Below are positions 1 to 64,000 of a DNA stretch of 64,000 nucleotides, one piece after another. Below the pieces are notes generated by a model that worked only from the letters and a program-made list of their open reading frames with translations, was not told the origin of the DNA and searched no databases. The translations under genes and the position numbers were made by a program. Position 1 is the first letter of the stretch. Each line of letters opens with the position of its first letter. This stretch comes from Butyricimonas faecalis (GTDB lineage: Bacteria; Bacteroidota; Bacteroidia; Bacteroidales; Marinifilaceae), in NCBI RefSeq assembly GCF_003991565.1, contig NZ_CP032819.1:4030001-4094000 (forward strand), written 5' to 3'.

Positions 1-282
1 AACGGAGAGGTGAACGTGAAAGAAGTGGATGTTGAAGTGTACACGACTTGGATGTTCGATAATTTCCGGTTCCAGAGTGAAAGTATTCAGGAGATTATGA
101 CAAAACTTTCTCGTTGGTACGCGATAGATGTGTTTTACATGAACGAGTCTGTCAGGAATTATCATTTTACCGGGTATTTGCCTCGTTATGCCAAGATTGC
201 GGATGTGTTGGAATTATTAAGTTTAACAACAAATATAAAGTTTGATGTAGAAGGTAAAACAGTGATAGTAATGGAGAAGTAA
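1..282 (+). CDS. FecR-family anti-sigma factor, C-terminal end (5' partial)
   Basis: The frame is open from base 1, so the gene starts outside the window. The visible 93 residues match the C-terminal DUF4974 domain of Bacteroidota FecR proteins: a 'W...F.FQSESIQEIMTKLSRWY' segment followed by 'FTGYLPRY', closely like the end of the complete FecR at 44206-45264 ('LEQIMLKLSRWYNVTVFY', 'FKGNLPRY'). In this family the periplasmic FecR domain receives a signal from the STN domain of a SusC-type transporter and controls a partner ECF sigma factor. The next gene is such a SusC with an STN domain, which supports a regulatory link. An internal GTG at base 10 could be mistaken for a start, but the homology continues upstream of it. 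Confidence 0.85.
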   Translation, partial: NGEVNVKEVDVEVYTTWMFDNFRFQSESIQEIMTKLSRWYAIDVFYMNESVRNYHFTGYLPRYAKIADVLELLSLTTNIKFDVEGKTVIVMEK

Positions 283-290
283 TAAAATAG

Positions 291-318
291 TAAAGCCGAA
301 GCTGCAACTCCGGCTTTA
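291..318 (+). terminator. Hairpin between fecR and susC
   Basis: TAAAGCCG (291-298) pairs perfectly with CGGCTTTA (311-318) around a 12-nt loop. There is no strong T-run after it, so it may be a weak terminator or attenuator separating low fecR expression from high susC expression. A similar hairpin occupies the same position in the second locus (45271-45299). Confidence 0.45.
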
Positions 319-550
319 CAAAAAATGTGTACTAAAATAAACCCCAAAGGGATTACACAAATATACACGATTTTTCTCCAAAACAAAACGATGTGTCTCA
401 AACAATGAAAAATAATTTCATTGAGAGTGGTGTGATGTTTGAATTTTTAAGTTTTAATAAACATCAATTGCTTGGACTGAAGGCAAATTCACGTGGATTT
501 GCCGGGATGTCCGAGAAGATGTGTGCAAAAATGACCTAAATAAATTATCA

Positions 551-3500
551 ATGAGAAGTAGAATTAAAAACTGGGTGACTAGAGTTACCAAATTGTCATT
601 AGGCTGCAAGCTAATGATGATTTTGTTGCTATTTACACACTTTGCGTTTTCGAGTGGAAATGCTTTTAGCCAACAGAGCATTACTGTTCAGTTTGAGCAA
701 CAGTCTTTAAGTGAAGTCTTGCGTGTTTTAAAACAGAAGACGAATTACGAATTCCTGTATAACGATGAGGAAATCAAAGGAATCACGGGAATTACCCGTT
801 CATTCACGAACGCTTCGGTACAAGAAGTTTTGAGGGTTTGTTTGGCGGGAACGAAGTATAGCTTTAAGATTGTCGACAATCTGATCGTAATTACTCCGGA
901 TGACGAAAAGAAAGAAGAAGTTAAAAAAATAACCGTAAAAGGAAAGGTCGTTGATGAGAAGGGAGAAATGCTTCCTGGTGTAACTGTTCTTTTGAAAGGT
1001 ACTACAGTTGGAATCGTTACGGATATTGATGGAAAATTCAAAATTGAATTACCGAAACGGGACACGATGATTTTGGTTTTCACTTTCGTGGGGATGAAAT
1101 CACATGAACTGAATGTAGGCAAGGTGAAAGATTTAAGTAAGGAAATTTCAATTCGGATGGAACCTGACACGGAGAACTTGGATGAAGTGGTTGTGACGGG
1201 ATATGGGAATATTAGAAAAGAGAGTTTTACAGGTAGTTCGGTTACCGTGAAAAGAGACCAGTTGCTAAAAGCTTCTGCGACAAACGTGATTCAAGCTTTA
1301 CAGTCGTTTGATCCTTCTTTTCGTATCCAAAGAAGCAATCAGTGGGGGTCCGATCCGAATATGGTTCCAGAGATGTATATTCGAGGACGTTCCGGTATAG
1401 GAGTCAAGGCTCTGGAACAAGATGTATTATCTAAATCTGCTTTGGAAAACAATCCTAATCTTCCGACTTTTATCATGGATGGTTTTGAGGTTAGTGTACA
1501 GAAAGTGTATGACATGGACCCCAATCGGGTAGAAACAATCAATATTTTGAAAGATGCAGCCGCTACGGCCATGTATGGTTCTCGTGCGGCTAATGGTGTA
1601 ATTGTAATCACGACGAGATCTCCGAAGCCGGGAGAGGTTACGATTTCATATAATTTAACGGGAACGTTGTCTATGCCTGATTTGTCAGATTATAATTTGT
1701 CTAATGCCAGAGAGAAGTTGGATATAGAAAGAAGAGCTGGTATATATACTACGGACTACTTCAATAACATTTATGATGCAGAATTGGCGTACAATAAGAG
1801 ATTGGTTCGAGTCGAAGAGGGTGTGAATACCGATTGGATGGCTATTCCTTTGCGTAATGCTGTAAACCATAAACACAGTCTTTCTATTGAGGGTGGTAAT
1901 TCGGATTTGCGTTATAATTTGGAGTTGGGTTACACGGGAAATAATGGAGTTATGAAGGGATCTTATCGTGAAAATGTGGATCTCGGTTTTACTGTGGATT
2001 GGCGTTTGAGAGATAAATTGCAGGTGTTAAATAAAATTACCTATACTTATACAGATGCGACGGAATCTCCTTACGGTAGTTTTTCCGATTACGCGCACTT
2101 GCAACCGTATGACCGTCCTTATGATAAAAATGGTGTTTTGGTGAAAGAGCTTGAGTTTTCACAGGCTAAGGGGTCCGGTAGCTTTTTGAATAACCCTTTG
2201 TACGAGGCTGAGTTGAATAATTATGACTTTGACAAAACGGATGAGTTTATTGATCAATTTATGTTTCAATGGTTCTTTTCCGACGCGTTCACGTTTAAAG
2301 GGCAATTTGCTGTAACAAAATCCACAAGCAATGGAGAGCGTTTTATTGATCCGAAATCATCTAATGCTACGGCTTTGACGAGTTCTAGCAGTTCTACAAA
2401 TACAACGTTGTTAGGTGATCTTTATGTGGATCGGGGTGATATGACAAAATGGGATACGCAGTTTGCTGTTTATTTTACGAAAGCATTCGGCTTGCATAAT
2501 TTAAATGCTTCTGCAACGATTAATGCAATGTCAACCAAGACGGAGTCAACTTCCTCACATTATAGAGGGTTCCCATCCGGGGAGTTTCATTCTCCTAATT
2601 ATGCTGCCGAGATTTACCGTAAACCGACTAAAACAGAGAGCGTTCGTCGTTTGTTGGGGTTCTTATTGAGTGCTAATTATACGTGGAATGATATTTATTT
2701 GGCAGACTTGTCTATTCGTTTTGATGGTTCTTCTGAGTTTGGCTCCGATCAAAAATGGGCCCCTTTCTGGTCCGGAGGTGTGGGTATCAATATTCACAAT
2801 TACGGCTTCTTGAAAGATAATGCTTGGATTGGTCAATTAAAACTACGTGTTTCATACGGTCAAACGGGTAAGGTTAATTTCCCGTCTTATGCAGCTAAGA
2901 CTGTTTTTCAAACTTATGACCGTTGGTATGTGACCGGATTTGGGGTAAACTTAAAAGCTCTAGGGAATACGGATCTGAAATGGGAGACTACCAATAAATT
3001 GAATATTGGTACAGATTTGCAATTCTGGAACGAAAGAATTTCGTTGAACTTTGATTATTACCATAACAAAACAATAGATTTGATCACGGATGTTACTTTA
3101 CCTTCTTCTTCCGGTTTTACCTCTTATAAAGATAACATGGGAGAGACATTAAATGAGGGGTTTGATATCCAAGTACGTTTTGATGTTTATAAAACTAAAG
3201 ACTGGAGTGTTTCTTTATGGGGTAATTTGAACCATAACACGAATAAGATATTGAAGGTATCTGATGCTTTGCGAGCTTATAACGAGCAAGTAAATGATTA
3301 TTACGGAGAAGCAGAAGATCGTCAGGATGGGAATAGTCCTCTATGGAATGCGGAATATTCCAAGCCGATCATGAAATATGAAGAGGGGGCTTCTTTGACT
3401 TCTATTTTTGCTGTTCGTTCTTTAGGTATTGATCCAGTGACGGGAAAAGAGTTGTTCTTGAATAGAGATGGCTCTATTTCCAATACATGGAATGCTTTGC

Positions 3501-3982
3501 AGGAGGTACGTGTAGGAGATACCGAACCCAAGGCAAGTGGATCTTTCGGTGTGAATCTTGTTTACAAGAATTTATCTTTGTTTGCTTCATTCAGTTATGA
3601 TTGGGGAAAACAGGCTTATAATGAAACTTTAGTTAATGAGGTTGAAAATGCCGATGTACAGTATAGCAATGTTGATCGTCGTGTGTTGACAGATCGTTGG
3701 CAAAAACCGGGGGATATAGCTCCATTAAAGGATATCAAAGATATCAAATCGGTGACAATGCCGACTTCTCGTTTTGTGCAGGATGACAATGAGTTGTCTT
3801 TAAGTGCTCTTACGTTAAGTTATGATTTTGACACAAATTTCGTTAAGAAACTTTGTTTGCAGAGATTGCGTTTTGAACTTAGTTCAAATGATCTTTTCCG
3901 GATTTCTACAGTAAGACAAGAACGCGGTACAAGTTATCCGTTTGCACGGAGTGTGAATTTTTCGTTACGGGCAACGTTTTAA
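551..3982 (+). CDS. SusC/RagA-family TonB-dependent outer-membrane transporter with STN domain
   Basis: A 1143-residue outer-membrane beta-barrel importer. After a signal peptide (about residues 1-41, hydrophobic 'LMMILLLFTHFAF') comes an STN (secretin/TonB short N-terminal) domain (about 45-105), a carboxypeptidase-D regulatory-like domain ('VKGKVVDEKGEMLPGVTVLL', about 130-210), the TonB-box-like 'DEVVVTGYG' and a plug with 'ILKDAAATAMYGSRAANGVI', then the barrel ending in an aromatic residue (Phe). The STN domain marks it as one regulated through FecR/ECF sigma, and the tail of a fecR lies directly upstream. An alternative GTG at 521 exists in frame; the ATG at 551 gives a better signal peptide. 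It forms a pair with the SusD lipoprotein that starts 12 bp after it. Substrate cannot be read from the sequence; the downstream peptidase cluster suggests peptides. Confidence 0.95.
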   Translation: MRSRIKNWVTRVTKLSLGCKLMMILLLFTHFAFSSGNAFSQQSITVQFEQQSLSEVLRVLKQKTNYEFLYNDEEIKGITGITRSFTNASVQEVLRVCLAGTKYSFKIVDNLIVITPDDEKKEEVKKITVKGKVVDEKGEMLPGVTVLLKGTTVGIVTDIDGKFKIELPKRDTMILVFTFVGMKSHELNVGKVKDLSKEISIRMEPDTENLDEVVVTGYGNIRKESFTGSSVTVKRDQLLKASATNVIQALQSFDPSFRIQRSNQWGSDPNMVPEMYIRGRSGIGVKALEQDVLSKSALENNPNLPTFIMDGFEVSVQKVYDMDPNRVETINILKDAAATAMYGSRAANGVIVITTRSPKPGEVTISYNLTGTLSMPDLSDYNLSNAREKLDIERRAGIYTTDYFNNIYDAELAYNKRLVRVEEGVNTDWMAIPLRNAVNHKHSLSIEGGNSDLRYNLELGYTGNNGVMKGSYRENVDLGFTVDWRLRDKLQVLNKITYTYTDATESPYGSFSDYAHLQPYDRPYDKNGVLVKELEFSQAKGSGSFLNNPLYEAELNNYDFDKTDEFIDQFMFQWFFSDAFTFKGQFAVTKSTSNGERFIDPKSSNATALTSSSSSTNTTLLGDLYVDRGDMTKWDTQFAVYFTKAFGLHNLNASATINAMSTKTESTSSHYRGFPSGEFHSPNYAAEIYRKPTKTESVRRLLGFLLSANYTWNDIYLADLSIRFDGSSEFGSDQKWAPFWSGGVGINIHNYGFLKDNAWIGQLKLRVSYGQTGKVNFPSYAAKTVFQTYDRWYVTGFGVNLKALGNTDLKWETTNKLNIGTDLQFWNERISLNFDYYHNKTIDLITDVTLPSSSGFTSYKDNMGETLNEGFDIQVRFDVYKTKDWSVSLWGNLNHNTNKILKVSDALRAYNEQVNDYYGEAEDRQDGNSPLWNAEYSKPIMKYEEGASLTSIFAVRSLGIDPVTGKELFLNRDGSISNTWNALQEVRVGDTEPKASGSFGVNLVYKNLSLFASFSYDWGKQAYNETLVNEVENADVQYSNVDRRVLTDRWQKPGDIAPLKDIKDIKSVTMPTSRFVQDDNELSLSALTLSYDFDTNFVKKLCLQRLRFELSSNDLFRISTVRQERGTSYPFARSVNFSLRATF

Positions 3983-3994
3983 AAATTAGATGCG

Positions 3995-5521
3995 ATGAGA
4001 AAATATAAATTGTTATTGTTATTTTTATTATTGATATCACTGGTCACAATTTCTTGTGATGGGTGGTTGGATGTAAAGCCACAAGATGAAATAGACGAAA
4101 AAGATCTGTTTGCGACAGGAAATGGATATCACCACTTGTTGAATGGAATTTATTATGGTTTGTCAGACCAGAGTTTGTATGGTCGGGAATTGACATGGGG
4201 TATTGTTGATGCTTTGGGTCAATGTTTTGATTTTGATAACACGACTTCTGCTTCAGCAGGATGGTTGAGCTATGGCGCAACCAATTATGCATGGGAACAT
4301 TATCAATTGAAGCCTGCAATCGAAACGATGTGGGAAAATTCTTATAAAATCGTTGCCAATTGTAATAATTTAGTTCAGAATATTGCGAATGAAGATCCGG
4401 AGAAGTTTTATTACAAGGAAAGAGAAAAGAGTGAAATTTGGGGAGAAGCTTTGGCTCTTCGTGCTGCAATACAATTAGATATGGTACGTCTTTTTGCAGC
4501 CTCTCTTACGATGGAAACAGAAAAAAATAACGTATATATTCCTTATATTTCAGAGTATCCCTCGTATGTTTCCAAGCGTTTGACTGCAGATAGTTGTTTG
4601 AATCTTATTATTCAAGACTTGGAAGATGCTCGGGCTTTACTTTGGAAGGCAGATTCGGGTAGAACATTCAATGTTAGTTTGCGTTTTGAGAATAATACCT
4701 TGAGAGAGTCTCTCTTTGTTGATTATAAAAGAGGTTATCGATTGAATTATTACGCTGCTACGGCTATTTTGGCTAGAGCTTGTTTATATGCTCAAAAGCC
4801 AGAAAAGGCGTACGTGTATGCAAAAGAGATTATTGATTACCAAAATAAGACAAATGCTTTCAGGTTTTATGACCAAACGAGATACGGAGATAAGAAATTT
4901 TATTCCGATATCCTTTGGGGGGTAGAGTCACTGGATTTAATAGAGTATGTTAATGCTATTAATGAATTGACAAATCCTGATTCATATTACCATTACTATA
5001 TACGGGTGGCAAATGTTAAAGATAACTATTTCCAAGGTGATATAACATCGTCCGGATGTAATGATCTACGCTACAAGCATTGGATGTATGATTACGGAAA
5101 CGGGACGGAGTACCGTTTTACAAAGTATGAAAAGTATGACAATGAAGATCGTACTCAGGCTAAAATTAATAATTATTTGATTCCGATGGTACGTATGAGT
5201 GAGGTGTACTATATTGCAGCAGAGGCTATTTACAAGAGTAATTTGGAAGAAGCTAAGGAATATCTTCGTAAAGTGAAATCAGGCCGCGGTTTACGGGCTT
5301 CAGATGCTTCTATGTTAAATTTGGATAATGCCGATGAGAGTAATTTCATGTCCGTACTGGTAAATGACGCCCGGAGAGAGTGGTTGGGAGAGGGACAAAT
5401 CTTTTTTATGTACAAGCGTTTAAAAGAAAGTATTCCCGCTGTGAGAGCAGGAAATGTCATTCCGATAGATGCTGAACATGTAATTTTACCGATACCAGAT
5501 TCTGAGACTAATTTGAACTAA
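3995..5521 (+). CDS. SusD/RagB-family substrate-binding outer-membrane lipoprotein
   Basis: 508 residues. The N-terminus is a lipoprotein signal with the lipobox ending 'VTISC' (Cys at about residue 21), followed by 'DGWLDVKPQDEIDEKDLF', the usual start of mature SusD proteins. The C-terminal part has the TPR-rich helical segment and the typical '..VLVNDARREWLGEGQIFFMYKR' region. SusD proteins sit as lids on the extracellular face of the SusC barrel and capture substrate. It follows susC by 12 bp and precedes the DUF4843 gene by 12 bp, so the four genes form one operon. Confidence 0.95.
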   Translation: MRKYKLLLLFLLLISLVTISCDGWLDVKPQDEIDEKDLFATGNGYHHLLNGIYYGLSDQSLYGRELTWGIVDALGQCFDFDNTTSASAGWLSYGATNYAWEHYQLKPAIETMWENSYKIVANCNNLVQNIANEDPEKFYYKEREKSEIWGEALALRAAIQLDMVRLFAASLTMETEKNNVYIPYISEYPSYVSKRLTADSCLNLIIQDLEDARALLWKADSGRTFNVSLRFENNTLRESLFVDYKRGYRLNYYAATAILARACLYAQKPEKAYVYAKEIIDYQNKTNAFRFYDQTRYGDKKFYSDILWGVESLDLIEYVNAINELTNPDSYYHYYIRVANVKDNYFQGDITSSGCNDLRYKHWMYDYGNGTEYRFTKYEKYDNEDRTQAKINNYLIPMVRMSEVYYIAAEAIYKSNLEEAKEYLRKVKSGRGLRASDASMLNLDNADESNFMSVLVNDARREWLGEGQIFFMYKRLKESIPAVRAGNVIPIDAEHVILPIPDSETNLN

Positions 5522-5533
5522 AAGAGTATTGAA

Positions 5534-6295
5534 ATGAAAAAAGTATTTACATTGTCGATTATATTGGTTCTATTCGTTTTTGGGGCTTGTTCTGAAAAGG
5601 GAATAGAAATGTTTTCGGGAGATCTAGTTTATATTTCATTCACGAAAAATGCTTCAGCAGATAGCATGATCTATAGTTTTAAAACTTACCCGAGTGGAGA
5701 AATTGTAGTAAAAGTTCCGGTTCGGGTTCGTGGACATTGGTTGACTGAGTCTCGAGAGTTTACTGTTTCTGCATATCCTGATTCGACCACATTGCCAGAA
5801 ACCGCTTATGAATTGCCAACGAAATGTGAATTTGCCTCTGGGCAGGAAGTTGACACAATTGAGATTAAATTTTTCAATAATTTCGATGATTTAAAGAACC
5901 GCAGTTATCGTTTGTTTTTGCGCATTAATGAAACCGATCGTGTTAAGCAAGGGGAATATGCTTACCGAATAGCGAAATTTTATGTTTCTGATAGATTGGA
6001 AATACCGGAATGGTGGAGTCGTAATGATAATACTGCCTATAATCCTTATAATATTGTAGAAGAGGTATATTTGGGAGCCTACTCTGAGAAAAAGTATCAA
6101 TTGTTTTTGGATCGTTTGGCAGAAGATAATGCTTCATTGGAGGGAGATGATATGGTGATGATCAAAAAATATGCTTTACGACTGAAATATTGGCTAGAAG
6201 ATTTTAATAATGATCCGGAGAATATCGCTTCGGGGGCAGCTCCGATGTGGGATGAAGATAATCATCAAGTGATGCAAGTTCCTGTTGCCGGTTAA
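5534..6295 (+). CDS. DUF4843-type lipoprotein of the SusCD operon
   Basis: 253 residues with a lipoprotein signal ('FVFGACS', Cys about 19). The mature part begins with the DUF4843 pattern 'DLVYISFTKNASADSMIYSF' and a conserved 'VKVPVRVRGHW...REFTVSAYPDSTTLPETAYELP' beta-rich segment. DUF4843 proteins are found as third genes of many SusCD operons in Bacteroidota and are presumed surface lipoproteins that help bind substrate; the biochemical role is not established. Third position in this operon fits. Confidence 0.85.
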   Translation: MKKVFTLSIILVLFVFGACSEKGIEMFSGDLVYISFTKNASADSMIYSFKTYPSGEIVVKVPVRVRGHWLTESREFTVSAYPDSTTLPETAYELPTKCEFASGQEVDTIEIKFFNNFDDLKNRSYRLFLRINETDRVKQGEYAYRIAKFYVSDRLEIPEWWSRNDNTAYNPYNIVEEVYLGAYSEKKYQLFLDRLAEDNASLEGDDMVMIKKYALRLKYWLEDFNNDPENIASGAAPMWDEDNHQVMQVPVAG

Positions 6296-6312
6296 TATAA
6301 AATGGTAAGAAT

Positions 6313-7962
6313 ATGAAACGTATTTTATTTTTGATATTGGTTTTGTTTGTAGCAGGAGCCTGCTTGGATGACAAAACAAACACGGATTATCGTGATATAA
6401 ATAACTTTGATGATAAATGGAAAATTACAGGGATTGAGCAAGTGTATAGTCTGTTTCCTGGGGAGTCTGTGACACTAACACCGGAAGTCCGGTTGTCGAT
6501 AGATTCTTTGAATCCGGATGTGGAAGGTCATTGGATATTGGGTGATACCGAGGTGGCAACGGGGCCTTCTTATACTTTTAAGGCAACGGAATACGGGGAT
6601 TATAAATTGACTTTTTTGGCAACAGATAAAAAAACTGGGGTATCATTCCCGGCAGAAACCGAATTCCGGGTAGCGCCTCAGTATAAATTGGGGTGGTTAT
6701 TCCTTAGTCGTACCGCTTCGGGAAATTCCCGTTTATCGTTGTTGGCAGGAAGAAAAATGTCTGTTACTTATATGAATGGTAACTATCAAAGAACAAGAGA
6801 TTCTTTAGTTTACACCGGTTTTTACACCAATTTAGGTGAATCGTTAGGTTCTGGGCCTATTAAGCTTGTAGAGGAATTTGCTTATCAGGAGAATTCTAAT
6901 GTTCCGTTGACTTCTGAAATTATGGTTCTGCAAGAAAGCGGCCCGATTGAATTGGGTGGTTATGAATTGGATTTTACGGGAAATCCATTAAATGAATTTA
7001 CAGGAGAAGCTCCTAGACAAAAGATAAAGGATGCTGCTTTAAGTTGGAGTAGCAAGTGGTTGCAGACGGAGGACAATCTTTTGTATTATTCTGTTGCAAG
7101 AGTGACGAGTGATCTGCATTCAGGGCGTTATTCTGATGATCCGGCTTTCAATGGAGCAAAATACAAAACATTGGTTGAGGTGATGAAATCTGGAGGATAT
7201 TATGCCCCGAAATTCTTTCTCGCTATTGATGAAACCAACACCATGTGGGCATTGATAGATAACGGATCGGAAAAGTATAATAGTAATGGACTCGTTGATC
7301 CTTTGAATAGTATCGGTTCGAGAGCGCGTTTGATCAATAATTCGGCGGGAACATTTGATATGTCGTTGTTTAATAATTTCACAGGAAGGTACATCAAACA
7401 TGTTTTAGTAAATACGGATGATTACTTTTTGTCACTTATCGAACGCGATGGCAAATATCTATGGCATAAGTACGCTTTGGATTTTCCATACCGTTATACT
7501 ACGGGAGATGACGTGAAAGTAGAGAGTTCTGAAACGGGAGAGTTGGCAGCAGAAATGTTTACTAATTTCAAAGATGCTGCTTTTGTGTACGGGTATTACG
7601 GTAATTGGGAATGGTTGTTCGTTGCTTCTGGAAATAAATTGTATGGAACGGCGATGGACTGGAATGAACCTCAGCAGAATAGTAAAGAGATTTTTTCTGC
7701 ATCTGCGGACATTGTGTCTGTGAAAGCTCGTTATTTTGGTAATTCTATGGCTAATGAGGAGGGGTGTATGTATATTCATTTAGGAGTGTTGTTGACAAAT
7801 GGGACATTCCTAGTGTTGGAGGTTAATTACGAGGCAGACGCATTTACCGTTAAAAAGATTTACGAAGAAAATTTGAAACAATTGGATCCTGAAATTATAG
7901 ATATTGTAGATATGATCCATAAATATGGTAGTGGTGGAAATTTCGACGGATATTTGAATTAG
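6313..7962 (+). CDS. PKD-like family surface lipoprotein
   Basis: 549 residues with a lipoprotein signal ('VAGACLDD', Cys about 17). A beta-rich PKD-like domain follows (about 35-125: 'GESVTLTPEV', 'HWILGDTEVATGPSYTFKATEYGDYKLTFLATD'), then a longer region with tryptophan/tyrosine-rich repeats that might form a propeller. This architecture is known as the 'PKD-like family' lipoprotein that follows DUF4843 genes in SusCD operons. Probable surface exposure and a role in substrate binding are inferred from context. It is the last gene before the intergenic palindromic repeat at 8008-8140. Confidence 0.8.
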   Translation: MKRILFLILVLFVAGACLDDKTNTDYRDINNFDDKWKITGIEQVYSLFPGESVTLTPEVRLSIDSLNPDVEGHWILGDTEVATGPSYTFKATEYGDYKLTFLATDKKTGVSFPAETEFRVAPQYKLGWLFLSRTASGNSRLSLLAGRKMSVTYMNGNYQRTRDSLVYTGFYTNLGESLGSGPIKLVEEFAYQENSNVPLTSEIMVLQESGPIELGGYELDFTGNPLNEFTGEAPRQKIKDAALSWSSKWLQTEDNLLYYSVARVTSDLHSGRYSDDPAFNGAKYKTLVEVMKSGGYYAPKFFLAIDETNTMWALIDNGSEKYNSNGLVDPLNSIGSRARLINNSAGTFDMSLFNNFTGRYIKHVLVNTDDYFLSLIERDGKYLWHKYALDFPYRYTTGDDVKVESSETGELAAEMFTNFKDAAFVYGYYGNWEWLFVASGNKLYGTAMDWNEPQQNSKEIFSASADIVSVKARYFGNSMANEEGCMYIHLGVLLTNGTFLVLEVNYEADAFTVKKIYEENLKQLDPEIIDIVDMIHKYGSGGNFDGYLN

Positions 7963-8007
7963 AATTTATTGTATTTGAGATAAGGGGGTGTGTGAAAACT
8001 CCACATT

Positions 8008-8140
8008 CAAACTCCCTCCCCCCTTCGGGGTACTCCCTCTATAAACAGAGGGAGAGTTGGGTTGACTCTTTGCTTTGGAAAGAAGTACCAGTTCCTCCTC
8101 TGTTTATAGAGGGGAGGCAATGAAGTTGACGGAGGAGTTT
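8008..8140. repeat. Nested palindromic intergenic repeat (MITE/REP-like)
   Basis: Two near-identical palindromes lie in opposite orientation: CTCCCTCT-ATAAAC-AGAGGGAG at 8033-8054, and CCTCCTCT-GTTTAT-AGAGGGGAGG at 8094-8117, about 40 nt apart. They are enclosed by outer arms (CAAACTCCCTCC from 8008; GGAGGAGTTTG to 8140). The whole 133-bp block could fold into one long cruciform-like structure. It sits between the PKD-like lipoprotein and the first S9 peptidase and may work as a terminator. Its design resembles dispersed intergenic repeats of Bacteroidota genomes, but copy number cannot be judged from one window. Confidence 0.6.
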
Positions 8141-8202
8141 GTGTGAAAAAAGAGTTTTGATACACCCTCTATAATTGATATTGTTTCGTGTAAATTATTG
8201 TT

Positions 8203-10539
8203 ATGAAAAAAACATTTGTATTATTATGCCTGCTTCTTGCCTACTTGGGAGGGGATGCCCAACAGAAAGCAAACTATAAGTTGGCAGAAAAGTTTACCCA
8301 GATGGGGTTGTCGGGGATTGCCGCCCGGAATAGTATGCAGGTGGTACCGCATTATATTCATGGTGGGGAGAAGTTTTGGTTTGAGTTTAGAACGGATGAG
8401 GGGACGATGTATTATTTGGTTGATCCGGTGAAAGCGGAGAAGCGGTTGCTTTTCAAAAATACGGATATAGCGCAAGGGGTGAGTAGTATTACCCGGAAGG
8501 CGTATAATGAAAAGGATCTGCAATTATCAAATATAGATTTTTCAAAAGATATGTTGAAGATGACTTTTTCGTTGGGAGGGGGAGATTTCGAGTATAATAT
8601 GAAAACGAAGAAGGTAAAGGAGTTGCCGAAAAAGGAGAAGAAGGAGGACATGGTAATGTACACGTGGATGTCTTTTTCTCCGGACACGAATTATTTAGTA
8701 TATGCAAAGAATCATAACCTCTACATGCGAGGGAATAAATATAAAGGACAGGATACGACCGAGATTCAGTTGACCACGAACGGGGAACGGTATTTTTCTT
8801 ATGCCCGGAATGGCCAGGATACGGTATCTGATGAAGAAGCAATGGCAGGGCGTTGGTTCCCGAAAGTGAATAAGGTTTATGTCTTACGTCAAGATAACCG
8901 GAACTCTGACGAGATGGCGGTGATTAATGTATTGGCGAAGCCGAAACCTGTACTGGAACGCTACAAATATGATATGGCAGGAGATAAGAATTTGTCGAAG
9001 TGGGTGCTTTCAGTGATCGATGTGGACAAGCGTAAAGTGACGGATTTTAACATCGAGCGTTGGCAGGATCAAGATGCCGAAGTAAGATACGTGACGGACA
9101 AGGGGGATAAGATATTCTTTGAACGTTATAACCGAGTGCGGGATGAGGTGGAATTGTGTGTGGGGAATACGGAAACGGGAGAAGTAAAAGTGCTGATTCA
9201 CGAGGTGGATAAACCCTATATCGATTATCACATGCGTAACATCGTTTTCTTGAACGAGGGGAATGACATCCTTTATCGTTCAGAACGTACCGGGTGGGCT
9301 CATTATTATCATTACGATGGTAATGGGAATTTGAAGAATACGATTACTTCCGGTGATTGGGTGGCAGGACAGATTGCTGCTATCGATACCGCGGGTAGAA
9401 CCGTTTACTTGTATGCGCATGGGTATGACAAAAAGATGAATCCTTATTATTATCAGGTTGTGAAGGCTCATATTGATCGTGAAGGAGTGAAGTTGTTAAG
9501 CCCGGAAGACGGACAGCACAAAGCGGAGTTCTCTAAATCCCGGAAGTATTTTGTTGATAGTTATTCCCGGGTGGATATGGAACCGAGATTCACGTTGAAG
9601 GATAATAACGGACGAGTGATTATTAAGGATTTAGCAAAGGTCGATGTCCGGAGGGCTTACGAGATGGGATGGCGTGCACCGGAGCGTTTCGTGGTGAAAG
9701 CTGCCGATGGATTGACGGATTTGCACGGGATCATGTGGAAACCGGCAGACTTTGACCCGAACAAAAAATACCCGATTATTTCATCTGTATATCCGGGGCC
9801 TTTCTTTGAATACGTGAGTACATCTTTTAGCTTGGACGATAGTTATAACATGAAATTGGCACAGATCGGTTTTATCGTGGTTTCCATGGGACACCGGGGA
9901 GGGAGCCCTATGCGGGGTAAGTTTTATCATCGTTACGGGTATGGAAATTTGAGGGATTACCCTTTAGCTGATGATAAATATGCTATCGAACAATTGGCGG
10001 ATCGCTATTCTTTTATCGATATAACGAAAGTCGGTATTTTCGGACATTCCGGCGGTGGTTTCATGTCAACGGCTGCATTATGTACTTATCCGGATTTTTA
10101 CACGGCTGCGGTATCTTCTTCCGGTAATCATGACAATAATATCTATAATAATGGTTGGGTGGAGATTCATCATGGCGTTAAAGAGACCAAGGAAATGGTG
10201 AAAGATAGCGTGAACGGAGATCATGAGGTTTCAAAGTTCAGCGTGAAGGTGCCTACGAATATGGAGTTGGCTAAAAATCTAAAAGGACATTTGCTACTCG
10301 TGACCGGGGATATGGATAAGAATGTGCATCCAGCTCATACTTTACGAATGGTGGATGCTTTGATTAAGGCAGGAAAGAATTTCGATATGTTGGTATTACC
10401 GGGTAAAACTCATGGTTATGGGAGTGCGGATGGATTTTTTGAGCGAAGATTATGGTTCCATTTTGCTAAATATTTATTAGGTGATACTACTGCCGATCAT
10501 TACGGTAACATTGAAGAATATAAGGGAATTGAAAATTGA
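8203..10539 (+). CDS. S9 family serine peptidase, DPP-IV-like (paralogue 1)
   Basis: 778 residues with a signal peptide (cleavage after '..YLGGDAQ'), so periplasmic or envelope-associated. The N-terminal two thirds is a DPP-IV-type beta-propeller; the C-terminal third is an alpha/beta hydrolase. The catalytic residues are visible: Ser616 in GHSGGGF, Asp705 in GDMDKNV and His737 in KTHGY. Family S9B/C enzymes remove dipeptides, often after proline, or cut oligopeptides. It starts a run of three near-equal-length paralogues whose catalytic residues fall at almost the same numbers, which points to tandem duplication. It could act on peptides imported by the SusCD system upstream, though the palindromic repeat separates them. 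Confidence 0.9.
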   Translation: MKKTFVLLCLLLAYLGGDAQQKANYKLAEKFTQMGLSGIAARNSMQVVPHYIHGGEKFWFEFRTDEGTMYYLVDPVKAEKRLLFKNTDIAQGVSSITRKAYNEKDLQLSNIDFSKDMLKMTFSLGGGDFEYNMKTKKVKELPKKEKKEDMVMYTWMSFSPDTNYLVYAKNHNLYMRGNKYKGQDTTEIQLTTNGERYFSYARNGQDTVSDEEAMAGRWFPKVNKVYVLRQDNRNSDEMAVINVLAKPKPVLERYKYDMAGDKNLSKWVLSVIDVDKRKVTDFNIERWQDQDAEVRYVTDKGDKIFFERYNRVRDEVELCVGNTETGEVKVLIHEVDKPYIDYHMRNIVFLNEGNDILYRSERTGWAHYYHYDGNGNLKNTITSGDWVAGQIAAIDTAGRTVYLYAHGYDKKMNPYYYQVVKAHIDREGVKLLSPEDGQHKAEFSKSRKYFVDSYSRVDMEPRFTLKDNNGRVIIKDLAKVDVRRAYEMGWRAPERFVVKAADGLTDLHGIMWKPADFDPNKKYPIISSVYPGPFFEYVSTSFSLDDSYNMKLAQIGFIVVSMGHRGGSPMRGKFYHRYGYGNLRDYPLADDKYAIEQLADRYSFIDITKVGIFGHSGGGFMSTAALCTYPDFYTAAVSSSGNHDNNIYNNGWVEIHHGVKETKEMVKDSVNGDHEVSKFSVKVPTNMELAKNLKGHLLLVTGDMDKNVHPAHTLRMVDALIKAGKNFDMLVLPGKTHGYGSADGFFERRLWFHFAKYLLGDTTADHYGNIEEYKGIEN

Positions 10540-10548
10540 GAATTGAAA

Positions 10549-12888
10549 ATGAGAACAAAATATATTATAATGCTTTTGTTGTTGGTGGCTGGAAGTTCTG
10601 TATGTGCACAACAAAAGGCTAATTTTAAGCTTGCAGATCGTTTCTCAAGTCGAAACTTCCGGTCGGCAGATAGAAATAGTATGAGTATATATCCCATGTA
10701 TATCAATGATGGGGAATGTTTTTGGTACTCTTTCACGACGGAGGATGGGAAGCGTTATTACCACGTAAATCCGGAGAAGAAGGAAAAACGTTTGTTGTTT
10801 AACCCGGAGAAGTTGTTCGGGTTCTTGAATAAGGAAACGCACGAGGTGTGTGATGCGAAAGATTTTACGTTTCAAGGGTTAGAGTTTGATAAAAAAGGTT
10901 CTTCTTTCACTTTTGATTACGCGAAGCACAAGTATCGCTATGATATGAAAACGGAGGAAGTGACAAAACTGGATACGGTTATTAACAAGGGATTTGGAGA
11001 ATCATGGAAAAAGTATTCACCGGATAGTACTTATATTTTATTCGCTCAATGTCATAACCTCTATGTGATGGGAAATAAGGATAAAGGGAAGGATACGACG
11101 AAAGTGCAGTTGACGAGTGACGGCGAGAAATATTTCTCTTATTTCAAGGAGGAAGAAGAGGTGGGTACGGATACATTTCCTGCGGCTCCTGTTGCCGTGT
11201 GGATGAAAGATTCCAAGAAAGTGTATGCTTTGCGCGAGGATACCCGGCATGTGGATGAATTGTTTTTGGTGGACGTGATGGAAACTCCCCGTCCTAAAGT
11301 GAAAACGTACAAGTATTCCATGGCGGGCGATCAGAAATTGGAAAAATACGTGTTGACGGTTATCGATGTGGAAACCAAAGAGGTGAAAACGATTGATACC
11401 GATCATTGGCAAGATCAGTATGTAGATGTGCTTTATACCTCCAAGGACGGTAATAAGATTTATTTCGACCGGAAGACCCGGGCTTTTGATGAACAAGAGG
11501 TTTGCGTTGCCGATCTCACGACGGGGGAAGTGAAAACTTTAATCCACGAAATAGATAAACCTTTCATGGATTACAAAATGGCGAATATTATGTTCTTGAA
11601 CGACGGGAAGGATATTATTTATCGTTCCGAGCGCACAGGTTGGGGACATTATTATCTCTATGACAATGAAGGCAACTTTAAAAATGCCATTACTTCCGGG
11701 GAATGGGTGGCCGGTCCTTGTTCAGATATCGATACCGTGGGGCGTACACTTTATTTCTATGCTTTGGGGAAAGATAAAAATATTGACCCGTATTATTATA
11801 TCCCGTGTAAGGTGAATATCGACAAGCCGGAGAGTCTGACTCAATTGACCTTTGATAACACGAATCATCAAGTGCATTTCTCGAAATCTTTTAAATATTT
11901 CGTGGATACCTATGAGCGAGTGGATATGGTTCCCCGTATTGTGTTGAGGAACCGAAAAGGAAAGGAAATCATGGAATTGGAAAAACCTGATATTCGCCGG
12001 GCTTTGGAGATGGGATGGAAGGCTCCGGAACGGTTTAAAGTAAAGGCTGCGGACGGAATGACAGACTTATACGGGGTGATGTGGAAACCGTTTGATTTCG
12101 ATTCGACAAAGGTTTACCCGATTATTTCTTCCGTGTATCCCGGTCCTTTCTACGAGTATGTGCCAACACAATTCCGGTTGATTCATGACGACAATACCCG
12201 TTTGGCTCAATCAGGTTTTATCGTGATTGCCGTGGGGCATCGTGGGGGTACACCTATGCGGGGAAAATTCTATCATACTTACAGTCATGGAAGGTTGCGG
12301 GATTACCCGTTAGCGGATGACAAGTATGCGATAGAGCAATTGGCAGACCGTTATCCTTTTATTGATGCGACGAAAGTCGGTATCTATGGCCATTCCGGTG
12401 GTGGATTCATGTCTACTGCAGCTATTTGTACTTATTCGGATTTCTATAAGGCGGCAGTATCTTCTGCGGGAAATCATGATAATACAATCTATAATCACTG
12501 GTGGGGGGAAACTCACAACGGGGTGAAAGAAGAAAAGAAAGTGATCAAGGATAGCGTGAACGGAGATCGGACGGAATCGATGTTTAAATTCAAGGTGGGT
12601 ACGAATATGGAACTGGCGAAACGGTATAAAGGTGGGTTGTTGTTGATTCACGGCTGGATGGATGACAACGTGCATCCGGCTCACTCGTTGCGTATGGTTG
12701 ATGCGTTGATTAAGGCGGACAAGAATTTTGATATGATCATTTTACCAAGATCGAATCATGGTTTCAGTGGGGCAGAGAATACATTTTATGAGCATAAGAT
12801 GTGGTTCCATTTTGCCCGTATCCTGCTGGGGGATAATACAGGGGATTATTATTATGAGGTTGAACAATACAAGAATGCTGATAGATGA
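10549..12888 (+). CDS. S9 family serine peptidase, DPP-IV-like (paralogue 2)
   Basis: 779 residues; signal peptide ending in '..GSSVCAQ'. A TTG six bases upstream (10543) is in frame, but the ATG at 10549 gives the same N-terminus as the neighbours. Beta-propeller then alpha/beta hydrolase, with catalytic Ser616 (GHSGGGF), Asp705 (GWMDDNV) and His737 (SNHGF), the same numbers as paralogue 1. The sequence around the Asp (HGWMDDNVHP) resembles classical DPP-IV more closely than its neighbours do. It begins 9 bp after the stop of paralogue 1 and its stop overlaps the start of paralogue 3, so all three are co-transcribed. Confidence 0.9.
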   Translation: MRTKYIIMLLLLVAGSSVCAQQKANFKLADRFSSRNFRSADRNSMSIYPMYINDGECFWYSFTTEDGKRYYHVNPEKKEKRLLFNPEKLFGFLNKETHEVCDAKDFTFQGLEFDKKGSSFTFDYAKHKYRYDMKTEEVTKLDTVINKGFGESWKKYSPDSTYILFAQCHNLYVMGNKDKGKDTTKVQLTSDGEKYFSYFKEEEEVGTDTFPAAPVAVWMKDSKKVYALREDTRHVDELFLVDVMETPRPKVKTYKYSMAGDQKLEKYVLTVIDVETKEVKTIDTDHWQDQYVDVLYTSKDGNKIYFDRKTRAFDEQEVCVADLTTGEVKTLIHEIDKPFMDYKMANIMFLNDGKDIIYRSERTGWGHYYLYDNEGNFKNAITSGEWVAGPCSDIDTVGRTLYFYALGKDKNIDPYYYIPCKVNIDKPESLTQLTFDNTNHQVHFSKSFKYFVDTYERVDMVPRIVLRNRKGKEIMELEKPDIRRALEMGWKAPERFKVKAADGMTDLYGVMWKPFDFDSTKVYPIISSVYPGPFYEYVPTQFRLIHDDNTRLAQSGFIVIAVGHRGGTPMRGKFYHTYSHGRLRDYPLADDKYAIEQLADRYPFIDATKVGIYGHSGGGFMSTAAICTYSDFYKAAVSSAGNHDNTIYNHWWGETHNGVKEEKKVIKDSVNGDRTESMFKFKVGTNMELAKRYKGGLLLIHGWMDDNVHPAHSLRMVDALIKADKNFDMIILPRSNHGFSGAENTFYEHKMWFHFARILLGDNTGDYYYEVEQYKNADR

Positions 12889-15209
12889 TAAAGAGTTTTT
12901 TGTTTGTTTTGTTTTTAGTTGTTACCGCTGGAGTGTTCGGGCAGCAAAAAGCGAATTATGAGCTTGCCGAGCGCTTCCGGCGCATAACACAAGTGCCTTT
13001 GACGAAGAATAGCTTGGAAGTACATCCTCGTTATATTAACAATACGGATTGTTTTTGGTATTCATTTCGCACGAGTGAAGGGAAAAACTATTATTTGGTA
13101 GACCCCGCTAAAAAGGCAAAACGTCTGCTTTTTGATAATGCCGAATTGTTGATGAAGATCAGTGAGATCACGAGAAAGGGATACAATCACAAAGATTTGG
13201 AATTGGATATTACTTTTGATCCGGATGGAGAAACAATTCGTTTTTGGTTTGACCGGAATGATTTTACCTATAATATCAATACGAAAGAGTTGAAGTTGGC
13301 GGAAAAACAAAAGGGACAAACTAATTATGATCCTTATTGGATGTATTATTGTCAGGATAGTTCTTACATGCTGTTTGCTAAACGCAATAATCTTTATGTC
13401 GTGGGGAACCCGAATAAAGGGAAGGACACGACGGAAGTGCAATTGACTGCTGACGGGGAGCGTTATTTCACGTTCAACCGGGAGGATGAAGGCGAATTGG
13501 ATGAACGCATGGGATGTTCTGCCAAATGGTTTAAGACGGGACACAAGTTTTACGCTATTCGGGATGATTCCCGTAAGGTGGAGGATTTGTGGTTGATTGA
13601 TGCGCTAGCTACTCCCCGTCCTCGCTTGAAGACGTATAAGGCTGAGTTGGCGGGTGATAAGAACGTGATTCAGTTTGAGTTGTTGATAGGTGATGCGGAT
13701 ACCCGTGAGGTAAAAAAAATCAATATTGGTCGTTGGAAAGATCAATATGTAGATGTTTTGTATGCCAGTAATGATGCAAAACGACTTTATATTCAACGTT
13801 ACAAGAGAACGTGGGATGAATGTGAGATTTGTGTAGTCGATACGGAAACGGGAGAGGTGAACGTGTTGATACATGAAGTTGACAAGCCGTATCTGGATTA
13901 TCAAATGCGAGCCATCCATTTCTTGAATGACGGGAACGAGATTCTCTTCCGCTCGGAACGTAGTGGATGGGGACATTACTATCTGTATGATAAAGATGGT
14001 AATTTGAAAAATCAAGTGACATCTGGAGCATGGGTGGCCGGACCGATTATGAAGGTTGATACCGCCCGTCGACAGATTTATTTTATAGGTTTGGGAAAAG
14101 AGAAAGAGATTGATCCTTACTATTATGTCCTTTATCGTGCCGATCTGGATAAAACCAATGCAATATCATTATTGACCCCGGAGAATGCTTCTCATAACGT
14201 GGACATATTCCCGTCGAGCAAGTATTTCGTGGACAGTTATTCACGGGTAGATATGGAACCCGTCAATGTGGTACGAGACCGGAAAGGCAAAGTGATTGTT
14301 GAGTTAGACAAGGCGGATTTGGAAAGCCTTTATGCTTTTGGTTGGAAAAAGCCCGAACGTTTTAAAGTGAAAGCGGCAGATGGGGTGACGGATATTTATG
14401 GCGTGATGTGGAAACCGGCGGATTTCGATTCCACGAAGACCTATCCGATAATTTCATCCGTTTACCCGGGGCCTTTTTTTGAATACGTGCAAACCCGTTT
14501 TACGGTAAACGATGATTTGAATACCCGTTTGGCTCAGGTCGGTTTTATCGTTGTGTCCATGGGGCACCGGGGCGGAACACCTATGCGAGGGAAATATTAT
14601 CATACTTACGGGTATGGTAATCAACGGGATTATCCTTTGGCTGACGATAAATATGCCATTGAGCAATTAGCACAACGTTATCCTTTTATTAATGCCAAGA
14701 AAGTGGGAATATTCGGTCATTCCGGTGGTGGTTTTATGTCCACGGCGGCATTATTGACCTATCCGGATTTTTACAGTGCGGCGGTATCTTCTGCGGGAAA
14801 TCATGATAATAATATTTACAACAAGGGATTTGTTGAAATTCACTATGGCGTGAAGGAGAAAACGCGAGTGGTAAAAGACAGCACGGGAAACGAGCGGGAA
14901 GAAATCATGTTTGAAACCCGGAGTAAAACGAACCAGGAGCTGGCGAAGAATTACAAGGGGGGCCTGTTGATCGTGACCGGGGATATGGATCGTACGGTGC
15001 ATCCGTCACATACCCTGCGAGTGGTCGATGCCTTGATTAAAGAGGGGAAGAACTTTGATATGCTCGTGTTGCCCGGTAATTCTCACGGATTCTCCGGGGC
15101 TGCGGAAGAGTTCTTTGAACGCAAGTTGTGGTTTCATTTTGCAAAGTATTTATTAGGGGATTCCTCTGCTGATTTCCAAGGAGATATTAATTATTTTCAG
15201 AAACGTTAG
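12885..15209 (+). CDS. S9 family serine peptidase, DPP-IV-like (paralogue 3)
   Basis: 774 residues; signal peptide ending '..AGVFGQ'. The start overlaps the previous stop in an ATGA arrangement, so translation is probably coupled. Beta-propeller plus hydrolase fold, with catalytic Ser613 (GHSGGGF), Asp702 (GDMDRTV) and His734 (NSHGF). Strong similarity to paralogues 1 and 2 is visible along the whole length, for example the 'YPIISSVYPGPFFEYV' segment ahead of the catalytic domain. The next gene follows after 3 bp. Confidence 0.9.
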   Translation: MIKSFLFVLFLVVTAGVFGQQKANYELAERFRRITQVPLTKNSLEVHPRYINNTDCFWYSFRTSEGKNYYLVDPAKKAKRLLFDNAELLMKISEITRKGYNHKDLELDITFDPDGETIRFWFDRNDFTYNINTKELKLAEKQKGQTNYDPYWMYYCQDSSYMLFAKRNNLYVVGNPNKGKDTTEVQLTADGERYFTFNREDEGELDERMGCSAKWFKTGHKFYAIRDDSRKVEDLWLIDALATPRPRLKTYKAELAGDKNVIQFELLIGDADTREVKKINIGRWKDQYVDVLYASNDAKRLYIQRYKRTWDECEICVVDTETGEVNVLIHEVDKPYLDYQMRAIHFLNDGNEILFRSERSGWGHYYLYDKDGNLKNQVTSGAWVAGPIMKVDTARRQIYFIGLGKEKEIDPYYYVLYRADLDKTNAISLLTPENASHNVDIFPSSKYFVDSYSRVDMEPVNVVRDRKGKVIVELDKADLESLYAFGWKKPERFKVKAADGVTDIYGVMWKPADFDSTKTYPIISSVYPGPFFEYVQTRFTVNDDLNTRLAQVGFIVVSMGHRGGTPMRGKYYHTYGYGNQRDYPLADDKYAIEQLAQRYPFINAKKVGIFGHSGGGFMSTAALLTYPDFYSAAVSSAGNHDNNIYNKGFVEIHYGVKEKTRVVKDSTGNEREEIMFETRSKTNQELAKNYKGGLLIVTGDMDRTVHPSHTLRVVDALIKEGKNFDMLVLPGNSHGFSGAAEEFFERKLWFHFAKYLLGDSSADFQGDINYFQKR

Positions 15210-15212
15210 TTT

Positions 15213-17927
15213 ATGATGAGAAAGTATATTATGTTGTGTTGCCTGTTGTCGGTTTGGTTTACGGACAGTATGGCACAAAAGCGACCTCTGGATATGGAGG
15301 CCTATAAATTGTGGCGTAGGGTTGAAGCGCAGCAAATGTCGAATGATGGAAAGTGGGTTACGTATCGTTTCGTTTATATTGATAACGACGGACATGATAA
15401 AGATACTCCCATTACTTATTTGTATAACACGGAAACCGGGAAAACGTACGAATTGGAAAATGTGAATCAAGTCTATTTCTTTAATGGGGGAAAAGGGTTA
15501 AAGTATGTTGTTTCTCCTTCTCCGCGAGATACTTCCGGGGTGGTAAAAGACTCAGTCTTTTTGATGACCTTGAAGAATATGAAAAAGCGGTTATGGGATA
15601 GACCGTATAATTGTAACGAGTCATTTGATTCTCCTATCATAACTTACACTTATCCGATAGGGAAAACCGAGAAGGGAAAAGATATCAAGCGTCTGGTCAT
15701 CTGGAACTATGAAACGGGAGATTCTACCGTTATGGATAGTTTGGATTATCATATATTACTTGATAATAATAAGACAATTATTTACACGAAAGAGAGTAAT
15801 GGATATAAGTCTCTTTACGTTGGTCCGGTAAAAGGAAGGAAACGCATGATTTACGGGGAGCCGAAGGCTCGATTGATAAATTTCTCTTTAAATCGGGATA
15901 ATTCTCAGGGAGTGTTTACTGTGGCTTCGGATACTTCTCATTTAAATGATCCCGATTTGTTGTATTCCTTTGATATGAAGGGAGGAAAGCCTACATTGAT
16001 TATGGATACGAAAGAGATTCATTTGGAAGGGGATTATAGAGTAAGAGGTGGATTGGCTCAGCCTTTTAATAAGGGGAAGTATATCATGGTAAGTGTCACG
16101 CCTAAAGTGCCCACTCCTCGCCGTCAGAAAATAGAGCCCGATAAAAGTTTTGAACTGGAGCTGTGGAAATGGGATGACGAAATATCACAAAGTAGGCAGA
16201 GATCCGAGCGAGTTTCTCGACCGGGAGAGCCTCGATATGTTTATCATGTGGATTCGAAAAAATGTGTGTTGGTGGCACCTTCTCACATGAATAATATATA
16301 TAGTCCGACCTGTGATGAGTATAATTATGTGATTATTGCAGACGAAACTCCTTATCGTAAATTGACGGACTGGAGGGATGGGAATGCGGCCGATTATTAC
16401 CTTGTTCATCTTGAAACGGGAGAACGGAAATTAGTGTTTTCCGATTTACGTGATCGTCCGGTATGGAGTCCGAATGGGAAGTACGCCTTGTTTTATCATG
16501 GGAAGAAAAAAGCGTGGTACAAGTTGAACCCGGTTACCGGTGAATTGACAGACATCTCTGCTGCTATCGGTTTTCCGGTGTATAACGAGGAACATGATTT
16601 ACCGAAACCTGCCAATTCGTATGGTATTGCCGGATGGATGGCAGGAGGAGACGAGGTGGTGTTGTATGACAAATATGATATGTGGGTGATTGATTTAACC
16701 GGTAGAAAAACACCATATTCTTTGACGAACGGTTGGGGAAGAGAGAACAACACGGTTTTGCGGATATTGAAATCGGATTATGATTCAAAGAGAATTGATC
16801 CGAAGCGAAATATGTTGTTAGAGACGGTAAACACCGAGACTTTGGATCAGGGGGTATACGAATGGTCCCCTTCCCAGAAGCTACGAAAATTAATGGAGGG
16901 GCCTTACGCGTTAAACTTTAGGGCCGTGTCTCAGGATAAAAAATATTGTATGTTTATTCGGCAGAGTTATTCCGAATTCCGGGATATTTGGTGGAGTAAA
17001 ACTGATTTTGTTAACCCGGTCAAGATAACGGAAGCAAATCCGCAACAGAAAGATTATCGTTGGGGATCCGTGAAATTGGTTGAGTGGGTGAATTATGAGG
17101 GAAAAAGGAATCGGGGATTATTGTATTTGCCGGACGATTATGATTCGTCAAAGACATATCCGGTGATAGTAAACTTTTATGAAACCCACACGGGGGAATT
17201 GCATATTAGTCCACTTCCGACCTTAAGTAGTGCCATGATTAATACGGTGACTTACGTGAGTAACGGGTATGTGGTATTTATGCCTGATGTACATTTTACT
17301 ATCGGGGCTCCGGGAGAAAGTTGTTATAATGCTGTTGTCAGTGGAACACAAATGTTGATAGACAAAGGTATTGCCGATAAGAATCGAATTGGAATACAAG
17401 GGCATAGTTGGTCCGGTTATCAGGTTGCCTATTTGGTTACCCGTACGAATATGTTCCGTTGTGCCAATCCGGGAGCGGCCGTATCCAGCATGGTGTCGGC
17501 GTACACGGGTATTCGCACGGGAAGCGGGATGCCTCGTATGTTTATGTACGAAGAGACGCAGAGCCGGATGGGTAAAACGCTTTGGGATGATCCCGAGATG
17601 TATATCAAGAATTCACCCATTTTTTATGCCGATAAAATTCAGACCCCATTATTGATATTTCATTGTGATGGAGATGAGGCTGTACCCTATTCCGAGGGAT
17701 TAAATCTTTTTTTAGCCATGCGTCGATTGCATAAACCGGCTTGGCTGCTAAATTATAAGGGAGATAAGCATTTCCTCTATAATAAAGCGGCAGAGATTGA
17801 CTGGACGATTCGTTTGCAGCAATTTTTTGATTATTATCTGAAAGATGCTCCCATGCCCCGTTGGATGAAAGAAGGTATAAATGTAAATGAACGTGGGGTT
17901 GATCAGAAATATGATTTGGTGAAATAG
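15213..17927 (+). CDS. S9 family prolyl oligopeptidase-like peptidase, long type (paralogue A)
   Basis: 904 residues, signal peptide ending '..TDSMAQ'. A different S9 branch from the three genes before it: longer, starting 'KRPLDMEAYKLWRRV', with an extended propeller. The catalytic residues appear as Ser732 in GHSWSG, Asp821 in GDEAV and His853 in GDKHF. The common Bacteroidota version of the nucleophile motif is GHSWGG; here a Ser replaces the first Gly after Trp, and the other paralogue at 18403 shares this change. It starts 3 bp after paralogue 3, extending the operon. Likely an envelope peptidase acting on small peptides; specificity is unknown. Confidence 0.88.
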   Translation: MMRKYIMLCCLLSVWFTDSMAQKRPLDMEAYKLWRRVEAQQMSNDGKWVTYRFVYIDNDGHDKDTPITYLYNTETGKTYELENVNQVYFFNGGKGLKYVVSPSPRDTSGVVKDSVFLMTLKNMKKRLWDRPYNCNESFDSPIITYTYPIGKTEKGKDIKRLVIWNYETGDSTVMDSLDYHILLDNNKTIIYTKESNGYKSLYVGPVKGRKRMIYGEPKARLINFSLNRDNSQGVFTVASDTSHLNDPDLLYSFDMKGGKPTLIMDTKEIHLEGDYRVRGGLAQPFNKGKYIMVSVTPKVPTPRRQKIEPDKSFELELWKWDDEISQSRQRSERVSRPGEPRYVYHVDSKKCVLVAPSHMNNIYSPTCDEYNYVIIADETPYRKLTDWRDGNAADYYLVHLETGERKLVFSDLRDRPVWSPNGKYALFYHGKKKAWYKLNPVTGELTDISAAIGFPVYNEEHDLPKPANSYGIAGWMAGGDEVVLYDKYDMWVIDLTGRKTPYSLTNGWGRENNTVLRILKSDYDSKRIDPKRNMLLETVNTETLDQGVYEWSPSQKLRKLMEGPYALNFRAVSQDKKYCMFIRQSYSEFRDIWWSKTDFVNPVKITEANPQQKDYRWGSVKLVEWVNYEGKRNRGLLYLPDDYDSSKTYPVIVNFYETHTGELHISPLPTLSSAMINTVTYVSNGYVVFMPDVHFTIGAPGESCYNAVVSGTQMLIDKGIADKNRIGIQGHSWSGYQVAYLVTRTNMFRCANPGAAVSSMVSAYTGIRTGSGMPRMFMYEETQSRMGKTLWDDPEMYIKNSPIFYADKIQTPLLIFHCDGDEAVPYSEGLNLFLAMRRLHKPAWLLNYKGDKHFLYNKAAEIDWTIRLQQFFDYYLKDAPMPRWMKEGINVNERGVDQKYDLVK

Positions 17928-17966
17928 GAATATGATTTGGATGTATATAATTTTTAAATATTGAGT

Positions 17967-18353
17967 ATGAAAAAGTTTTTGTGTTTTAGTTTGATTTTAT
18001 TGGCTTTTGCTTGTGCAAGTGATCCTCAAAAAGAAATGGAGAAAACAATCGTTGGGGAATGGTGTAATCCTTACACGTATCAATCCACGGGAGAATTGAA
18101 AGGATTTCATTTCAAGAAAGGGGGAGATTGTGAAGCGATTAATATCCCATCTTTAGAATTGAAATCTTGGGAAATTAAAGACGGGTACCTGATCGTGAAA
18201 GGACAGGAAGTTGCAGAGGATGGTACGAAAGAGGTTTACGAGACGAAGGAAAGAATCGGTTTATTAACTCGGGATTCATTGAGTCTTGTTGTCCAGGAAG
18301 CTAATCCTCGGCTTGCTTTTTTGTATATAAATGCGAAAAAGCTTAAAAAATAG
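17967..18353 (+). CDS. Small lipocalin-like lipoprotein
   Basis: 128 residues with a lipoprotein signal ('LLAFACASDP', Cys about 17). The mature part begins 'EKTIVGEWCNPY' and continues in short beta strands ('GFHFKKGGDCEAINI', 'SWEIKDGYLIVKG'), a pattern of the lipocalin-like lipoproteins of Bacteroidota. An in-frame TTG at 17961 is less likely than the ATG at 17967. It lies between two long-type S9 peptidase genes, 39 bp after the first, and could bind a small ligand or help keep the operon products in the envelope; nothing in the sequence shows which. Confidence 0.7.
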   Translation: MKKFLCFSLILLAFACASDPQKEMEKTIVGEWCNPYTYQSTGELKGFHFKKGGDCEAINIPSLELKSWEIKDGYLIVKGQEVAEDGTKEVYETKERIGLLTRDSLSLVVQEANPRLAFLYINAKKLKK

Positions 18354-18402
18354 GTGGCGATAACGGGTTTGGCTGATTGAAGAATGATTTGAAAAGATAG
18401 AT

Positions 18403-21069
18403 ATGTATCGTGTTATAATTATTGCCAGTGTTGTTCTGACGCTGTTTCCAGTGGTCGGCTATACGCAAAAAAAGGAGTTGGACGAGGAAGCTTATCGCTC
18501 GTGGCGACGGGTTGATGATTATCAGTTGTCAGATCATGGAGGGTGGATAAAATATCGATACATATTCTATGATAATGATTCGGCTAATGCCTTTGCTCGT
18601 AATACGTATTATTTTTATGAAATGAAAACCGGGAGAACTCGTATCTTAAGGGATATTGATTCTCCCGTGTTTTTTGCAAAAGGCGATTGGATCGCTTTTT
18701 GTAAGGTAAAGAAGGAGGGAGGTGGTGATGGGGAACGAGTTGCTTATCGGTTAAAAGATGGATACGAGATTGCAATACCGGCAGACGCCGAGTTGAATGA
18801 TTCATATCCGCAGATTGCTTATCAACGGGAGGATCGATTGATTGTCTTGAATGTGATGAGGCGGGATAGTGTGGTGCTACACGGTGTGTTCCAATATTAT
18901 TTGTACGGGAAAAAGTGGAACGTGATTTACACGAGTAAGGAGGAGCAAGGCCATGTGTTGCGCAATAGGATTGTGGAGAATGGGGTTGAGGATGTGATTT
19001 ACGTGGATAAAACCAAAAGCTTGGAGAGTTTTTATTTTTACGAAAGAGTGGGTGAAGGGAGTTTTTTTGTTGGTGCGGATATAAATTGTAAGGAAAAGTT
19101 AGACTATTATTATTTTTCTCTGGCAGATAAGAAGGCGAGCAAAGTATTATCAGCGGAGCAAATGGAGCAATTTCATATAGATCGGTATTCCATGCGATTA
19201 CTTGATGGCGAGAAGCAATTGTTGTATCGCCAGCAAGAAGGAAAGGTCGTAAGATCTGACGTGCAAGATGAAAAGGATGAAAGTTTTCAATTGGAGCTTT
19301 GGAGTTGGAATGATCTTGTGATCCCTTCGGAACAGGCTAAAAGCGGTCTTCGTCGATCCCGGTATTCACCGATTTTGTATTTGCTTGATCTGGATAGTAA
19401 GGAATGCCATAAAATGTGTGGGGAAAATCACTCCGAATTATATATAGCAGAAGGGGAGCATCCTGTTTTCGCGTACGAGAAAGATGAGCGTCCTTATTCG
19501 CGTCAGCGGGATTGGATGCATGATCAACGTTTTGATCTTTACTTGGTGGATTTAAGAAACGGGAAACACGAATTGTTGGAAAAAGAATTGACCCAAGCGG
19601 TTCATTGGAGTCCGAAAGGAGATTATTTGCTCTATTTTGATAATAAAAGTCATTCATGGGTAATCGTGAATCCTCGTTCAATGGAAAGAAATGTGTTAAG
19701 TGATATCATCCCGTATCCTTTGTATGATGAATGGTATGATCGCCCCAATCCTCCTGCTCCTTATGGTGTGGCAGGTTGGACTCGGGATGGTAGGAATGCG
19801 ATAATTTATGATCGTTTTGATATTTGGGTGATTAATTTAAGTGAGGTAGAAAAGTCGTATTGCTGGACAAAAAACAAAGGACGGGAAAATAATACGGTAT
19901 TGCGTTTGGTCGATCCCGGGAGGAATGGGGTTCGGATCGATTTGATACAAGATCAGCAGGTCGTGACGTTTGATAGGAAGAGTAAAAGTACGGGATTGAG
20001 CAAATTGTCTTCTCAAGGGAGGTTAACGCCATTAGTTCAAGAGAATGTTGCTTTCTCCGTCCTGCAAAAAACAAAAGACGGGCGAGTAATGCTTTGCATG
20101 AAACAGAGTTATCAAGAAGATCGGAATCTATGGGTATGCAATGGACAAGGGCGCAATATGAAAAAAATCACAGAGGTGAACCCTCAACAAAAGCAATATA
20201 GTTGGGGAACAGCCCAAGTGGTGGAGTGGACGAATGATAAGGGTGAGAATAACCAGGGTGTACTTTATTTGCCGGAAAACTATGATAAGAATAAAAGTTA
20301 TCCGACAATAGTTTCTTTTTATGAAACGCATTCATCGGATTTGCATGTGCATCCGGTTCCGGGACTGAGTCAGGCTATGATCGATATTCCGACCTACGTT
20401 AGTAAAGGGTATATTGTTTTTCAACCGGATGTTTATATTGAAATTGGAAAACCGGGAGAAAGCGCTTATCATGCCGTGGTTAGTGGAGTCCGGTCGCTAA
20501 TTGACAGGGGAATTGCCGATTCTTCTAGGATCGGATTACAAGGACATAGTTGGTCCGGTTTCTTGGCGGCTTATCTGGTTACTCGAACGGATATTTTTAA
20601 ATGTGTGAATATCGGAGCGGCCACCGTAAATTTGACATCTGTCTACACGGCAATTCGGGAGGGAAGCGGACAACCGAATATGTTTATGTTTGAAGATTGG
20701 CAGTGTCGTATGGGGGCAACCTTGTGGGATGATTTGGATGGTTATATTGCTAATTCGCCTTTGTTATTTGCCGATAGAATACACACTCCGGCATTGATAT
20801 TTCATTGTGATCAAGATGAGGCTGTCTCGTTTTATGATGGACGTAATCTTTTTTTAGCCTTAAGGCGGTTGCAACGGCCGGTTTGGATGTTGAATTATAT
20901 GGGACAAGGACATTTTTTGACCTCCCGTCCGGCTCAGGTTGATTGGACTATTCGTTTGCAGCAGTTCTTTGACCACTATCTAAAGAGTGCTCCGATGCCC
21001 CGTTGGATGAAAGAGGGAATTAATATTAATGAGAGAGGGGTGGATCAGAAGTATGATTTGGTAGAATAG
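18403..21069 (+). CDS. S9 family prolyl oligopeptidase-like peptidase, long type (paralogue B)
   Basis: 888 residues, signal peptide ending '..VVGYTQ'. Clear paralogue of the 15213 gene: similar start ('ELDEEAYRSWRRVDDYQLSD'), same catalytic motifs with Ser716 (GHSWSG), Asp805 (QDEAV) and His837 (GQGHF), and a nearly identical last 20 residues ending 'DQKYDLVE'. It closes the cluster of five S9 genes, which runs in one direction from 8203. The next genes are on the other strand. Confidence 0.88.
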   Translation: MYRVIIIASVVLTLFPVVGYTQKKELDEEAYRSWRRVDDYQLSDHGGWIKYRYIFYDNDSANAFARNTYYFYEMKTGRTRILRDIDSPVFFAKGDWIAFCKVKKEGGGDGERVAYRLKDGYEIAIPADAELNDSYPQIAYQREDRLIVLNVMRRDSVVLHGVFQYYLYGKKWNVIYTSKEEQGHVLRNRIVENGVEDVIYVDKTKSLESFYFYERVGEGSFFVGADINCKEKLDYYYFSLADKKASKVLSAEQMEQFHIDRYSMRLLDGEKQLLYRQQEGKVVRSDVQDEKDESFQLELWSWNDLVIPSEQAKSGLRRSRYSPILYLLDLDSKECHKMCGENHSELYIAEGEHPVFAYEKDERPYSRQRDWMHDQRFDLYLVDLRNGKHELLEKELTQAVHWSPKGDYLLYFDNKSHSWVIVNPRSMERNVLSDIIPYPLYDEWYDRPNPPAPYGVAGWTRDGRNAIIYDRFDIWVINLSEVEKSYCWTKNKGRENNTVLRLVDPGRNGVRIDLIQDQQVVTFDRKSKSTGLSKLSSQGRLTPLVQENVAFSVLQKTKDGRVMLCMKQSYQEDRNLWVCNGQGRNMKKITEVNPQQKQYSWGTAQVVEWTNDKGENNQGVLYLPENYDKNKSYPTIVSFYETHSSDLHVHPVPGLSQAMIDIPTYVSKGYIVFQPDVYIEIGKPGESAYHAVVSGVRSLIDRGIADSSRIGLQGHSWSGFLAAYLVTRTDIFKCVNIGAATVNLTSVYTAIREGSGQPNMFMFEDWQCRMGATLWDDLDGYIANSPLLFADRIHTPALIFHCDQDEAVSFYDGRNLFLALRRLQRPVWMLNYMGQGHFLTSRPAQVDWTIRLQQFFDHYLKSAPMPRWMKEGININERGVDQKYDLVE

Positions 21070-21092
21070 GGGGGTGATTTTTAACGTGAGTG

Positions 21093-21695
21093 CTATATCG
21101 TACAAAAGAAAGTAACTAAAAACGGTACACTTAAATCTACCAGCATTCCGTGAACAATGGATATAATTACAAACTCCTTCCCACAAAACTTCGTGATAAT
21201 AGGGAGTGTGGTATCGGCAGTCGTTGCTCCTCCCACGGATATCGGGGCAAGTTTTCCGAAATAACGCACGAGCAAAGGAGCTGCCAGTAGGGCGATCAAT
21301 TCTCGTAGAATGTTGGAAACGAGGGCGATTGTACCGAGTTCTGCTCCTTTGTACTGAGTGATGAAAATGGTTGAGAGAGAATAATATCCGAATCCGGAAC
21401 CTACGGCGAGGCAGTCGGTTAGACTTTTGCCGCTTAAGGCAAGACTGATTAAAGCGGAGCCGGCTAGAGTTCCAATGATTGTTGCCAATGGAACCAAGAT
21501 AATTTTGAAGTTTTGATGTTTTAAGGCTTCCAATGCTTTTTTATCGCTTCCGATGCTGATGCCGACAAAAAACATGAGAGCATATAAGGCATAAAGGGTA
21601 GGGGCTTCGGCGGTTAACAGAGAAGGAACATGCACGAATCTGCCTATTAGGACGCCTGCAATAAAGAAAGAGACAATGATGATACTACCTTTCAT
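21093..21695 (-). CDS. lysO: LysO-type lysine exporter, C-terminal transport domain (separate gene)
   Basis: 200 residues, very hydrophobic, with about six membrane segments; contains 'ALYALMFFVGISIGSDKKAL' and 'GSGFGYYSLSTIFITQYKGAELGTIALVSNILRE', conserved in the LysO (YbjE, Lys_export) family that exports L-lysine across the inner membrane. In Escherichia coli LysO is one chain of about 300 residues; here the two halves are separate genes, the smaller one (21704-21973) being upstream. The ATG at 21695 lies 8 bp after that gene's stop; an in-frame upstream ATG (21749) would overlap it and add unlike residues. The two products probably assemble together. Confidence 0.82.
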   Translation of the reverse strand: MKGSIIIVSFFIAGVLIGRFVHVPSLLTAEAPTLYALYALMFFVGISIGSDKKALEALKHQNFKIILVPLATIIGTLAGSALISLALSGKSLTDCLAVGSGFGYYSLSTIFITQYKGAELGTIALVSNILRELIALLAAPLLVRYFGKLAPISVGGATTADTTLPIITKFCGKEFVIISIVHGMLVDLSVPFLVTFFCTI

Positions 21696-21703
21696 GGATG
21701 CAA

Positions 21704-21973
21704 TTATTTCGTGGACATGAAGAAAAAACGATATACTCCCCAAGCGCACAACACGCTTCCCGCGATGGCAGCTAGAGTAATAAGTAGAGCTTCTAATCCG
21801 ATAGAGTCTAGATGATTCATTACCTCCCCGTTAGCTCCAACCGTGATGCCTAGAAGAAAGAGGAGGAGAAATATGGCATAATTGATGAGTTTTTGCACGA
21901 ATTTCAAATTTTTCTCTTTAAAAGCATATCCTAAAATGACGCCACAAACCATCAAGCTAATAACTGTAATCAT
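21704..21973 (-). CDS. LysO-type lysine exporter, N-terminal domain (separate gene)
   Basis: 89 residues with three predicted membrane helices ('MITVISLMVCGVILGYAF', 'INYAIFLLLFLLGITVGAN', 'ALLITLAAIAGSVLCAWGVYRFF'). It matches the N-terminal part of LysO/DUF340 proteins, and the C-terminal part follows as the next gene. Split forms of this transporter are common in Bacteroidota, so this is not evidence of a frameshift. A -7 box (TAGTTTTG on the minus strand) lies at 21995-22002, just upstream. Confidence 0.78.
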   Translation of the reverse strand: MITVISLMVCGVILGYAFKEKNLKFVQKLINYAIFLLLFLLGITVGANGEVMNHLDSIGLEALLITLAAIAGSVLCAWGVYRFFFMSTK

Positions 21974-21994
21974 AATTTCTTAGATTTCATATTA

Positions 21995-22002
21995 CAAAAC
22001 TA
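21995..22002 (-). promoter_or_regulatory. Bacteroides-type -7 box for the LysO genes
   Basis: CAAAACTA on the plus strand reads TAGTTTTG on the minus strand, matching TAnnTTTG, 22 bp before the start codon at 21973. No clear TTTG is seen at -33. Confidence 0.45.
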
Positions 22003-22110
22003 CAATTTCTTTTGCAGAATTGCTATATTTATAAATTCATACTTAAAAATGTAACATGGATGAAATGTGTTACGTTAATGTTATCGTATTTAAATCTTTA
22101 AAATGTTGTT

Positions 22111-22548
22111 ATGAAAAAAGTAATTTCGTCTATAATCGCCCCCAACCAGAAATTCTTGAGCCTGGGCTTGTTGATTTTACGTGTATTGGTTGGAATAACT
22201 ATGTTGACGCATGGTTTAGCCAAATTGACATCGTTCTCCGAACTGTCTGCCACCTTCCCGGATCCTATCGGTTTAGGGAGTACTTTGTCGTTGATTTTGA
22301 TTATTGGAGCCGAAGTCGGATGTTCCTTATTCGTTATCGTGGGAGCTTTTACACGATTAGCAGTAATCCCGTTGGTGTTTTCTATGCTGGTGGTTATATT
22401 TGTTGTGCATGCCAATGATCCATTTCAGATGAAGGAATTACCTTTCCTGTATTTAGGTATTTATATTTTGCTATTTTTTACGGGAGCCGGGAGAATATCT
22501 CTTGACACGATCATTTCTAAAAAGATAGATGTCGGTATTCAAAAATAA
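22111..22548 (+). CDS. DoxX family membrane protein
   Basis: 145 residues with four predicted membrane helices. The 'LLILRVLVGITMLTHGLAKL' start, 'GSTLSLILIIGAEVGCSLFVIVGAFTR' and the final 'YLGIYILLFFTGAGRISLD' are typical of DoxX-family inner-membrane proteins, linked to redox balance and quinone-associated functions in some bacteria but mostly of unknown role. It stands alone, divergent from the LysO pair and convergent with a small membrane protein gene, with a shared terminator hairpin between. Confidence 0.88.
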   Translation: MKKVISSIIAPNQKFLSLGLLILRVLVGITMLTHGLAKLTSFSELSATFPDPIGLGSTLSLILIIGAEVGCSLFVIVGAFTRLAVIPLVFSMLVVIFVVHANDPFQMKELPFLYLGIYILLFFTGAGRISLDTIISKKIDVGIQK

Positions 22549-22556
22549 GGAGAAAG

Positions 22557-22587
22557 GCAGGAATCCTAAGGGATTGCCTGCTCTTTT
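22557..22587. terminator. Bidirectional terminator hairpin after DoxX
   Basis: GCAGGAATCC (22557-22566) pairs with GGATT-G-CCTGC (22571-22581; one bulged G), followed by CTCTTTT. It overlaps the 3' end of the convergent small ORF at 22566-22715 and can serve both genes. Confidence 0.55.
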
Positions 22588-22715
22588 CCATCCAGAATGG
22601 GAATCACGTTTTCGTCCTCTTCTAATACGGTCGCTGCTAATAGCCAATATATTAATAGAATGATGGCGATAATAATTCCGACAATAGTCCAAGGATTCGT
22701 TTTTTTCTTTTTCAT
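22566..22715 (-). CDS. Small single-span membrane protein
   Basis: 49 residues: a basic start (MKKKKTNPW), one membrane helix ('TIVGIIIAIILLIYWLLAATVL') and an acidic tail. The pattern fits a small inner-membrane protein with the N-terminus inside. An in-frame ATG 33 bp upstream (22748) adds non-basic residues and is less likely. No family recognised; convergent with doxX. Confidence 0.5.
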   Translation of the reverse strand: MKKKKTNPWTIVGIIIAIILLIYWLLAATVLEEDENVIPILDGKEQAIP

Positions 22716-22835
22716 GCTTGCTAATGTTATAAATGTTTTGTTAAGCATGAACGTAAATCAATGTATTTTGTTTGTTTTTTTTGAGAATATTCTGGGGTAC
22801 GTGAGCCCTGTTTGTACCATAAACATGCTATAAAC

Positions 22836-22867
22836 AAAAATCAGTCACCTTGTAAGTAACTGATTTT
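22836..22867 (-). terminator. Terminator of tRNA-Cys
   Basis: On the minus strand AAAATCAGT (from 22867) pairs with ACTGATTTTT (to 22836), followed by TTG. It begins a few bases after the 3' end of the tRNA. Confidence 0.6.
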
Positions 22868-22870
22868 CTG

Positions 22871-22941
22871 AGGTCGGTAGCAGATTTGAACTGCTGTACG
22901 CGGTTTTGCAGACCGCTGCCTAACCGCTCGGCCAACCGACC
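22871..22941 (-). tRNA. tRNA-Cys (anticodon GCA)
   Basis: The minus strand folds as a tRNA: acceptor stem GGTCGGT (22941-22935) with ACCGACC (22878-22872); anticodon stem GCGGT/ACCGC with the loop CTGCAAA, giving anticodon GCA; T arm with GTTCAAATC; discriminator base U, the usual identity base for cysteine. CCA is not encoded. A Bacteroides-type -7 box lies 20 bp upstream and a terminator directly downstream, so it is a single-gene unit. Confidence 0.95.
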
Positions 22942-22960
22942 CTTTTGCGATTTTGCGTGG

Positions 22961-22968
22961 CAAAGATA
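22961..22968 (-). promoter_or_regulatory. -7 box of the tRNA-Cys promoter
   Basis: CAAAGATA on the plus strand reads TATCTTTG on the minus strand, a perfect TAnnTTTG, 20 bp before the mature tRNA 5' end. The -33 element is weak. Confidence 0.65.
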
Positions 22969-23005
22969 AGGCAATATTTTGGATTTTGCAATACCTTGCT
23001 ATAAT

Positions 23006-23359
23006 TTATTTGGATAAAGTAACGCTCGTGGCTGCAATCTTTCCTCCCAATGGCGGGTTTAGTTTTGAAACCTTGATAGTTACATGAGAAATTTGCGGAA
23101 AGGCGTTATAAAGGGCGTTAATCATTCTTTGGGCCACATGCTCCAACAAATGTGAGGTAATCATCATTTCTTTGGCTATCACCTCGTATGCGGTAAGATA
23201 ATTCAACGCATCTTCGATGTTGTCTGTTTGGGCCGCTTTGGTGCAATCTGTTTCGATACGGGCATAAACCATGAATTTGTTCCCCACGACACGTTCTGTT
23301 TCATAACATCCGTGGAAAGCAAAAAATTCCATTCCTTCAATTTCGATGATTCCATTCAT
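23006..23359 (-). CDS. folB: Dihydroneopterin aldolase
   Basis: 117 residues, the usual length. FolB cleaves 7,8-dihydroneopterin to 6-hydroxymethyl-dihydropterin in folate synthesis. Visible family features are 'GIIEIEGMEFFAFHGCYETER' at the start (the tyrosine-containing hairpin), 'DNIEDALNYLTAYEVIAKEM', 'HLLEHVAQRMINAL' with the catalytic Glu region, and 'VTIKVSKLNPPLGG' with the conserved catalytic Lys. Cytoplasmic. No folate-pathway neighbour is present; it stands alone between tRNA-Cys and a non-coding region. Confidence 0.92.
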   Translation of the reverse strand: MNGIIEIEGMEFFAFHGCYETERVVGNKFMVYARIETDCTKAAQTDNIEDALNYLTAYEVIAKEMMITSHLLEHVAQRMINALYNAFPQISHVTIKVSKLNPPLGGKIAATSVTLSK

Positions 23360-23782
23360 AATTGTTAATTTTTGTTTCTGTAAAAATAATAGTATCTTTC
23401 GTCTTTAAATGCAAAAGAGCCGACGGGAAATGTCGACTCTTAAGATTACATTACTAACTACTAACCTAAACCATACAAACTTATGAAAAATCTTCAATCT
23501 CTTAAAGACGCTGCAAAGATAAAGCGTCTATTATAACTAGACTAATTTTAATTGTTAATAAAAGCTATTTAATGAGTTAATATTGTTTAATGTTTTGTGT
23601 CGATAAAGCCATATTTTGAGTAATTGTAAGTGTATGTCATTGTAATTGGGTAATTAATAGGTTTTATCGTGTATAGCTCGTGTGAATGCAGGTGTATTTT
23701 TGTTAATTTCTTATTAGTAAATGACCTATAAAATGAATTTTATTTGTAAGTTTAACAAGTGGTTTTAGATGAATAAATTAAT
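23360..23782. other. 423-bp non-coding region upstream of folB and cysQ
   Basis: No convincing gene. It holds a hairpin at 23415-23441 and a perfect minus-strand -7 box (TATCTTTG) at 23514-23521, which together could bound a short RNA (listed separately). The remaining 23540-23782 is very AT-rich and shows only scattered TA/TTTG-like words that may be the promoter of the gene at 23783; no clear TTTG/TAnnTTTG pair was found. Confidence 0.5.
23413..23507 (-). ncRNA. Candidate small RNA or folB leader
   Basis: On the minus strand a perfect TAnnTTTG box (23521-23514) is followed about 75-100 nt later by a hairpin, AAGAG-T-CGAC / GTCG-G-CTCTT (23441-23415), then TTTTGC. Promoter plus terminator would give a transcript of roughly 95 nt ending before folB. 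Alternatively it is the folB 5' leader with an attenuator. The -33 element is not recognisable and the T-run is short, so this is tentative. Confidence 0.3.
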
Positions 23783-25972
23783 ATGATGAATTGGATAAAA
23801 GTAGCAGATATTCAGCGTCTTATTGAACAGGCGGGAAAGCTGATAAAAGAGGTGTATGACAAGAGAAATTTTAACGTGGAGCTAAAAGGAGATCATACAC
23901 CGGTGACGGAAGCGGATAAAATGTCGAGTGAGTATATTACAAGTGCTTTGAAAAAGTTGTATCCGGACATTCCGGTGATTAGTGAAGAGTCGTCGTTGCC
24001 GGCTTATGAAGAACGCGAGAAATGGACATACGCTTGGATTATTGATCCGCTGGACGGTACGAAGGAATTTATATATCGGAATGGGCGTTTTTGCATCAAC
24101 ATTGCCCTTCTGGAAAAGGGGAAACCTGTATTCGGGATGATTAATAACGTGTGTGATGGTGAGATATTATGGGCTTTTGCTAGCGGGGAGAAGGGAATGG
24201 TAAAAAATGGGAGGGAAGAAATTTTCCCGAATGACGAGGAGAAAAGCTCAAAGTTGAGGGTAGCTGTCAGTTGTTTTCATGTAACGGAATGGGAACTACG
24301 ATATGTCGATTACCTGAAATCTTTGGGGCATGAGGTGGAACTCGTCCCGTTAGGAGCGTCATCAAAGCATTGTATGCTTGCTAAAGGGGAGGTAGATATA
24401 TGTCCTAAGTTCGGGAAATGCTCGGAATGGGATGTAGCGGCAGGACAAGTGCTAGTGGAAGCCGCGGGAGGTTACGTGGTAAACGCGGAGACAGGAGGAG
24501 AGGTCTGTTATAATAAAGAGGATATGATAAGTCCTCCTTTTGTCATGTTTGGCAAGCGTGTTTATGATGAAATTAAAAAAGGGAATAAGACTTTTTTAGA
24601 TTTCAAAGCAAAAAGTGTAGTAAAAAATGATTATCTTGGGGCTCGAAGAAATGAAATAAAAAAACAAGATATAATGGAAAAACAATACGCTAAAGAATTA
24701 GTAGAGTTTATACACGAGAGTCCGACAAACTTTCATGCTGTGGCAAATGCCAAAAAGGAATTACTAGGTAATGGTTATAAACAACTTTTCTCGGGAGAAG
24801 CATGGCAAATAGAAAAAGGAGGTAAGTATTTCGTGACGAAAAATCACTCTTCGCTTTTTGCTTTCGAGATTGGCAGTGGAGAGATCGCTGAAGAAGGGTT
24901 CAAGATTATTTGTGCCCATAGTGATTCCCCAACGTTTAAAATTAAACCGAATGCTGCCATGCCTGTTGCCGGGAAATATTTGAAATTGAACACGGAAGTG
25001 TATGGAGGGCCGATTATGTACACGTGGTTCGACAGACCATTGTCCATGGCTGGGCGGGTGATGTTGCGTAGCTTGAACCCGTTGAAACCTGCAACCCAGT
25101 TTGTGAATTTCAAGCGTCCGTTGATGGTTATTCCTCACATTGCCATCCATTTCAACCGTGCCGTGAATGACCAAGGTAACCCGTTGAGCAAGCAGAAAGA
25201 TATGCTTCCCGTGATTGCCATGATAAACGAAACTTTCGAAAAAGATAATTATCTGGTAAAACTTATTGCCGAAGAGATGGGTGTAAGTCAGGACGACATA
25301 CTTGATTTTGACTTGACTCTATATGAATACGAGAAAGGCTGTTTGTTCGGGGCGAACGAGGAGTTCATATCAAGCGGTAAGCTGGATGATTTAGCCATGG
25401 CTCATGCCGGGTTAAAAGCATTCGTGGCTTCAGAGAAATGTCGTAAGACGAAAGTGCTTGCTATTTTTGATAACGAGGAAGTGGGAAGTGGAACGAAACA
25501 AGGTGCTGGATCTCCGGTTTTGAGAACGATAATTGAGCGTATCGTTTTCGGATTGGGAGGAAAGCCGGAAGATTTATATCGTGCAATTCATAATTCCTTC
25601 ATGATCTCTGCAGATATGGCTCATGCGCTTCACCCGAATTACGTGGAAAAACATGATCCCACGAATCATCCTGTGATAAACGGTGGTCCCGTGATTAAAA
25701 TTAACGCGAACCAGAAATATATCACGGACGGGGATTCTGCTGCCGTCTTCAAGACGATCTGTAAGATGGCTGGGGTGCCTTGTCAAGAATTTGTAAACCA
25801 TTCGGACATGGCCGGAGGTTCAACGTTGGGAAATATATTATTATCGCAAATGGAAATGCGTGGAGTGGATATCGGTAATCCTATGTGGGCAATGCATTCC
25901 GTTCGGGAAACGGGCGGGGTATTGGATCATGCTTACGTGATAAAAGCTTTCACTACGTTTTATAATATTTAA
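23783..25972 (+). CDS. CysQ-like bisphosphate nucleotidase fused in frame to M18 aminopeptidase
   Basis: 729 residues in one frame with two unrelated enzymes. Residues about 1-262 are an inositol-monophosphatase-family protein most like CysQ (3'(2'),5'-bisphosphate nucleotidase, sulfate assimilation): metal ligands Glu69, Asp88 and Asp91 in DPLDGT, and Asp217 in EWDVAAGQ. Residues from Met298 (ATG at 24674) form a complete M18 zinc aminopeptidase (aspartyl aminopeptidase type): 'CAHSDSPTFKIKP', 'FDNEEVGSGTKQGAGS', 'HSDMAGGSTLG'. The link (about 263-297) is AT-rich and looks like a translated intergenic stretch; the M18 part has its own good ATG and a possible -7-like TATCTTGG just before it. 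Either a true bifunctional fusion or two genes joined by loss of the first stop codon. Both enzymes are cytoplasmic. Confidence 0.82.
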   Translation: MMNWIKVADIQRLIEQAGKLIKEVYDKRNFNVELKGDHTPVTEADKMSSEYITSALKKLYPDIPVISEESSLPAYEEREKWTYAWIIDPLDGTKEFIYRNGRFCINIALLEKGKPVFGMINNVCDGEILWAFASGEKGMVKNGREEIFPNDEEKSSKLRVAVSCFHVTEWELRYVDYLKSLGHEVELVPLGASSKHCMLAKGEVDICPKFGKCSEWDVAAGQVLVEAAGGYVVNAETGGEVCYNKEDMISPPFVMFGKRVYDEIKKGNKTFLDFKAKSVVKNDYLGARRNEIKKQDIMEKQYAKELVEFIHESPTNFHAVANAKKELLGNGYKQLFSGEAWQIEKGGKYFVTKNHSSLFAFEIGSGEIAEEGFKIICAHSDSPTFKIKPNAAMPVAGKYLKLNTEVYGGPIMYTWFDRPLSMAGRVMLRSLNPLKPATQFVNFKRPLMVIPHIAIHFNRAVNDQGNPLSKQKDMLPVIAMINETFEKDNYLVKLIAEEMGVSQDDILDFDLTLYEYEKGCLFGANEEFISSGKLDDLAMAHAGLKAFVASEKCRKTKVLAIFDNEEVGSGTKQGAGSPVLRTIIERIVFGLGGKPEDLYRAIHNSFMISADMAHALHPNYVEKHDPTNHPVINGGPVIKINANQKYITDGDSAAVFKTICKMAGVPCQEFVNHSDMAGGSTLGNILLSQMEMRGVDIGNPMWAMHSVRETGGVLDHAYVIKAFTTFYNI

Positions 25973-25995
25973 AATTGTTGTTATTTGGAGGAAAG

Positions 25996-26023
25996 GTCGG
26001 GCTGTTGTCAGTCCGGCTTTTTT
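25996..26023 (+). terminator. Rho-independent terminator of the CysQ-M18 gene
   Basis: GTCGGGCTG (25996-26004), loop TTGT, CAGTCCGGC (26009-26017; two G-U pairs), then six T. It begins 23 bp after the stop codon. Confidence 0.85.
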
Positions 26024-26035
26024 GCTTAAAAACAG

Positions 26036-26225
26036 ATGAAAATGAAATTTACATTATTGTTTTTTTTATCATTAATATCTTTTTCACTAGGTACTACGCA
26101 AATATCTAAAGTAAAAAATAAAAAAGTCAAACTGCAATTAAATAATAAGGTTTTTGAACTTTACGTACCTAAAGGGTACATATTGTCAATTAATACGACA
26201 ATAGAAAATGTTGAATATTTGTTTA
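26036..26225 (+). pseudogene. Secreted small protein, N-terminal fragment interrupted by the transposon
   Basis: Begins with ATG and a clear signal peptide ('MKMKFTLLFFLSLISFSLG'), then 'VKLQLNNKVFELYVPKGYILSINT'. The reading frame runs into the transposon's left end and stops after two foreign bases-worth of codon (TAA at 26228-26230). Removing the 6452-bp element and one copy of the 8-bp duplication continues the frame as '..ENVEYLF-KYPDSSCIYVSD', which then leads into the 32710-33006 frame after one T is removed from a run of nine. The rebuilt protein would be about 162 residues, secreted, of unknown family. Confidence 0.75.
26218..26225. repeat. Target site duplication, left copy (TTTGTTTA)
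   Basis: Identical to 32678-32685 directly after the right end of the element. Eight bases is the duplication length known for IS1595-family elements. Confidence 0.92.
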
Positions 26226-26251
26226 GGTAACTATATACAAGTTTACACCAA
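26226..26251 (+). repeat. Left terminal inverted repeat
   Basis: Perfect inverted match to 32652-32677; begins GGTAACTATATACAAG. It also shares TACAAGT/ACTTGTA (26236-26242 and 26251-26257), a small palindrome found only at this end. Confidence 0.93.
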
Positions 26252-26260
26252 CTTGTAATT

Positions 26261-26293
26261 TATAAAGGGATAGAATAAAACTATCCCTTTTAT
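26261..26293. terminator. Bidirectional terminator just inside the left end
   Basis: AAAGGGATAG (26264-26273) pairs perfectly with CTATCCCTTT (26281-26290), flanked by A/T-rich tails on both sides. It can end the leftward toxin-antitoxin transcript and block read-in from outside the element. Confidence 0.75.
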
Positions 26294-26332
26294 AATTGTG
26301 TAACTGTCAGATTAAGTCTTGACTAATTCAAA

Positions 26333-26734
26333 TTATTTATCCCTTAAATCAACATCTTGTTTCATAAATTGGAAAAATCCCTTTAATACAATTAAAGCAA
26401 GCCCTATTACAGTTGCTGTTGTAGTTCCCAATATTGCTATTAAAACTGAATCATGTAAACTATAACACGCTCTGTTGTTCATTAATATTATAATAACACA
26501 AGTTATCCAACCAAAAATCAACAATTGGGTTGAACAAGCTAATATGATTCTTACAATTGTATCAAATCTATAACGACTTTTTAACAGTTGATGAACTTCC
26601 TCTTCCCATGTTTTTTTCAATGTTTGTTCGGGAAGAGCATCTTTATCTGATGAATTCTTTCGATGATTAGTACGTTCGATGGTCTTGAAAAGTTCATCTA
26701 AATTCAAATTTGCATCAATATCACTGTTCATCAT
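26333..26734 (-). CDS. Two-helix membrane protein, putative toxin paired with Panacea antitoxin
   Basis: 133 residues. The first 55 are charged and hydrophilic; then two membrane helices ('IVRIILACSTQLLIFGWITCVIIILM', about 61-86, described in two parts here: IVRIILACSTQLL then IFGWITCVIIILM; and 'SVLIAILGTTTATVIGLA' about 97-114). Its start overlaps the end of the Panacea gene by 14 bp, so the two are translated together. In PanAT systems the gene beside a Panacea antitoxin is a toxin, and one known class is small proteins with membrane helices that depolarise the membrane. Assignment rests on position and topology; no toxin domain was recognised by sequence. Confidence 0.55.
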   Translation of the reverse strand: MMNSDIDANLNLDELFKTIERTNHRKNSSDKDALPEQTLKKTWEEEVHQLLKSRYRFDTIVRIILACSTQLLIFGWITCVIIILMNNRACYSLHDSVLIAILGTTTATVIGLALIVLKGFFQFMKQDVDLRDK

Positions 26735-27206
26735 CGTTAAGTTTTACAAATGAAAAGAAATAGTTGAAAATATCTTCGTCATCTAATTTTGTATTCCATT
26801 TTCCTCCACTATTTTGAACTGCTATATCCCATGGGCTATCTTTTTGATGTGACCATTCAGACAATTGTCCTGCTGATAATTTTCCAAATTTTTGAACAAC
26901 TTGGTCAATTATACTCGTAATAAATGAGCATCTATTTTTAATTTCATTATATGCTTCTTCCGTTATGTCATCTGATAACTTTATTTTTTTGTGTACCCGT
27001 GGAAAAACAGGACCATAAGGCCATGCGCTTGGATGTTCTGTGGTTAATCTTTCTTTATGAATAACAAGTATTGTACCATATATAATATACATCAATTTTT
27101 GTATTTGAGTCATGTTTACACTCAAATTATGCTGTTTAGCAGAATATCTTATTGCCTTGGCTATGTCAATACTATCAAAGTTTAATTCGGTAAAGTTTGT
27201 TGCCAT
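26721..27206 (-). CDS. Panacea-domain (DUF4065/SocA-like) antitoxin
   Basis: 161 residues. Panacea hallmarks are visible: 'TQIQKLMYIIYGTILV' near the start, 'AWPYGPVFPRVHKKIKL' in the middle and 'LSAGQLSEWSHQKDSPWDIAV' towards the end. Panacea proteins act as hyperpromiscuous antitoxins in PanAT systems; SocA of Caulobacter and GepA-like phage proteins share the fold. It precedes and overlaps the gene for a two-helix membrane protein (26333-26734), a likely toxin. As a cargo module it would stabilise the transposon or protect its host from phage. An inverted repeat at 27248-27266 lies upstream and could be its operator. Confidence 0.8.
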   Translation of the reverse strand: MATNFTELNFDSIDIAKAIRYSAKQHNLSVNMTQIQKLMYIIYGTILVIHKERLTTEHPSAWPYGPVFPRVHKKIKLSDDITEEAYNEIKNRCSFITSIIDQVVQKFGKLSAGQLSEWSHQKDSPWDIAVQNSGGKWNTKLDDEDIFNYFFSFVKLNDDEQ

Positions 27207-27247
27207 ATCTGCTTAATTTTTTATGCTATAAATATATGAAAAATATG

Positions 27248-27266
27248 CCTAATGCCAAAAATTAGG
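27248..27266. promoter_or_regulatory. Small palindrome between transposase unit and Panacea gene
   Basis: CCTAAT (27248-27253) and ATTAGG (27261-27266) form a 6-bp stem with a 7-nt loop in the 61-bp gap upstream of the Panacea start. It may be an operator for the toxin-antitoxin pair or a weak terminator for the gene at 27268-27645. Confidence 0.3.
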
Positions 27267-27267
27267 A

Positions 27268-27645
27268 CTATTTTTCTTTCTTGTTTGGATTATAATTCAA
27301 CGCTTGAATTATGAGTTTATCAAACGAACCTAATTCTCTTTCTTCCGATGGCAAATCATCCTCTCCATTTTCTTGCAAAACATGGTCAAGCAAAAAGGGA
27401 AAACTACGCATCACTATTTGATTGAGTATCGTTTTGTTTACGTTTCGAAGAACGTGAGATAGTAAACAACCGCTTGCTTCTTTACCCGTGAGTGTTTCCA
27501 CTTTCACGATGCTTGCATCACAACCTTTCCGGTAAAACTGGATAATAGCTTCATCCAGTAAATATTCCCCTGTATCCAGTAAATAAACCCGTATGTCTTT
27601 AGCTCCTAGCTGGACTTTCCCCACTTTAACTATCTTGTTAGCCAT
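27268..27645 (-). CDS. Unknown protein overlapping the transposase gene
   Basis: 125 residues, not recognised. It starts 8 bp before the transposase stop on the same strand, so it is in the transposase operon and may be translationally coupled. Visible features are a basic beta-rich first half ('KVGKVQLGAKDIRVYLLDTGEYLLDEAIIQF' in outline, residues about 5-37), a 'GKEASGCLLSHVLRNVNKTIL' segment and a charged, lysine-rich end. No membrane helix. A role as a transposition accessory or regulator is possible from position only. Confidence 0.6.
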   Translation of the reverse strand: MANKIVKVGKVQLGAKDIRVYLLDTGEYLLDEAIIQFYRKGCDASIVKVETLTGKEASGCLLSHVLRNVNKTILNQIVMRSFPFLLDHVLQENGEDDLPSEERELGSFDKLIIQALNYNPNKKEK

Positions 27646-28564
27646 GTATCAATTGTTTATAAGTCAATCTATGCCCTCCAATCTTTTGCAAAAATAAGAA
27701 AAATCTTTCGCTTTCACTCTCGAAATCACGAGTATTGTACCTGAACGCAAATTCGTCCACGTACTTCTGTAAATGTTTCTTGGAAGTGAAGTGATAGATA
27801 CCGATAATTCCTCTTTTCAGTAAAGACCAGAATCCTTCTATCGTGTTCGTGTAAACGTTACCGTTCACGAACTCTTTTTCGTTGTGTCTCACGAACAAAT
27901 GGTTATATATCTTGTTCACTTGCTTGTAACCTAACCATTCATCCGTGTAAACCGTTGCGGTTTCTTTCACGATTTTCACGACTTCTGGCGTGATATGTTG
28001 AGAAGAAGTACTTTCAACTTGCTTTGCAACAACCTTGCCAGCTTCCCTTTCAATCATACCTAAAACAGGGGTTTTCTCTTTAGTGCTTCTACCTTGCGTT
28101 CCATCGACTTTTTTTGAAGCGTGTTTATTCTTTTCCTTCCCACCGATATAAGTTTCATCAATTTCCACCGTACCTTCAAATTCCGAGTTATTCTCGATGC
28201 CAAAACAATTTCTAATTCTTTGAAGCATGAACCAAGCAGTCTTTTGCGTCACGTCAATATCTTTCGATAACTGTAACGATGAAATACCTTTCTTGTGAGA
28301 AGTAGCAATCCAGATAGCCATAAACCACTTTTGTAGTTCAATTTTGGTGTTATCAAACAAGGTGTTAGTTTTGACGTTGAAGTACTTTCCCGTGTTTTTG
28401 CATTTATAATTGTGTCCCTTGCACTTGTACACTTTAGAGTTCGGGTCAAACGGGGAAACCACGTTCCCGTTCCATCTTGCCTCTTCCAGATAAGAGAAAC
28501 ATTCCTCGTCAGAAGGAAATGCCTTTAGTAACTCGAATAGCGATTTAAATGCAAACCCCATCAT
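27638..28564 (-). CDS. IS1595-family (ISXO2-like) transposase
   Basis: 308 residues. Domain order is that of IS1595 transposases: a zinc-ribbon-like region (Cys48 and Cys55 visible in 'YKCKGHNYKCKNTGKYF'), a helix-turn-helix stretch ('SLQLSKDIDVTQKTAWFMLQ', about 96-115), then the RNase H-fold catalytic domain with Asp136 (EIDETYIGG), Asp208 (YTDEW) and Asn240/Glu243 (TNTIEGFWSLLKRG). The first half of the zinc ribbon lacks the usual CxxC. Likely start is the ATG at 28564 (a second ATG follows directly). Expressed leftwards from a consensus promoter overlapped by a large palindrome. It would act on the 26-bp ends at 26226 and 32677. Confidence 0.93.
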   Translation of the reverse strand: MMGFAFKSLFELLKAFPSDEECFSYLEEARWNGNVVSPFDPNSKVYKCKGHNYKCKNTGKYFNVKTNTLFDNTKIELQKWFMAIWIATSHKKGISSLQLSKDIDVTQKTAWFMLQRIRNCFGIENNSEFEGTVEIDETYIGGKEKNKHASKKVDGTQGRSTKEKTPVLGMIEREAGKVVAKQVESTSSQHITPEVVKIVKETATVYTDEWLGYKQVNKIYNHLFVRHNEKEFVNGNVYTNTIEGFWSLLKRGIIGIYHFTSKKHLQKYVDEFAFRYNTRDFESESERFFLFLQKIGGHRLTYKQLIHG

Positions 28565-28592
28565 AATGTCTATCGTTTTAAAGATTACAGTA

Positions 28593-28644
28593 CAAAGATA
28601 AGAAATATATTACACCAAACAAAATATTAGTGTAATATATTTCT
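28593..28644 (-). promoter_or_regulatory. Transposase promoter overlapped by a 15-bp-arm palindrome
   Basis: On the minus strand the -33 TTTG (28623-28620), a 19-bp spacer and the -7 TATCTTTG (28600-28593) match the Bacteroides consensus. A perfect inverted repeat with 15-bp arms, AGAAATATATTACAC at 28601-28615 and its complement at 28630-28644, covers the spacer and the area just upstream. This is a strong operator candidate, or a hairpin that would limit transposase expression from read-through transcripts. Confidence 0.75.
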
Positions 28645-28659
28645 AAAATCTTTTCACAA

Positions 28660-28706
28660 TGAACCATTATGAACTTGTTTCCTTTTGAGTAAAATCTCTA
28701 CCTTTG
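28660..28706 (+). promoter_or_regulatory. Promoter with shared TGAAC motif for the 28739 gene
   Basis: TGAACCATTATGAACTTG at 28660-28677 contains the direct repeat TGAAC-N5-TGAAC and ends in a -33-like CTTG (28674-28677). A 21-bp spacer follows, then -7 TACCTTTG (28699-28706), 33 bp before the ATG. The same block is found at the promoter near 31955-32000. Confidence 0.65.
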
Positions 28707-28738
28707 AGAACTTTACAAACTTTTTAAAAAGAAAGATT

Positions 28739-29044
28739 ATGAAACTGCATCAGAAAGAGATTTTTAAGCAATACATTAAACCTAAAAGTAGCTTAACTCC
28801 ATCCCATGAAACTAATTTTGTGGATATTAGACATATAACTATATCATTAAAACATGATATGCCTATCCAGTATTTAAGTAGTGAGACTAAAAACGAATTA
28901 TACTTTGTGGATGTCAATTTTGACCCTCAAAGTAAGAATAACATTTTGACAGTCTTTTCTAACAAAGAAGTTGCAGAAAAATATTATAGGGAACTCAAAA
29001 ATGAAATTGAAAAAATCACGCAAAAATATTCTTTATCTGAGTAA
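28739..29044 (+). CDS. Small unknown cargo protein
   Basis: 101 residues, starting MKLHQKEIFKQY. A TTG-started longer reading (from 28685) would include the promoter, so the ATG at 28739 is preferred. The sequence is hydrophilic, mixed alpha/beta, ending in a charged helix ('EVAEKYYRELKNEIEKITQKY'). No family recognised. It has its own promoter carrying the TGAAC-N5-TGAAC motif and its 3' end overlaps the convergent gene at 29033 by 12 bp. Confidence 0.6.
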   Translation: MKLHQKEIFKQYIKPKSSLTPSHETNFVDIRHITISLKHDMPIQYLSSETKNELYFVDVNFDPQSKNNILTVFSNKEVAEKYYRELKNEIEKITQKYSLSE

Positions 29045-29296
29045 TCTTTTAGCTTCTTCTTCGGTTAAATTGTGCTTTTTGACATACTCATCAAATAACG
29101 GAAAGAAAATGGAATCAAAATCATATTTTGATGTAATAAACGGATGATAATCAGAAAAAAATATTCGTCTAACAGCATTGTCGTATGCTCCATGCTGTGA
29201 TTTTCTTAACGCTTCATTGATATGAAACTTGTAAATATCAACATTTTGTTGACGTTCATCATATGTTTCTTCGGTATTTTTTATCTCTTGTTTCAT
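29033..29296 (-). CDS. Small unknown acidic/aromatic protein
   Basis: 87 residues, cytoplasmic by composition. It contains 'DIYKFHINEALRKSQHGAYDNAVRRIFFSDY' in outline (residues about 20-50) and ends in a helix 'NLTEEEAKRLLR'. No family recognised. It lies downstream of the peptide gene and its terminator, on the same strand, and overlaps the convergent 28739 gene by 12 bp. Confidence 0.5.
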   Translation of the reverse strand: MKQEIKNTEETYDERQQNVDIYKFHINEALRKSQHGAYDNAVRRIFFSDYHPFITSKYDFDSIFFPLFDEYVKKHNLTEEEAKRLLR

Positions 29297-29354
29297 GTCT
29301 CAAGTAATTTTATTACTCATAATATAATAAACTCTTAAAGCATTTTCAATAGAT

Positions 29355-29386
29355 AACTAGGCGTATCTGAAAAAATACACCTAGTT
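29355..29386. terminator. Terminator hairpin after the peptide gene
   Basis: AACTAGG-C-GTAT (29355-29366) pairs with ATAC-A-CCTAGTT (29375-29386) with one mismatch and an 8-nt A-rich loop. It starts 11 bp after the stop of the 34-codon gene and closes the radical SAM operon. Confidence 0.65.
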
Positions 29387-29397
29387 ATTTTCATCTA

Positions 29398-29502
29398 CTA
29401 TCCGTGTCTAGAGGAAATTCCACAAGAGTAATCAGAAGATTTTCCACATCCCGGGATAGCCTTCACGCTTGATGACATCTCGATTGAAAGAGTTATTTTC
29501 AT
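29398..29502 (-). CDS. Putative RiPP precursor peptide, 34 residues
   Basis: A short ATG-to-TAG frame 63 bp after the radical SAM stop, on the same strand and before a terminator. The C-terminal half reads PGCGKSSDYSCGISSRHG: two cysteines (Cys19, Cys27) eight residues apart among Ser, Gly, Asp and Tyr. The N-terminal half is a short leader-like stretch rich in Ser with Lys2, Glu8 and Lys14. A purine-rich AAGAAAAG lies about 12-19 bases before the ATG. Small Cys/Ser/Gly-rich peptides beside SPASM radical SAM enzymes are usually their substrates, in which cysteine sulfur is crosslinked to a backbone carbon (sactipeptide or ranthipeptide). Role is inferred from context; the leader is shorter than in many precursors. 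Confidence 0.55.
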   Translation of the reverse strand: MKITLSIEMSSSVKAIPGCGKSSDYSCGISSRHG

Positions 29503-29565
29503 AATCGTATAACTTTTCTTGTTACAAGGTTAGTTCAGGACAACCTATTTATCCTTGCATCCCTG

Positions 29566-31125
29566 TTATTCCCAATGCTTCTCTCTATAATTTTCTCCCA
29601 CTTCTTTCTTGAAAGAAACAGGCGTGTTTATTACTATTTGCCCCAGTTTATCATGAATAGATGAACCATTTAACGGGTCTTGTCCGTTCTTTAGCTTACA
29701 AGCTAGATTATACCTAACTTCTGCCATGAAACAATTAACCGATGAAGCCTTGTACGGGGTCCCGTGTTCCACGTAAGCGTTACCGATACAGAGAAAACAG
29801 AATGCACATTTGTCATGCTTGCCACATTCATCTATATCCTTGACTTTTAAAGATTGCCATCGTTTTAAAGTCTGACTCGTGTTTAGTATCTCTTCAACTG
29901 TTTTTTCATTCAAGTTACCCAGTGAAGCCGGAAAAGCGCAACATGGAGTCAGATTTCCTTCCGGCGTGATGTTGAACGTGCCAGAAGCTGCCAGACATGG
30001 AGAGGCCTCCATATCCCTGTCTCTCGCACCGTAATTGGGTAACTCTTTTCCGACATACATGGAAATATTTTTGTCAAGTAAAACGATTTCTAGCACTTCA
30101 GGTGGAAGACGAAGGTTATTAACTACAGAAGTATCCCCGTCAACACCGTTACTTAAATTAACTTCGTATTGAAGTACCGCCCCGTGTTCTTTTGCGAGAG
30201 ATTCAACGGTTTGGTATGATTTCACGTTCGTTTTAAAAATAACACACTTAAACGCCATCGGAATCCCGTAACGCCCTATGTCCTTAACGGTTTGTAATGT
30301 TCTTTTCAAAGAACCATTAACTCGTGTTATCTTGTCATGCACCATCTCGTCAGCACTATATATAGATATACCAACAAGGCGAGGATAAAGAGAGCGTAAC
30401 CTATCCACGCTATGCGTGATTGATAATCCGTTCGTGTATATATCAAACACGATATTCTTGTTATACAAATAGTCCAAAATCTCCCATACTTCAGGTTTGG
30501 AAAACGGGTCTCCTCCCGTCAAACATACACGATACAACCCTAGTGAATATAGTTCATCAATTATTCTTTTGTAATCATTTAACGTTAGTTCTTTCCGGTT
30601 TCGTTTACTTGTTTCATCAGATTCACGTGCTGCACCATCGTTAAAACAATGTATGCATTTTGCGCTACAATTATAGGTTAGTTCAAACATAACACTTGTC
30701 ACGTGTTTCCCGTCGTTCAACGCTTCAGAATAAGCTTGTTCAGCTGAGGTAGTTTCGTAAACAAGAGTTTCTTTCTCTCCTTGCTGGGTCCAACGAGTTT
30801 GTCCTTTCACGTACTCACCTTGTTTAACTTGTAAAATTCTCACCTCTTCTTCTGATAGCACCGAAAAGGAAATCAATCCTACTTCGTGAAGCGTTTCGGC
30901 AAACTCATGAATGGAAGATACGTGTATACCAGTTTCTAGTGCTAATTTTTCTATATCTATACATTCGTTTCTTTTTAGAGCTAAAATACTTCCTATAACA
31001 TGAGCGGAATGACTTTTAAAGAAAAAAGATTCTCCACGAATCAAATTGTACGCAATTGCGACACTTTTCTCTGGAGAGTATCTACCGCTAACCCATAGAG
31101 GTCTATAAATCTGTTGTACGTTCAT
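29566..31125 (-). CDS. Radical SAM/SPASM peptide maturase with RRE-like N-terminus
   Basis: 519 residues. Residues about 20-90 have the alternating strand/helix pattern of a PqqD-like RiPP recognition element ('NLIRGESFFFKSHSAHVIGS' ... 'LALETGIHVSSIHEFAETL' ... 'GLIS'). The radical SAM core follows with the 4Fe-4S motif CxxxCxxC at Cys153, Cys157 and Cys160 (NCSAKCIHC) and the SAM-binding 'LTGGDPF'. The C-terminal SPASM domain is cysteine-rich ('LTPCCAFPASLGN', 'CGKHDKCAFCFLC'), for auxiliary clusters. This layout is that of enzymes that modify ribosomal peptides. A two-cysteine 34-residue peptide gene lies downstream; a promoter and leader RNA lie upstream. It is carried by the transposon, with no dedicated transporter or protease nearby. 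Product chemistry cannot be read from sequence. Confidence 0.88.
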   Translation of the reverse strand: MNVQQIYRPLWVSGRYSPEKSVAIAYNLIRGESFFFKSHSAHVIGSILALKRNECIDIEKLALETGIHVSSIHEFAETLHEVGLISFSVLSEEEVRILQVKQGEYVKGQTRWTQQGEKETLVYETTSAEQAYSEALNDGKHVTSVMFELTYNCSAKCIHCFNDGAARESDETSKRNRKELTLNDYKRIIDELYSLGLYRVCLTGGDPFSKPEVWEILDYLYNKNIVFDIYTNGLSITHSVDRLRSLYPRLVGISIYSADEMVHDKITRVNGSLKRTLQTVKDIGRYGIPMAFKCVIFKTNVKSYQTVESLAKEHGAVLQYEVNLSNGVDGDTSVVNNLRLPPEVLEIVLLDKNISMYVGKELPNYGARDRDMEASPCLAASGTFNITPEGNLTPCCAFPASLGNLNEKTVEEILNTSQTLKRWQSLKVKDIDECGKHDKCAFCFLCIGNAYVEHGTPYKASSVNCFMAEVRYNLACKLKNGQDPLNGSSIHDKLGQIVINTPVSFKKEVGENYREKHWE

Positions 31126-31190
31126 GTCAAGTTCAACTTATGTACTATATCACCTCTATAGATACCCTGATTCAAGGAGATTATTCACGT

Positions 31191-31430
31191 AAAAAAAAGC
31201 GTGGGTACTTTTTGTTTATCTTGTCCGAGGTACGACCAAGCACCCATTACCGAATAAACAGTCATCCCACGCTCGACCGGTTGTATATGTAAGAAACAAT
31301 ACAAGGCAAGCATGAGCGTTTGTTAGCTGTTTCATCCTCGGTAATAAAAATTGGTCGTTTTCGAACAAAGGATAAAGCAAAAACGCTTCATTAATCAACA
31401 TGTCCTGTCAGGAAACATTACTTCCTAACA
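31191..31430 (-). ncRNA. Candidate structured leader RNA or free RNA upstream of the maturase
   Basis: From a consensus promoter the minus-strand transcript runs about 240 nt to a long hairpin (AGCGTGGG 31273-31266 with CCCACGCT 31205-31198, plus inner TGTTTAT 31260-31254 with ATAAACA 31219-31213) followed by eight T (31198-31191), a terminator shape. Upstream segments pair with the loop: ACGACCAA (31358-31351) with TTGGTCGT (31239-31232), and CCGAGG (31341-31336) with CCTCGG (31230-31225); as a set these cross and would form a pseudoknot or alternative folds. Others: TGTTAG/CTAACA (31430-31425, 31326-31321) and AGCGTTT/AAACGCT (31387-31381, 31321-31315). It could be an attenuator controlling the maturase or a separate RNA. 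Some 6-8 bp matches are expected by chance in this length. Confidence 0.42.
31216..31401 (-). CDS. Possible 61-residue peptide inside the leader RNA
   Basis: An ATG frame ending 'TTGRAWDDCLFGNGCLVV' then PRTR, 30-40 bases after the likely transcription start and 90 bp before the maturase. A C-terminal stretch with Trp, Asp and two Cys would suit a second modified-peptide precursor. Against it: the first part is hydrophobic and not leader-like, and the codons double as arms of the terminator hairpin. It may be coding, or an open frame by chance within a structured RNA. Confidence 0.28.
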   Translation of the reverse strand: MLINEAFLLYPLFENDQFLLPRMKQLTNAHACLVLFLTYTTGRAWDDCLFGNGCLVVPRTR

Positions 31431-31436
31431 TTGGCG

Positions 31437-31467
31437 CAAAGATATAAAGGTTTTCTGAAACATCAAA
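31437..31467 (-). promoter_or_regulatory. Consensus promoter of the maturase leader RNA
   Basis: On the minus strand TTTG (31467-31464), exactly 19 bp, TATCTTTG (31444-31437): a full match to the Bacteroides consensus. Transcription should start near 31430. Confidence 0.8.
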
Positions 31468-31491
31468 CGCTCTGTGGGATGACTTTTATTA

Positions 31492-31505
31492 TTCATAATG
31501 GTTCA
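31492..31505 (-). promoter_or_regulatory. TGAACCATTATGAA motif upstream of the maturase promoter
   Basis: Fourteen bases identical to the block at 28660 and 31986-32000, here ending 24 bp before the -33 element on the minus strand. Possible regulator site shared by the cargo promoters. Confidence 0.5.
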
Positions 31506-31587
31506 TAAATTGAAAAAAAGTGCTATTTATTTCTATTTTCTATTGAAAAGAAAAGTTTTAATCAATAATTTTTAGAAAAATTACATT

Positions 31588-31785
31588 ATGAAAGTAAAAC
31601 TAACATGCCCGGAATGTGGAAACTATTTTTTCATTGATTACGAGGATGATATTATGAAATTTATCATAGAACTTGATAAAATTGGTTATCCATGTCTCAA
31701 ATGTGGAAATAGTGTTATTGCTAATAATAATAATGTTTCCTACCTTGAATATCAGGAACTACGACAGGAGGAACACCTTCATTAA
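31588..31785 (+). CDS. Small zinc-ribbon protein
   Basis: 65 residues with two CxxC knuckles, CPECG (Cys7, Cys10) and CLKCG (Cys36, Cys39), spaced as in a zinc ribbon, and a short acidic linker. Cytoplasmic, function unknown; such proteins may bind nucleic acid or act as adaptors. Its last 65 bp overlap the convergent gene at 31721-31930, which is unusual; both look real. Confidence 0.6.
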   Translation: MKVKLTCPECGNYFFIDYEDDIMKFIIELDKIGYPCLKCGNSVIANNNNVSYLEYQELRQEEHLH

Positions 31786-31930
31786 GTTCTTTTGCTCGGA
31801 TTTTTGCATCCTTTTCTGAGAAATAGATTTCACCATCTACAGGTATGTAATCACCTTTTACTCTATCATATCTAACAATTATGGTGGAACCATTTGTTTG
31901 TTCCTCCGTTGCAAATACAGGAATGTTCAT
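31721..31930 (-). CDS. Small unknown cargo protein
   Basis: 69 residues: beta-rich start ('IPVFATEEQTNGSTIIVRYD'), 'GEIYFSEKDAKIRAKELNEG' helix and a tyrosine-rich end. No family recognised. It has a promoter with the shared 21-bp block and a TAnnTTTG box 25 bp before the start, which supports it over the convergent overlap with 31588-31785. Confidence 0.55.
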   Translation of the reverse strand: MNIPVFATEEQTNGSTIIVRYDRVKGDYIPVDGEIYFSEKDAKIRAKELNEGVPPVVVPDIQGRKHYYY

Positions 31931-31954
31931 CTCTCTTGTTTTAAGTTTATTTTA

Positions 31955-32000
31955 CAAAAATATAGTACTAAAATGGATAAAACAAGTTCATAATGGTTCA
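31955..32000 (-). promoter_or_regulatory. Promoter with shared TGAAC motif for the 31721-31930 gene
   Basis: On the minus strand TGAACCATTATGAACTTG (32000-31983), 20 bp, TATTTTTG (31962-31955). The block including the -33-like CTTG is identical over 21 bases to that at 28660-28680. Confidence 0.65.
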
Positions 32001-32053
32001 CAAATAAAAAACAGGAACAACGTGATATTTATATTAGAAAGATTCTTTGTTAT

Positions 32054-32227
32054 ATGAACTCGGATGATAATAAAAATACGGTCTCAAGAACTCCTGAAGA
32101 AAACGTGAATGTTGATATGAACCTGTCAGCAAAACAACTCATACAAAAATATGATTGCGTTTATTTAGATGTGTTTAGCAGAATGTTCGACTACGAGATT
32201 GTACATCAATTTGAAGATATTAAATGA
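32054..32227 (+). CDS. Small acidic protein, possible antitoxin
   Basis: 57 residues, starting MNSDDNKNTVSRTPEE; an acidic disordered start, then 'LSAKQLIQKYDCVYLDVFSRMF'. Its stop overlaps the next start (ATGA at 32224-32227), so the two are translationally coupled. Size, charge and overlap with a basic partner fit a toxin-antitoxin pair, but no antitoxin family is recognised. Confidence 0.5.
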   Translation: MNSDDNKNTVSRTPEENVNVDMNLSAKQLIQKYDCVYLDVFSRMFDYEIVHQFEDIK

Positions 32228-32589
32228 TGAATATTGTTGTTAATAAAAATGTCGTGATGCGAATTGATAGCTTCGTGTCAATCTTGAAAATGAACTTCCA
32301 TTTCAATGAGAAAAACTTGCTAACCCAGAAAAATAAAATGCTCGTATCTTTAAGAAACCATATTAACAAGGTAACACAAAAATTACACAGTGCTACAAAA
32401 CAAGAACTGAAATATGGTTCAGGTTATTATTATTGGGAAGATGGCGTGAGTAACTACAGATGGATTTTTGATTATCGGGTATATTACAATCAAAACCTTG
32501 TCATCATACATCAGTTTCGTTGGGTTAATAAATTCCTTAAAAACAAGGAGGTGAAAACAGTACTTGATTTAATGGAGAGAATAATTTAA
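32224..32589 (+). CDS. Basic 121-residue protein, possibly RelE/ParE-like
   Basis: A lysine-rich first half ('NEKNLLTQKNKMLVSLRNHI'), then beta strands 'YRWIFDYRVYYNQNLVIIHQFRWVNKF' in outline (residues about 79-104), which resemble the last strands of RelE/ParE-type toxins (Y-R-x-x-Y-R-V..). The match is weak and the length is longer than usual. It is coupled to the small acidic gene before it and followed by a terminator, then by the right end of the transposon. Confidence 0.5.
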   Translation: MMNIVVNKNVVMRIDSFVSILKMNFHFNEKNLLTQKNKMLVSLRNHINKVTQKLHSATKQELKYGSGYYYWEDGVSNYRWIFDYRVYYNQNLVIIHQFRWVNKFLKNKEVKTVLDLMERII

Positions 32590-32591
32590 CA

Positions 32592-32637
32592 GGTACTCAT
32601 CTGAGTAAACATATGTCCTCAAGCGAGTACCCGTTTT
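32592..32637 (+). terminator. Terminator near the right end of the transposon
   Basis: GGTACTC (32592-32598) pairs with GAGTACC (32625-32631), followed by CGTTTTG. A competing small hairpin ACTCATCTGAGT lies inside. Confidence 0.55.
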
Positions 32638-32651
32638 GTATTAAAATGCTA

Positions 32652-32677
32652 TTGGTGTAAACTTGTATATAGTTACC
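32652..32677 (-). repeat. Right terminal inverted repeat
   Basis: Perfect inverted copy of 26226-26251, ending GTTACC at 32677. Followed directly by the second TTTGTTTA at 32678-32685. Confidence 0.93.
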
Positions 32678-33006
32678 TTTGTTTAAATATCCAGATTCTT
32701 CATGTATCTATGTTAGTGATTTTTTTTTATTCAAATAATGAACAAAATATAAGTCTTTTAGGTGATAGTATATATAAATTACGTTTTCAAAATGTCGAGC
32801 TTGTTAAAGAAATAAATGCACTAATTACAGACAATAGAATTTCAGTAAGACCAGACACCATGAATTTGATGGGGAAACAAAAAAATCAATTAATATGGAA
32901 AGATATTTCTATGAAAGACTTAAGTATAGGTTATTTTAATGTTCCAAGTTCGATGATAGAAATATTTAATAAATCTATATCTTCTTTAAGGCAGAAAATT
33001 AAATAG
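32678..33006 (+). pseudogene. Secreted small protein, C-terminal fragment right of the transposon
   Basis: Second half of the gene at 26036-26225. Starting with the duplicated TTTGTTTA, the frame reads KYPDSSCIYVSD, then meets a run of nine T (32720-32728). Removing one T gives FFYSNNEQNISLLGDS and runs on to 33006 ('SSLRQKIK'). As it stands the left frame would stop at 32738. An ATG at 32710 gives a 98-residue open frame but has no signal peptide and is probably not a real start. The T-run shift could be a real mutation after disruption, or a sequencing slip. Confidence 0.7.
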
Positions 33007-33074
33007 TTAATATAGATGATTATTGAATTTTATACAAAATAGGCGTGTTTAATTATAGAAAAGAATAAAATCAT

Positions 33075-33650
33075 TCAACGTTTAAATCCCTCAAAGACCC
33101 GGGCTTTTTCTTGCGTAACTAACTCCCCGATCATGGTGAGCGTGTTGGAGTGGAATGAAGGTGAAATGTTTGCCGACACCTTATTTGATCCTTGAGGAAG
33201 AGTAAGACTCACTTGAGCGGAAATACCGACTCCTTGAACGAGAAAGCTATAAGTAATACTTCCCTTTTTATCTTTTTTCATCCGGATGTCCGAAACATTA
33301 CCCTCCACGGTAAAACCTCCCAACCCGTTTTGAAGAGGACGAGGGGTATCAAAACTGACTTGTACGGTGGCTTTTTTGTTTGCCATGGAAATAAAATTCT
33401 TGACAGAACTGACACTTACCGACCCGCCTCGTTTGAAAATCAGTCGATTGGCTTCCAGTACGAAAGTGTTGTTTTCCAAAGCGCGAACAGCATCTTGATA
33501 TAATTGTTCCCTTGCTTTTTGTTGAGCAATTTTCCGCTCTTGTCTGGTTTGTGTACGTTTTTCCTTTGCTGTCATTTGGGGTTGAGCGGCAAGTGGGACT
33601 AGTGTTCCTAACGTTAGGGCTAATGCGATGAGGGTAGTGATATGTTTCAT
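33075..33650 (-). CDS. DUF4251 domain protein, exported
   Basis: 191 residues with a signal peptide ('LALTLGTLVPLAAQ'), a basic coiled segment ('KEKRTQTRQERKIAQQKARE') and then the DUF4251 beta-sandwich ('FVLEANRLIFKRGGSVSVSS', 'GLGGFTVEGNVSDIRMKKDKKGS', 'YSFLVQGVGISAQVSLTLP'). DUF4251 proteins are widespread, uncharacterised envelope proteins of Bacteroidota. It has a -7 box at 33703-33710 and is divergent from the small gene at 33783. Confidence 0.85.
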   Translation of the reverse strand: MKHITTLIALALTLGTLVPLAAQPQMTAKEKRTQTRQERKIAQQKAREQLYQDAVRALENNTFVLEANRLIFKRGGSVSVSSVKNFISMANKKATVQVSFDTPRPLQNGLGGFTVEGNVSDIRMKKDKKGSITYSFLVQGVGISAQVSLTLPQGSNKVSANISPSFHSNTLTMIGELVTQEKARVFEGFKR

Positions 33651-33702
33651 AATACGCTATGTTTTATTACTTTTTTACGTGAAAAAGAGGGATGATGTTT
33701 TA

Positions 33703-33754
33703 CAAAGATACGGTTATTTTATGGTGTAAGTTGGGAATAACTATAGTATCTTTG
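33703..33754. promoter_or_regulatory. Divergent -7 boxes
   Basis: TATCTTTG occurs on the minus strand at 33710-33703 (53 bp before the DUF4251 start) and on the plus strand at 33747-33754 (28 bp before the 33783 start). Both match TAnnTTTG; -33 elements are not clear. Confidence 0.55.
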
Positions 33755-33782
33755 CGTATATTAAACAGCGAATTGAAATCAG

Positions 33783-34007
33783 ATGAAAGATCAACATCAA
33801 GTTTTACATAAATGCCTGACAGAAGATGTCCCGGCATTTGTTTTAACGGGAAAAGACGTGTGTGCCATCGCGACCTTAAAGACCTATTTGCAGACGGCAA
33901 TAGAAAAAGGGTGTAGCGACGAATTTATTAATGATATGGTATTAGTATTGCGGGAATTTGAGCGGTTTCAGAACGAAGAGCCCCAAAAAGTGAAGATTCC
34001 GGATTAG
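33783..34007 (+). CDS. Small conserved-looking protein of unknown function
   Basis: 74 residues, soluble and mostly helical: 'DVPAFVLTGKDVCAIATLKTYLQTAIEKGCSDEFINDMVLVLREFERFQ' in outline (residues about 15-63). Probably binds something in the cytoplasm, but no family is certain. A -7 box 28 bp upstream supports the start. It is convergent with the AraC regulator gene. Confidence 0.65.
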   Translation: MKDQHQVLHKCLTEDVPAFVLTGKDVCAIATLKTYLQTAIEKGCSDEFINDMVLVLREFERFQNEEPQKVKIPD

Positions 34008-34052
34008 CATGATCATATCATGCGATCAATACCCGTTGTTTGACACCCGGTC

Positions 34053-34901
34053 CTATTTGTTCCTTTTTTCACGGAATTTGACAGGTGAAACTCCCGTCAT
34101 TCGGCGGAAGAAGCGACACATGTACGATGGGTCGTCAAAATTAAGTTCGCTGGCAATGTTTTTTACCGACAAGTCCGTATTCTGTAAATAGGTCTTTATC
34201 GTAATAATGGTTTGTCGGTCTATCATCTCTTTGGGAGTAACGTTATCCGAGCGATATATCAGTTTGTATAGATAATCGGGAGTAACGTTGAGTTTGTCTG
34301 CATAGAATTTCACATCGCGATGTTTGGTGTGATAGCGATTGAGTAGCATGTAGAATTTCTCCACCAACTTCCATGTTTTGCTTTTTTGATAAGTGTTTCC
34401 CTCGTTTATACCCAATCTTTTTATCTCGCAATTTATAGCCATGAACAGGTTGCAGAGATTGTTCTTTAACATCTCTGTGATATCATCATCGCCATGTTTT
34501 ATGATCCAATCGGTTTGCTTGTACCATTCCAGTAATAATTCGTACTGTTCGGAAGATACTTTGTTAAGAACAGGAGAATTGTACATCACCGTCCAAAAAT
34601 CAAAGGCGATATTATAAGCTATATTCTCCAAGATATCATAAGAGATGGAAATGTACCGAATATTGAAATTAGCAGAAACTTGAATGGGAATAAACGACAT
34701 GTCGTATGGCAGAAAAATAAAGTCTCCCTTTGAAACCTTGTAACGTTTGAAGTTTATGCTGACGGTGGCATAGCCGCTAGTGCCTAAAAGTATCGTACAG
34801 CCGTTTACATCAACCGATTTTCCGATACACTCCCTCAAGTCGGTATCTCCGGATACGCCATATTTTTCAAATTCCCAAAAATTATATTTAATGCTGTTCA
34901 T
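34053..34901 (-). CDS. AraC-family transcriptional regulator
   Basis: 282 residues. The N-terminal half is a cupin-like effector domain ('TVSINFKRYKVSKGDFIFLPYDMSF'); the C-terminal about 100 residues carry the two helix-turn-helix motifs of AraC proteins ('DVKFYADKLNVTPDYLYKLI' and 'SVKNIASELNFDDPSYMCRFFRRMTGVSPVKFRE'). It is transcribed away from the efflux operon (MATE, adaptor, RND, TolC) with only about 130 bp between start codons, so it is the likely regulator of that operon. A minus-strand -7 box TACTTTTG lies at 34917-34910, very near the start codon, so the leader would be very short. Confidence 0.9.
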   Translation of the reverse strand: MNSIKYNFWEFEKYGVSGDTDLRECIGKSVDVNGCTILLGTSGYATVSINFKRYKVSKGDFIFLPYDMSFIPIQVSANFNIRYISISYDILENIAYNIAFDFWTVMYNSPVLNKVSSEQYELLLEWYKQTDWIIKHGDDDITEMLKNNLCNLFMAINCEIKRLGINEGNTYQKSKTWKLVEKFYMLLNRYHTKHRDVKFYADKLNVTPDYLYKLIYRSDNVTPKEMIDRQTIITIKTYLQNTDLSVKNIASELNFDDPSYMCRFFRRMTGVSPVKFREKRNK

Positions 34902-35005
34902 AACAACTACAAAAGTACGAACAATTTAATCTAAATAGCTCGATTTGTCCGAAAAAGTACCCGAATAAGCGTGATTATGTTACTTATTATGTGGATATAT
35001 GATGG

Positions 35006-35013
35006 TATATTTG
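35006..35013 (+). promoter_or_regulatory. -7 box of the efflux operon
   Basis: TATATTTG matches TAnnTTTG, 20 bp before the MATE ATG at 35034. This also argues that the longer in-frame start at 34971 is not used. Confidence 0.55.
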
Positions 35014-35033
35014 CGTCCACAAAAAAAAGATGT

Positions 35034-36344
35034 ATGAGTGAACAAAGCAAGAACTTAAAAAAATACATTATACCGGCCATGCTTGCCAATGTGAGTTTCT
35101 TCATTTTGACCATTATCGACGGCATGTTTGTCGGTAATGGCGTGGGAACGGATGCGTTGGGGGCCGTCAATCTTGCCTTGCCGTTTGTCATGATCATTAA
35201 TGTATTTGCCGTTTTGTTTAATATCGGGGGAATAACCGTAACAGCCATCCGGATGGGACGCGGGGATATTGAAGGGGCTAATCAGGCTTTCCTACACTCG
35301 TTGACATACAACGTGTGCTTTGCCTTGTGCATGACTTTCATCGGTACCGTATTCCCGGATAAAATAGCCGTGTTGTTGGGGGCTAATCAGACGTATAAAG
35401 AGATGGTATCGGATTATATCTTTTGGTATTCCGTATTTATCCTGCCTGCTTGTCTGTTTTATTGTTTTAACGGATTCGCCCGGAATGACGGCAATCCACA
35501 AATGTCAATCAAGGTAGCACTGACCTGTATGATTGTCAATATCATTGGCGACTGGATTACCGTTTATCCCTTGCAGATGGGAGTCAAAGGTGCCGCCATT
35601 GCCACTGGGGTAGCAAGCTGCGCTGCGTTTCTTGTTGCCTCTACACACTATTGGCAGAAGAAAGGGAATTTACGCGTTCGGCCCTTCAAAGTACAGTTTG
35701 TCTTATTACGAAAAATATTACTTCGAGGACTACCGGAGATGATTTCCGAGACATCGGTACCGCTTACCGCGTTTTCAATGAACTACATGTTGATCACCTA
35801 TTTGGGAAATGCATCTGTAAATGCCTTTTCCGCCATAAACTATACTTGCTCCTTGTTTGCGTCGTTGATGTGGGGCTTGGCAACAGGCCTTCAGCCTTTA
35901 TACGGGTTGAGTTACGGGGCGAAAGATGACTACAGCCTGCATTATTATTTTCGTAGCGGAAGACGAATCGCTCTGATTGGAGGGCTAGCGATCTTTGCTC
36001 TGACCTTTGTTATCGGTGCTCCCATATGTCGGTTGTTTGGTGTTGATGCGGCCTCCACGCCGATCGTTATTGCCTCCCTTCCGAAATTCTGTTTGAATTT
36101 CGTGTTTGCGGCAATGAGTACAGTGGTTTCGGCATACTTGTATTCAACGAAACGTACCCAATACGCGATACCGTTAAATATATGCCGTGGAGTGATATTC
36201 AACGTGTTGTGTATAAATACGCTGCCTCTTATTTTCGGCTATGATTTCGTATGGTACTCGATGGCTGTTGCCGAGGCAATTTGCCTGATCCTTGCTATTG
36301 TATTGCAAAAAATGTCAGAAAAGAATGGAATAATATACAAATAA
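35034..36344 (+). CDS. MATE family multidrug efflux transporter
   Basis: 436 residues with twelve predicted membrane helices, in two repeated halves, as usual for MATE (DinF/NorM fold) cation-coupled exporters. Family stretches include 'MLANVSFFILTIIDGMFVGNGVGTDALGAVNLALP' in outline (residues about 15-49) and 'PEMISETSVPLTAFSMNYML'. It begins an operon with an RND adaptor, RND pump and outer-membrane channel; having MATE and RND pumps in one operon under an AraC gene suggests a common drug or bile stress signal. Third-codon positions in this operon look richer in C and G than in the flanks, a possible sign of transfer. Confidence 0.9.
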   Translation: MSEQSKNLKKYIIPAMLANVSFFILTIIDGMFVGNGVGTDALGAVNLALPFVMIINVFAVLFNIGGITVTAIRMGRGDIEGANQAFLHSLTYNVCFALCMTFIGTVFPDKIAVLLGANQTYKEMVSDYIFWYSVFILPACLFYCFNGFARNDGNPQMSIKVALTCMIVNIIGDWITVYPLQMGVKGAAIATGVASCAAFLVASTHYWQKKGNLRVRPFKVQFVLLRKILLRGLPEMISETSVPLTAFSMNYMLITYLGNASVNAFSAINYTCSLFASLMWGLATGLQPLYGLSYGAKDDYSLHYYFRSGRRIALIGGLAIFALTFVIGAPICRLFGVDAASTPIVIASLPKFCLNFVFAAMSTVVSAYLYSTKRTQYAIPLNICRGVIFNVLCINTLPLIFGYDFVWYSMAVAEAICLILAIVLQKMSEKNGIIYK

Positions 36345-36401
36345 AACCTCAAATTTAAATGATAATGAAAGTGAAAGCTATTGGCTTATTAGCCCAGTAT
36401 T

Positions 36402-37463
36402 ATGACCCTGTGTGCCTGTGGCAGCGGTCAGATGCAACAGGAACAGGTGCAACAATATCCTGTAATCCAGGTAAATAAAAGCTCCATTGAATTGCAAGAA
36501 TCCTATTCGGCTACGATGAAAGGACGTCAGGATGTGGAGATTTATCCGCAGGTATCGGGAACTATTTCTAAACTTTGCGTAAAGGAGGGAGAACAGGTAA
36601 AGAAAGGGCAGCCCCTCTTTGTAATCGACCAAGTGCCTTATCAGGCTGCCTTACGCGTGGCAACCGCCAATGTCCGTGCGGCAGAAGCTCAGGTTGAAAC
36701 AGCCCGACTTGACTACGACAGTAAGCAGATGCTCTTCGACGAGGAGGTGATTTCTGAATACGACCTTTTACAGGCAAAAAATGCGTTGGCTATTGCCAAA
36801 GCCGGATTGGAACAGGTAAAAGCGCAGGAAATCAATGCAAGAAACGACTTGTCGTACACCGAAGTGAAAAGTCCGGCTAACGGAGTGGTGGGAACATTGC
36901 CCTATCGTACAGGGGCATTGGTAGGGCCCTCCATGCTACAACCGTTGACTATCATATCGGATACCGAACAGATGTATATCTATTTCTCCATGACGGAGAA
37001 CGACATCCGCGGTCTTATCCGTCAGTATGGCACGCCCGACGAGGTCATCAAGTCCCTGCCTGCAATCACTCTTCGTCTCAATGACGGTACGGAATACGAA
37101 CAGAAGGGATGTATTGAAACCATCAGCGGCATCATCAACCCGCAAACAGGAACCGTTTCGATTCGATGCGTCTTTCCTAACGAAAAACGTTTGCTGTTCA
37201 GCGGTGGAATCGGCAATATCGTTCTGCCTCAACAAGAAACGGATGCGATTGTTATTCCGCAGAGTGCTACCTATGAAATTCAAGATAAAATCTTTGTGTA
37301 CAAGGTGATAGATGGAAAAGCCGTTGCCTCTGAAATTGTAGTAGCCAAACAAAATGACGGCAAGCACTATATCGTTCGCGATGGCCTTACCGTGGGTGAC
37401 AAAATAATATCCGAAGGCGTGGGTCTCGTGCAAGACGGGGCGGAAGTATCAATCAAAGAGTAA
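36402..37463 (+). CDS. RND efflux periplasmic adaptor (MexA/AcrA type), signal peptide frameshifted
   Basis: 353 residues from the ATG at 36402. Biotinyl-lipoyl-like hairpin domain ('DVEIYPQVSGTISKLCVKEG', 'VKSPANGVVGTLPYRTGALV'), alpha-helical coiled hairpin (about 80-140) and beta-barrel domains are complete. The adaptor links the RND pump to the outer-membrane channel. The N-terminus is abnormal: it starts MTLCACGSGQ, a lipobox with no hydrophobic segment before it. Thirty-seven bases upstream, ATG at 36365 opens MKVKAIGLLA in another frame. Removing one C from CCC at 36393-36395 joins the two as MKVKAIGLLASIMTLCAC, a perfect lipoprotein signal. So either a real one-base insertion has broken export, or the assembly has an error here. 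Confidence 0.88.
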   Translation: MTLCACGSGQMQQEQVQQYPVIQVNKSSIELQESYSATMKGRQDVEIYPQVSGTISKLCVKEGEQVKKGQPLFVIDQVPYQAALRVATANVRAAEAQVETARLDYDSKQMLFDEEVISEYDLLQAKNALAIAKAGLEQVKAQEINARNDLSYTEVKSPANGVVGTLPYRTGALVGPSMLQPLTIISDTEQMYIYFSMTENDIRGLIRQYGTPDEVIKSLPAITLRLNDGTEYEQKGCIETISGIINPQTGTVSIRCVFPNEKRLLFSGGIGNIVLPQQETDAIVIPQSATYEIQDKIFVYKVIDGKAVASEIVVAKQNDGKHYIVRDGLTVGDKIISEGVGLVQDGAEVSIKE

Positions 37464-37472
37464 GGAGGAACT

Positions 37473-40400
37473 ATGAATTTAAAAACATTTATCGACCGTC
37501 CGATTCTATCCATCGTTATTTCTGTGGTGATCACATTGATCGGTGGACTGGCTGTCACCTCTCTTCCGGTGGAACAGTACCCCGATATTGCCCCTCCCAC
37601 GATATCTGTTTGGACCAACTACCCGGGTGCAAATGCTGAAACGGTACAGAAAGCGGTTATCGTTCCGCTGGAAGAAGCCATCAATGGAGTGGAAAATATG
37701 ACCTATATCACCTCCACGGCTTCCAATAATGGCGATGCCGAAATTATGATTTATTTCAAACAGGGAACCAACGCCGATATGGCAGCTGTAAACGTGCAGA
37801 ATAGTGTATCTACGGCGATGGCGCTATTGCCTGCCGAGGTGGTTCAAATCGGAGTGACGACTTCAAAACAGCAAAATGCCGAATTGAAAACCGTGGGCTT
37901 GTATGACCCGACGAATACATACGACATGAAGTTTCTCGACAACTATTTCAAGATCAATGTCGAGCCTCGGTTAAAGCGTATTTATGGAGTGGGTAAGGTG
38001 ATGCACTTTGGAGCCAATTATGCCATGCGCATATGGATGGATCCGGCAAAAATGGCTCAATACAAATTGATCCCGAGTGATATTACGGCCGTGTTGGCAC
38101 GTCAGAATATTGAAGCGGCTACCGGTTCGTTTGGTGAAAACCACGATAATGTCTATCAATACACCATGAAATATCGCGGTCGCTTCTCAACACCGGAAGA
38201 ATTTGAGAATCTGGTGGTCCGTTCACTGGCCAACGGCGACATCCTGCGTTTAAAAGATGTGGCAACGGTGGAATTGGGGGCAGAATCTTACAATTTCTTT
38301 AGTCAGATCAATGGTAAACCGAGCACCATGTTCTCGATTTACCAGACTGCCGGTACAAATGCCTCTGAAATCATTGGCGAAATCGATGCCACCTTGTCCG
38401 AGATAAGTGAAAGTTTGCCCAAAGGGTTGGAATTTGTAAGTTTGAGTGATACCAATCGTTTCTTGAAAGCTTCCATCAAAGAGGTAATCATCACGCTCCT
38501 TGTTTCGATACTATTGGTTGTTTTGGTGGTGTATTTATTCTTACAGGATTTGCGTTCCACGTTTATCCCGACCATCTCCATCTTTGTCTCCATCATTGGA
38601 ACATTTGCCTTTATGGCGGTGGCAGGATTCTCTATCAACCTCCTGACATTATTTGCGTTGGTGCTTGCCATTGGTACGGTGGTGGATAATGCGATTATTG
38701 TGGTGGAAGCTGTACAGAGTCGGTTCGAGGCAGGGTATCGCTCTTCGTATGCCGCCACGTGCGACGCGATGGGAGGCATTTCATCGGCAATCATTATTTC
38801 AACGCTGATATTTATGGCCGTGTTCATTCCTGTTTCAATGATGGGAGGAACCTCGGGAACCTTCTACGCCCAGTTCGGTCTTACCATGGCGGCAGCCGTC
38901 GGTCTTTCTGCCATCAATGCTCTCACGCTTTCTCCCGCGCTGTGTGCCTGGATGTTGACAAGCTTTGTTGACGAGAATGGGAATGAGCGTAAAAACTTTG
39001 CAGCCAAATTTCGAAAGGCATACAACGTTGGTTTTAACGCCTTGTTAAAACGCTATAAAAGCGGAGTGATGTTTTTCATCAAACGGCCTAAAATGGCGTG
39101 GGCAATCCTTGCGTGCGGTTTGGCTCTTTTGATCGTGTTGATGCGTGTAACGCCTACCGGTTTTGTACCGCAAGAGGATATGGCAATGGCATTTGTCAGC
39201 ATGAACACCAAGCCGGGAACCTCTACCATTGAAAATGAAAAAGTGATGAAGAGAGTTTCTGCTGAAATGGCAAAATTCCCCGAAGTGGACTATGTCGGTT
39301 CGGTGGGCGGTTATTCATTTTCTGGTTCCGGTCCGTCCATGAGTTTGCATTTCCTCACGCTTTCCGATTGGGATAAACGTAAAGGCAAAGGACACGCTGC
39401 CGATGACGTGATCGCTAAAATATATGAAGTGGTATCCGAAATTCCGGATGCCGAAGCTTTTGCAATGGCTCCGCCAATGATTCCGGGGTATGGTATGGGA
39501 AATGGTTTCGAACTCTACCTTCAAGACCGGATGGCGGGAGACATCGATGAATTCAAGGCTGTGAATGACCAATTTGTAGCGGCATTGAATGCTCGTCCGG
39601 AAATTGACATGGCTTATTCTGCGTTCGACACGCGCTTCCCTCAATATTGGGTAGATATAGATGCAGCGGTTTGCGAGCGTGCCGGAGTATCCACGGTTGA
39701 AGTGCTGGAAACACTGTCAGGGTATTACGGGGGCGGTTATGTCTCCAATTTCAATCGTTTCTCGAAATTGTACCGTGTTATGACACAAGCACCTCCCGAA
39801 GATCGCGTAACGGCAGAATCTCTCAATAAATTCTATGTCCGTACTGCCGCGGGAGAGATGACCCCGTTGTCACACTTCGTCAAACTCAACAAAACGTACG
39901 GACCGCAATCACTCAATCGTTTCAACCTTTACAATGCCATTTCCATCAGCGGAACACCGGCCAGCGGCTACAGTTCGGGAGAGGCATTGAAAGCGGTAGC
40001 CGAAGTGGCTGCTGAGGTATTGCCTCGTAATTATAGCTACGAATTCGGGGGAATATCACGTGAAGAGGCCGCGTCAGGCAGTAACGTGATCATGATATTT
40101 GTACTCTGTATCGTTTTGGTGTACCTGATTTTGAGTGCCATGTATGAAAGCTTGGTGTTGCCCTTTACGATCATCCTGTCCGTGCCTTGCGGGCTGATGG
40201 GTAGCTTCCTGTTTGCACAGATGTTTGGATTGGAAAACAACATCTATTTACAAACCGGACTCATCATGCTTATCGGTTTGTTGGCGAAAACGGCCATTCT
40301 TATTACCGACTTTGCCGGTGAGCGTAGGCGTTCGGGAATGTCCATCAAACAAGCGGCCATTGGTGCGGCCACGCATCGTTTGCGTCCGATATTGATGACG

Positions 40401-40670
40401 GCATTGACAATGGTATTCGGTATGTTGCCGTTGATGTTCGCCTCGGGAGTGGGAGCCAATGGAAACTCGGCACTTGGTACGGGTGCGATTGGAGGTATGC
40501 TTGTGGGAACATTAGTGCTGCTTTTCCTTGTTCCTGCCTTGTGGATGTTCTTCCAAGGCATTCAAGAGAGAATCAAACCGATAACGTTTAAGGACGCCGA
40601 TCCCGCCATTACGGGTGAAATAGAGGAGGTGGCACTCATAAAACATTTGAAAGAAATGGAGGAGAAATGA
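37473..40670 (+). CDS. RND multidrug efflux pump, inner-membrane permease (AcrB/MexB type, HAE1)
   Basis: 1065 residues, twelve membrane helices and two large periplasmic loops. Typical features: 'FIDRPILSIVISVVITLIGGLAVTSLPVEQYPDIAPP' in outline at the start (residues about 5-41), 'PGANAETVQKAVIVPLEEAINGVENM', and 'GLLAKTAILITDFA' containing the conserved Lys of the proton relay. At the Asp-Asp pair of AcrB (407/408) this protein has Asp405-Asn406 (VVDNAII), so the second acid is replaced. It follows the adaptor by 9 bp and overlaps the outer-membrane factor start by 4 bp. Confidence 0.95.
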   Translation: MNLKTFIDRPILSIVISVVITLIGGLAVTSLPVEQYPDIAPPTISVWTNYPGANAETVQKAVIVPLEEAINGVENMTYITSTASNNGDAEIMIYFKQGTNADMAAVNVQNSVSTAMALLPAEVVQIGVTTSKQQNAELKTVGLYDPTNTYDMKFLDNYFKINVEPRLKRIYGVGKVMHFGANYAMRIWMDPAKMAQYKLIPSDITAVLARQNIEAATGSFGENHDNVYQYTMKYRGRFSTPEEFENLVVRSLANGDILRLKDVATVELGAESYNFFSQINGKPSTMFSIYQTAGTNASEIIGEIDATLSEISESLPKGLEFVSLSDTNRFLKASIKEVIITLLVSILLVVLVVYLFLQDLRSTFIPTISIFVSIIGTFAFMAVAGFSINLLTLFALVLAIGTVVDNAIIVVEAVQSRFEAGYRSSYAATCDAMGGISSAIIISTLIFMAVFIPVSMMGGTSGTFYAQFGLTMAAAVGLSAINALTLSPALCAWMLTSFVDENGNERKNFAAKFRKAYNVGFNALLKRYKSGVMFFIKRPKMAWAILACGLALLIVLMRVTPTGFVPQEDMAMAFVSMNTKPGTSTIENEKVMKRVSAEMAKFPEVDYVGSVGGYSFSGSGPSMSLHFLTLSDWDKRKGKGHAADDVIAKIYEVVSEIPDAEAFAMAPPMIPGYGMGNGFELYLQDRMAGDIDEFKAVNDQFVAALNARPEIDMAYSAFDTRFPQYWVDIDAAVCERAGVSTVEVLETLSGYYGGGYVSNFNRFSKLYRVMTQAPPEDRVTAESLNKFYVRTAAGEMTPLSHFVKLNKTYGPQSLNRFNLYNAISISGTPASGYSSGEALKAVAEVAAEVLPRNYSYEFGGISREEAASGSNVIMIFVLCIVLVYLILSAMYESLVLPFTIILSVPCGLMGSFLFAQMFGLENNIYLQTGLIMLIGLLAKTAILITDFAGERRRSGMSIKQAAIGAATHRLRPILMTALTMVFGMLPLMFASGVGANGNSALGTGAIGGMLVGTLVLLFLVPALWMFFQGIQERIKPITFKDADPAITGEIEEVALIKHLKEMEEK

Positions 40671-42031
40671 AAAAGCTAATCATATATACAGTATTTGCGG
40701 TAATGGTGTCGAGTTGCCATATTTACCGTAACTTTCCCGAAACCACAACTGTGGATAAAGAATTGTACGGTCAAGAGTATGTATCGGCAGATACGTCGAC
40801 GTTGGCTTCCCTTTCGTGGCGAGAACTGTTTACCGATATGTATTTGCAGCGACTTGTGGATTCTGCATTGCTCCGCAATACCGATCTGCGTGTGGCACGT
40901 TTGCGCACCGAGCAGGCTGAAGCCCTGTTGTTAAACGCTCGCCTCTCTTATCTCCCTTCATTTGGATTGTCGGCCGAAGGGACGCTGAGCAAGTTGGGAA
41001 GTGAATCGATGTCTAAAACCTATTCACTAGGTGGTTCAGCCAGCTGGGAAGTGGACATTTTCGGTCGAATCACAAATGCCAAGCGGGGAGCACGTGAAGC
41101 ATTGGAGGCGAGTAAAGCGTACGAGCAAGCCGTGCAGACCAACATAGTGGCTACTGTTGCAACGGGATATTACACGCTTCTCATGCTTGATGAACAATTG
41201 CGCATCAGCAGAGCGACACTTGTCAACTGGGAAAAAAGAATCCACATGCTCGAAGCCTTGAAGCGTGGAGGCGGTGGCGTAACCGATGCTGCCGTTTTAC
41301 AAGCGAAAGCCAACCGCATGTCATTGGAGAGTGCCGTGCTTTCCATTGAAAAGGGTATCCGGGAGGCCGAGAATACACTTTGTACATTACTTGCGATACC
41401 TCCGACAGCCTTCGTGCGAGGGGTGTTGGCGGAACAAAGTTTCCCGGAAAAACTATCCGTGGGTCTACCCATTCAATTGCTTGCCCATCGCCCCGATATA
41501 CGAATGGCGGAACATCAATTGGCACAAGCATTTTATGCTACTAATGCCGCTCGTGGTGCCTTCTATCCGTCAATCAACCTGTCCGGTAGTTTGGGATGGA
41601 CGAATAATGGCGGAGGCGTGGAACTCAATCCCACGCAGTGGCTTCTGAACGCCATCGGTTCACTCACCCAGCCGCTTTTCAACAAAGGGACCCATGTTGC
41701 CAACCTGAAGATTGCCAAAGCAGAACAAAATGCAGCCTTGTTGACATTTCGTCAAGCTTTGCTGGCTGCCGGTGCTGAAGTAAACAATGCGTTGGCAGCC
41801 CTGCAAACCTCTCGCGGTAAACTTTTGATAGACGGGGAACAAGTTAGCTTGTTGCAGGAAGCTGTTCGAAAAACGGAGTTACTCATGCGCCATTCTTCGA
41901 TGAATTATCTTGAAGTATTAACCGCACAACAAACGCTTTTGGATGCGGAGCAAGCTGTTGCGCAGGATAAATTTGATGAGATACAGAGCATCATTTCGCT
42001 CTATCACGCTTTAGGCGGGGGAGTACAATAA
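40667..42031 (+). CDS. Outer-membrane efflux channel lipoprotein (OprM/NodT type)
   Basis: 454 residues. Lipoprotein signal with Cys at about residue 17 ('VMVSSCHIYRNF'), two repeated TolC-type helical hairpin domains ('LRVARLRTEQAEALLLNARLSYLPSFGLSAEG' in outline; 'LAHRPDIRMAEHQLAQAFYATNAARGAFYPSINLSGSLG' in outline). It forms the outer-membrane exit of the RND pump. Its ATG overlaps the end of the pump gene, and a strong terminator follows at 42050-42093, closing the operon. Confidence 0.93.
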   Translation: MKKLIIYTVFAVMVSSCHIYRNFPETTTVDKELYGQEYVSADTSTLASLSWRELFTDMYLQRLVDSALLRNTDLRVARLRTEQAEALLLNARLSYLPSFGLSAEGTLSKLGSESMSKTYSLGGSASWEVDIFGRITNAKRGAREALEASKAYEQAVQTNIVATVATGYYTLLMLDEQLRISRATLVNWEKRIHMLEALKRGGGGVTDAAVLQAKANRMSLESAVLSIEKGIREAENTLCTLLAIPPTAFVRGVLAEQSFPEKLSVGLPIQLLAHRPDIRMAEHQLAQAFYATNAARGAFYPSINLSGSLGWTNNGGGVELNPTQWLLNAIGSLTQPLFNKGTHVANLKIAKAEQNAALLTFRQALLAAGAEVNNALAALQTSRGKLLIDGEQVSLLQEAVRKTELLMRHSSMNYLEVLTAQQTLLDAEQAVAQDKFDEIQSIISLYHALGGGVQ

Positions 42032-42049
42032 TTACTCTTGTTTTTATAG

Positions 42050-42093
42050 GAAGTTGTCTAAAAAAGCGATACGCTGGTTTTTTAGACAACTTC
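42050..42093. terminator. Strong terminator after the efflux operon
   Basis: GAAGTTGTCTAAAAAA (42050-42065) pairs perfectly with its 16-bp complement at 42078-42093 around a 12-nt loop, followed by TTTT. Works in both directions and also faces the convergent gene at 42118. Confidence 0.9.
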
Positions 42094-42117
42094 TTTTGAA
42101 ATGAATCGTTCTTCGAT

Positions 42118-42924
42118 TTAATCTTTTCTCATATTGACGTCCGTCAGAGTAAAAGTTCTATTGATGTGTCCGGTCAGCACGATACGGCATGTCGTTGAAC
42201 TTGTCGGGTTTTTAAGTGTCAAAGTACCCGTTCCAAGTTTTTTGGTGGAGTATTTGCCGTAGCTGGAATTACATTCCCGTAGATTATACGTGAACGCGTA
42301 ATCGTCTTTTCCGCTATGTTTTAATTCCAGGTAACGTCCCTTGCCAAGGTTAATATCCGAGTTATCCTTGCGCCGCATTATTTCCATACCGTCAAAAGCT
42401 TCCGTGTATTTTTCGTTAGAATTCGTTGCTAAAGATTTCCACACCCCGAAAGAGAGAGTGCTATCGGTTTTATTTTCTTTCCATGAGGAGTAGGTGAGCA
42501 ATAATTTTAAATATTCAAGTTTGTCTTGTTCGCGTTTGAAACTATCGTCACTGGATTGGGATTTTCCACTCCATTCGTTTTCATTGGGAAGTGTTACTTG
42601 CCATTGGGCTCCTACCGTTGTGGCTAAAATCTGCGTGGCAGGATCATAATTCCAAGATCCTTTTGAACCAGTTAATAATGAATGTTTATTCCACTTTTCC
42701 AGTTTCATAAACCAGCAGGTTCCATCTCCGAAGAATAGATAGTCTCCTCCGGTTGATCCTGTAGTTTTCCAGTAACCGACAAATGGACGGGCCTCTTTCG
42801 CTAAGTTTTTTTCGGGTTCGTCATCATCACCTTCATCAGAGGTGCTGCTGCCGGATGAACAGGCTGTAAACCCTAATCCTGCAAAAATAAGCAGCATGGG
42901 GAACAAAAAATGTTTGAGTTTCAT
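42118..42924 (-). CDS. Unknown lipoprotein
   Basis: 268 residues with a lipoprotein signal ('LGFTACSSGSS', Cys about 22), an acidic linker (DEGDDDEPE) and a beta-rich globular part with several tryptophans ('RPFVGYWKTTGSTGGDYLFFGDGTCWFM'). The 'VGYWK....LFFGDGT' pattern resembles lipocalin-like calycin starts, but I do not recognise a family. Convergent with the efflux operon; upstream lies the 500-bp region with 11-bp repeats. Confidence 0.7.
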   Translation of the reverse strand: MKLKHFLFPMLLIFAGLGFTACSSGSSTSDEGDDDEPEKNLAKEARPFVGYWKTTGSTGGDYLFFGDGTCWFMKLEKWNKHSLLTGSKGSWNYDPATQILATTVGAQWQVTLPNENEWSGKSQSSDDSFKREQDKLEYLKLLLTYSSWKENKTDSTLSFGVWKSLATNSNEKYTEAFDGMEIMRRKDNSDINLGKGRYLELKHSGKDDYAFTYNLRECNSSYGKYSTKKLGTGTLTLKNPTSSTTCRIVLTGHINRTFTLTDVNMRKD

Positions 42925-43424
42925 AGTCGTAAAATTGAAATTAATTTAGCGGTGTAAAAATAATATATTTTTTAACATCTTGATTCCGGCTTACAAGGGG
43001 GTAAAACAAATTTTTTAGGATAATGTAATACAATTATTTTGTACATCGGTGCTGTCGTGTAAAATATTCAAGGTCTATAGTTTGATATGGCGAGATATTA
43101 AACTTTTAGTAAAACAATAGAATGACAAATCATAATCACTAGTGGATCATTTCCGGATATAAAGTTTTTAGTATGCTTATAAATCCCTAATAGAACGCTA
43201 TTCCGTATAGCGTTTTAATAGGGTTTTAATAGCGTTCTAATAGCGTTTTACACGGTAGTGATCCGGATGTAATCATGTGTTTATTTACAATTGGGGTATA
43301 AAATTGGATTTAATTCCGGATTATTTCCCCACATCTACCGCTTTAGTGTTAAATTTACATTCTTGTATAAGAGTGTGTTATGGAGGGATGTAACAGAGAA
43401 GTTTGAGTATAAAAAGTGGCTTCC
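42925..43424. other. 500-bp non-coding region with tandem repeats
   Basis: No gene seen. The middle holds four contiguous 11-bp repeats (43207-43250) preceded by one inverted unit (listed separately). On either side are two related words, AGTGGATCATTTCCGGATAT (43140-43159) and AGTGATCCGGATGTAA (43257-43272). The part next to 42924 probably carries the promoter of the lipoprotein gene, but no clear TTTG/TAnnTTTG pair was found. Confidence 0.6.
43191..43250. repeat. Four 11-bp tandem repeats plus one inverted unit
   Basis: ATAG(C/G)GTT(T/C)TA repeats without gaps at 43207-43217, 43218-43228, 43229-43239 and 43240-43250; TAGAACGCTAT at 43191-43201 is an exact inverted copy of the third unit and can pair with the first as a hairpin. 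An 11-bp period is close to one DNA turn, as in arrays of protein binding sites. There are no spacers, so it is not CRISPR. Confidence 0.75.
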
Positions 43425-43997
43425 TTACGGGTACAACAAGTAAATTAAATATGCCACACTTAAATAATCGGCAAGGTCAACGCGAAGTTTTTTTAAAGCT
43501 ATTCCGATTTGCTTTTCCACGGTACGGGTGGAAAGTTGCATTTCGTTAGCGATTTCCGCGACACTTTTGTTTTCAAACCGATTCATGATGAAAATTTTCT
43601 GGCATTGGGCCGGGAGGTTGTGGACAGCACGCTCGATGTGTTCTTTCAATTCGGATTTCACGTAATATTCCCACGTGAGCAGACCGGTGACATCTCCTTT
43701 TTGAACGATATATTCCCGGTATTCGTCACGCACTTTTAATTGTGCAAGGTAATTGAGTGACTGGTTTCGCACGGCTGTAAACAGGTATGCCTTTTGGTTT
43801 TCCATTTGCAGTATTTCCTGCTTTTCCCACACGAGGGTGAAAACGTCACACACGATGTCTTCAGCCGTGTTAACATTTCCGACAAGGCGGGTGGCATACG
43901 CAACCAAGCCCGCGTAATACGTGTTAAATAATGATTCGAATAAATCAATGTTGCGGCTAATTGATACTGAAAAGATATGTGATTTCAAATAACTCAT
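43425..43997 (-). CDS. ECF RNA polymerase sigma factor (FecI-like)
   Basis: 190 residues. Region 2 (about 20-85: 'FNTYYAGLVAYATRLVGNVNTAEDIVCDVFTLVWEK' in outline) and region 4 (about 128-180: 'LPAQCQKIFIMNRFENKSVAEIANEMQLSTRTVEKQI' in outline) are both present. This is the type that, with a FecR anti-sigma factor and an STN-bearing SusC, directs transcription of one import operon. The matching fecR (44206) lies divergent, followed by susC and susD. A minus-strand -7 box TATCTTTG lies at 44035-44028, about 31 bp before the start codon. Confidence 0.93.
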   Translation of the reverse strand: MSYLKSHIFSVSISRNIDLFESLFNTYYAGLVAYATRLVGNVNTAEDIVCDVFTLVWEKQEILQMENQKAYLFTAVRNQSLNYLAQLKVRDEYREYIVQKGDVTGLLTWEYYVKSELKEHIERAVHNLPAQCQKIFIMNRFENKSVAEIANEMQLSTRTVEKQIGIALKKLRVDLADYLSVAYLIYLLYP

Positions 43998-44027
43998 ATA
44001 TTCAAATCATATTCGTGATCTCCGTGG

Positions 44028-44035
44028 CAAAGATA
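44028..44035 (-). promoter_or_regulatory. -7 box of the ECF sigma gene
   Basis: TATCTTTG on the minus strand, a perfect TAnnTTTG; no clear -33 TTTG at 19-21 bp. Confidence 0.55.
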
Positions 44036-44205
44036 AAAATAATATTTGAAACGCGGATGGCTCAAGTTGTGTGTTAATATCTGAAACTCACGGCAAAACT
44101 TATTTCATGAAAAAATGTATTTTTTTTCAAATGGGCTTACGTATTTTTCGTGTCTGAATTGTTTTATATAAAAAGATGATGAAATGATAAAAGAATTAAA
44201 GTGAT

Positions 44206-45264
44206 ATGGAGCCGGGTATAGAAGATGAAAAATTGAAAGAAGCCCTCGATTTGCTGGAGGAGATCGAGCGGGTGGATGAGAAGAAAGGATACGATCGCTT
44301 GGTGAAGCCTCTCCGTCAAAAGGAGAGACGTTTGTTGGCGTGGCGGCGAGTGGTGCTTTCTTCCGCGGCGGTTATATTGCCATTGCTTGTCGCGGGGATA
44401 TGGTGGAGTGTGCGGGAAAAGGCGGAGGTGCCGCCGTTGGCACGGGTGGATGCTATCGTACCCGGGGTGAATACGGCCCGACTGATATTGGCAGATAGGA
44501 AAGAGATTCTTTTGGACACGATGTCAGCCCGAAATTTGACGCTTGTTTCGGGAGAGACTGTCCGGAAAGAGGGGACGGGCGTGGTTTACGAGAATGGTCA
44601 AAAGACGAGTGAGACGGTTGTCTATAATGAGTTGGTTGTTCCCAAGGGGGGAGAGTACGATATCGTGCTCGGAGATGGAACGCGCGTGTGGTTGAACGCG
44701 GATTCCAAGTTGAAGTTCCCGGTTTCTTTTACCGGCAAAGAGAGACGGGTGTATTTGGAAGGAGAGGGGTATATTGATGTGGCGCGGGATACTGCCAGAC
44801 CTTTTATCGTCGAAACCCGGGAGCAAAGTATTCGGGTGTTGGGAACGGCCTTTAACGTGTATGCGCACGAGGGAGAACGAATGACTTACACGACCCTAGC
44901 CCGGGGAAGTGTGCAGGTGAAGGATAAAAAGACGGGGAAAAGCGTGGCGTTGCATCCCGGGGAGCAACTTTGTCTGGACGTGGCGGATAGAGGGATGGTG
45001 GTGCGAGAGGTGGATGTGCGAAAGGAGTGCGCGTGGAAAGACGGCATGTTCGTGTTTAACGGGCAGACGTTGGAGCAGATTATGCTTAAATTATCCCGTT
45101 GGTACAATGTTACGGTCTTTTATCAAAACGAGGAAGCCAAAAAGATCGTGTTCAAGGGGAATCTTCCTCGATATAGTGATTTCCAGACGATGTTGAGTAT
45201 TTTGGAGAAAAGTAGTGAAGTCAAATTCAGTGAGAAAAATCGTGTAATTACGGTAAGTATATAA
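44206..45264 (+). CDS. FecR-family anti-sigma factor
   Basis: 352 residues. A cytoplasmic N-terminal part (about 1-48, binds the sigma factor), one membrane helix ('VVLSSAAVILPLLVAGIWW', about 49-67), the periplasmic FecR domain ('LVVPKGGEYDIVLGDGTRVWLNADSKLKFP' in outline; 'VLGTAFNVYA') and the C-terminal DUF4974 ('LEQIMLKLSRWYNVTVFY'). The signal would come from the STN domain of the SusC encoded next. Divergent from its ECF sigma gene with 208 bp between. Confidence 0.94.
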   Translation: MEPGIEDEKLKEALDLLEEIERVDEKKGYDRLVKPLRQKERRLLAWRRVVLSSAAVILPLLVAGIWWSVREKAEVPPLARVDAIVPGVNTARLILADRKEILLDTMSARNLTLVSGETVRKEGTGVVYENGQKTSETVVYNELVVPKGGEYDIVLGDGTRVWLNADSKLKFPVSFTGKERRVYLEGEGYIDVARDTARPFIVETREQSIRVLGTAFNVYAHEGERMTYTTLARGSVQVKDKKTGKSVALHPGEQLCLDVADRGMVVREVDVRKECAWKDGMFVFNGQTLEQIMLKLSRWYNVTVFYQNEEAKKIVFKGNLPRYSDFQTMLSILEKSSEVKFSEKNRVITVSI

Positions 45265-45270
45265 AAAACG

Positions 45271-45299
45271 ACAAGAGGAATCTGGTAAATTCCTCTTGT
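45271..45299 (+). terminator. Hairpin between fecR and susC
   Basis: ACAAGAGGAAT (45271-45281) pairs perfectly with ATTCCTCTTGT (45289-45299), loop of 7. No T-run; probably an attenuator or processing site that lets fecR and susC be expressed at different levels. Confidence 0.6.
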
Positions 45300-45355
45300 G
45301 GAACGAAACATCTGCTGGTAACAGATGCATGTTAAATCTAAATTTAAACAAAGGT

Positions 45356-48300
45356 ATGAAAAAAAACAGGAATTGTGCCTTTTTCTCGAAAGAGAAAAGG
45401 CGAAAAATTTTGTTAGTTATGAAATTGAAGTTGTTCGTTTTATTGTGTTGTGTTCAAACCGTGAACGCGACAGCTTTTTCCCAAGAGCAAAAGTTGGACA
45501 TTTCGTTTAATAACGAGGCTATCGTGAAGGTGTTTGATTATTTGCAGGATCAGACGGGATTACAGTTTTTCTATCGCGATAAAAGCATTTCTGCGACGGA
45601 GCGGATAACGGTGGACATGAAGCAAGCTACTTTGTCTGAGATTTTAGAGAATGTACTAGGCAAACGAGGCTATGCTTACGAGATTTTGGAGGATGTGGTT
45701 ATAATAAAATTCAAGGCACAAGACGAGCGGGAAAAGAGTAGCGTGAAGGTTAAAGGTTTTGTTCGGGACGAGAACAAACATCCGATGCCGGGGGTAACGG
45801 TGAAAGTGGCGGGTTTGACCATTGGTACGGCCACGAATGCCAAGGGATGGTTCGTGTTGGAATTGCCTTTGCGGAAAGGAGTCTTGGAGTTTTCTTTCGT
45901 GGGATACAAGAAGAAGTTGATTGAGTTTACCCAAAAAACGGCTCAAGATACGTTGCATGTTACCCTGGAAGAGGATACAAAGGCTTTGGACGAGGTTACC
46001 GTGGTGTCGACGGGATATAATACCGTGAACCGGAAAGATATGGTCGGTTCTTACACGGCGATGAAGGCGGAGGATGTGTTGATGCCTTCTTACAATTCTA
46101 TCGATCAGATGTTGCAGGGGCAGGTTGCTGGGTTGGTCGTGATGAACACTAGTTCTCGGGTGGGTACAAGCCCGAAAATCAAGTTAAGAGGGACGAGTAC
46201 GATGCTGGGGAATACATCGCCGTTGTGGGTGGTGGACGGTATCGTGCAGGAAGATCCGTTGGAGATTGAGGCAAGTGATGTGATGACGCAAGATTTGAAA
46301 GATATCGTGGGAAGCCAGATTTCATGGTTGAATCCGATGGATATAGAAACGATCACGGTGTTGAAGGATGCTTCAGCCACGGCCATTTACGGTTCGAAGG
46401 CTTCGAACGGGGTGATCGTGATCACGACGAAGAAAGGGAAAGCGGGACGCTTGACCGTGAATTACACGGGAAACATGACGATTAACACCCGTCCCAATTA
46501 CGGGATGTTCAATTACATGAATTCCCAAGAAAGGGTACGTTTTTCACAGGAAGTGTATAATGCCGGAACTCCTTATTACCAGGAGCCGATCAACCAGCCT
46601 TATACTTACGAGGGAGCATTGAAAATGTATTTGGAGGGAGAGATGGATTACGAGACGTACACGAAAAGAAAGGCTTTTCTGGAAACGGTGAACACGGATT
46701 GGTTCGACTTGTTGACCCGCACGGCTGTCAGTCACAATCATAATTTAAGCGTGGCAGGCGGAACAGAAGAGGTTACTTACAATGCTTCCGTGGGGTATAA
46801 CAACACGATGGGGCAAGAGATCGGGAACTCAAGCGAGAGAATGACCGGACGGTTGGCGTTGAATGCTCGCCTGCACGAGAAGGTGCGCTTGGACGTGCAG
46901 ATTAATGCGACTTCCACGGAAACAAAGACTTTCGGACAAGGAGTAAACCCGTTGTCGTATGCCACGACGACGAGTAGGGCACTTCCTGCTTATGATGAGA
47001 ACGGGGATCCGGTATATTATCAAAAGAGGTGCGGTTATCAGTACAATCGAGCCGTGGAAAATTTGAGCTATAATTTTATCAATGAACGGGATAATAGCGG
47101 TACGACAAACAAAAACATACATTTATCCACGGCGTTGAATTTCAAGTGGTATATTCTGGATTGGTTGAGTTACGAGTTTGCCGGAGGGTACACGGCTTCC
47201 AGCACGAACGGAGAGAGTTATTTTACGGAAAGGACTTTCCGTGTGGCACAAAATTACCGGGGGTATGATTACGGTACGGTGGAACCGGGTAGTGAATTAT
47301 TCAACTCGGCGCTTATGCCTTTCGGAGGCGTGTTGTTCACGACGGATGCCGTGCAACGTTCGTACAACGTGCAAAACAAATTATTGGTATCCAAGTCATT
47401 CAATGAAGATCATCGTTTGAATGCCATGTTGATGATGGAGGTTCGTTCCTCTTCCGTGAAGAATTCTTCCAGTAAAGTATTTGGGTACTTGCCTGACCGG
47501 GGCGAGGCTTTAATCGAACCTACTTCCCCCGACAAGTTTGTCGGAATCTCCAGTTCGCTCTCCGGATGGGGATTGTTGGGGGAATTTTATAATGGTATGG
47601 GATGGAAACGTACGAATAACACGGAGAATTACCTCTCTTTCATGGGAACGGTGGCTTATTCTTTGAAGAATCGGTACGTGTTCAATTTTTCTGTGCGTAA
47701 TGATGCATCCAATCGTTTCGGGCAGGACCAGAACGATCGTTTCGACCCGACCTATTCTTTCGGTTTGTCATGGAGTGCCATGGATGAACCTTGGCTTGCT
47801 GGGATAAAAGGCTGGTTGAACACTTTCAACATTCGTGCCACTTATGGAATACAGGGTAATGCCATGACGAAATTGGGACCGGACTTGGTTTTGGCACAAA
47901 GAGGGATAAAGTCTGTTTATAACCAATATTACTCGACGATTTCCAGTTTGCCTAATCCGGGGCTCTCGTGGGAAAAGACAAAATCATGGGACTGGGGAGT
48001 GGACATGACGTTGTTCAATATATTTGACGTGGTTGTTGATTATTACACGAGAAGTTCGAATGTTATCGTGCAACAGGATTTACCAGCGGAGTACGGAAAG
48101 GAAAGTATGCAAATGAACGGGGGAAAGATTACCAATAGAGGTATGGAGTTCACGGTTAGTTTTACACCGATCAGAACGAAGGATTGGGCGTTGAACTTGT
48201 CGTTGAATTCGTCTAAGAATTGGAATGAAACCGGTGAGGCAGAGTATTTTGCCTATAAAAACGAGTATATTAACGGTTCTTCCACCAAAGTGTTGAAAAA

Positions 48301-48979
48301 GGGGTATCCGGTCGGGGGATTCTGGTCATATTCTTTTGCGGGATTGAGCGCAGAGGACGGGCGTCCCTTGTTCAATTACGTGGACGTGCCAGAGGCGGAG
48401 AGAAATTCGTTGGTGGATCCCACGACATTCCTCGTGTACTCGGGCACAACAGAACCTAATTTCACGGGAGGTTTGAATTTCAGCTTGCGCTGGAAAGGAT
48501 TGACCCTTTCTTCGGGATTCTCGTTGCTGTTGGGAAGTAAGAAACGTTTGCCTTCACCTTACGAGGGATTCGAGCAGGGTGGAACGTATATGCCGGAACC
48601 TACTGTCAATCTGAACAAGGATTTGAATAAACGTTGGAAAAAGCCTGGCGACGAGAATTACACGAAAATACCGGGGGTGGTGAGGACATCGCAAACGTTA
48701 TACCTGCCGGATAATAGTACTGAAAGATGGATGGAAATGTGGGCTGATTCCGATGTGCAGGTCGCCAATGCGTCCTTTTTGCGCTGCCGCCAGTTGTCGT
48801 TGTCATGGAGAGTGGGGGAGGAATGGTGTAAGCGAATGGGATTGAAGACGCTCTCGGTAAATGCCTCAGTATCTAACCTGTTCGTGATTGCGAGCAAGCG
48901 TTGGAATGGTTTCGATCCGGAATTGGGGAATAGCGTACACCCGAAGAATTACTCCTTGGGTATTAATATTGGATTTTAA
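45356..48979 (+). CDS. SusC/RagA-family TonB-dependent transporter with STN domain
   Basis: 1207 residues from the ATG at 45356 (other in-frame starts at 45296 and 45329 are less likely because the first overlaps the hairpin). Long signal region ending 'TVNATAFSQ', STN domain ('ISFNNEAIVKVFDYLQDQTGLQFFYRD' in outline), carboxypeptidase-regulatory-like domain ('VKGFVRDENKHPMPGVTVKV'), TonB-box-like 'LDEVTVVSTGY', plug with '[20 protein letters not shown]', and a barrel ending in Phe. The STN domain ties it to the FecR upstream. It works with the SusD encoded 12 bp later. Neighbours (thioredoxins, metalloprotease) suggest a peptide or protein substrate. Confidence 0.95.
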   Translation: MKKNRNCAFFSKEKRRKILLVMKLKLFVLLCCVQTVNATAFSQEQKLDISFNNEAIVKVFDYLQDQTGLQFFYRDKSISATERITVDMKQATLSEILENVLGKRGYAYEILEDVVIIKFKAQDEREKSSVKVKGFVRDENKHPMPGVTVKVAGLTIGTATNAKGWFVLELPLRKGVLEFSFVGYKKKLIEFTQKTAQDTLHVTLEEDTKALDEVTVVSTGYNTVNRKDMVGSYTAMKAEDVLMPSYNSIDQMLQGQVAGLVVMNTSSRVGTSPKIKLRGTSTMLGNTSPLWVVDGIVQEDPLEIEASDVMTQDLKDIVGSQISWLNPMDIETITVLKDASATAIYGSKASNGVIVITTKKGKAGRLTVNYTGNMTINTRPNYGMFNYMNSQERVRFSQEVYNAGTPYYQEPINQPYTYEGALKMYLEGEMDYETYTKRKAFLETVNTDWFDLLTRTAVSHNHNLSVAGGTEEVTYNASVGYNNTMGQEIGNSSERMTGRLALNARLHEKVRLDVQINATSTETKTFGQGVNPLSYATTTSRALPAYDENGDPVYYQKRCGYQYNRAVENLSYNFINERDNSGTTNKNIHLSTALNFKWYILDWLSYEFAGGYTASSTNGESYFTERTFRVAQNYRGYDYGTVEPGSELFNSALMPFGGVLFTTDAVQRSYNVQNKLLVSKSFNEDHRLNAMLMMEVRSSSVKNSSSKVFGYLPDRGEALIEPTSPDKFVGISSSLSGWGLLGEFYNGMGWKRTNNTENYLSFMGTVAYSLKNRYVFNFSVRNDASNRFGQDQNDRFDPTYSFGLSWSAMDEPWLAGIKGWLNTFNIRATYGIQGNAMTKLGPDLVLAQRGIKSVYNQYYSTISSLPNPGLSWEKTKSWDWGVDMTLFNIFDVVVDYYTRSSNVIVQQDLPAEYGKESMQMNGGKITNRGMEFTVSFTPIRTKDWALNLSLNSSKNWNETGEAEYFAYKNEYINGSSTKVLKKGYPVGGFWSYSFAGLSAEDGRPLFNYVDVPEAERNSLVDPTTFLVYSGTTEPNFTGGLNFSLRWKGLTLSSGFSLLLGSKKRLPSPYEGFEQGGTYMPEPTVNLNKDLNKRWKKPGDENYTKIPGVVRTSQTLYLPDNSTERWMEMWADSDVQVANASFLRCRQLSLSWRVGEEWCKRMGLKTLSVNASVSNLFVIASKRWNGFDPELGNSVHPKNYSLGINIGF

Positions 48980-48991
48980 ATGCGTGGAAAT

Positions 48992-50503
48992 ATGAAAAAG
49001 TTATTGATCGTTTTATTAGCAGGACTAGCGGTAGCCTGTTCCGATTTTCTGGAACCGAAATCGCAAACTGAATATATACCGAGGGAGGCTTCTTCCTTGA
49101 ACGAGATGTTGTTAGGAGATGCCTATATCCTCATCGGGAATGGAAAGGAGGTTATGAATCTGTTGTTGATGTTCGATGATGACATCATGTGCACGGATTC
49201 TACCGGGGAGTTGAAAGCCTCAGCTATGAGGACGGCAGAAGATATTGTCGGGTTGGAAAAAGCGTATGCTTGGCAACCGGATATTTTTGTTGAGCCTTGT
49301 ATAACACCAGGAAATGCTTATAAAAACTTTTATACTTATATATTGGGTGCGAATGCTGCATTGGATTACATTGACGACGTGTCCGGAACGGAGAATGAGA
49401 AAAATATTGTGAAGGCACAGGCGTTGGCGTTACGGGGATTTTATTATTTCCAGTTGGTCAACATGTGGGGGGCTCCCTACAATTATGACAAGAAGGCATT
49501 GGGGGTACCGTTAAAGTTGACAAGTGCTTTGGAGGTGCTGGAACTTCCCCGGAATACGGTGGAGGAGGTGTATGAGCAGGTATTGAAGGATTTGAACGAG
49601 GCAGAATCGCTTTACGAGAAGTTGCCTGTCGAGCAGCAATACAAGAAGGATTACCGCACGAGCTTGCCGATGGTGCAGTTGTTGAAATCCCGTGTTTACC
49701 TGTATATGGAGGATTGGAAGAATGCAGCGATTTATGCGAAAAAGGTGATCAACGATTGGAATTTCACATTGACGGATTTGAACTCGTTGCCGACGCCAAC
49801 GTATGCCGCACCTTATTATAACTTTATCTCGCAGGAGTGTTCGGAAACGATATGGGTGTTTGGTAGTCTGCAGCTTTTCTTGAATTTAGTTAATATAGAT
49901 ATGGCTGATCCGAAGGATCGAGGAAGTCAATTGAACTTTTTCAATGCTTCATCGGATTTGCTAGGGAAATATAAGGAAGAAGACCTTCGTAAAGATAATT
50001 ATATCGTGCGTCGTTATTATGAGGATACCGAGCGACATTTACTCGGGTATGCCCCTTACGGCAAGTTTGCCGTGGATTATAGGATTACGCCTTCTAATTC
50101 CGAGAATTTCGCCCATGCCTTCCGGTTGGCGGAGGCTTACCTGAACTTGGCAGAAGCGGCGGCGTTGGATGATGACGAGGAAACTGCCGTGGAGGCGTTG
50201 GAAACCTTGTTGAAGAATCGTTTTGTCACGGGAACCGAAATTGAGATAACGGAAAGGGGGGACGCTCTAGTGGAGCGTATCCGTTTGGAGCGGCGTTTGG
50301 AATTGTGTTTCGAGGGGCACCGCTGGTTTGATTTGCGCCGTTATGGGATGCCGTCAATCACCCGTGTATGGAAAAACGGGGATTACGTGAAGAGCTACAC
50401 CCTGAAAGAGAAGGACCCGTTCTACACGTTGCCAATCCCGCCGAGCGTGTTGGAAGAGAACCGACAGTTGGTGCAAAACCCATTACCAGAAGTAAGGAAT
50501 TAA
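48992..50503 (+). CDS. SusD/RagB-family lipoprotein
   Basis: 503 residues. Lipoprotein signal with Cys at about residue 16 ('LAGLAVACSDFLEPKSQTEY'), then 'SSLNEMLLGDAYI', found at this place in the SusD subgroup that accompanies this SusC type (compare the gene at 59746). TPR helices and the C-terminal 'RLERRLELCFEGHRWFDLRRYGMP' motif are clear. An in-frame ATG 12 bp upstream is possible. Lid and capture protein of the SusC barrel. Confidence 0.95.
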   Translation: MKKLLIVLLAGLAVACSDFLEPKSQTEYIPREASSLNEMLLGDAYILIGNGKEVMNLLLMFDDDIMCTDSTGELKASAMRTAEDIVGLEKAYAWQPDIFVEPCITPGNAYKNFYTYILGANAALDYIDDVSGTENEKNIVKAQALALRGFYYFQLVNMWGAPYNYDKKALGVPLKLTSALEVLELPRNTVEEVYEQVLKDLNEAESLYEKLPVEQQYKKDYRTSLPMVQLLKSRVYLYMEDWKNAAIYAKKVINDWNFTLTDLNSLPTPTYAAPYYNFISQECSETIWVFGSLQLFLNLVNIDMADPKDRGSQLNFFNASSDLLGKYKEEDLRKDNYIVRRYYEDTERHLLGYAPYGKFAVDYRITPSNSENFAHAFRLAEAYLNLAEAAALDDDEETAVEALETLLKNRFVTGTEIEITERGDALVERIRLERRLELCFEGHRWFDLRRYGMPSITRVWKNGDYVKSYTLKEKDPFYTLPIPPSVLEENRQLVQNPLPEVRN

Positions 50504-50516
50504 AAAATAGAATGTT

Positions 50517-51446
50517 ATGAATTGGAAATTTTATCTATATTGTTTATTCGGATGTCTGTTTTTGTCCTGTTATAGCGAGGATAAATTGGTCGCCGACAAA
50601 GAGGGAGAAGGTGGCATGCGTTATGAATTCCCGCAGGGGAATAATTCATGGGATAAGGATCTTGAAGAAATTCAGAAAGAATTTGGAATTTATATCATTT
50701 ACAAGGATTTTGAGGAGACTGACTTGAATCGTTCGTGGACGGGAGCGTTGGGTGAGGGCAGCACCTATTTCGGGGAGAGTTTGAATGACGAACAGGCGGA
50801 GTTTATGACCAAGTTCATGAAGAATCATATTTTTGCCTATTTGACCCCACAAGCAACACGAAAAGTATTGCCTATGTACTATTATATGGTATATAGTTTC
50901 CGTTCTATGGGTTGGGGAGGATATTGGTATTTTGGGAAAAATAAGTTTGATGGCATGGATTATTGGTCTATTTGCATGTATTCCGACAATCCGGAAGAGG
51001 GTTCTTTTTACAAAAAGATAGTTCCTCCTAGTACTGAGGAAGAGTATTTTATATGCAGGGGTACTATTTTGATGGAGATATTGGAGAGAGCGGTAAAGAA
51101 AGGTACTATCGAAATTCCCGAACAATTCCATGAAGGTTTTGATTATACTTCGGCAGTTAATAGCTATGACGAAAATGCAGAGAATTATTACAAGAGGAGA
51201 GGTTTACCAGGGTTGAACTATGGGGTCGATTCAGGGCTTCAGCGTGTGGCTTGGATTGGTTTGATGAACCGTTATGAAAACGTGATGGCATATATTCTCT
51301 TGGGTATGAAGTATAGTCCGGAAGAGCGGGAAGAGGGATGGTTCAAGTATCCCATGATACAGGAAAAGTATGAGTACTTGTCCAATTACTTGAAGACGGA
51401 GTACGGCCTGGATTTGGATGCGATGCGGGTAGGACCGGGATTATAA
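50517..51446 (+). CDS. SusD-associated lipoprotein, zinc-metallopeptidase-like but lacking HExxH
   Basis: 309 residues with a lipoprotein signal ('GCLFLSCYSED', Cys about 18). The layout resembles the 'putative zinc-binding metallopeptidase' lipoproteins that follow susD in many loci: an early 'WDKDLEEIQKEFGIYIIYKDFEE' and a late 'KYPMIQEKYEYLSNYLKTEYGLDLD' in outline. The HExxH zinc motif expected in the middle is not present (the region reads 'GTILMEILERAVKKG'), so it is probably not a peptidase now and may bind substrate. The gene at 58741 is a second copy of this type, again downstream of a susD. Confidence 0.65.
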   Translation: MNWKFYLYCLFGCLFLSCYSEDKLVADKEGEGGMRYEFPQGNNSWDKDLEEIQKEFGIYIIYKDFEETDLNRSWTGALGEGSTYFGESLNDEQAEFMTKFMKNHIFAYLTPQATRKVLPMYYYMVYSFRSMGWGGYWYFGKNKFDGMDYWSICMYSDNPEEGSFYKKIVPPSTEEEYFICRGTILMEILERAVKKGTIEIPEQFHEGFDYTSAVNSYDENAENYYKRRGLPGLNYGVDSGLQRVAWIGLMNRYENVMAYILLGMKYSPEEREEGWFKYPMIQEKYEYLSNYLKTEYGLDLDAMRVGPGL

Positions 51447-51455
51447 AGTTTATAA

Positions 51456-51545
51456 GGTTCATAAAATTCATCGGATGTTGCGGGGTTTGAGTGATGGCAG
51501 TTCGGCTGCCAAAGGACACTCGTGGCTTCATGAATTTTGTGAACC
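51456..51545. repeat. Large inverted repeat with nested hairpin
   Basis: GGTTCATAAAATTCAT (51456-51471) matches the inverse of 51530-51545 at 15 of 16 bases. Inside, GAGTG (51489-51493) pairs with CACTC (51517-51521) and GGCAG (51496-51500) with CTGCC (51506-51510). The whole 90-bp block can fold as one long arm between the lipoprotein gene and the first thioredoxin gene. It may be a terminator, an RNA processing site or a small mobile repeat. Confidence 0.6.
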
Positions 51546-51587
51546 GAACAGACAATCAGTTGATGTTTAATAAAATAAATGTGTGTT

Positions 51588-52709
51588 ATGAATCGTTTGT
51601 ATGTAAAAATGATTGGGATGTTTTTCTTCATTTTATTTTGTGGTGGAAGAATGCAAGCCCAATTTAAGATGATGCCTATGCCTGCCGCTAACGGACAAGC
51701 TTTGTCTGCATTAACGGAGGAGGTAATTGAAGGGTGGCGTCCTTTTTCGATTACTAAGGATGATGATTTTGATGCTATTTTGAAGCATAAAGCAGAGATC
51801 GAGAAGAATATTCTTTCCAAGGATACCAAGGATAAGTCAGCTGCCTTTGCTAATGCGGTATGGGCGATGCGCGAGGCCGTCTTTTATTATCGTGACAATC
51901 AGAGTGCGGAGGTGAACAGGAAGGGGATACAAAAACTATTGAAAGGGATGAATTTGAAAGACTTTACGACCCTTCACAGTTTTGAATTTAACGTGGATGC
52001 CTATTACAATGCGAAAGCATTGGCAGTGGGAATTACTCCTGCGCAAGTGTTTGGTGATAAGAAAGATGATTTGCAGTACAAGAGATGGAAGGAGATGTTG
52101 GAAACACGAGATTCCTTGATGATCGTGAATTATTTCGGTGCTATCCGGAACGAGTTTATTTTTAAGGGTTACACGGATGTTTTGAAAAAGTTGCGTCCAC
52201 TGTTTGAGCGATATATGCCGGAAGGAGAGTTGAAAACGCAAGTGAAAGATTTGTACGAGTTGAAAGAACGTTTGGAACCGGGAAAAGAGGCTCCCGCTTT
52301 CACGATGTTGGACGGCGAAAAACGGGAACACACGTTGGCTGAGTTCCGCGGGAAGATCGTGATTATCGACGTGTGGGCGACGTGGTGTGGTGGTTGTATC
52401 CGGAAATTACCTTATTTTATGAAAGTGAGAGAGAAATACAAAGACCGTAAAGATGTGGAATTTATTACCGTTTCTATTGATGCAAGTGGTTCTTTTGAAA
52501 AGTGGAAAGAACACATGAAGAAGCATAATCTGACGGATGCAATAAATCTTATTGCTTTTGCGGATAAAAATTCTTTTCAAGATGATTACGGTATTATGGG
52601 AATACCCATGTATTACATTATTGGTAAGGACGGGAAATTCTTGTATAGCGATGTTCCCGGTCCGGGAGATGGTTTTGAAGAAATTGTGGATGAGGTGTTG
52701 GGTAAATAA
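51588..52709 (+). CDS. TlpA-like thioredoxin-fold protein, exported (copy 1)
   Basis: 373 residues with a signal peptide ('MIGMFFFILFCGGRMQAQ'). About 200 residues of helical domain specific to this pair are followed by an AhpC/TlpA-type thioredoxin domain (from about 230) with the redox motif Cys267-Gly-Gly-Cys270 (WATWCGGC) and the cis-Pro loop 'IMGIPMYYII'. Such proteins reduce or form disulfides in the periplasm. Some 60 percent or more of residues look identical to the next gene, a tandem duplicate. An in-frame ATG 9 bp upstream is also possible. The long inverted repeat lies just before it. Confidence 0.88.
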   Translation: MNRLYVKMIGMFFFILFCGGRMQAQFKMMPMPAANGQALSALTEEVIEGWRPFSITKDDDFDAILKHKAEIEKNILSKDTKDKSAAFANAVWAMREAVFYYRDNQSAEVNRKGIQKLLKGMNLKDFTTLHSFEFNVDAYYNAKALAVGITPAQVFGDKKDDLQYKRWKEMLETRDSLMIVNYFGAIRNEFIFKGYTDVLKKLRPLFERYMPEGELKTQVKDLYELKERLEPGKEAPAFTMLDGEKREHTLAEFRGKIVIIDVWATWCGGCIRKLPYFMKVREKYKDRKDVEFITVSIDASGSFEKWKEHMKKHNLTDAINLIAFADKNSFQDDYGIMGIPMYYIIGKDGKFLYSDVPGPGDGFEEIVDEVLGK

Positions 52710-52746
52710 TGGATAGAGGATGTTTAATTCTAATAGTATGTATGTT

Positions 52747-53871
52747 ATGAATTGTTTGTATGTAAAAATGCTCGGGTTGCTTTTTCTCGTCGTGTTTTGC
52801 TGTGGAAAAGTTCAATCTCAAGTTAAAGTGATGTCAATGCCCGCCGCGAATGGGCAAACCTTGTCGGCGTTGACGGAAGAGGTGATTCAAGGATGGCGTC
52901 CATTCTCGATTAATGGAGCCGAGAGTTTCGATGCTATTTTGAAACAAAAGGCGGAGATTGAGAAGAATATTCTTTCCAAGAATACCAAGGATAAGTCAGC
53001 CGTACTTGCCAACACGGTGTGGGCGATTCGAGAGGTTTTTCTGTATTATCGTGAAAACCAAAGTGCGGAGGTGAATAAGAAGGAGATTCAAAAATTGTTG
53101 AACAAGGTAAGTTTGTTGGATTTTTGTAATCTTCACAGTCTTAAGTGGAACGTGGATTGTTATTATGCGACAAAGGCTTTAGTTGGCGGTTTTACACCTT
53201 CTCAAGTGTTTGGTGACAAGAAAGATGATTTGCAATACAAAACATGGAAGGAGGTACTGGAAACACGGGATTCCGTGCTGATCGTGAATTATTTCAGGGG
53301 TGTAGTTAGGCACGAGTTTCACTTTCAAGGTTACACGGATGTCTTGAGAAAGTGCCGTTCCCTATTTGAACAATGCATGCCAGAGGGAGAGTTGAAAACG
53401 GAAGTGATAGATTTGTACATGAAACACGATCGGTTGGAAGCGGGAAAAGAGGCACCTGCTTTCACAATGTTGGATGGTGAAAAACGGGAACACACGTTGG
53501 CAGAGTTTCGCGGAAAGATTGTGATTATCGATGTGTGGGCGACGTGGTGTGGCGGTTGTATCAAGAAATTGCCTTACTTCATAAAAGTGAAGGAAAAATA
53601 CAAAGATCGTAAGGATGTGGAATTTATCACAGTTTCTATTGATGATGTGGGTAGCTTTGACAAATGGAAGAAGTTTTTGGAAGAGCGTGGTTATACAAGT
53701 GGAATAAATTTGATCGCTTTTGCTAGAAAGAATCCTTTCTGTGATGACTACGGTATCATGGGGGTACCTAAGTATTTCATCATCGGTAAAGATGGGAAAT
53801 TTTTGAGTAGAGATGTTCCCGGTCCGGGAGATGGTTTTGAAGAAATAGTGGACGAAGTGTTGAGCAAATGA
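52747..53871 (+). CDS. TlpA-like thioredoxin-fold protein, exported (copy 2)
   Basis: 374 residues; tandem copy of the previous gene, with the same N-terminal helical domain and the WCGGC motif (WATWCGGCIKKLPYF). Even the bases before the start codon are repeated from copy 1, supporting recent duplication. The start chosen (MNCLYVKML) matches copy 1; an upstream in-frame start at 52720 adds nine unlike residues. Differences are concentrated in the middle, which may reflect different partners. Its stop overlaps the start of the third thioredoxin gene. Confidence 0.87.
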   Translation: MNCLYVKMLGLLFLVVFCCGKVQSQVKVMSMPAANGQTLSALTEEVIQGWRPFSINGAESFDAILKQKAEIEKNILSKNTKDKSAVLANTVWAIREVFLYYRENQSAEVNKKEIQKLLNKVSLLDFCNLHSLKWNVDCYYATKALVGGFTPSQVFGDKKDDLQYKTWKEVLETRDSVLIVNYFRGVVRHEFHFQGYTDVLRKCRSLFEQCMPEGELKTEVIDLYMKHDRLEAGKEAPAFTMLDGEKREHTLAEFRGKIVIIDVWATWCGGCIKKLPYFIKVKEKYKDRKDVEFITVSIDDVGSFDKWKKFLEERGYTSGINLIAFARKNPFCDDYGIMGVPKYFIIGKDGKFLSRDVPGPGDGFEEIVDEVLSK

Positions 53872-54971
53872 TGAATAGAGGAATTATTTTATTGTTGTTT
53901 GTGAGTGTATTGTTGTGTATCGGATGTTCCGATACGCAGCATTACAAATTCACGCTCCGGGGCAACTTGGAGGGGATAATGGATGGCGAGGTCGCCTTGT
54001 TGAAGCCGTTCAAGAACGAGGTGTTGTGTTCTACGAGGATCGAGGGTGGAAAATTCGAGTTGAAAGGATGCTTGGAGGCTCCCGGACAGTTCGGGTTGAA
54101 AGTGGGGGAGAGGTCTTTCTTGGTTTTCATGGACGGTCATGATATGCGGCTGGATGGAGCTTACGAGTCTTTGTCCGCCAATGATTTGAAGGGTTCGCCG
54201 GCGAATGATTTGGAAAGGGAATATCGTGATCTTATTAACAAGGAATATTATGGACGGCAATGGCCTCTTTTGGAGGAGTACAAACAGGCAGATGATGCTG
54301 GGGACGTGAAGTTGGCAGATAAGGTGATGACACAAGTGATCCGCTTGGAGGATACCCGGTACGAGTTGACGAGAGAGTTCGCTCGTCAACACCCCGATAA
54401 TATTTTCTCGGCGTACGCTTCGGAGCAGATCGGGAGGGAAGTTTACCGGTACGCGAAGGGGTTGTACGAGGTATTAGGCGCCAAGGTGCGAGAATCCCAA
54501 TGGGGGATCGCCTTGAAGAAGCATGTTGATGATCTAGTCACCTCGATAGAGGGTACGGAAGTACCGGATTTCACAGTGACAGACGAGGAGGGAAACAAGG
54601 TATCGATGAGTTCGTTGCGGGGTTCGGTGGTTGTGTTGGATTTTTGGGCATCGTGGTGCGGACCGTGCCGCAAGGAGATGAAAAGTTTGCGGGAGTTGTA
54701 CAAGGAGCTGGAAGGGCAAGGTGTGCGTTTTGTGAGTATCTCGCTGGACGATTCGGAAGAGAGGTGGAAGAAAGCCTGCGAGGAGGAACAGATACCTTGG
54801 TTGAGCGCTTTGGCGGAAGGCGGCTGGGAGAAGTCGACCATCCGGAAGGCGTTGGGAATAGAGTCCATTCCCCATATCATCGTGGTAGACAAGGAGGGAA
54901 AGATCGCAGCTAAGAATGCTCGTCGCAATATATTGCGGGAAAGGTTGGAGGAGATATTGAACAAGAAATAG
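53868..54971 (+). CDS. TlpA family disulfide reductase with DUF4369-like N-terminus, lipoprotein
   Basis: 367 residues. Lipoprotein signal ('VLLCIGCSDTQ', Cys about 20), an N-terminal beta-sandwich like DUF4369 ('YKFTLRGNLEGIMDGEVALLKP'), a helical middle, and a C-terminal thioredoxin domain with WCGPC ('LDFWASWCGPCRKEMKSL') and 'IESIPHIIVVDKEG'. The CGPC motif differs from the CGGC of the two genes before it, so the three may form an electron relay or act on different substrates. Start overlaps the previous stop (ATGATGA). Confidence 0.9.
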   Translation: MMNRGIILLLFVSVLLCIGCSDTQHYKFTLRGNLEGIMDGEVALLKPFKNEVLCSTRIEGGKFELKGCLEAPGQFGLKVGERSFLVFMDGHDMRLDGAYESLSANDLKGSPANDLEREYRDLINKEYYGRQWPLLEEYKQADDAGDVKLADKVMTQVIRLEDTRYELTREFARQHPDNIFSAYASEQIGREVYRYAKGLYEVLGAKVRESQWGIALKKHVDDLVTSIEGTEVPDFTVTDEEGNKVSMSSLRGSVVVLDFWASWCGPCRKEMKSLRELYKELEGQGVRFVSISLDDSEERWKKACEEEQIPWLSALAEGGWEKSTIRKALGIESIPHIIVVDKEGKIAAKNARRNILRERLEEILNKK

Positions 54972-55077
54972 TTTTTGAAAAAAGATACGAGAGGGGGGGG
55001 GTAAAACTCCATTTTCATCCCTCTTGGGTTTCGTATGTGTTAATAAATTATTGTTTTAAAATTGAATTTTAATTTGT

Positions 55078-57729
55078 ATGAAAAAATTAATCGTTTTTTT
55101 CATGGTGGCGTTGCTTGTTGTGCCGTGTTCGCAATCGGCTTATGCCTTCGGTAAAAAGAAAAAGAAGAAAAAAGGGCAGGTTGAAGCTATAACGACCACA
55201 CCTGCCAAAAAAGAAAGCAAGTATGATAAATTTTTGAAAACTCCGGGATTGCAGACGGTTGCCGGATCGTTTATCACGTTGCACAAGACGGGGGATAAGT
55301 TGTATTTCGAGATGCCCTTGAAATACATGGGACGGGAGTTGTTGATCGCTTCCGTGGTGTCGGAAACAAGCAATCCGGATATCACGACGGTGGGATACAA
55401 GCCGCAGGATCCGATACACGTGAAGTTCGAGATGATAGATAGCACGGTGTTCCTGAAAAAGGTGAATGCCATGACGGAATACGATCAAAGTGAAAAATCA
55501 TTGAAAAAGGCTATCGATAAGAACTTCATAGGGGCTTTCTTGAAGAAATATAAACCGGAGGCCTATAATAATGATACTACCGCCGTGGTGTTCGAGGTAA
55601 CGTCTCTATTCACGGGAAACGAGCCGCAGTTGAATCCTGTAGGAGGGCAGGTTATGGGGCTTAACGTGAATGCATCACCGAAGAGCGAGTTGGCTTACTT
55701 GGGGGCGGTGAAATCGTTTGAGGATAATGTTTCTATTGAAACTTACCTGACGTACACTTGTTCCGCTTCATATTTCTTGTTTACGTTTAATTTGGGAGAG
55801 GTTTCAATAAAGGCAACGAGAAGCATATTGCTATTACCGGAAGAGAAGATGAAACCCCGAATTTCGGACTCTCGTATCGGTATTTTCTTAACTCCGAAAC
55901 AATATATTTCGACAGAAGAGGATAAAATCCAACAATTTACATTCGCTAACCGTTGGCGTTTGGAACCCAAGGACATGAAGGCTTGGGAACGCGGGGAACT
56001 GGTGGAGCCGATCAAACCGATCGTGTGGTACGTGGATGACGCTTTCCCGGAATCTTGGAAACAACCGATTCGCGATGCCGTGTTGGGATGGAACAAGGCT
56101 TTTGAAAAGATCGGGTTTAAGAACGTGATGCAGGTTCGGGATTTCCCGCAGGATGATCCGACGTTTGACCCCGATAACTTGAAATATTCATGTATCCGTT
56201 ACGTGCCGACTGCCACGGAAAATGCCATGGGTCCCTCTTGGGTAGACCCGACAACGGGAGAGATTATTAATGCTTCCGTGCTTGTGTACAATAACATCGT
56301 GAAGTTGATCAATAACTGGCGTTTCACGCATACGGCTCAGGTAGACCCGAGAGTGCGTGCGAAGAAGATGCCGCAGGATGTGATGGACGAATCGATCACG
56401 TATGTTATCGCTCACGAGATCGGGCATACGTTGGGGTTGATGCATAACATGGCCGCATCGAATGCTTACCCCGTGGACTCTTTGCGTTCTGCAAGCTTTA
56501 CCCAAAAGTATGGAACGACGCCTTCTATCATGGACTACGCTCGTTTTAATTACGTGGCACAACCCGGAGACAAGGGCGTGCGGTTGACTCCGCCCGATTT
56601 GGGAGTTTACGATTATTATGCCATTAAATGGTTGTATTCCCCGATAGCCGGAAATTTGTCTGTTAAAGAAGAGGCGAAAGTACTGGAAGGATGGGTGGAT
56701 GAAAAAGCCGGGGATCCGATATACCGTTATGGCAAACAACAAATTGCGAGTCGTTATGACCCGAGTGCTATCGAGGAGGATTTGGGAGATGATCCGATCA
56801 AGGCCGGAAGTTATGGTATCAGTAATTTGAAGTATATTTTAAAGAATCTGAATACTTGGATTGAGGATGATCCTTCGACCGAGCATCGGCAAGAGTTGTA
56901 CAATAACATTCTGCAGCAGTATGTGCGTTACTTGATGAACGTGACGTATAATGTAGGGGGTATATACTTGACAGCAGTGAAGGATGGAACCCCGGGTGCA
57001 ACCTTTCAACCGGTGTCGAGAGACGTACAAAAGGCTTCCATGCGTTGGGTTATCAAACAATTGCGGGATTGCGATTGGCTCGACAATAAAGAGCTGTTGT
57101 CCAAGTTTGATTTGAATTATGGCGTTAAGACCATCGTGATGAGCACCATGGCAAAGCAATTGTTGGCATTGGGTGGTAGAGTAACCCTTTCTTCTTACTT
57201 GAGCGACAAGCCTTATTCGACACGTGAGTATTTCGATGACTTGTACAGTGGGGTATGGGAAAGTACGATCAATAACCGGAAATTGACCGTGGGAGATAAA
57301 TTGTTACAGCGTATGATGGTTGCCGAAGCCGTGAAGGCCGTTCAAGGATTGACCGGAGGAAAGAGCAGTGGCGGAGGTATCGTGATCGGGGCTACCGGCA
57401 ACGGTTATTTACCTTCTTTGGATGAGGTTCGTCTTTACGGTTTGGATGCAAGCGGAATGATCGATCGTTATTTCGATGTATTGAAAAAGATGGAAAATGA
57501 ACATGAAACGGCTTCTGTTTCTGCTCCCATGTCTTTGGATAAGTTTGGAGCCGGGTACGGTTGGCAAAAAGCATTGGATGTAACGGCGATAAATGAAACT
57601 CCGGCTTATTATTGCAGTATGCTGGAAAAAATAACCCGTTTGGTCGAGAGCAAAGTAAATTCGGCTAATAGAGATGATGCGGCTCATTATCAATCCTTGT
57701 TGTTGATATTGAAGAGCGTGAAGAAATAA
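55078..57729 (+). CDS. Zinc-dependent metalloprotease with DUF5117/DUF5118 domains
   Basis: 883 residues, signal peptide ending near '..QSAYAFG', then a lysine-rich stretch. The N-terminal part has the DUF5118 and DUF5117 pattern ('GSFITLHKTGDKLYFEMPLKYMGRELLIAS' in outline). The catalytic domain has the full metzincin zinc motif HExxHxxGxxH: His446, Glu447, His450, His456 (HEIGHTLGLMH), followed by a Met-turn-like 'PSIMDYARFNY'. Envelope protease of a family common in Bacteroidota, with unknown natural substrate. It closes the thioredoxin group; together they could unfold and cut disulfide-rich proteins before or after import. Terminator at 57743. Confidence 0.92.
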   Translation: MKKLIVFFMVALLVVPCSQSAYAFGKKKKKKKGQVEAITTTPAKKESKYDKFLKTPGLQTVAGSFITLHKTGDKLYFEMPLKYMGRELLIASVVSETSNPDITTVGYKPQDPIHVKFEMIDSTVFLKKVNAMTEYDQSEKSLKKAIDKNFIGAFLKKYKPEAYNNDTTAVVFEVTSLFTGNEPQLNPVGGQVMGLNVNASPKSELAYLGAVKSFEDNVSIETYLTYTCSASYFLFTFNLGEVSIKATRSILLLPEEKMKPRISDSRIGIFLTPKQYISTEEDKIQQFTFANRWRLEPKDMKAWERGELVEPIKPIVWYVDDAFPESWKQPIRDAVLGWNKAFEKIGFKNVMQVRDFPQDDPTFDPDNLKYSCIRYVPTATENAMGPSWVDPTTGEIINASVLVYNNIVKLINNWRFTHTAQVDPRVRAKKMPQDVMDESITYVIAHEIGHTLGLMHNMAASNAYPVDSLRSASFTQKYGTTPSIMDYARFNYVAQPGDKGVRLTPPDLGVYDYYAIKWLYSPIAGNLSVKEEAKVLEGWVDEKAGDPIYRYGKQQIASRYDPSAIEEDLGDDPIKAGSYGISNLKYILKNLNTWIEDDPSTEHRQELYNNILQQYVRYLMNVTYNVGGIYLTAVKDGTPGATFQPVSRDVQKASMRWVIKQLRDCDWLDNKELLSKFDLNYGVKTIVMSTMAKQLLALGGRVTLSSYLSDKPYSTREYFDDLYSGVWESTINNRKLTVGDKLLQRMMVAEAVKAVQGLTGGKSSGGGIVIGATGNGYLPSLDEVRLYGLDASGMIDRYFDVLKKMENEHETASVSAPMSLDKFGAGYGWQKALDVTAINETPAYYCSMLEKITRLVESKVNSANRDDAAHYQSLLLILKSVKK

Positions 57730-57742
57730 GTGTTAAAGTAGT

Positions 57743-57796
57743 AATCCCAATAGAATGATTTCTATGGTGCGACATTAGAAATCTTCTATTGGGATT
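57743..57796. terminator. Two-part terminator between convergent genes
   Basis: AATCCCAATAGAA (57743-57755) pairs perfectly with 57784-57796, enclosing a second stem GATTTCTA/TAGAAATC (57757-57764, 57776-57783), followed by TTTT. It serves both the metalloprotease gene and the convergent gene at 57825. Confidence 0.88.
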
Positions 57797-57824
57797 TTTC
57801 CTATCTTAGCACTTTTCTTTTAAA

Positions 57825-58727
57825 TTAGAATTGTAAAATAGCTCGAACGTTGAATGAACTTTTTTTGGTTGTGTAATTGTTTGTTGATGTTCTGTGTTTA
57901 AAAAGTCCCCGACGTGCATTACTCGTGTTATATTCCGTGGACGACCAATAATACCCTTCTTCATAATCCATAGGGACTCCTCCGTATAATTTTAGTTGAT
58001 AATCGAATTGATTCCGGACATTAATGTTGTGGGAAACGCTTACTGTCTGAGTTGCATTGGTTGTTGTTGTCTTGGATTGTCCCACGAGAATCAAATATAA
58101 TTCGACAAGTTCCGAATAAGCCGGAATATACCATTGACCATCGATATCGCCATTATTTTTTTCTTGGTAAATCCACCAGAAGATAGAATAGTCACTATCA
58201 AAAGTTGCCGCATCTTTGTATGCGTTGATCATGTCGCGTGTATTGCTTTTTCCGTCTTCCAGACTTCTTATTCCTGTGTTTGAATTGAGCCCCCACTTCC
58301 CGTTAAATTCATCAAAAGAAAGGATTTTCCCGTGCTTTCCTCCATCAAGGACCTTGTAGATAATGCCAATGGGGTTTGTTTCATCGGGATAGGGTTCTCC
58401 GACCGCACGGGTACTTGCTGCTTGAGAAACATTGATTCGTACGTATTTGTTGTCCGCCACGATGACTATTTTGGCGTTCCGTTCTGAACGAACTTGATTT
58501 GATTCTGCTTTAATGACTAAAAAGCAGGAGTCACGTTCGGCTATCACCCAGTCGGACGAACTGGAAATTTGCCAGGTAATGGCATTTGTGTTTACCTGTA
58601 TGTATTGTTCGGCTCCTGCGGCATCCAATTGAATTTCTGTTTCAGAGAGTTCCAGATAACTGTCATCTTTTTCGCATGCATAAATAAATATGCCGATAAT
58701 CATTCCTATGAAAATTATTTTTCTCAT
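57825..58727 (-). CDS. BACON-domain lipoprotein
   Basis: 300 residues. Lipoprotein signal ('IIGIFIYACEKDD', Cys about 18) and an N-terminal BACON domain (about 24-105: 'LDAAGAEQYIQVNTNAITWQISSSSDWV' in outline, ending 'VRINVSQ'). The C-terminal part has 'NPIGIIYKV', 'GQWYIPAYSELVELYLI' and 'YYWSSTEYNTSNARRG', as in DUF1566/FISUMP-type modules. BACON domains bind carbohydrate or mucin-type ligands in several surface proteins. An in-frame ATG 12 bp upstream overlaps the end of the previous gene. Last gene of the minus-strand import locus. Confidence 0.78.
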   Translation of the reverse strand: MRKIIFIGMIIGIFIYACEKDDSYLELSETEIQLDAAGAEQYIQVNTNAITWQISSSSDWVIAERDSCFLVIKAESNQVRSERNAKIVIVADNKYVRINVSQAASTRAVGEPYPDETNPIGIIYKVLDGGKHGKILSFDEFNGKWGLNSNTGIRSLEDGKSNTRDMINAYKDAATFDSDYSIFWWIYQEKNNGDIDGQWYIPAYSELVELYLILVGQSKTTTTNATQTVSVSHNINVRNQFDYQLKLYGGVPMDYEEGYYWSSTEYNTSNARRGLFKHRTSTNNYTTKKSSFNVRAILQF

Positions 58728-58740
58728 ATCAATATTCATT

Positions 58741-59727
58741 TTAGTGATTATTTCTTACCTCATCAAGAAGTTTTTTTATCATACGGTATTTTTCTATCAA
58801 GAATTCATATCCCACGGTATTTTCATACAGGGCTTGAAATTCTGTTTCACTATACGTCAATACGGCCTCTATGAATGATATAACATCTTGTGCTTGCGTG
58901 GGTGTTGTAAATTTTGTATACACATCAGGTCCCCCGTTTAGTGTCCCCGGAGAATTGGGGTTGGATATTAGAAAACCATAAGCATTCCAATGTTCCCGAT
59001 AAGGGAGATACCCTGTGTTCGTTGGGGGAATGGTAGAGTTTACGAGACGCTGGTATGCGGTTGTTGATAGTGCGTCTGCCGGCCATGTGACACTGTTATC
59101 CGAGACTGCGTAGAAATTCTCTAATTCATCACGTCGTGTGTTATTTAAATAGGTTTGTAGAATGGGTGATGCAATTTGTTTGGCAAGACGGGTCTGATCT
59201 TCGGAACTCATGGTGCTAAGTTTGCTGATATTGCTTACGAGTGTGGTCATTAATCCGTTGAATACTTGCCCCTCTCTTTGCCCGTTTGCGACAGTGGAGG
59301 TCGCATTCAATGTTAAATTTTCTACGATAAGAAAACTTCTGGGATATGTATTAGGGGACAACACGGGAATTACTTTGTCCCGGAGAAACATGATTCCATC
59401 GCGAATGGCATTCCGATCATAAGATAAAATGTAGGTGATCGTGCTTGTTGCACTTGCAATCGTGTATTGAGGGTTGATTATTTCGTAATGAATGATGCTG
59501 TCGCCATAACCGTCGATTCCCCTAAATTGGCGGCCTATCGTGTCTGAATAGAATACGGATATATTGGTATTTTTGTAAATTTCATAACACATGTGGCCCA
59601 GTTCATCCGGACTGTCCGATAGTTCGAACCAGTTAATATCGGCGTAGCTGGGTGTCAATGTCTTGTCTTCATCACTACAGCTGATGAAAAGAATGATCAG
59701 TAGGAAATATAATGAATATGTTTTCAT
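58741..59727 (-). CDS. SusD-associated lipoprotein, metallopeptidase-like layout without HExxH
   Basis: 328 residues, lipoprotein signal ('IILFISCSDED', Cys about 17). It shares position and layout with the gene at 50517: 'MCYEIYKNTNISVFYSD' early and 'YENTVGYEFLIEKYRMIKKLLDEV' at the end. As in that gene there is no HExxH, so peptidase activity is unlikely. Directly downstream of susD (18 bp) and upstream of the BACON lipoprotein (their coding regions are 13 bp apart or overlap, depending on start). Confidence 0.6.
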   Translation of the reverse strand: MKTYSLYFLLIILFISCSDEDKTLTPSYADINWFELSDSPDELGHMCYEIYKNTNISVFYSDTIGRQFRGIDGYGDSIIHYEIINPQYTIASATSTITYILSYDRNAIRDGIMFLRDKVIPVLSPNTYPRSFLIVENLTLNATSTVANGQREGQVFNGLMTTLVSNISKLSTMSSEDQTRLAKQIASPILQTYLNNTRRDELENFYAVSDNSVTWPADALSTTAYQRLVNSTIPPTNTGYLPYREHWNAYGFLISNPNSPGTLNGGPDVYTKFTTPTQAQDVISFIEAVLTYSETEFQALYENTVGYEFLIEKYRMIKKLLDEVRNNH

Positions 59728-59745
59728 ATATTTAGAATTTTAGAA

Positions 59746-61170
59746 TTACATGACTTCCGATTTCTGTTCCCGGGTTGCATTTTGGATTAACGTTCCTCCG
59801 TTTAGGACAATTTCGTTTTCGGGTAGAGGAAGAACATAAAATTCGGGCTCTTCATCGTATTTCCGCAGTACGCGTGCTCCTTTGATTTCGGTTTCAACGT
59901 AGTACGGGTGGTGTATTTCCTTTTGGAAAGGCCATTTCGGGCATACGGCGTAACGGCGTAGGTCAAACCAGCGTTGTCCCTCGAAGGTAAGTTCCAAACG
60001 GCGTTCATTGCGAATGTAATTTACCAGCTCTTCCCCCGATAATTGGAGGTCTTCCAGTGTCCCGGTTTTTACTCTTTGCTCTCGTAACGTTTGGATGGTT
60101 TCTATGGCTTCCGTCGTTTTCTCAAGCATGGCAAGGGCTTCAGCCTTGTTTAAATAAACTTCCGGTAGACGGAGAAGGAAGAAATCAGAACAACTGCCGT
60201 CCTTTGTATTGAGCATCTTCCGTGGAGCGTAGGCCGAATACCCCCTGAAGTAAAATTTTCTTCTTAGATCGTTCGAGCTGTATGCAGCCAAAATTTCTTC
60301 GCTGGCTCGGAAATAGTAATTGATAAAAGGTAGAAACGGAGTATTGGTATATGTCGTGGCCCCACTCGTAAAAATTGTTTCAGGAGATTTAGCCGAAATC
60401 ACGTTAGAGGTAGTGGTTAGAGTATTATAATCCAGTAGTGAATACGATTTATCCATTAAAATCGTGTCACATTGTTTGATTACGTTTTCCCACTCCCCTT
60501 GGTAAAGGAATACTCTGCTTAACAGAAGACGGGCGGCCATTTCATTTGCCCGATAGGTGGTTGTCGATTTTAAACCTTTTAAAAGTCTGACGGCAGATTG
60601 CAAATCGTTTACGATTTGTTGGTAGCATTCCTCCAACGAGTTCCGTTGAAAACGTTTATCCTCAATCTCGGCGTTTAGTTTCAGGGGTACTCCCAGTTCC
60701 GTTGCTGCCCGTTCTTTTGAGTAAGGTTGTCCATAGATGTTGACAAGGAAATAGTAATTGCTGCCTCGAAGGAAATGGGCTTCCCCTTTTACTTTCCGAT
60801 ATCCGTCTCCGGGTTCATCCTTGAATTCGTCAATTTCGTTTAGGATCACGTTGACAACTCCAATACGTTTATAAAGTGCTGTCCACGTGGATTGCGTGTT
60901 GGGTTCTGGTTCATACCAATAAAAGTTGTTTTCAGTCGATTTGCTGGTATTGGTTCTTACGAATAGAACATCATCATCCATGACTTGTAACCATGGACCG
61001 ATATCCGTACCTTTAATGGCATCCATGTAACCGTCCCCGACGAGTAATTCGTTAAAATCGGATGTTGAAGTCGGGTACACTTGGTCTTTGGGGTACTGAG
61101 ACAGGAAATCATGACAGGCCGTGAGCAAGAGTATTTGAATGCAAGCAGTTATGAATAATAATTTTTTCAT
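59746..61170 (-). CDS. SusD/RagB-family lipoprotein
   Basis: 474 residues. Lipoprotein signal with Cys at about residue 19 ('LLLTACHDFLSQYPKDQVYP'), then 'TSDFNELLVGDGYMD', as in the SusD at 48992. The C-terminal motif 'RNERRLELTFEGQRWFDLRRYAVCP' is complete. It follows the susC (stop at 61182) by 11 bp. Same subgroup as the locus at 45-50 kb, so the two loci are related. Confidence 0.95.
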   Translation of the reverse strand: MKKLLFITACIQILLLTACHDFLSQYPKDQVYPTSTSDFNELLVGDGYMDAIKGTDIGPWLQVMDDDVLFVRTNTSKSTENNFYWYEPEPNTQSTWTALYKRIGVVNVILNEIDEFKDEPGDGYRKVKGEAHFLRGSNYYFLVNIYGQPYSKERAATELGVPLKLNAEIEDKRFQRNSLEECYQQIVNDLQSAVRLLKGLKSTTTYRANEMAARLLLSRVFLYQGEWENVIKQCDTILMDKSYSLLDYNTLTTTSNVISAKSPETIFTSGATTYTNTPFLPFINYYFRASEEILAAYSSNDLRRKFYFRGYSAYAPRKMLNTKDGSCSDFFLLRLPEVYLNKAEALAMLEKTTEAIETIQTLREQRVKTGTLEDLQLSGEELVNYIRNERRLELTFEGQRWFDLRRYAVCPKWPFQKEIHHPYYVETEIKGARVLRKYDEEPEFYVLPLPENEIVLNGGTLIQNATREQKSEVM

Positions 61171-61181
61171 ATTCTTTCAAA

Positions 61182-64000
61182 TTAGAATGAAACATTGAGA
61201 TTAAAAGAATAAGTAGGTCGAAGCGACATGTTGATTGTCGGGGCTATCCCGTCTTGTGTTGCCGGATCTTGTCCTTTTAATTTTTTATTGCAAAATGTGT
61301 GTAGATTCGTGCCGGTAAAGCCGATATAAGCCGATTTAATCCGGAGTTGTTTGCAAATATCGTCGGGGAAATTATAACGTATACTTAAAGATTGAATTTT
61401 CACGAAATCCCCGCTAACGGTTCGTAAATTCGAGTTGTCATACATATCCCAAATGTTTCCGGCAAACTTGATGGATTCTCCGTTTGTATTTTTTAATGAA
61501 TACCACCACATCCAAGTGTTTAGGGTACTTGTAAATTCGGAAGAAGAGACAATACCCGGCACATTCGTGTGTAATTCATCTCCCGGCTGTCTCCATCTTG
61601 ACAGGAATTCTTTGCGAACATTATCGGTCGGTTGGGGAGCTATCGTGTTGAAGTCTGAATTCACGTTGGGATACATTTTTAATAGTCGGATTTTTGATCC
61701 GAAGCTGTATGTCAGATTCAAGGAAACAGAGAAGCGTCTCCAAGATAAAGAATTCTGTACACCACCTTGTAATGTAGGAACCCTTGTTCCCGAATATTCC
61801 ATTACATCGGTGAAAACTTCGCTGGGACTCAACTCCTGGTATTTTTTTAAGAGGTCAACTTTTTGATTTCCGACGTATTGATAGCGATCCGATCCGTAGA
61901 ACATGGGTAAGCCGTTGGATGCGTTCAAACCATAAAATTTATACGAGTAGAATGAATTTAACGGGCGTCCTTGTATTTCCACGGAACCATCCAGGAAGCC
62001 GGAGTAAGTGATTTCGTTTGTTAACGTTTGATCTTTTGAGTTTCCGCTAACTTTATTGAAGATTTGTCCGATATTGGGACTCATCGTCCAACGGAAACCG
62101 TTGGCATTGCGGGATTTCGAGTCTATAATGGTTAGGCTTAATGATCCTTCCAATCCTTGATTCTTTAACGTACCTTGATTTACGACCCAGTTGTTGACCC
62201 CGTTAATAGCGGAAATTGTTTTCGATAGAAAAGCATTCTTCGTGTTTTTATAGAAATAAGTGAAATTTCCGTTAATACGTCCTTTGAATAGACTGAAATC
62301 TAAGGTCAGGTTGTAAGACTCTGTTTTTTCCCATTTCAGGTTTGGATTCGGGTAGCTGGAGACATAAGATTCATATTCTTCGAAATTGGGATCCAATCCG
62401 CCTCTTGTTAATACTAGTTTTGCAGATTCCGTATCCAGCATATTACCTTGGTATCCGAAAGAGCCTCTCAAGGCAATGGAGGAAATCCACTTGGTGTATG
62501 GAAGTAAATCATCTTTTATATTCCAACGGGCCGAAACCGACCAGATAGGAGCTAATTTTTCGTTGGCACGAGAACCGAAACGATTGGATGCATCCAACCG
62601 GACATTTGCGTTTAACGTGTAAAGATTATTGTAGGTGTACGAGAACGTGGCAAATGTGGAGGCCATGTTGGTTAATTTATCGGTCCATACCCCTAGTGCT
62701 TTGGGATCGCTACCTTTCCATTCTTCAAAATAGGGATACTCGGACAAATCTGTTCCTGCCATTTTTTTCCCTCTTTCTTTCAAATAACCTCTAAATGTCT
62801 GGTCTAATCCGAAGTATTGATTGGAAGAAACTTCACCCCCGATGGAAGAAGTAATTAAATGTTTTTGTTCTGCATCAATGGTTTTGTTGAAATTGATTTG
62901 CCCGCGAACAGTGTAAGCGTAACGTTCTGTATTTTGATACTGGAGTTCTCCACCGAAAGGCATCCCGTTCTTGTCAGTTCCGTTGTATTGGGGACGTCGT
63001 AGGATCTCGGCATAAAATGAATTTTCTCCATGCCAAATTTCTTGAGTCGTGTTATTGGTGGAGTACGAGGCCGTAAAAGATGCTTTTAATGCCTCGTTGA
63101 ATTGATAGTCCAGCGATGCTGTTACGGTTAATCCTGAGGAACGGATATCTTGAGAAGTATTATTTACATCGTTGATTATGTTGTAATCCCGGTAAGCGTA
63201 ACCAGTGTCTTTCGAATAGAACCATAAACTTCCGTCTTCATTGTAGGCCGGTAATGCGCGTGTTGTCTCGTAAGCATATTTGGGTACTTCCACGTCATTG
63301 GGCGTGTATTTCTTTTTCATCACGTTTCCATTGAAGCCGAAACGAATGGATATACGTTGGTAATTAGCCGTTAAATTGATGTTTGCCGTGTATTGTTTAT
63401 TCTCTTCACCTTTGATATTTCCGCGTGTATCAGCGAATCCTGCAGACACGTAGTAACGTAGGGCAGAACTTCCACCCGAGAGACTTAACGTGTGTTTGTG
63501 AGAGAAAGAATTTTGCATGAGGATATCAAACCAATCGGTGTTCACCGATTCATAATATCCCACTTCTTTTTGCATCTCTTCAAATGAGATCAGACCGGAC
63601 CAGTAATTCCGTAATGGTTTTTCATATCCCATCCATGAGGTGACTTGCGGGTACGTGACCCGTTTCTCGATAAGTTCCCGGGAAAAATCAATACGTTCTT
63701 TGGAATTCATCATGTAAACACTGTTGTCCGAATAATGGGGGCGTCTCATAAACGAGCCGGATAGCGAATAAGAAAGAGTGGGTGGGCCTTGTTTCCCTTT
63801 TTTTGTCGTGATGACAATGACGCCATTAGCGGCTTTGGCTCCGTATAAAGCGGTTGCGGAGGCATCTTTCAAAATGTCGATTTGAGATATATCTTCCGGA
63901 TTCAAACCCGTGATGGCGTTACCGAGCAAGTTGACGAAATCCAAGTCGTTAATTTGTTGAGGATCCACATCCACCGGATTCTCTTGTACGATACCATCGA
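61182..64000 (-). CDS. SusC/RagA-family TonB-dependent transporter (5' end outside window)
   Basis: The frame is open through base 64000, so at least 939 residues are visible and the signal peptide and N-terminal domains lie beyond the window. The visible part starts within the plug ('[16 protein letters not shown]', then '[23 protein letters not shown]') and runs to a C-terminal Phe. An internal GTG at 63974 is not the real start. Its partner susD follows at once. It is of the same kind as the SusC at 45356 (compare 'DGIVQEDPLEI'). Confidence 0.95.

Follow-up and report, generated by a model that had tools for sequence, protein, structure and literature searches.

Transposons of the IS1595 family which carry passenger genes resemble one another in their transposase, their inverted ends and an 8-bp target duplication, while their passengers are unrelated; what is said here of the family beyond this is general background. 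The element described below shares these features and differs in that it also carries a structured RNA leader, found repeatedly in members from Bacteroidota. A literature search for structured leader RNAs in IS1595-family transposons yielded no report. Transposition of IS110 and IS605 involves a guide, bridge or target-choice RNA, and integron attC is a recombination site of folded single-stranded DNA. With riboswitches and attenuator leaders the present RNA has in common a promoter, a structured leader with candidate alternative pairings, a U-rich 3' end and a gene start close behind; it differs from them in having neither a known ligand nor an Rfam match and in that its downstream genes share no pathway.

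PMC8832971 describes membrane-acting toxins that have a Panacea partner. Correspondingly, the Panacea gene found here overlaps a small gene encoding hydrophobic stretches, although this 133-aa putative toxin matches no family in Pfam, NCBIfam or PADLOC. As in the radical-SAM RiPP operons of Bacteroidales (PMC10352776), a SPASM maturase stands beside a short precursor, but the precursors here measure 34-36 aa and belong to no recognised family, and the element holds no transporter. Finally, PMC8040213 contains HMP2_1881, a candidate RNA of 108 bp from the vicinity of Bacteroidetes radical-SAM genes, reported to be expressed in 13/13 cases, which shares phylum and neighbourhood with the leader RNA and, compared by description only, may or may not be identical with it.

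The transposon and its relatives

The stretch of Butyricimonas faecalis DNA analysed as a whole, referred to as the window, comprises 64,000 nucleotides. Between positions 26226 and 32677 it harbours a complete IS1595-family transposon of 6,452 bp with an intact transposase (Table 1). The first-pass annotation had assigned the element to this family, which is borne out by the NF033547 and PF12762 matches of the transposase; the former reaches 204 bits at a cut-off of 75. Residues D136, D208, E243 and K250 are invariant across 10 aligned relatives. The perfect 26-bp inverted ends and the 8-bp duplication described in the same annotation are likewise present, and a repeat-finding tool gives 27 bp for these ends because one flanking base matches too.

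Table 1. Features of the transposon and of the interrupted gene (window positions).
Feature	Position	Strand	Remark
Host gene, left half, secreted-type hypothetical protein	26036..26225	+	ends in duplicated 8 bp
Target-site duplication, left copy	26218..26225		TTTGTTTA, directly outside left end
Left terminal inverted repeat	26226..26251	+	GGTAACTATATACAAGTTTACACCAA; matches right end 26/26 bases
133-aa protein with hydrophobic stretches, putative toxin partner	26333..26734	-	adjoins Panacea gene
Panacea-domain (SocA-like) putative antitoxin	26721..27206	-	PF13274 1.8e-15, above cut-off
125-aa ORF	27268..27645	-	overlaps transposase stop; searched without match
IS1595-family transposase, 308 aa	27638..28564	-	NF033547 IS1595 2.2e-60; PF12762 4.2e-45
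18-nt inverted repeat with TTACACCAA	28601..28644		upstream of transposase; resembles inner part of terminal repeat
TGAACCATTATGAA, first copy	28660..28673	+	element-specific candidate promoter or operator motif
101-aa ORF	28739..29044	+	ORF list
87-aa ORF	29033..29296	-	in radical-SAM operon
34-aa precursor peptide with C-x7-C	29398..29502	-	counterpart in related loci
Radical-SAM/SPASM maturase, 519 aa	29566..31125	-	PF04055 9.9e-20; PF13186 1.7e-8
5' leader RNA of radical-SAM operon	31126..31435 (approximate limits)	-	modelled core 31197-31389; covariance models, fold
Leader promoter TTTG-N19-TATCTTTG	31437..31467	-	inside element
TGAACCATTATGAA, second copy	31492..31505	-	upstream of leader RNA
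65-aa zinc-ribbon-like ORF	31588..31785	+	matches under cut-offs
69-aa ORF	31721..31930	-	ORF list
TGAACCATTATGAA, third copy	31987..32000	-	upstream of 69-aa ORF
57-aa ORF	32054..32227	+	ORF list
121-aa ORF	32224..32589	+	ORF list
Right terminal inverted repeat	32652..32677	-	GGTAACTATATACAAGTTTACACCAA inverted; matches left end 26/26 bases
Target-site duplication, right copy	32678..32685		TTTGTTTA, directly outside right end
Host gene, right part	32686..33006	+	continues left piece's gene

Relatives of the element possess their own ends, their own 8-bp duplications and different cargo, so that the transposon is a new member of an already known kind. As the same layout recurs in them with other sequences and duplications, it is not due to chance. 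The 8-bp duplication is exact in all nine mapped elements, and most mapped relatives carrying related transposases show the end pattern GGTAAcTATATAC, which agrees with the expectation that other copies would have these ends in common. Judged by its sequence, this is an ordinary passenger-carrying transposon of the IS1595 family. A search of the 4.98-Mb genome which tolerated up to 3 mismatches found the terminal repeat at two sites only, which are the two element ends; the element is present as a single copy. Its supposed youth or persisting mobility remains conjectural. Its GC content amounts to 0.343 compared to 0.405 and 0.442 in the 10-kb flanks. TGAACCATTATGAA has three exact copies genome-wide, every one within the element. 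An element-wide DNA search matched three plasmid and two phage records; the matching parts were transposase stretches and, once, the RNA stretch, in an unannotated faecal contig.

Cargo and leader RNA

The passenger genes announced by the first-pass annotation are indeed present as about a dozen ORFs, including a Panacea gene, a radical-SAM/SPASM gene and the ORF of a 34-aa peptide. By its Panacea domain (PF13274) the first of these is assigned to the Panacea toxin-antitoxin systems, toxicity and neutralisation being putative; against NF047745 it reaches 77 bits, which is under the cut-off of 190. The SPASM maturase is accompanied by a recurrent adjacent precursor, as a peptide of 34-36 aa is found at the same place in 4/4 related loci, and this constitutes a radical-SAM RiPP operon with a predicted modified product. 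A PADLOC search for defence genes gave only viperin-type matches of the radical-SAM gene, which we take as general homology. While the leader RNA had initially been listed as just one cargo item, we regard it as the notable part of the element.

The computations establish for this RNA a conserved structure, a promoter, its position and an association with cargo genes. Its core ends 72 nt ahead of the radical-SAM gene of the peptide operon, and it is preceded by a motif which we take to be the Bacteroides-type promoter consensus. Upstream of the RNA, TAnnTTTG is present in 50/53 copies of the long class, where 4.3 would be expected, and in 20/27 of those from transposons, compared to an expected 2.2; an ORF starts 15-130 nt after it in 46 of 53 and 26 of 27 of them, respectively, at near-constant spacing (medians 58 and 52 nt). 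Thus, the RNA lies between promoter and gene start; in the short class, an ORF start within 130 nt is present in 9/19 copies only. The remaining 10/19, together with the RNA's own promoter and U-rich 3' end, would suit a small RNA which stands alone, ends at its own terminator and lies beside the cargo by chance or acts in trans. However, long and transposon copies keep their spacing to the start codon, and the hairpin that follows the U run takes part in a conserved pairing; both render such an RNA improbable. Neither the window's RNA nor 13 loci containing other copies gave a match in a search of Rfam 15 at E <= 1; apparently, it is a previously undescribed large folded RNA. A conserved peptide encoded in the RNA, judged by eye, was dropped because the frame breaks after a few codons in several copies.

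The structure comprises 54 pairs (93.7% paired); the 5' half pairs with the 3' half via three long-range covarying helices, which covary strongly. In 19 copies these helices exhibit 118 cells changed on both sides and a covariation of 0.740, compared to 0.243 +/- 0.023 for shuffled and <=0.186 for slid controls. When 32 diverse copies are aligned with a model from which these helices are omitted, the values are 190 cells and 0.502 versus 0.190 +/- 0.012, with two pairs of the third helix paired in just 38% of cells and 22/500 shuffles reaching the observed number of pairs changed on both sides. Alignment A2, made from 21 genus copies, leaves out L073, in which another sequence replaces the 3' end, and L081, which is close to L080; alignment A6 leaves out two antisense matches of A5.

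The single-strand fold of the window copy (z -4.83, 0/200 shuffles) is, at minimum energy, one long rod in which the strongly covarying helices are nested. This would be expected of a static, stable 5' untranslated rod which protects the mRNA or insulates translation and does not switch. Yet, the flanking outer strands hold open two exclusive pairings, which fit 96.7% and 96.9% of cells and contain fixed G-U pairs at two columns; in addition, a U-rich run follows the 3' strand (six or more U among the 8 nt ending and following it in 65/82 copies), and the loop behind this run pairs. In view of these features we consider a static rod unlikely. The equal fit of both exclusive pairings suggests a switch; since there is little variation in the outer helices, with 3 and 5 double-change cells, neither switch nor knot is proven. 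In an earlier view, derived from one knotted fold, the long-range helices were pseudoknots; this is no longer claimed because the minimum-energy fold is a rod and the counts fit rod and knot alike. Pairing of the hairpin loop with the 3' strand scores 15.59 in 50 long copies versus 12.69 +/- 0.38 for permuted partners, and 13.09 versus 11.11 +/- 0.40 in 27 other copies. In the transposon variants L229, L262, L263 and L286 the core helix's internal 5' strand recurs as a repeat immediately ahead of the start codon, and a weaker mimicry of this kind occurs in L059, L258 and L267; none was seen in the window's own copy. At p < 0.05 it is found in 9/26 transposon, 1/46 long and 0/9 short copies.

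Distribution and proposed role of the leader RNA

Covariance models, of which R1 was trained on the window's own copy and R2 on several transposon copies (L216, L231, L251, L266 and L269 of the 80 loci), detect the RNA in 30/56 genomes of the family and 129/393 of the order, antisense matches at 17-32 bits being excluded from copy counts. It lies within 8/9 mapped elements from GTDB genomes and 11/34 mapped named loci (some weak), while 430 kb of the flanks of these loci gave no match. Ends had been found by script in 36 loci, L221 and L285 being set aside for long repeats unlike these ends. Eight of the 11 inside-element matches of R2 are untrained, three of these being weak (L263 0.019, L258 0.055, L267 0.12). 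No copy is seen in L198 or in roughly half of the Bacteroidota elements that were mapped. Among 11 GTDB loci without mapped ends a copy stands near the transposase in four (L063, L064, L197 and, by R2 only, L058, which is the same locus as L228) and not in seven; L061, scanned within the genome search alone, gave no match there. As a DNA query against plasmids the RNA returned nothing, and its 19-mer core had no exact match in viral contigs.

Its presence within mapped elements and named loci, with no copy in the flanks of the latter, would be in line with a functional part of IS1595 transposition, i.e. a guide, bridge or target-choice RNA of which the chromosomal copies are remnants. This is very unlikely, as no copy was found in the 23 loci from outside Bacteroidota whose transposase is of the same kind (including Streptococcus; taxa taken from titles), many copies lie outside transposons, and inside elements the RNA is situated away from the ends and leads a cargo gene. 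The imperfect palindrome also heads variable genes which stand after the same DUF3871 and RadC genes, as a folded single-stranded DNA recombination site resembling attC and exchanging variable genes might do. However, the palindrome stands 5' of the cargo, its promoter occupies a fixed place, and within transposons it is internal, which makes this idea hardly credible; nor did the loci read show a further copy that would close a cassette.

The best reading is a mobile cis-regulatory leader of cargo genes without a part in transposition: we consider it likely that the element is an ordinary transposon of its family in which the leader RNA of one passenger operon acts as a cis-acting switch. The operon of maturase, 34-aa precursor and 87-aa ORF would be read from the in-element promoter through the leader, which belongs to a widespread RNA family moving upstream of Bacteroidota accessory genes, both on transposons and on islands. 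With its halves joined by the covarying helices, the flanking strands could pair in either of two exclusive ways; in one of them the last helix would be followed by the U-rich run, like an intrinsic terminator, and the hairpin loop right before the start codon could pair back with the 3' strand. The leader would thus probably determine whether the cargo continues to be transcribed or translated. The switching itself, its step and its trigger are what we infer. The RNA stands ahead of unrelated genes, which for long and transposon copies mostly encode secreted or membrane proteins; as they share no function in a Pfam scan that covered 54 of the 63 distinct proteins, they give no hint of a ligand.

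More tentatively, the RNA might represent a new class of large bistable Bacteroidota leaders. Transposons and islands would carry it between genes as a ready-made promoter-plus-switch module, and newly arrived genes would thereby answer to a single shared signal from the host or the environment. In the transposon variants with a start-codon-proximal repeat of the core-helix 5' strand, it looks as if both competed for one partner. To be expressed in a new host, mobile genes require signals that work there. A structured leader recurring in transposon cargo and ahead of variable surface-protein genes would constitute a transferable unit of control, would explain shared control of unrelated accessory genes in gut Bacteroidota and would offer a defined RNA for laboratory Bacteroides work.

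The insertion site

The frame of the host gene continues beyond the junction as far as a T run near 32719, where it stops; this is a second lesion in the gene. The public protein P0123 (cluster of 18 sequences) reads on at this point. The first-pass annotation had proposed that relatives be examined for the uninterrupted gene (26036-33006). In five relatives of the genus the left-flank match ends at 25985-26043 and the interrupted gene is absent, so that no clean empty site was found; G002 has a different gene at the insertion site, the match resuming from 33079. The nearest thing to an empty allele, the one intact homologue given by a protein search, is the diverged uninterrupted P0125 (166 aa), which is 62% identical to the right piece and 26% identical to the left piece over 61 residues. 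The reading frame of P0121 extends across the right terminal repeat, and this protein was considered to be a different element at the same site; upon comparison of the translations this was dropped, and P0121 is taken as a variant of the same element end.

Structure and distribution of the leader RNA

A DNA search with the transposon in six genomes of the genus matched, beyond the element itself, mainly the region encompassing the core of the leader RNA, and did so in every genome. The alignment of 19 Butyricimonas copies supports 54 pairs, in which 93.7% of the cells are paired and 80 carry changes in both partners, a level reached by none of 500 shuffles. The strongest signal comes from three helices of 8, 7 and 7 pairs which connect the 5′ with the 3′ half of the RNA and exhibit both-sided changes in 7, 5 and 7 of their pairs, respectively. 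Covariation recurs in a set of 32 diverse copies whose alignment came from a model devoid of these helices (190 cells, a count including a fourth, less variable hairpin). It amounts to 0.740 for the 19 and 0.502 for the 32 copies compared to at most 0.186 and 0.124 in slid controls which, in contrast to shuffles, keep the relatedness of the copies. That the leader is a structured RNA is well supported.

The covariance model R1, trained on the 19 Butyricimonas copies including that of the window, has matches in 30 of 56 family and 129 of 393 order genomes, the own genome included; R2, trained partly on transposon copies, has matches in 62 of 395 phylum genomes. The own genome contains 6 to 10 copies, depending on search and filter, and genome G014 37 copies in 2.6 Mb. 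In G014, 11 of 16 fetched matches (L121-L134) are located upstream of paralogous proteins, mostly of 940-970 aa, which carry SUMF1-like and glycine-rich domains; several contigs break off at such loci.

A scan against Rfam 15 yielded no family at E ≤ 1, and literature searches revealed no description of the leader RNA among the papers listed. PMC8040213 reports 3,161 candidate RNAs, one of which, of 108 bp, lies near radical-SAM genes in Bacteroidetes and may or may not be the present RNA. The RNA family is widespread and, as far as our searches reach, undescribed.

Genomic position and possible mode of action

The promoter consensus TAnnTTTG is found upstream of 50 of 53 long-class (4.3 expected), 20 of 27 transposon (2.2 expected) and 16 of 19 short-class copies (1.6 expected). 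An ORF starts 15-130 nt after the RNA in 46/53, 26/27 and 9/19 copies of these classes, with median spacings of 58, 52 and 49 nt, respectively. For 54 of the genes lying first behind the RNA, BACON is the commonest Pfam family (in 5), further ones being leucine-rich repeats, DUF4988, AbiGi, SUMF1-like and radical SAM. Of the distinct first genes, 26 of 39 behind long-class, 19 of 25 behind transposon and 3 of 8 behind short-class copies encode a hydrophobic N-terminal segment according to a simple hydropathy rule, versus 282 of 885 background ORFs. Many non-transposon copies of the genus are located after DUF3871 and RadC genes. Four other radical-SAM RiPP loci were compared: L302 harbours a clear copy (51.7 bits) roughly 1 kb ahead of the maturase gene, L299 a weak match (20.5 bits) some 110 nt ahead of it, and the remaining two contain no copy. 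Two single loci, one with an abortive-infection gene behind the RNA and one with an inserted IS1595 element, are included in the table.

The outer strands of the RNA can form two mutually exclusive pairings, each fitting 97% of the cells; a static rod is a possible alternative to a switch. In one pairing a U-rich run lies behind the last helix; 65 of 82 copies have 6 or more U among 8 nt. Behind this run, just ahead of the start codon, a hairpin loop has a potential for back-pairing with the 3′ strand which exceeds that of permuted partners, and in certain transposon variants the inner 5′ strand is repeated in the sequence ahead of the start codon. The exclusive pairings, the U-rich run, the loop pairing and the repeated strand are features typical of a cis-acting switch, and we infer a regulatory role of the leader RNA.

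The transposon and its relatives

IS1595 elements produce 8-bp duplications and carry passenger genes. Exactly as the first-pass annotation had stated, the element is complete, its inverted repeat being identical at 26 of 26 bases and flanked by an 8-bp duplication; profile matches corroborate a single, intact IS1595-family transposase inside. Allowing up to 3 mismatches, the terminal end occurs nowhere else in the own genome (4.98 Mb). The insertion splits a hypothetical gene whose start resembles a signal sequence. A 166-aa homologue runs uninterrupted across the junction; it shares 62% identity with the 98-aa right piece and, over 61 residues, 26% with the left one. The clean empty site envisaged by the first-pass annotation is found in none of the five genus relatives examined.

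The right part of the host gene carries a frameshift within a T run. This frameshift is absent from the homologous public protein P0123 (cluster of 18 sequences) and can be put down either to subsequent decay or to an error in sequencing. Ahead of the transposase gene lies an 18-nt inverted repeat which includes TTACACCAA, a sequence also present in the terminal repeats; judged from this shared sequence, the transposase might recognise the promoter of its own gene. About 60 bp just inside the left end resemble several sites of a relative's genome (G001) at 83-90%, some at contig ends, and may represent the terminus of a different insertion sequence.

Coordinates of the element and of features in the window and in fetched loci
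Feature	Locus	Coordinates	Remark
IS1595-family transposon	window	26226-32677	6,452 bp
~60-bp stretch inside left end	window	26277-26340	
Inverted repeat with TTACACCAA	window	28601-28644	
TGAACCATTATGAA, copy 1	window	28660-28673	before 101-aa ORF
Region matched in six genus genomes	window	31190-31405	
Leader RNA core	window	31197-31389	minus strand
TGAACCATTATGAA, copy 2	window	31492-31505	before leader RNA
TGAACCATTATGAA, copy 3	window	31987-32000	before 69-aa ORF
T run, host gene	window	32710-32735	
AbiGi-type abortive-infection antitoxin gene	L138	2349-3044	behind RNA copy; PF10899 7.3e-36
Long-class RNA copy beside IS1595 element	L059	7999-8192	IS1595 element inserted ~8 nt upstream, parting RNA from promoter
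IS1595-type element	L060	3270-10095	gene resembling T4 baseplate hub (PF12322, phrog_150) and adjoining 1038-aa gene

Exact 8-bp duplications and ends were mapped in 9 of 20 loci with related transposases, the window counted among them; in the best 80 named loci of the transposase scan, a script mapped the ends in 36, of which 34 were retained. Most ends of these mapped elements are of the GGTAAcTATATAC type, and the end pattern is shared with related transposons. The mapped elements range in length from about 2 to 10 kb, and transposases of the family are also present in Streptococcus, Proteobacteria and others. Because of these relatives with mapped ends and duplications and the wide transposase family, the transposon itself is an ordinary member of a known family. 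From its gene content, the L060 element appears to be a transposon with phage structural genes inside.

Of the 9 mapped elements, all but L198 contain an RNA copy detected by R1; 7 of these 8 copies were not part of its training set. Among the best 80 named loci, R1 yields 10 matches at E ≤ 0.1 and R2 17 at E ≤ 1, all 17 in Bacteroidota records as judged by record title; the 23 non-Bacteroidota loci among them show no R2 match. In the 34 mapped elements, 11 R2 matches lie inside (131,125 bases), 8 of them untrained and three of these weak, versus none in the flanks (430,298 bases). Given a density of roughly 2 copies per Mb in the own genome, a chance copy is expected in about one of 80 elements of 6 kb. 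Therefore, the RNA is a frequent passenger of Bacteroidota elements and probably not required for transposition.

Cargo genes

Within the cargo, the Panacea gene overlaps a 133-aa gene with hydrophobic stretches. PMC8832971 describes membrane-acting toxins partnered by Panacea, and the arrangement in the element fits a candidate toxin-antitoxin pair with a putative membrane toxin. A peptide of 34 aa with a C-x7-C pattern is encoded 63 nt after the radical-SAM/SPASM maturase. In a search of 295 genomes of the order, all four maturase relatives (36-46% identity) are followed by a 34-36-aa peptide 45-60 nt downstream, and therefore the 34-aa peptide is probably a real precursor. Two of these four peptides share the same C-x7-C, one contains a single cysteine and one C-S-C.

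The 14-mer TGAACCATTATGAA has three exact copies genome-wide, all within the element. These sites would define a small, element-specific regulon, and TGAACCATTATGAA is possibly the operator of an element-encoded regulator.
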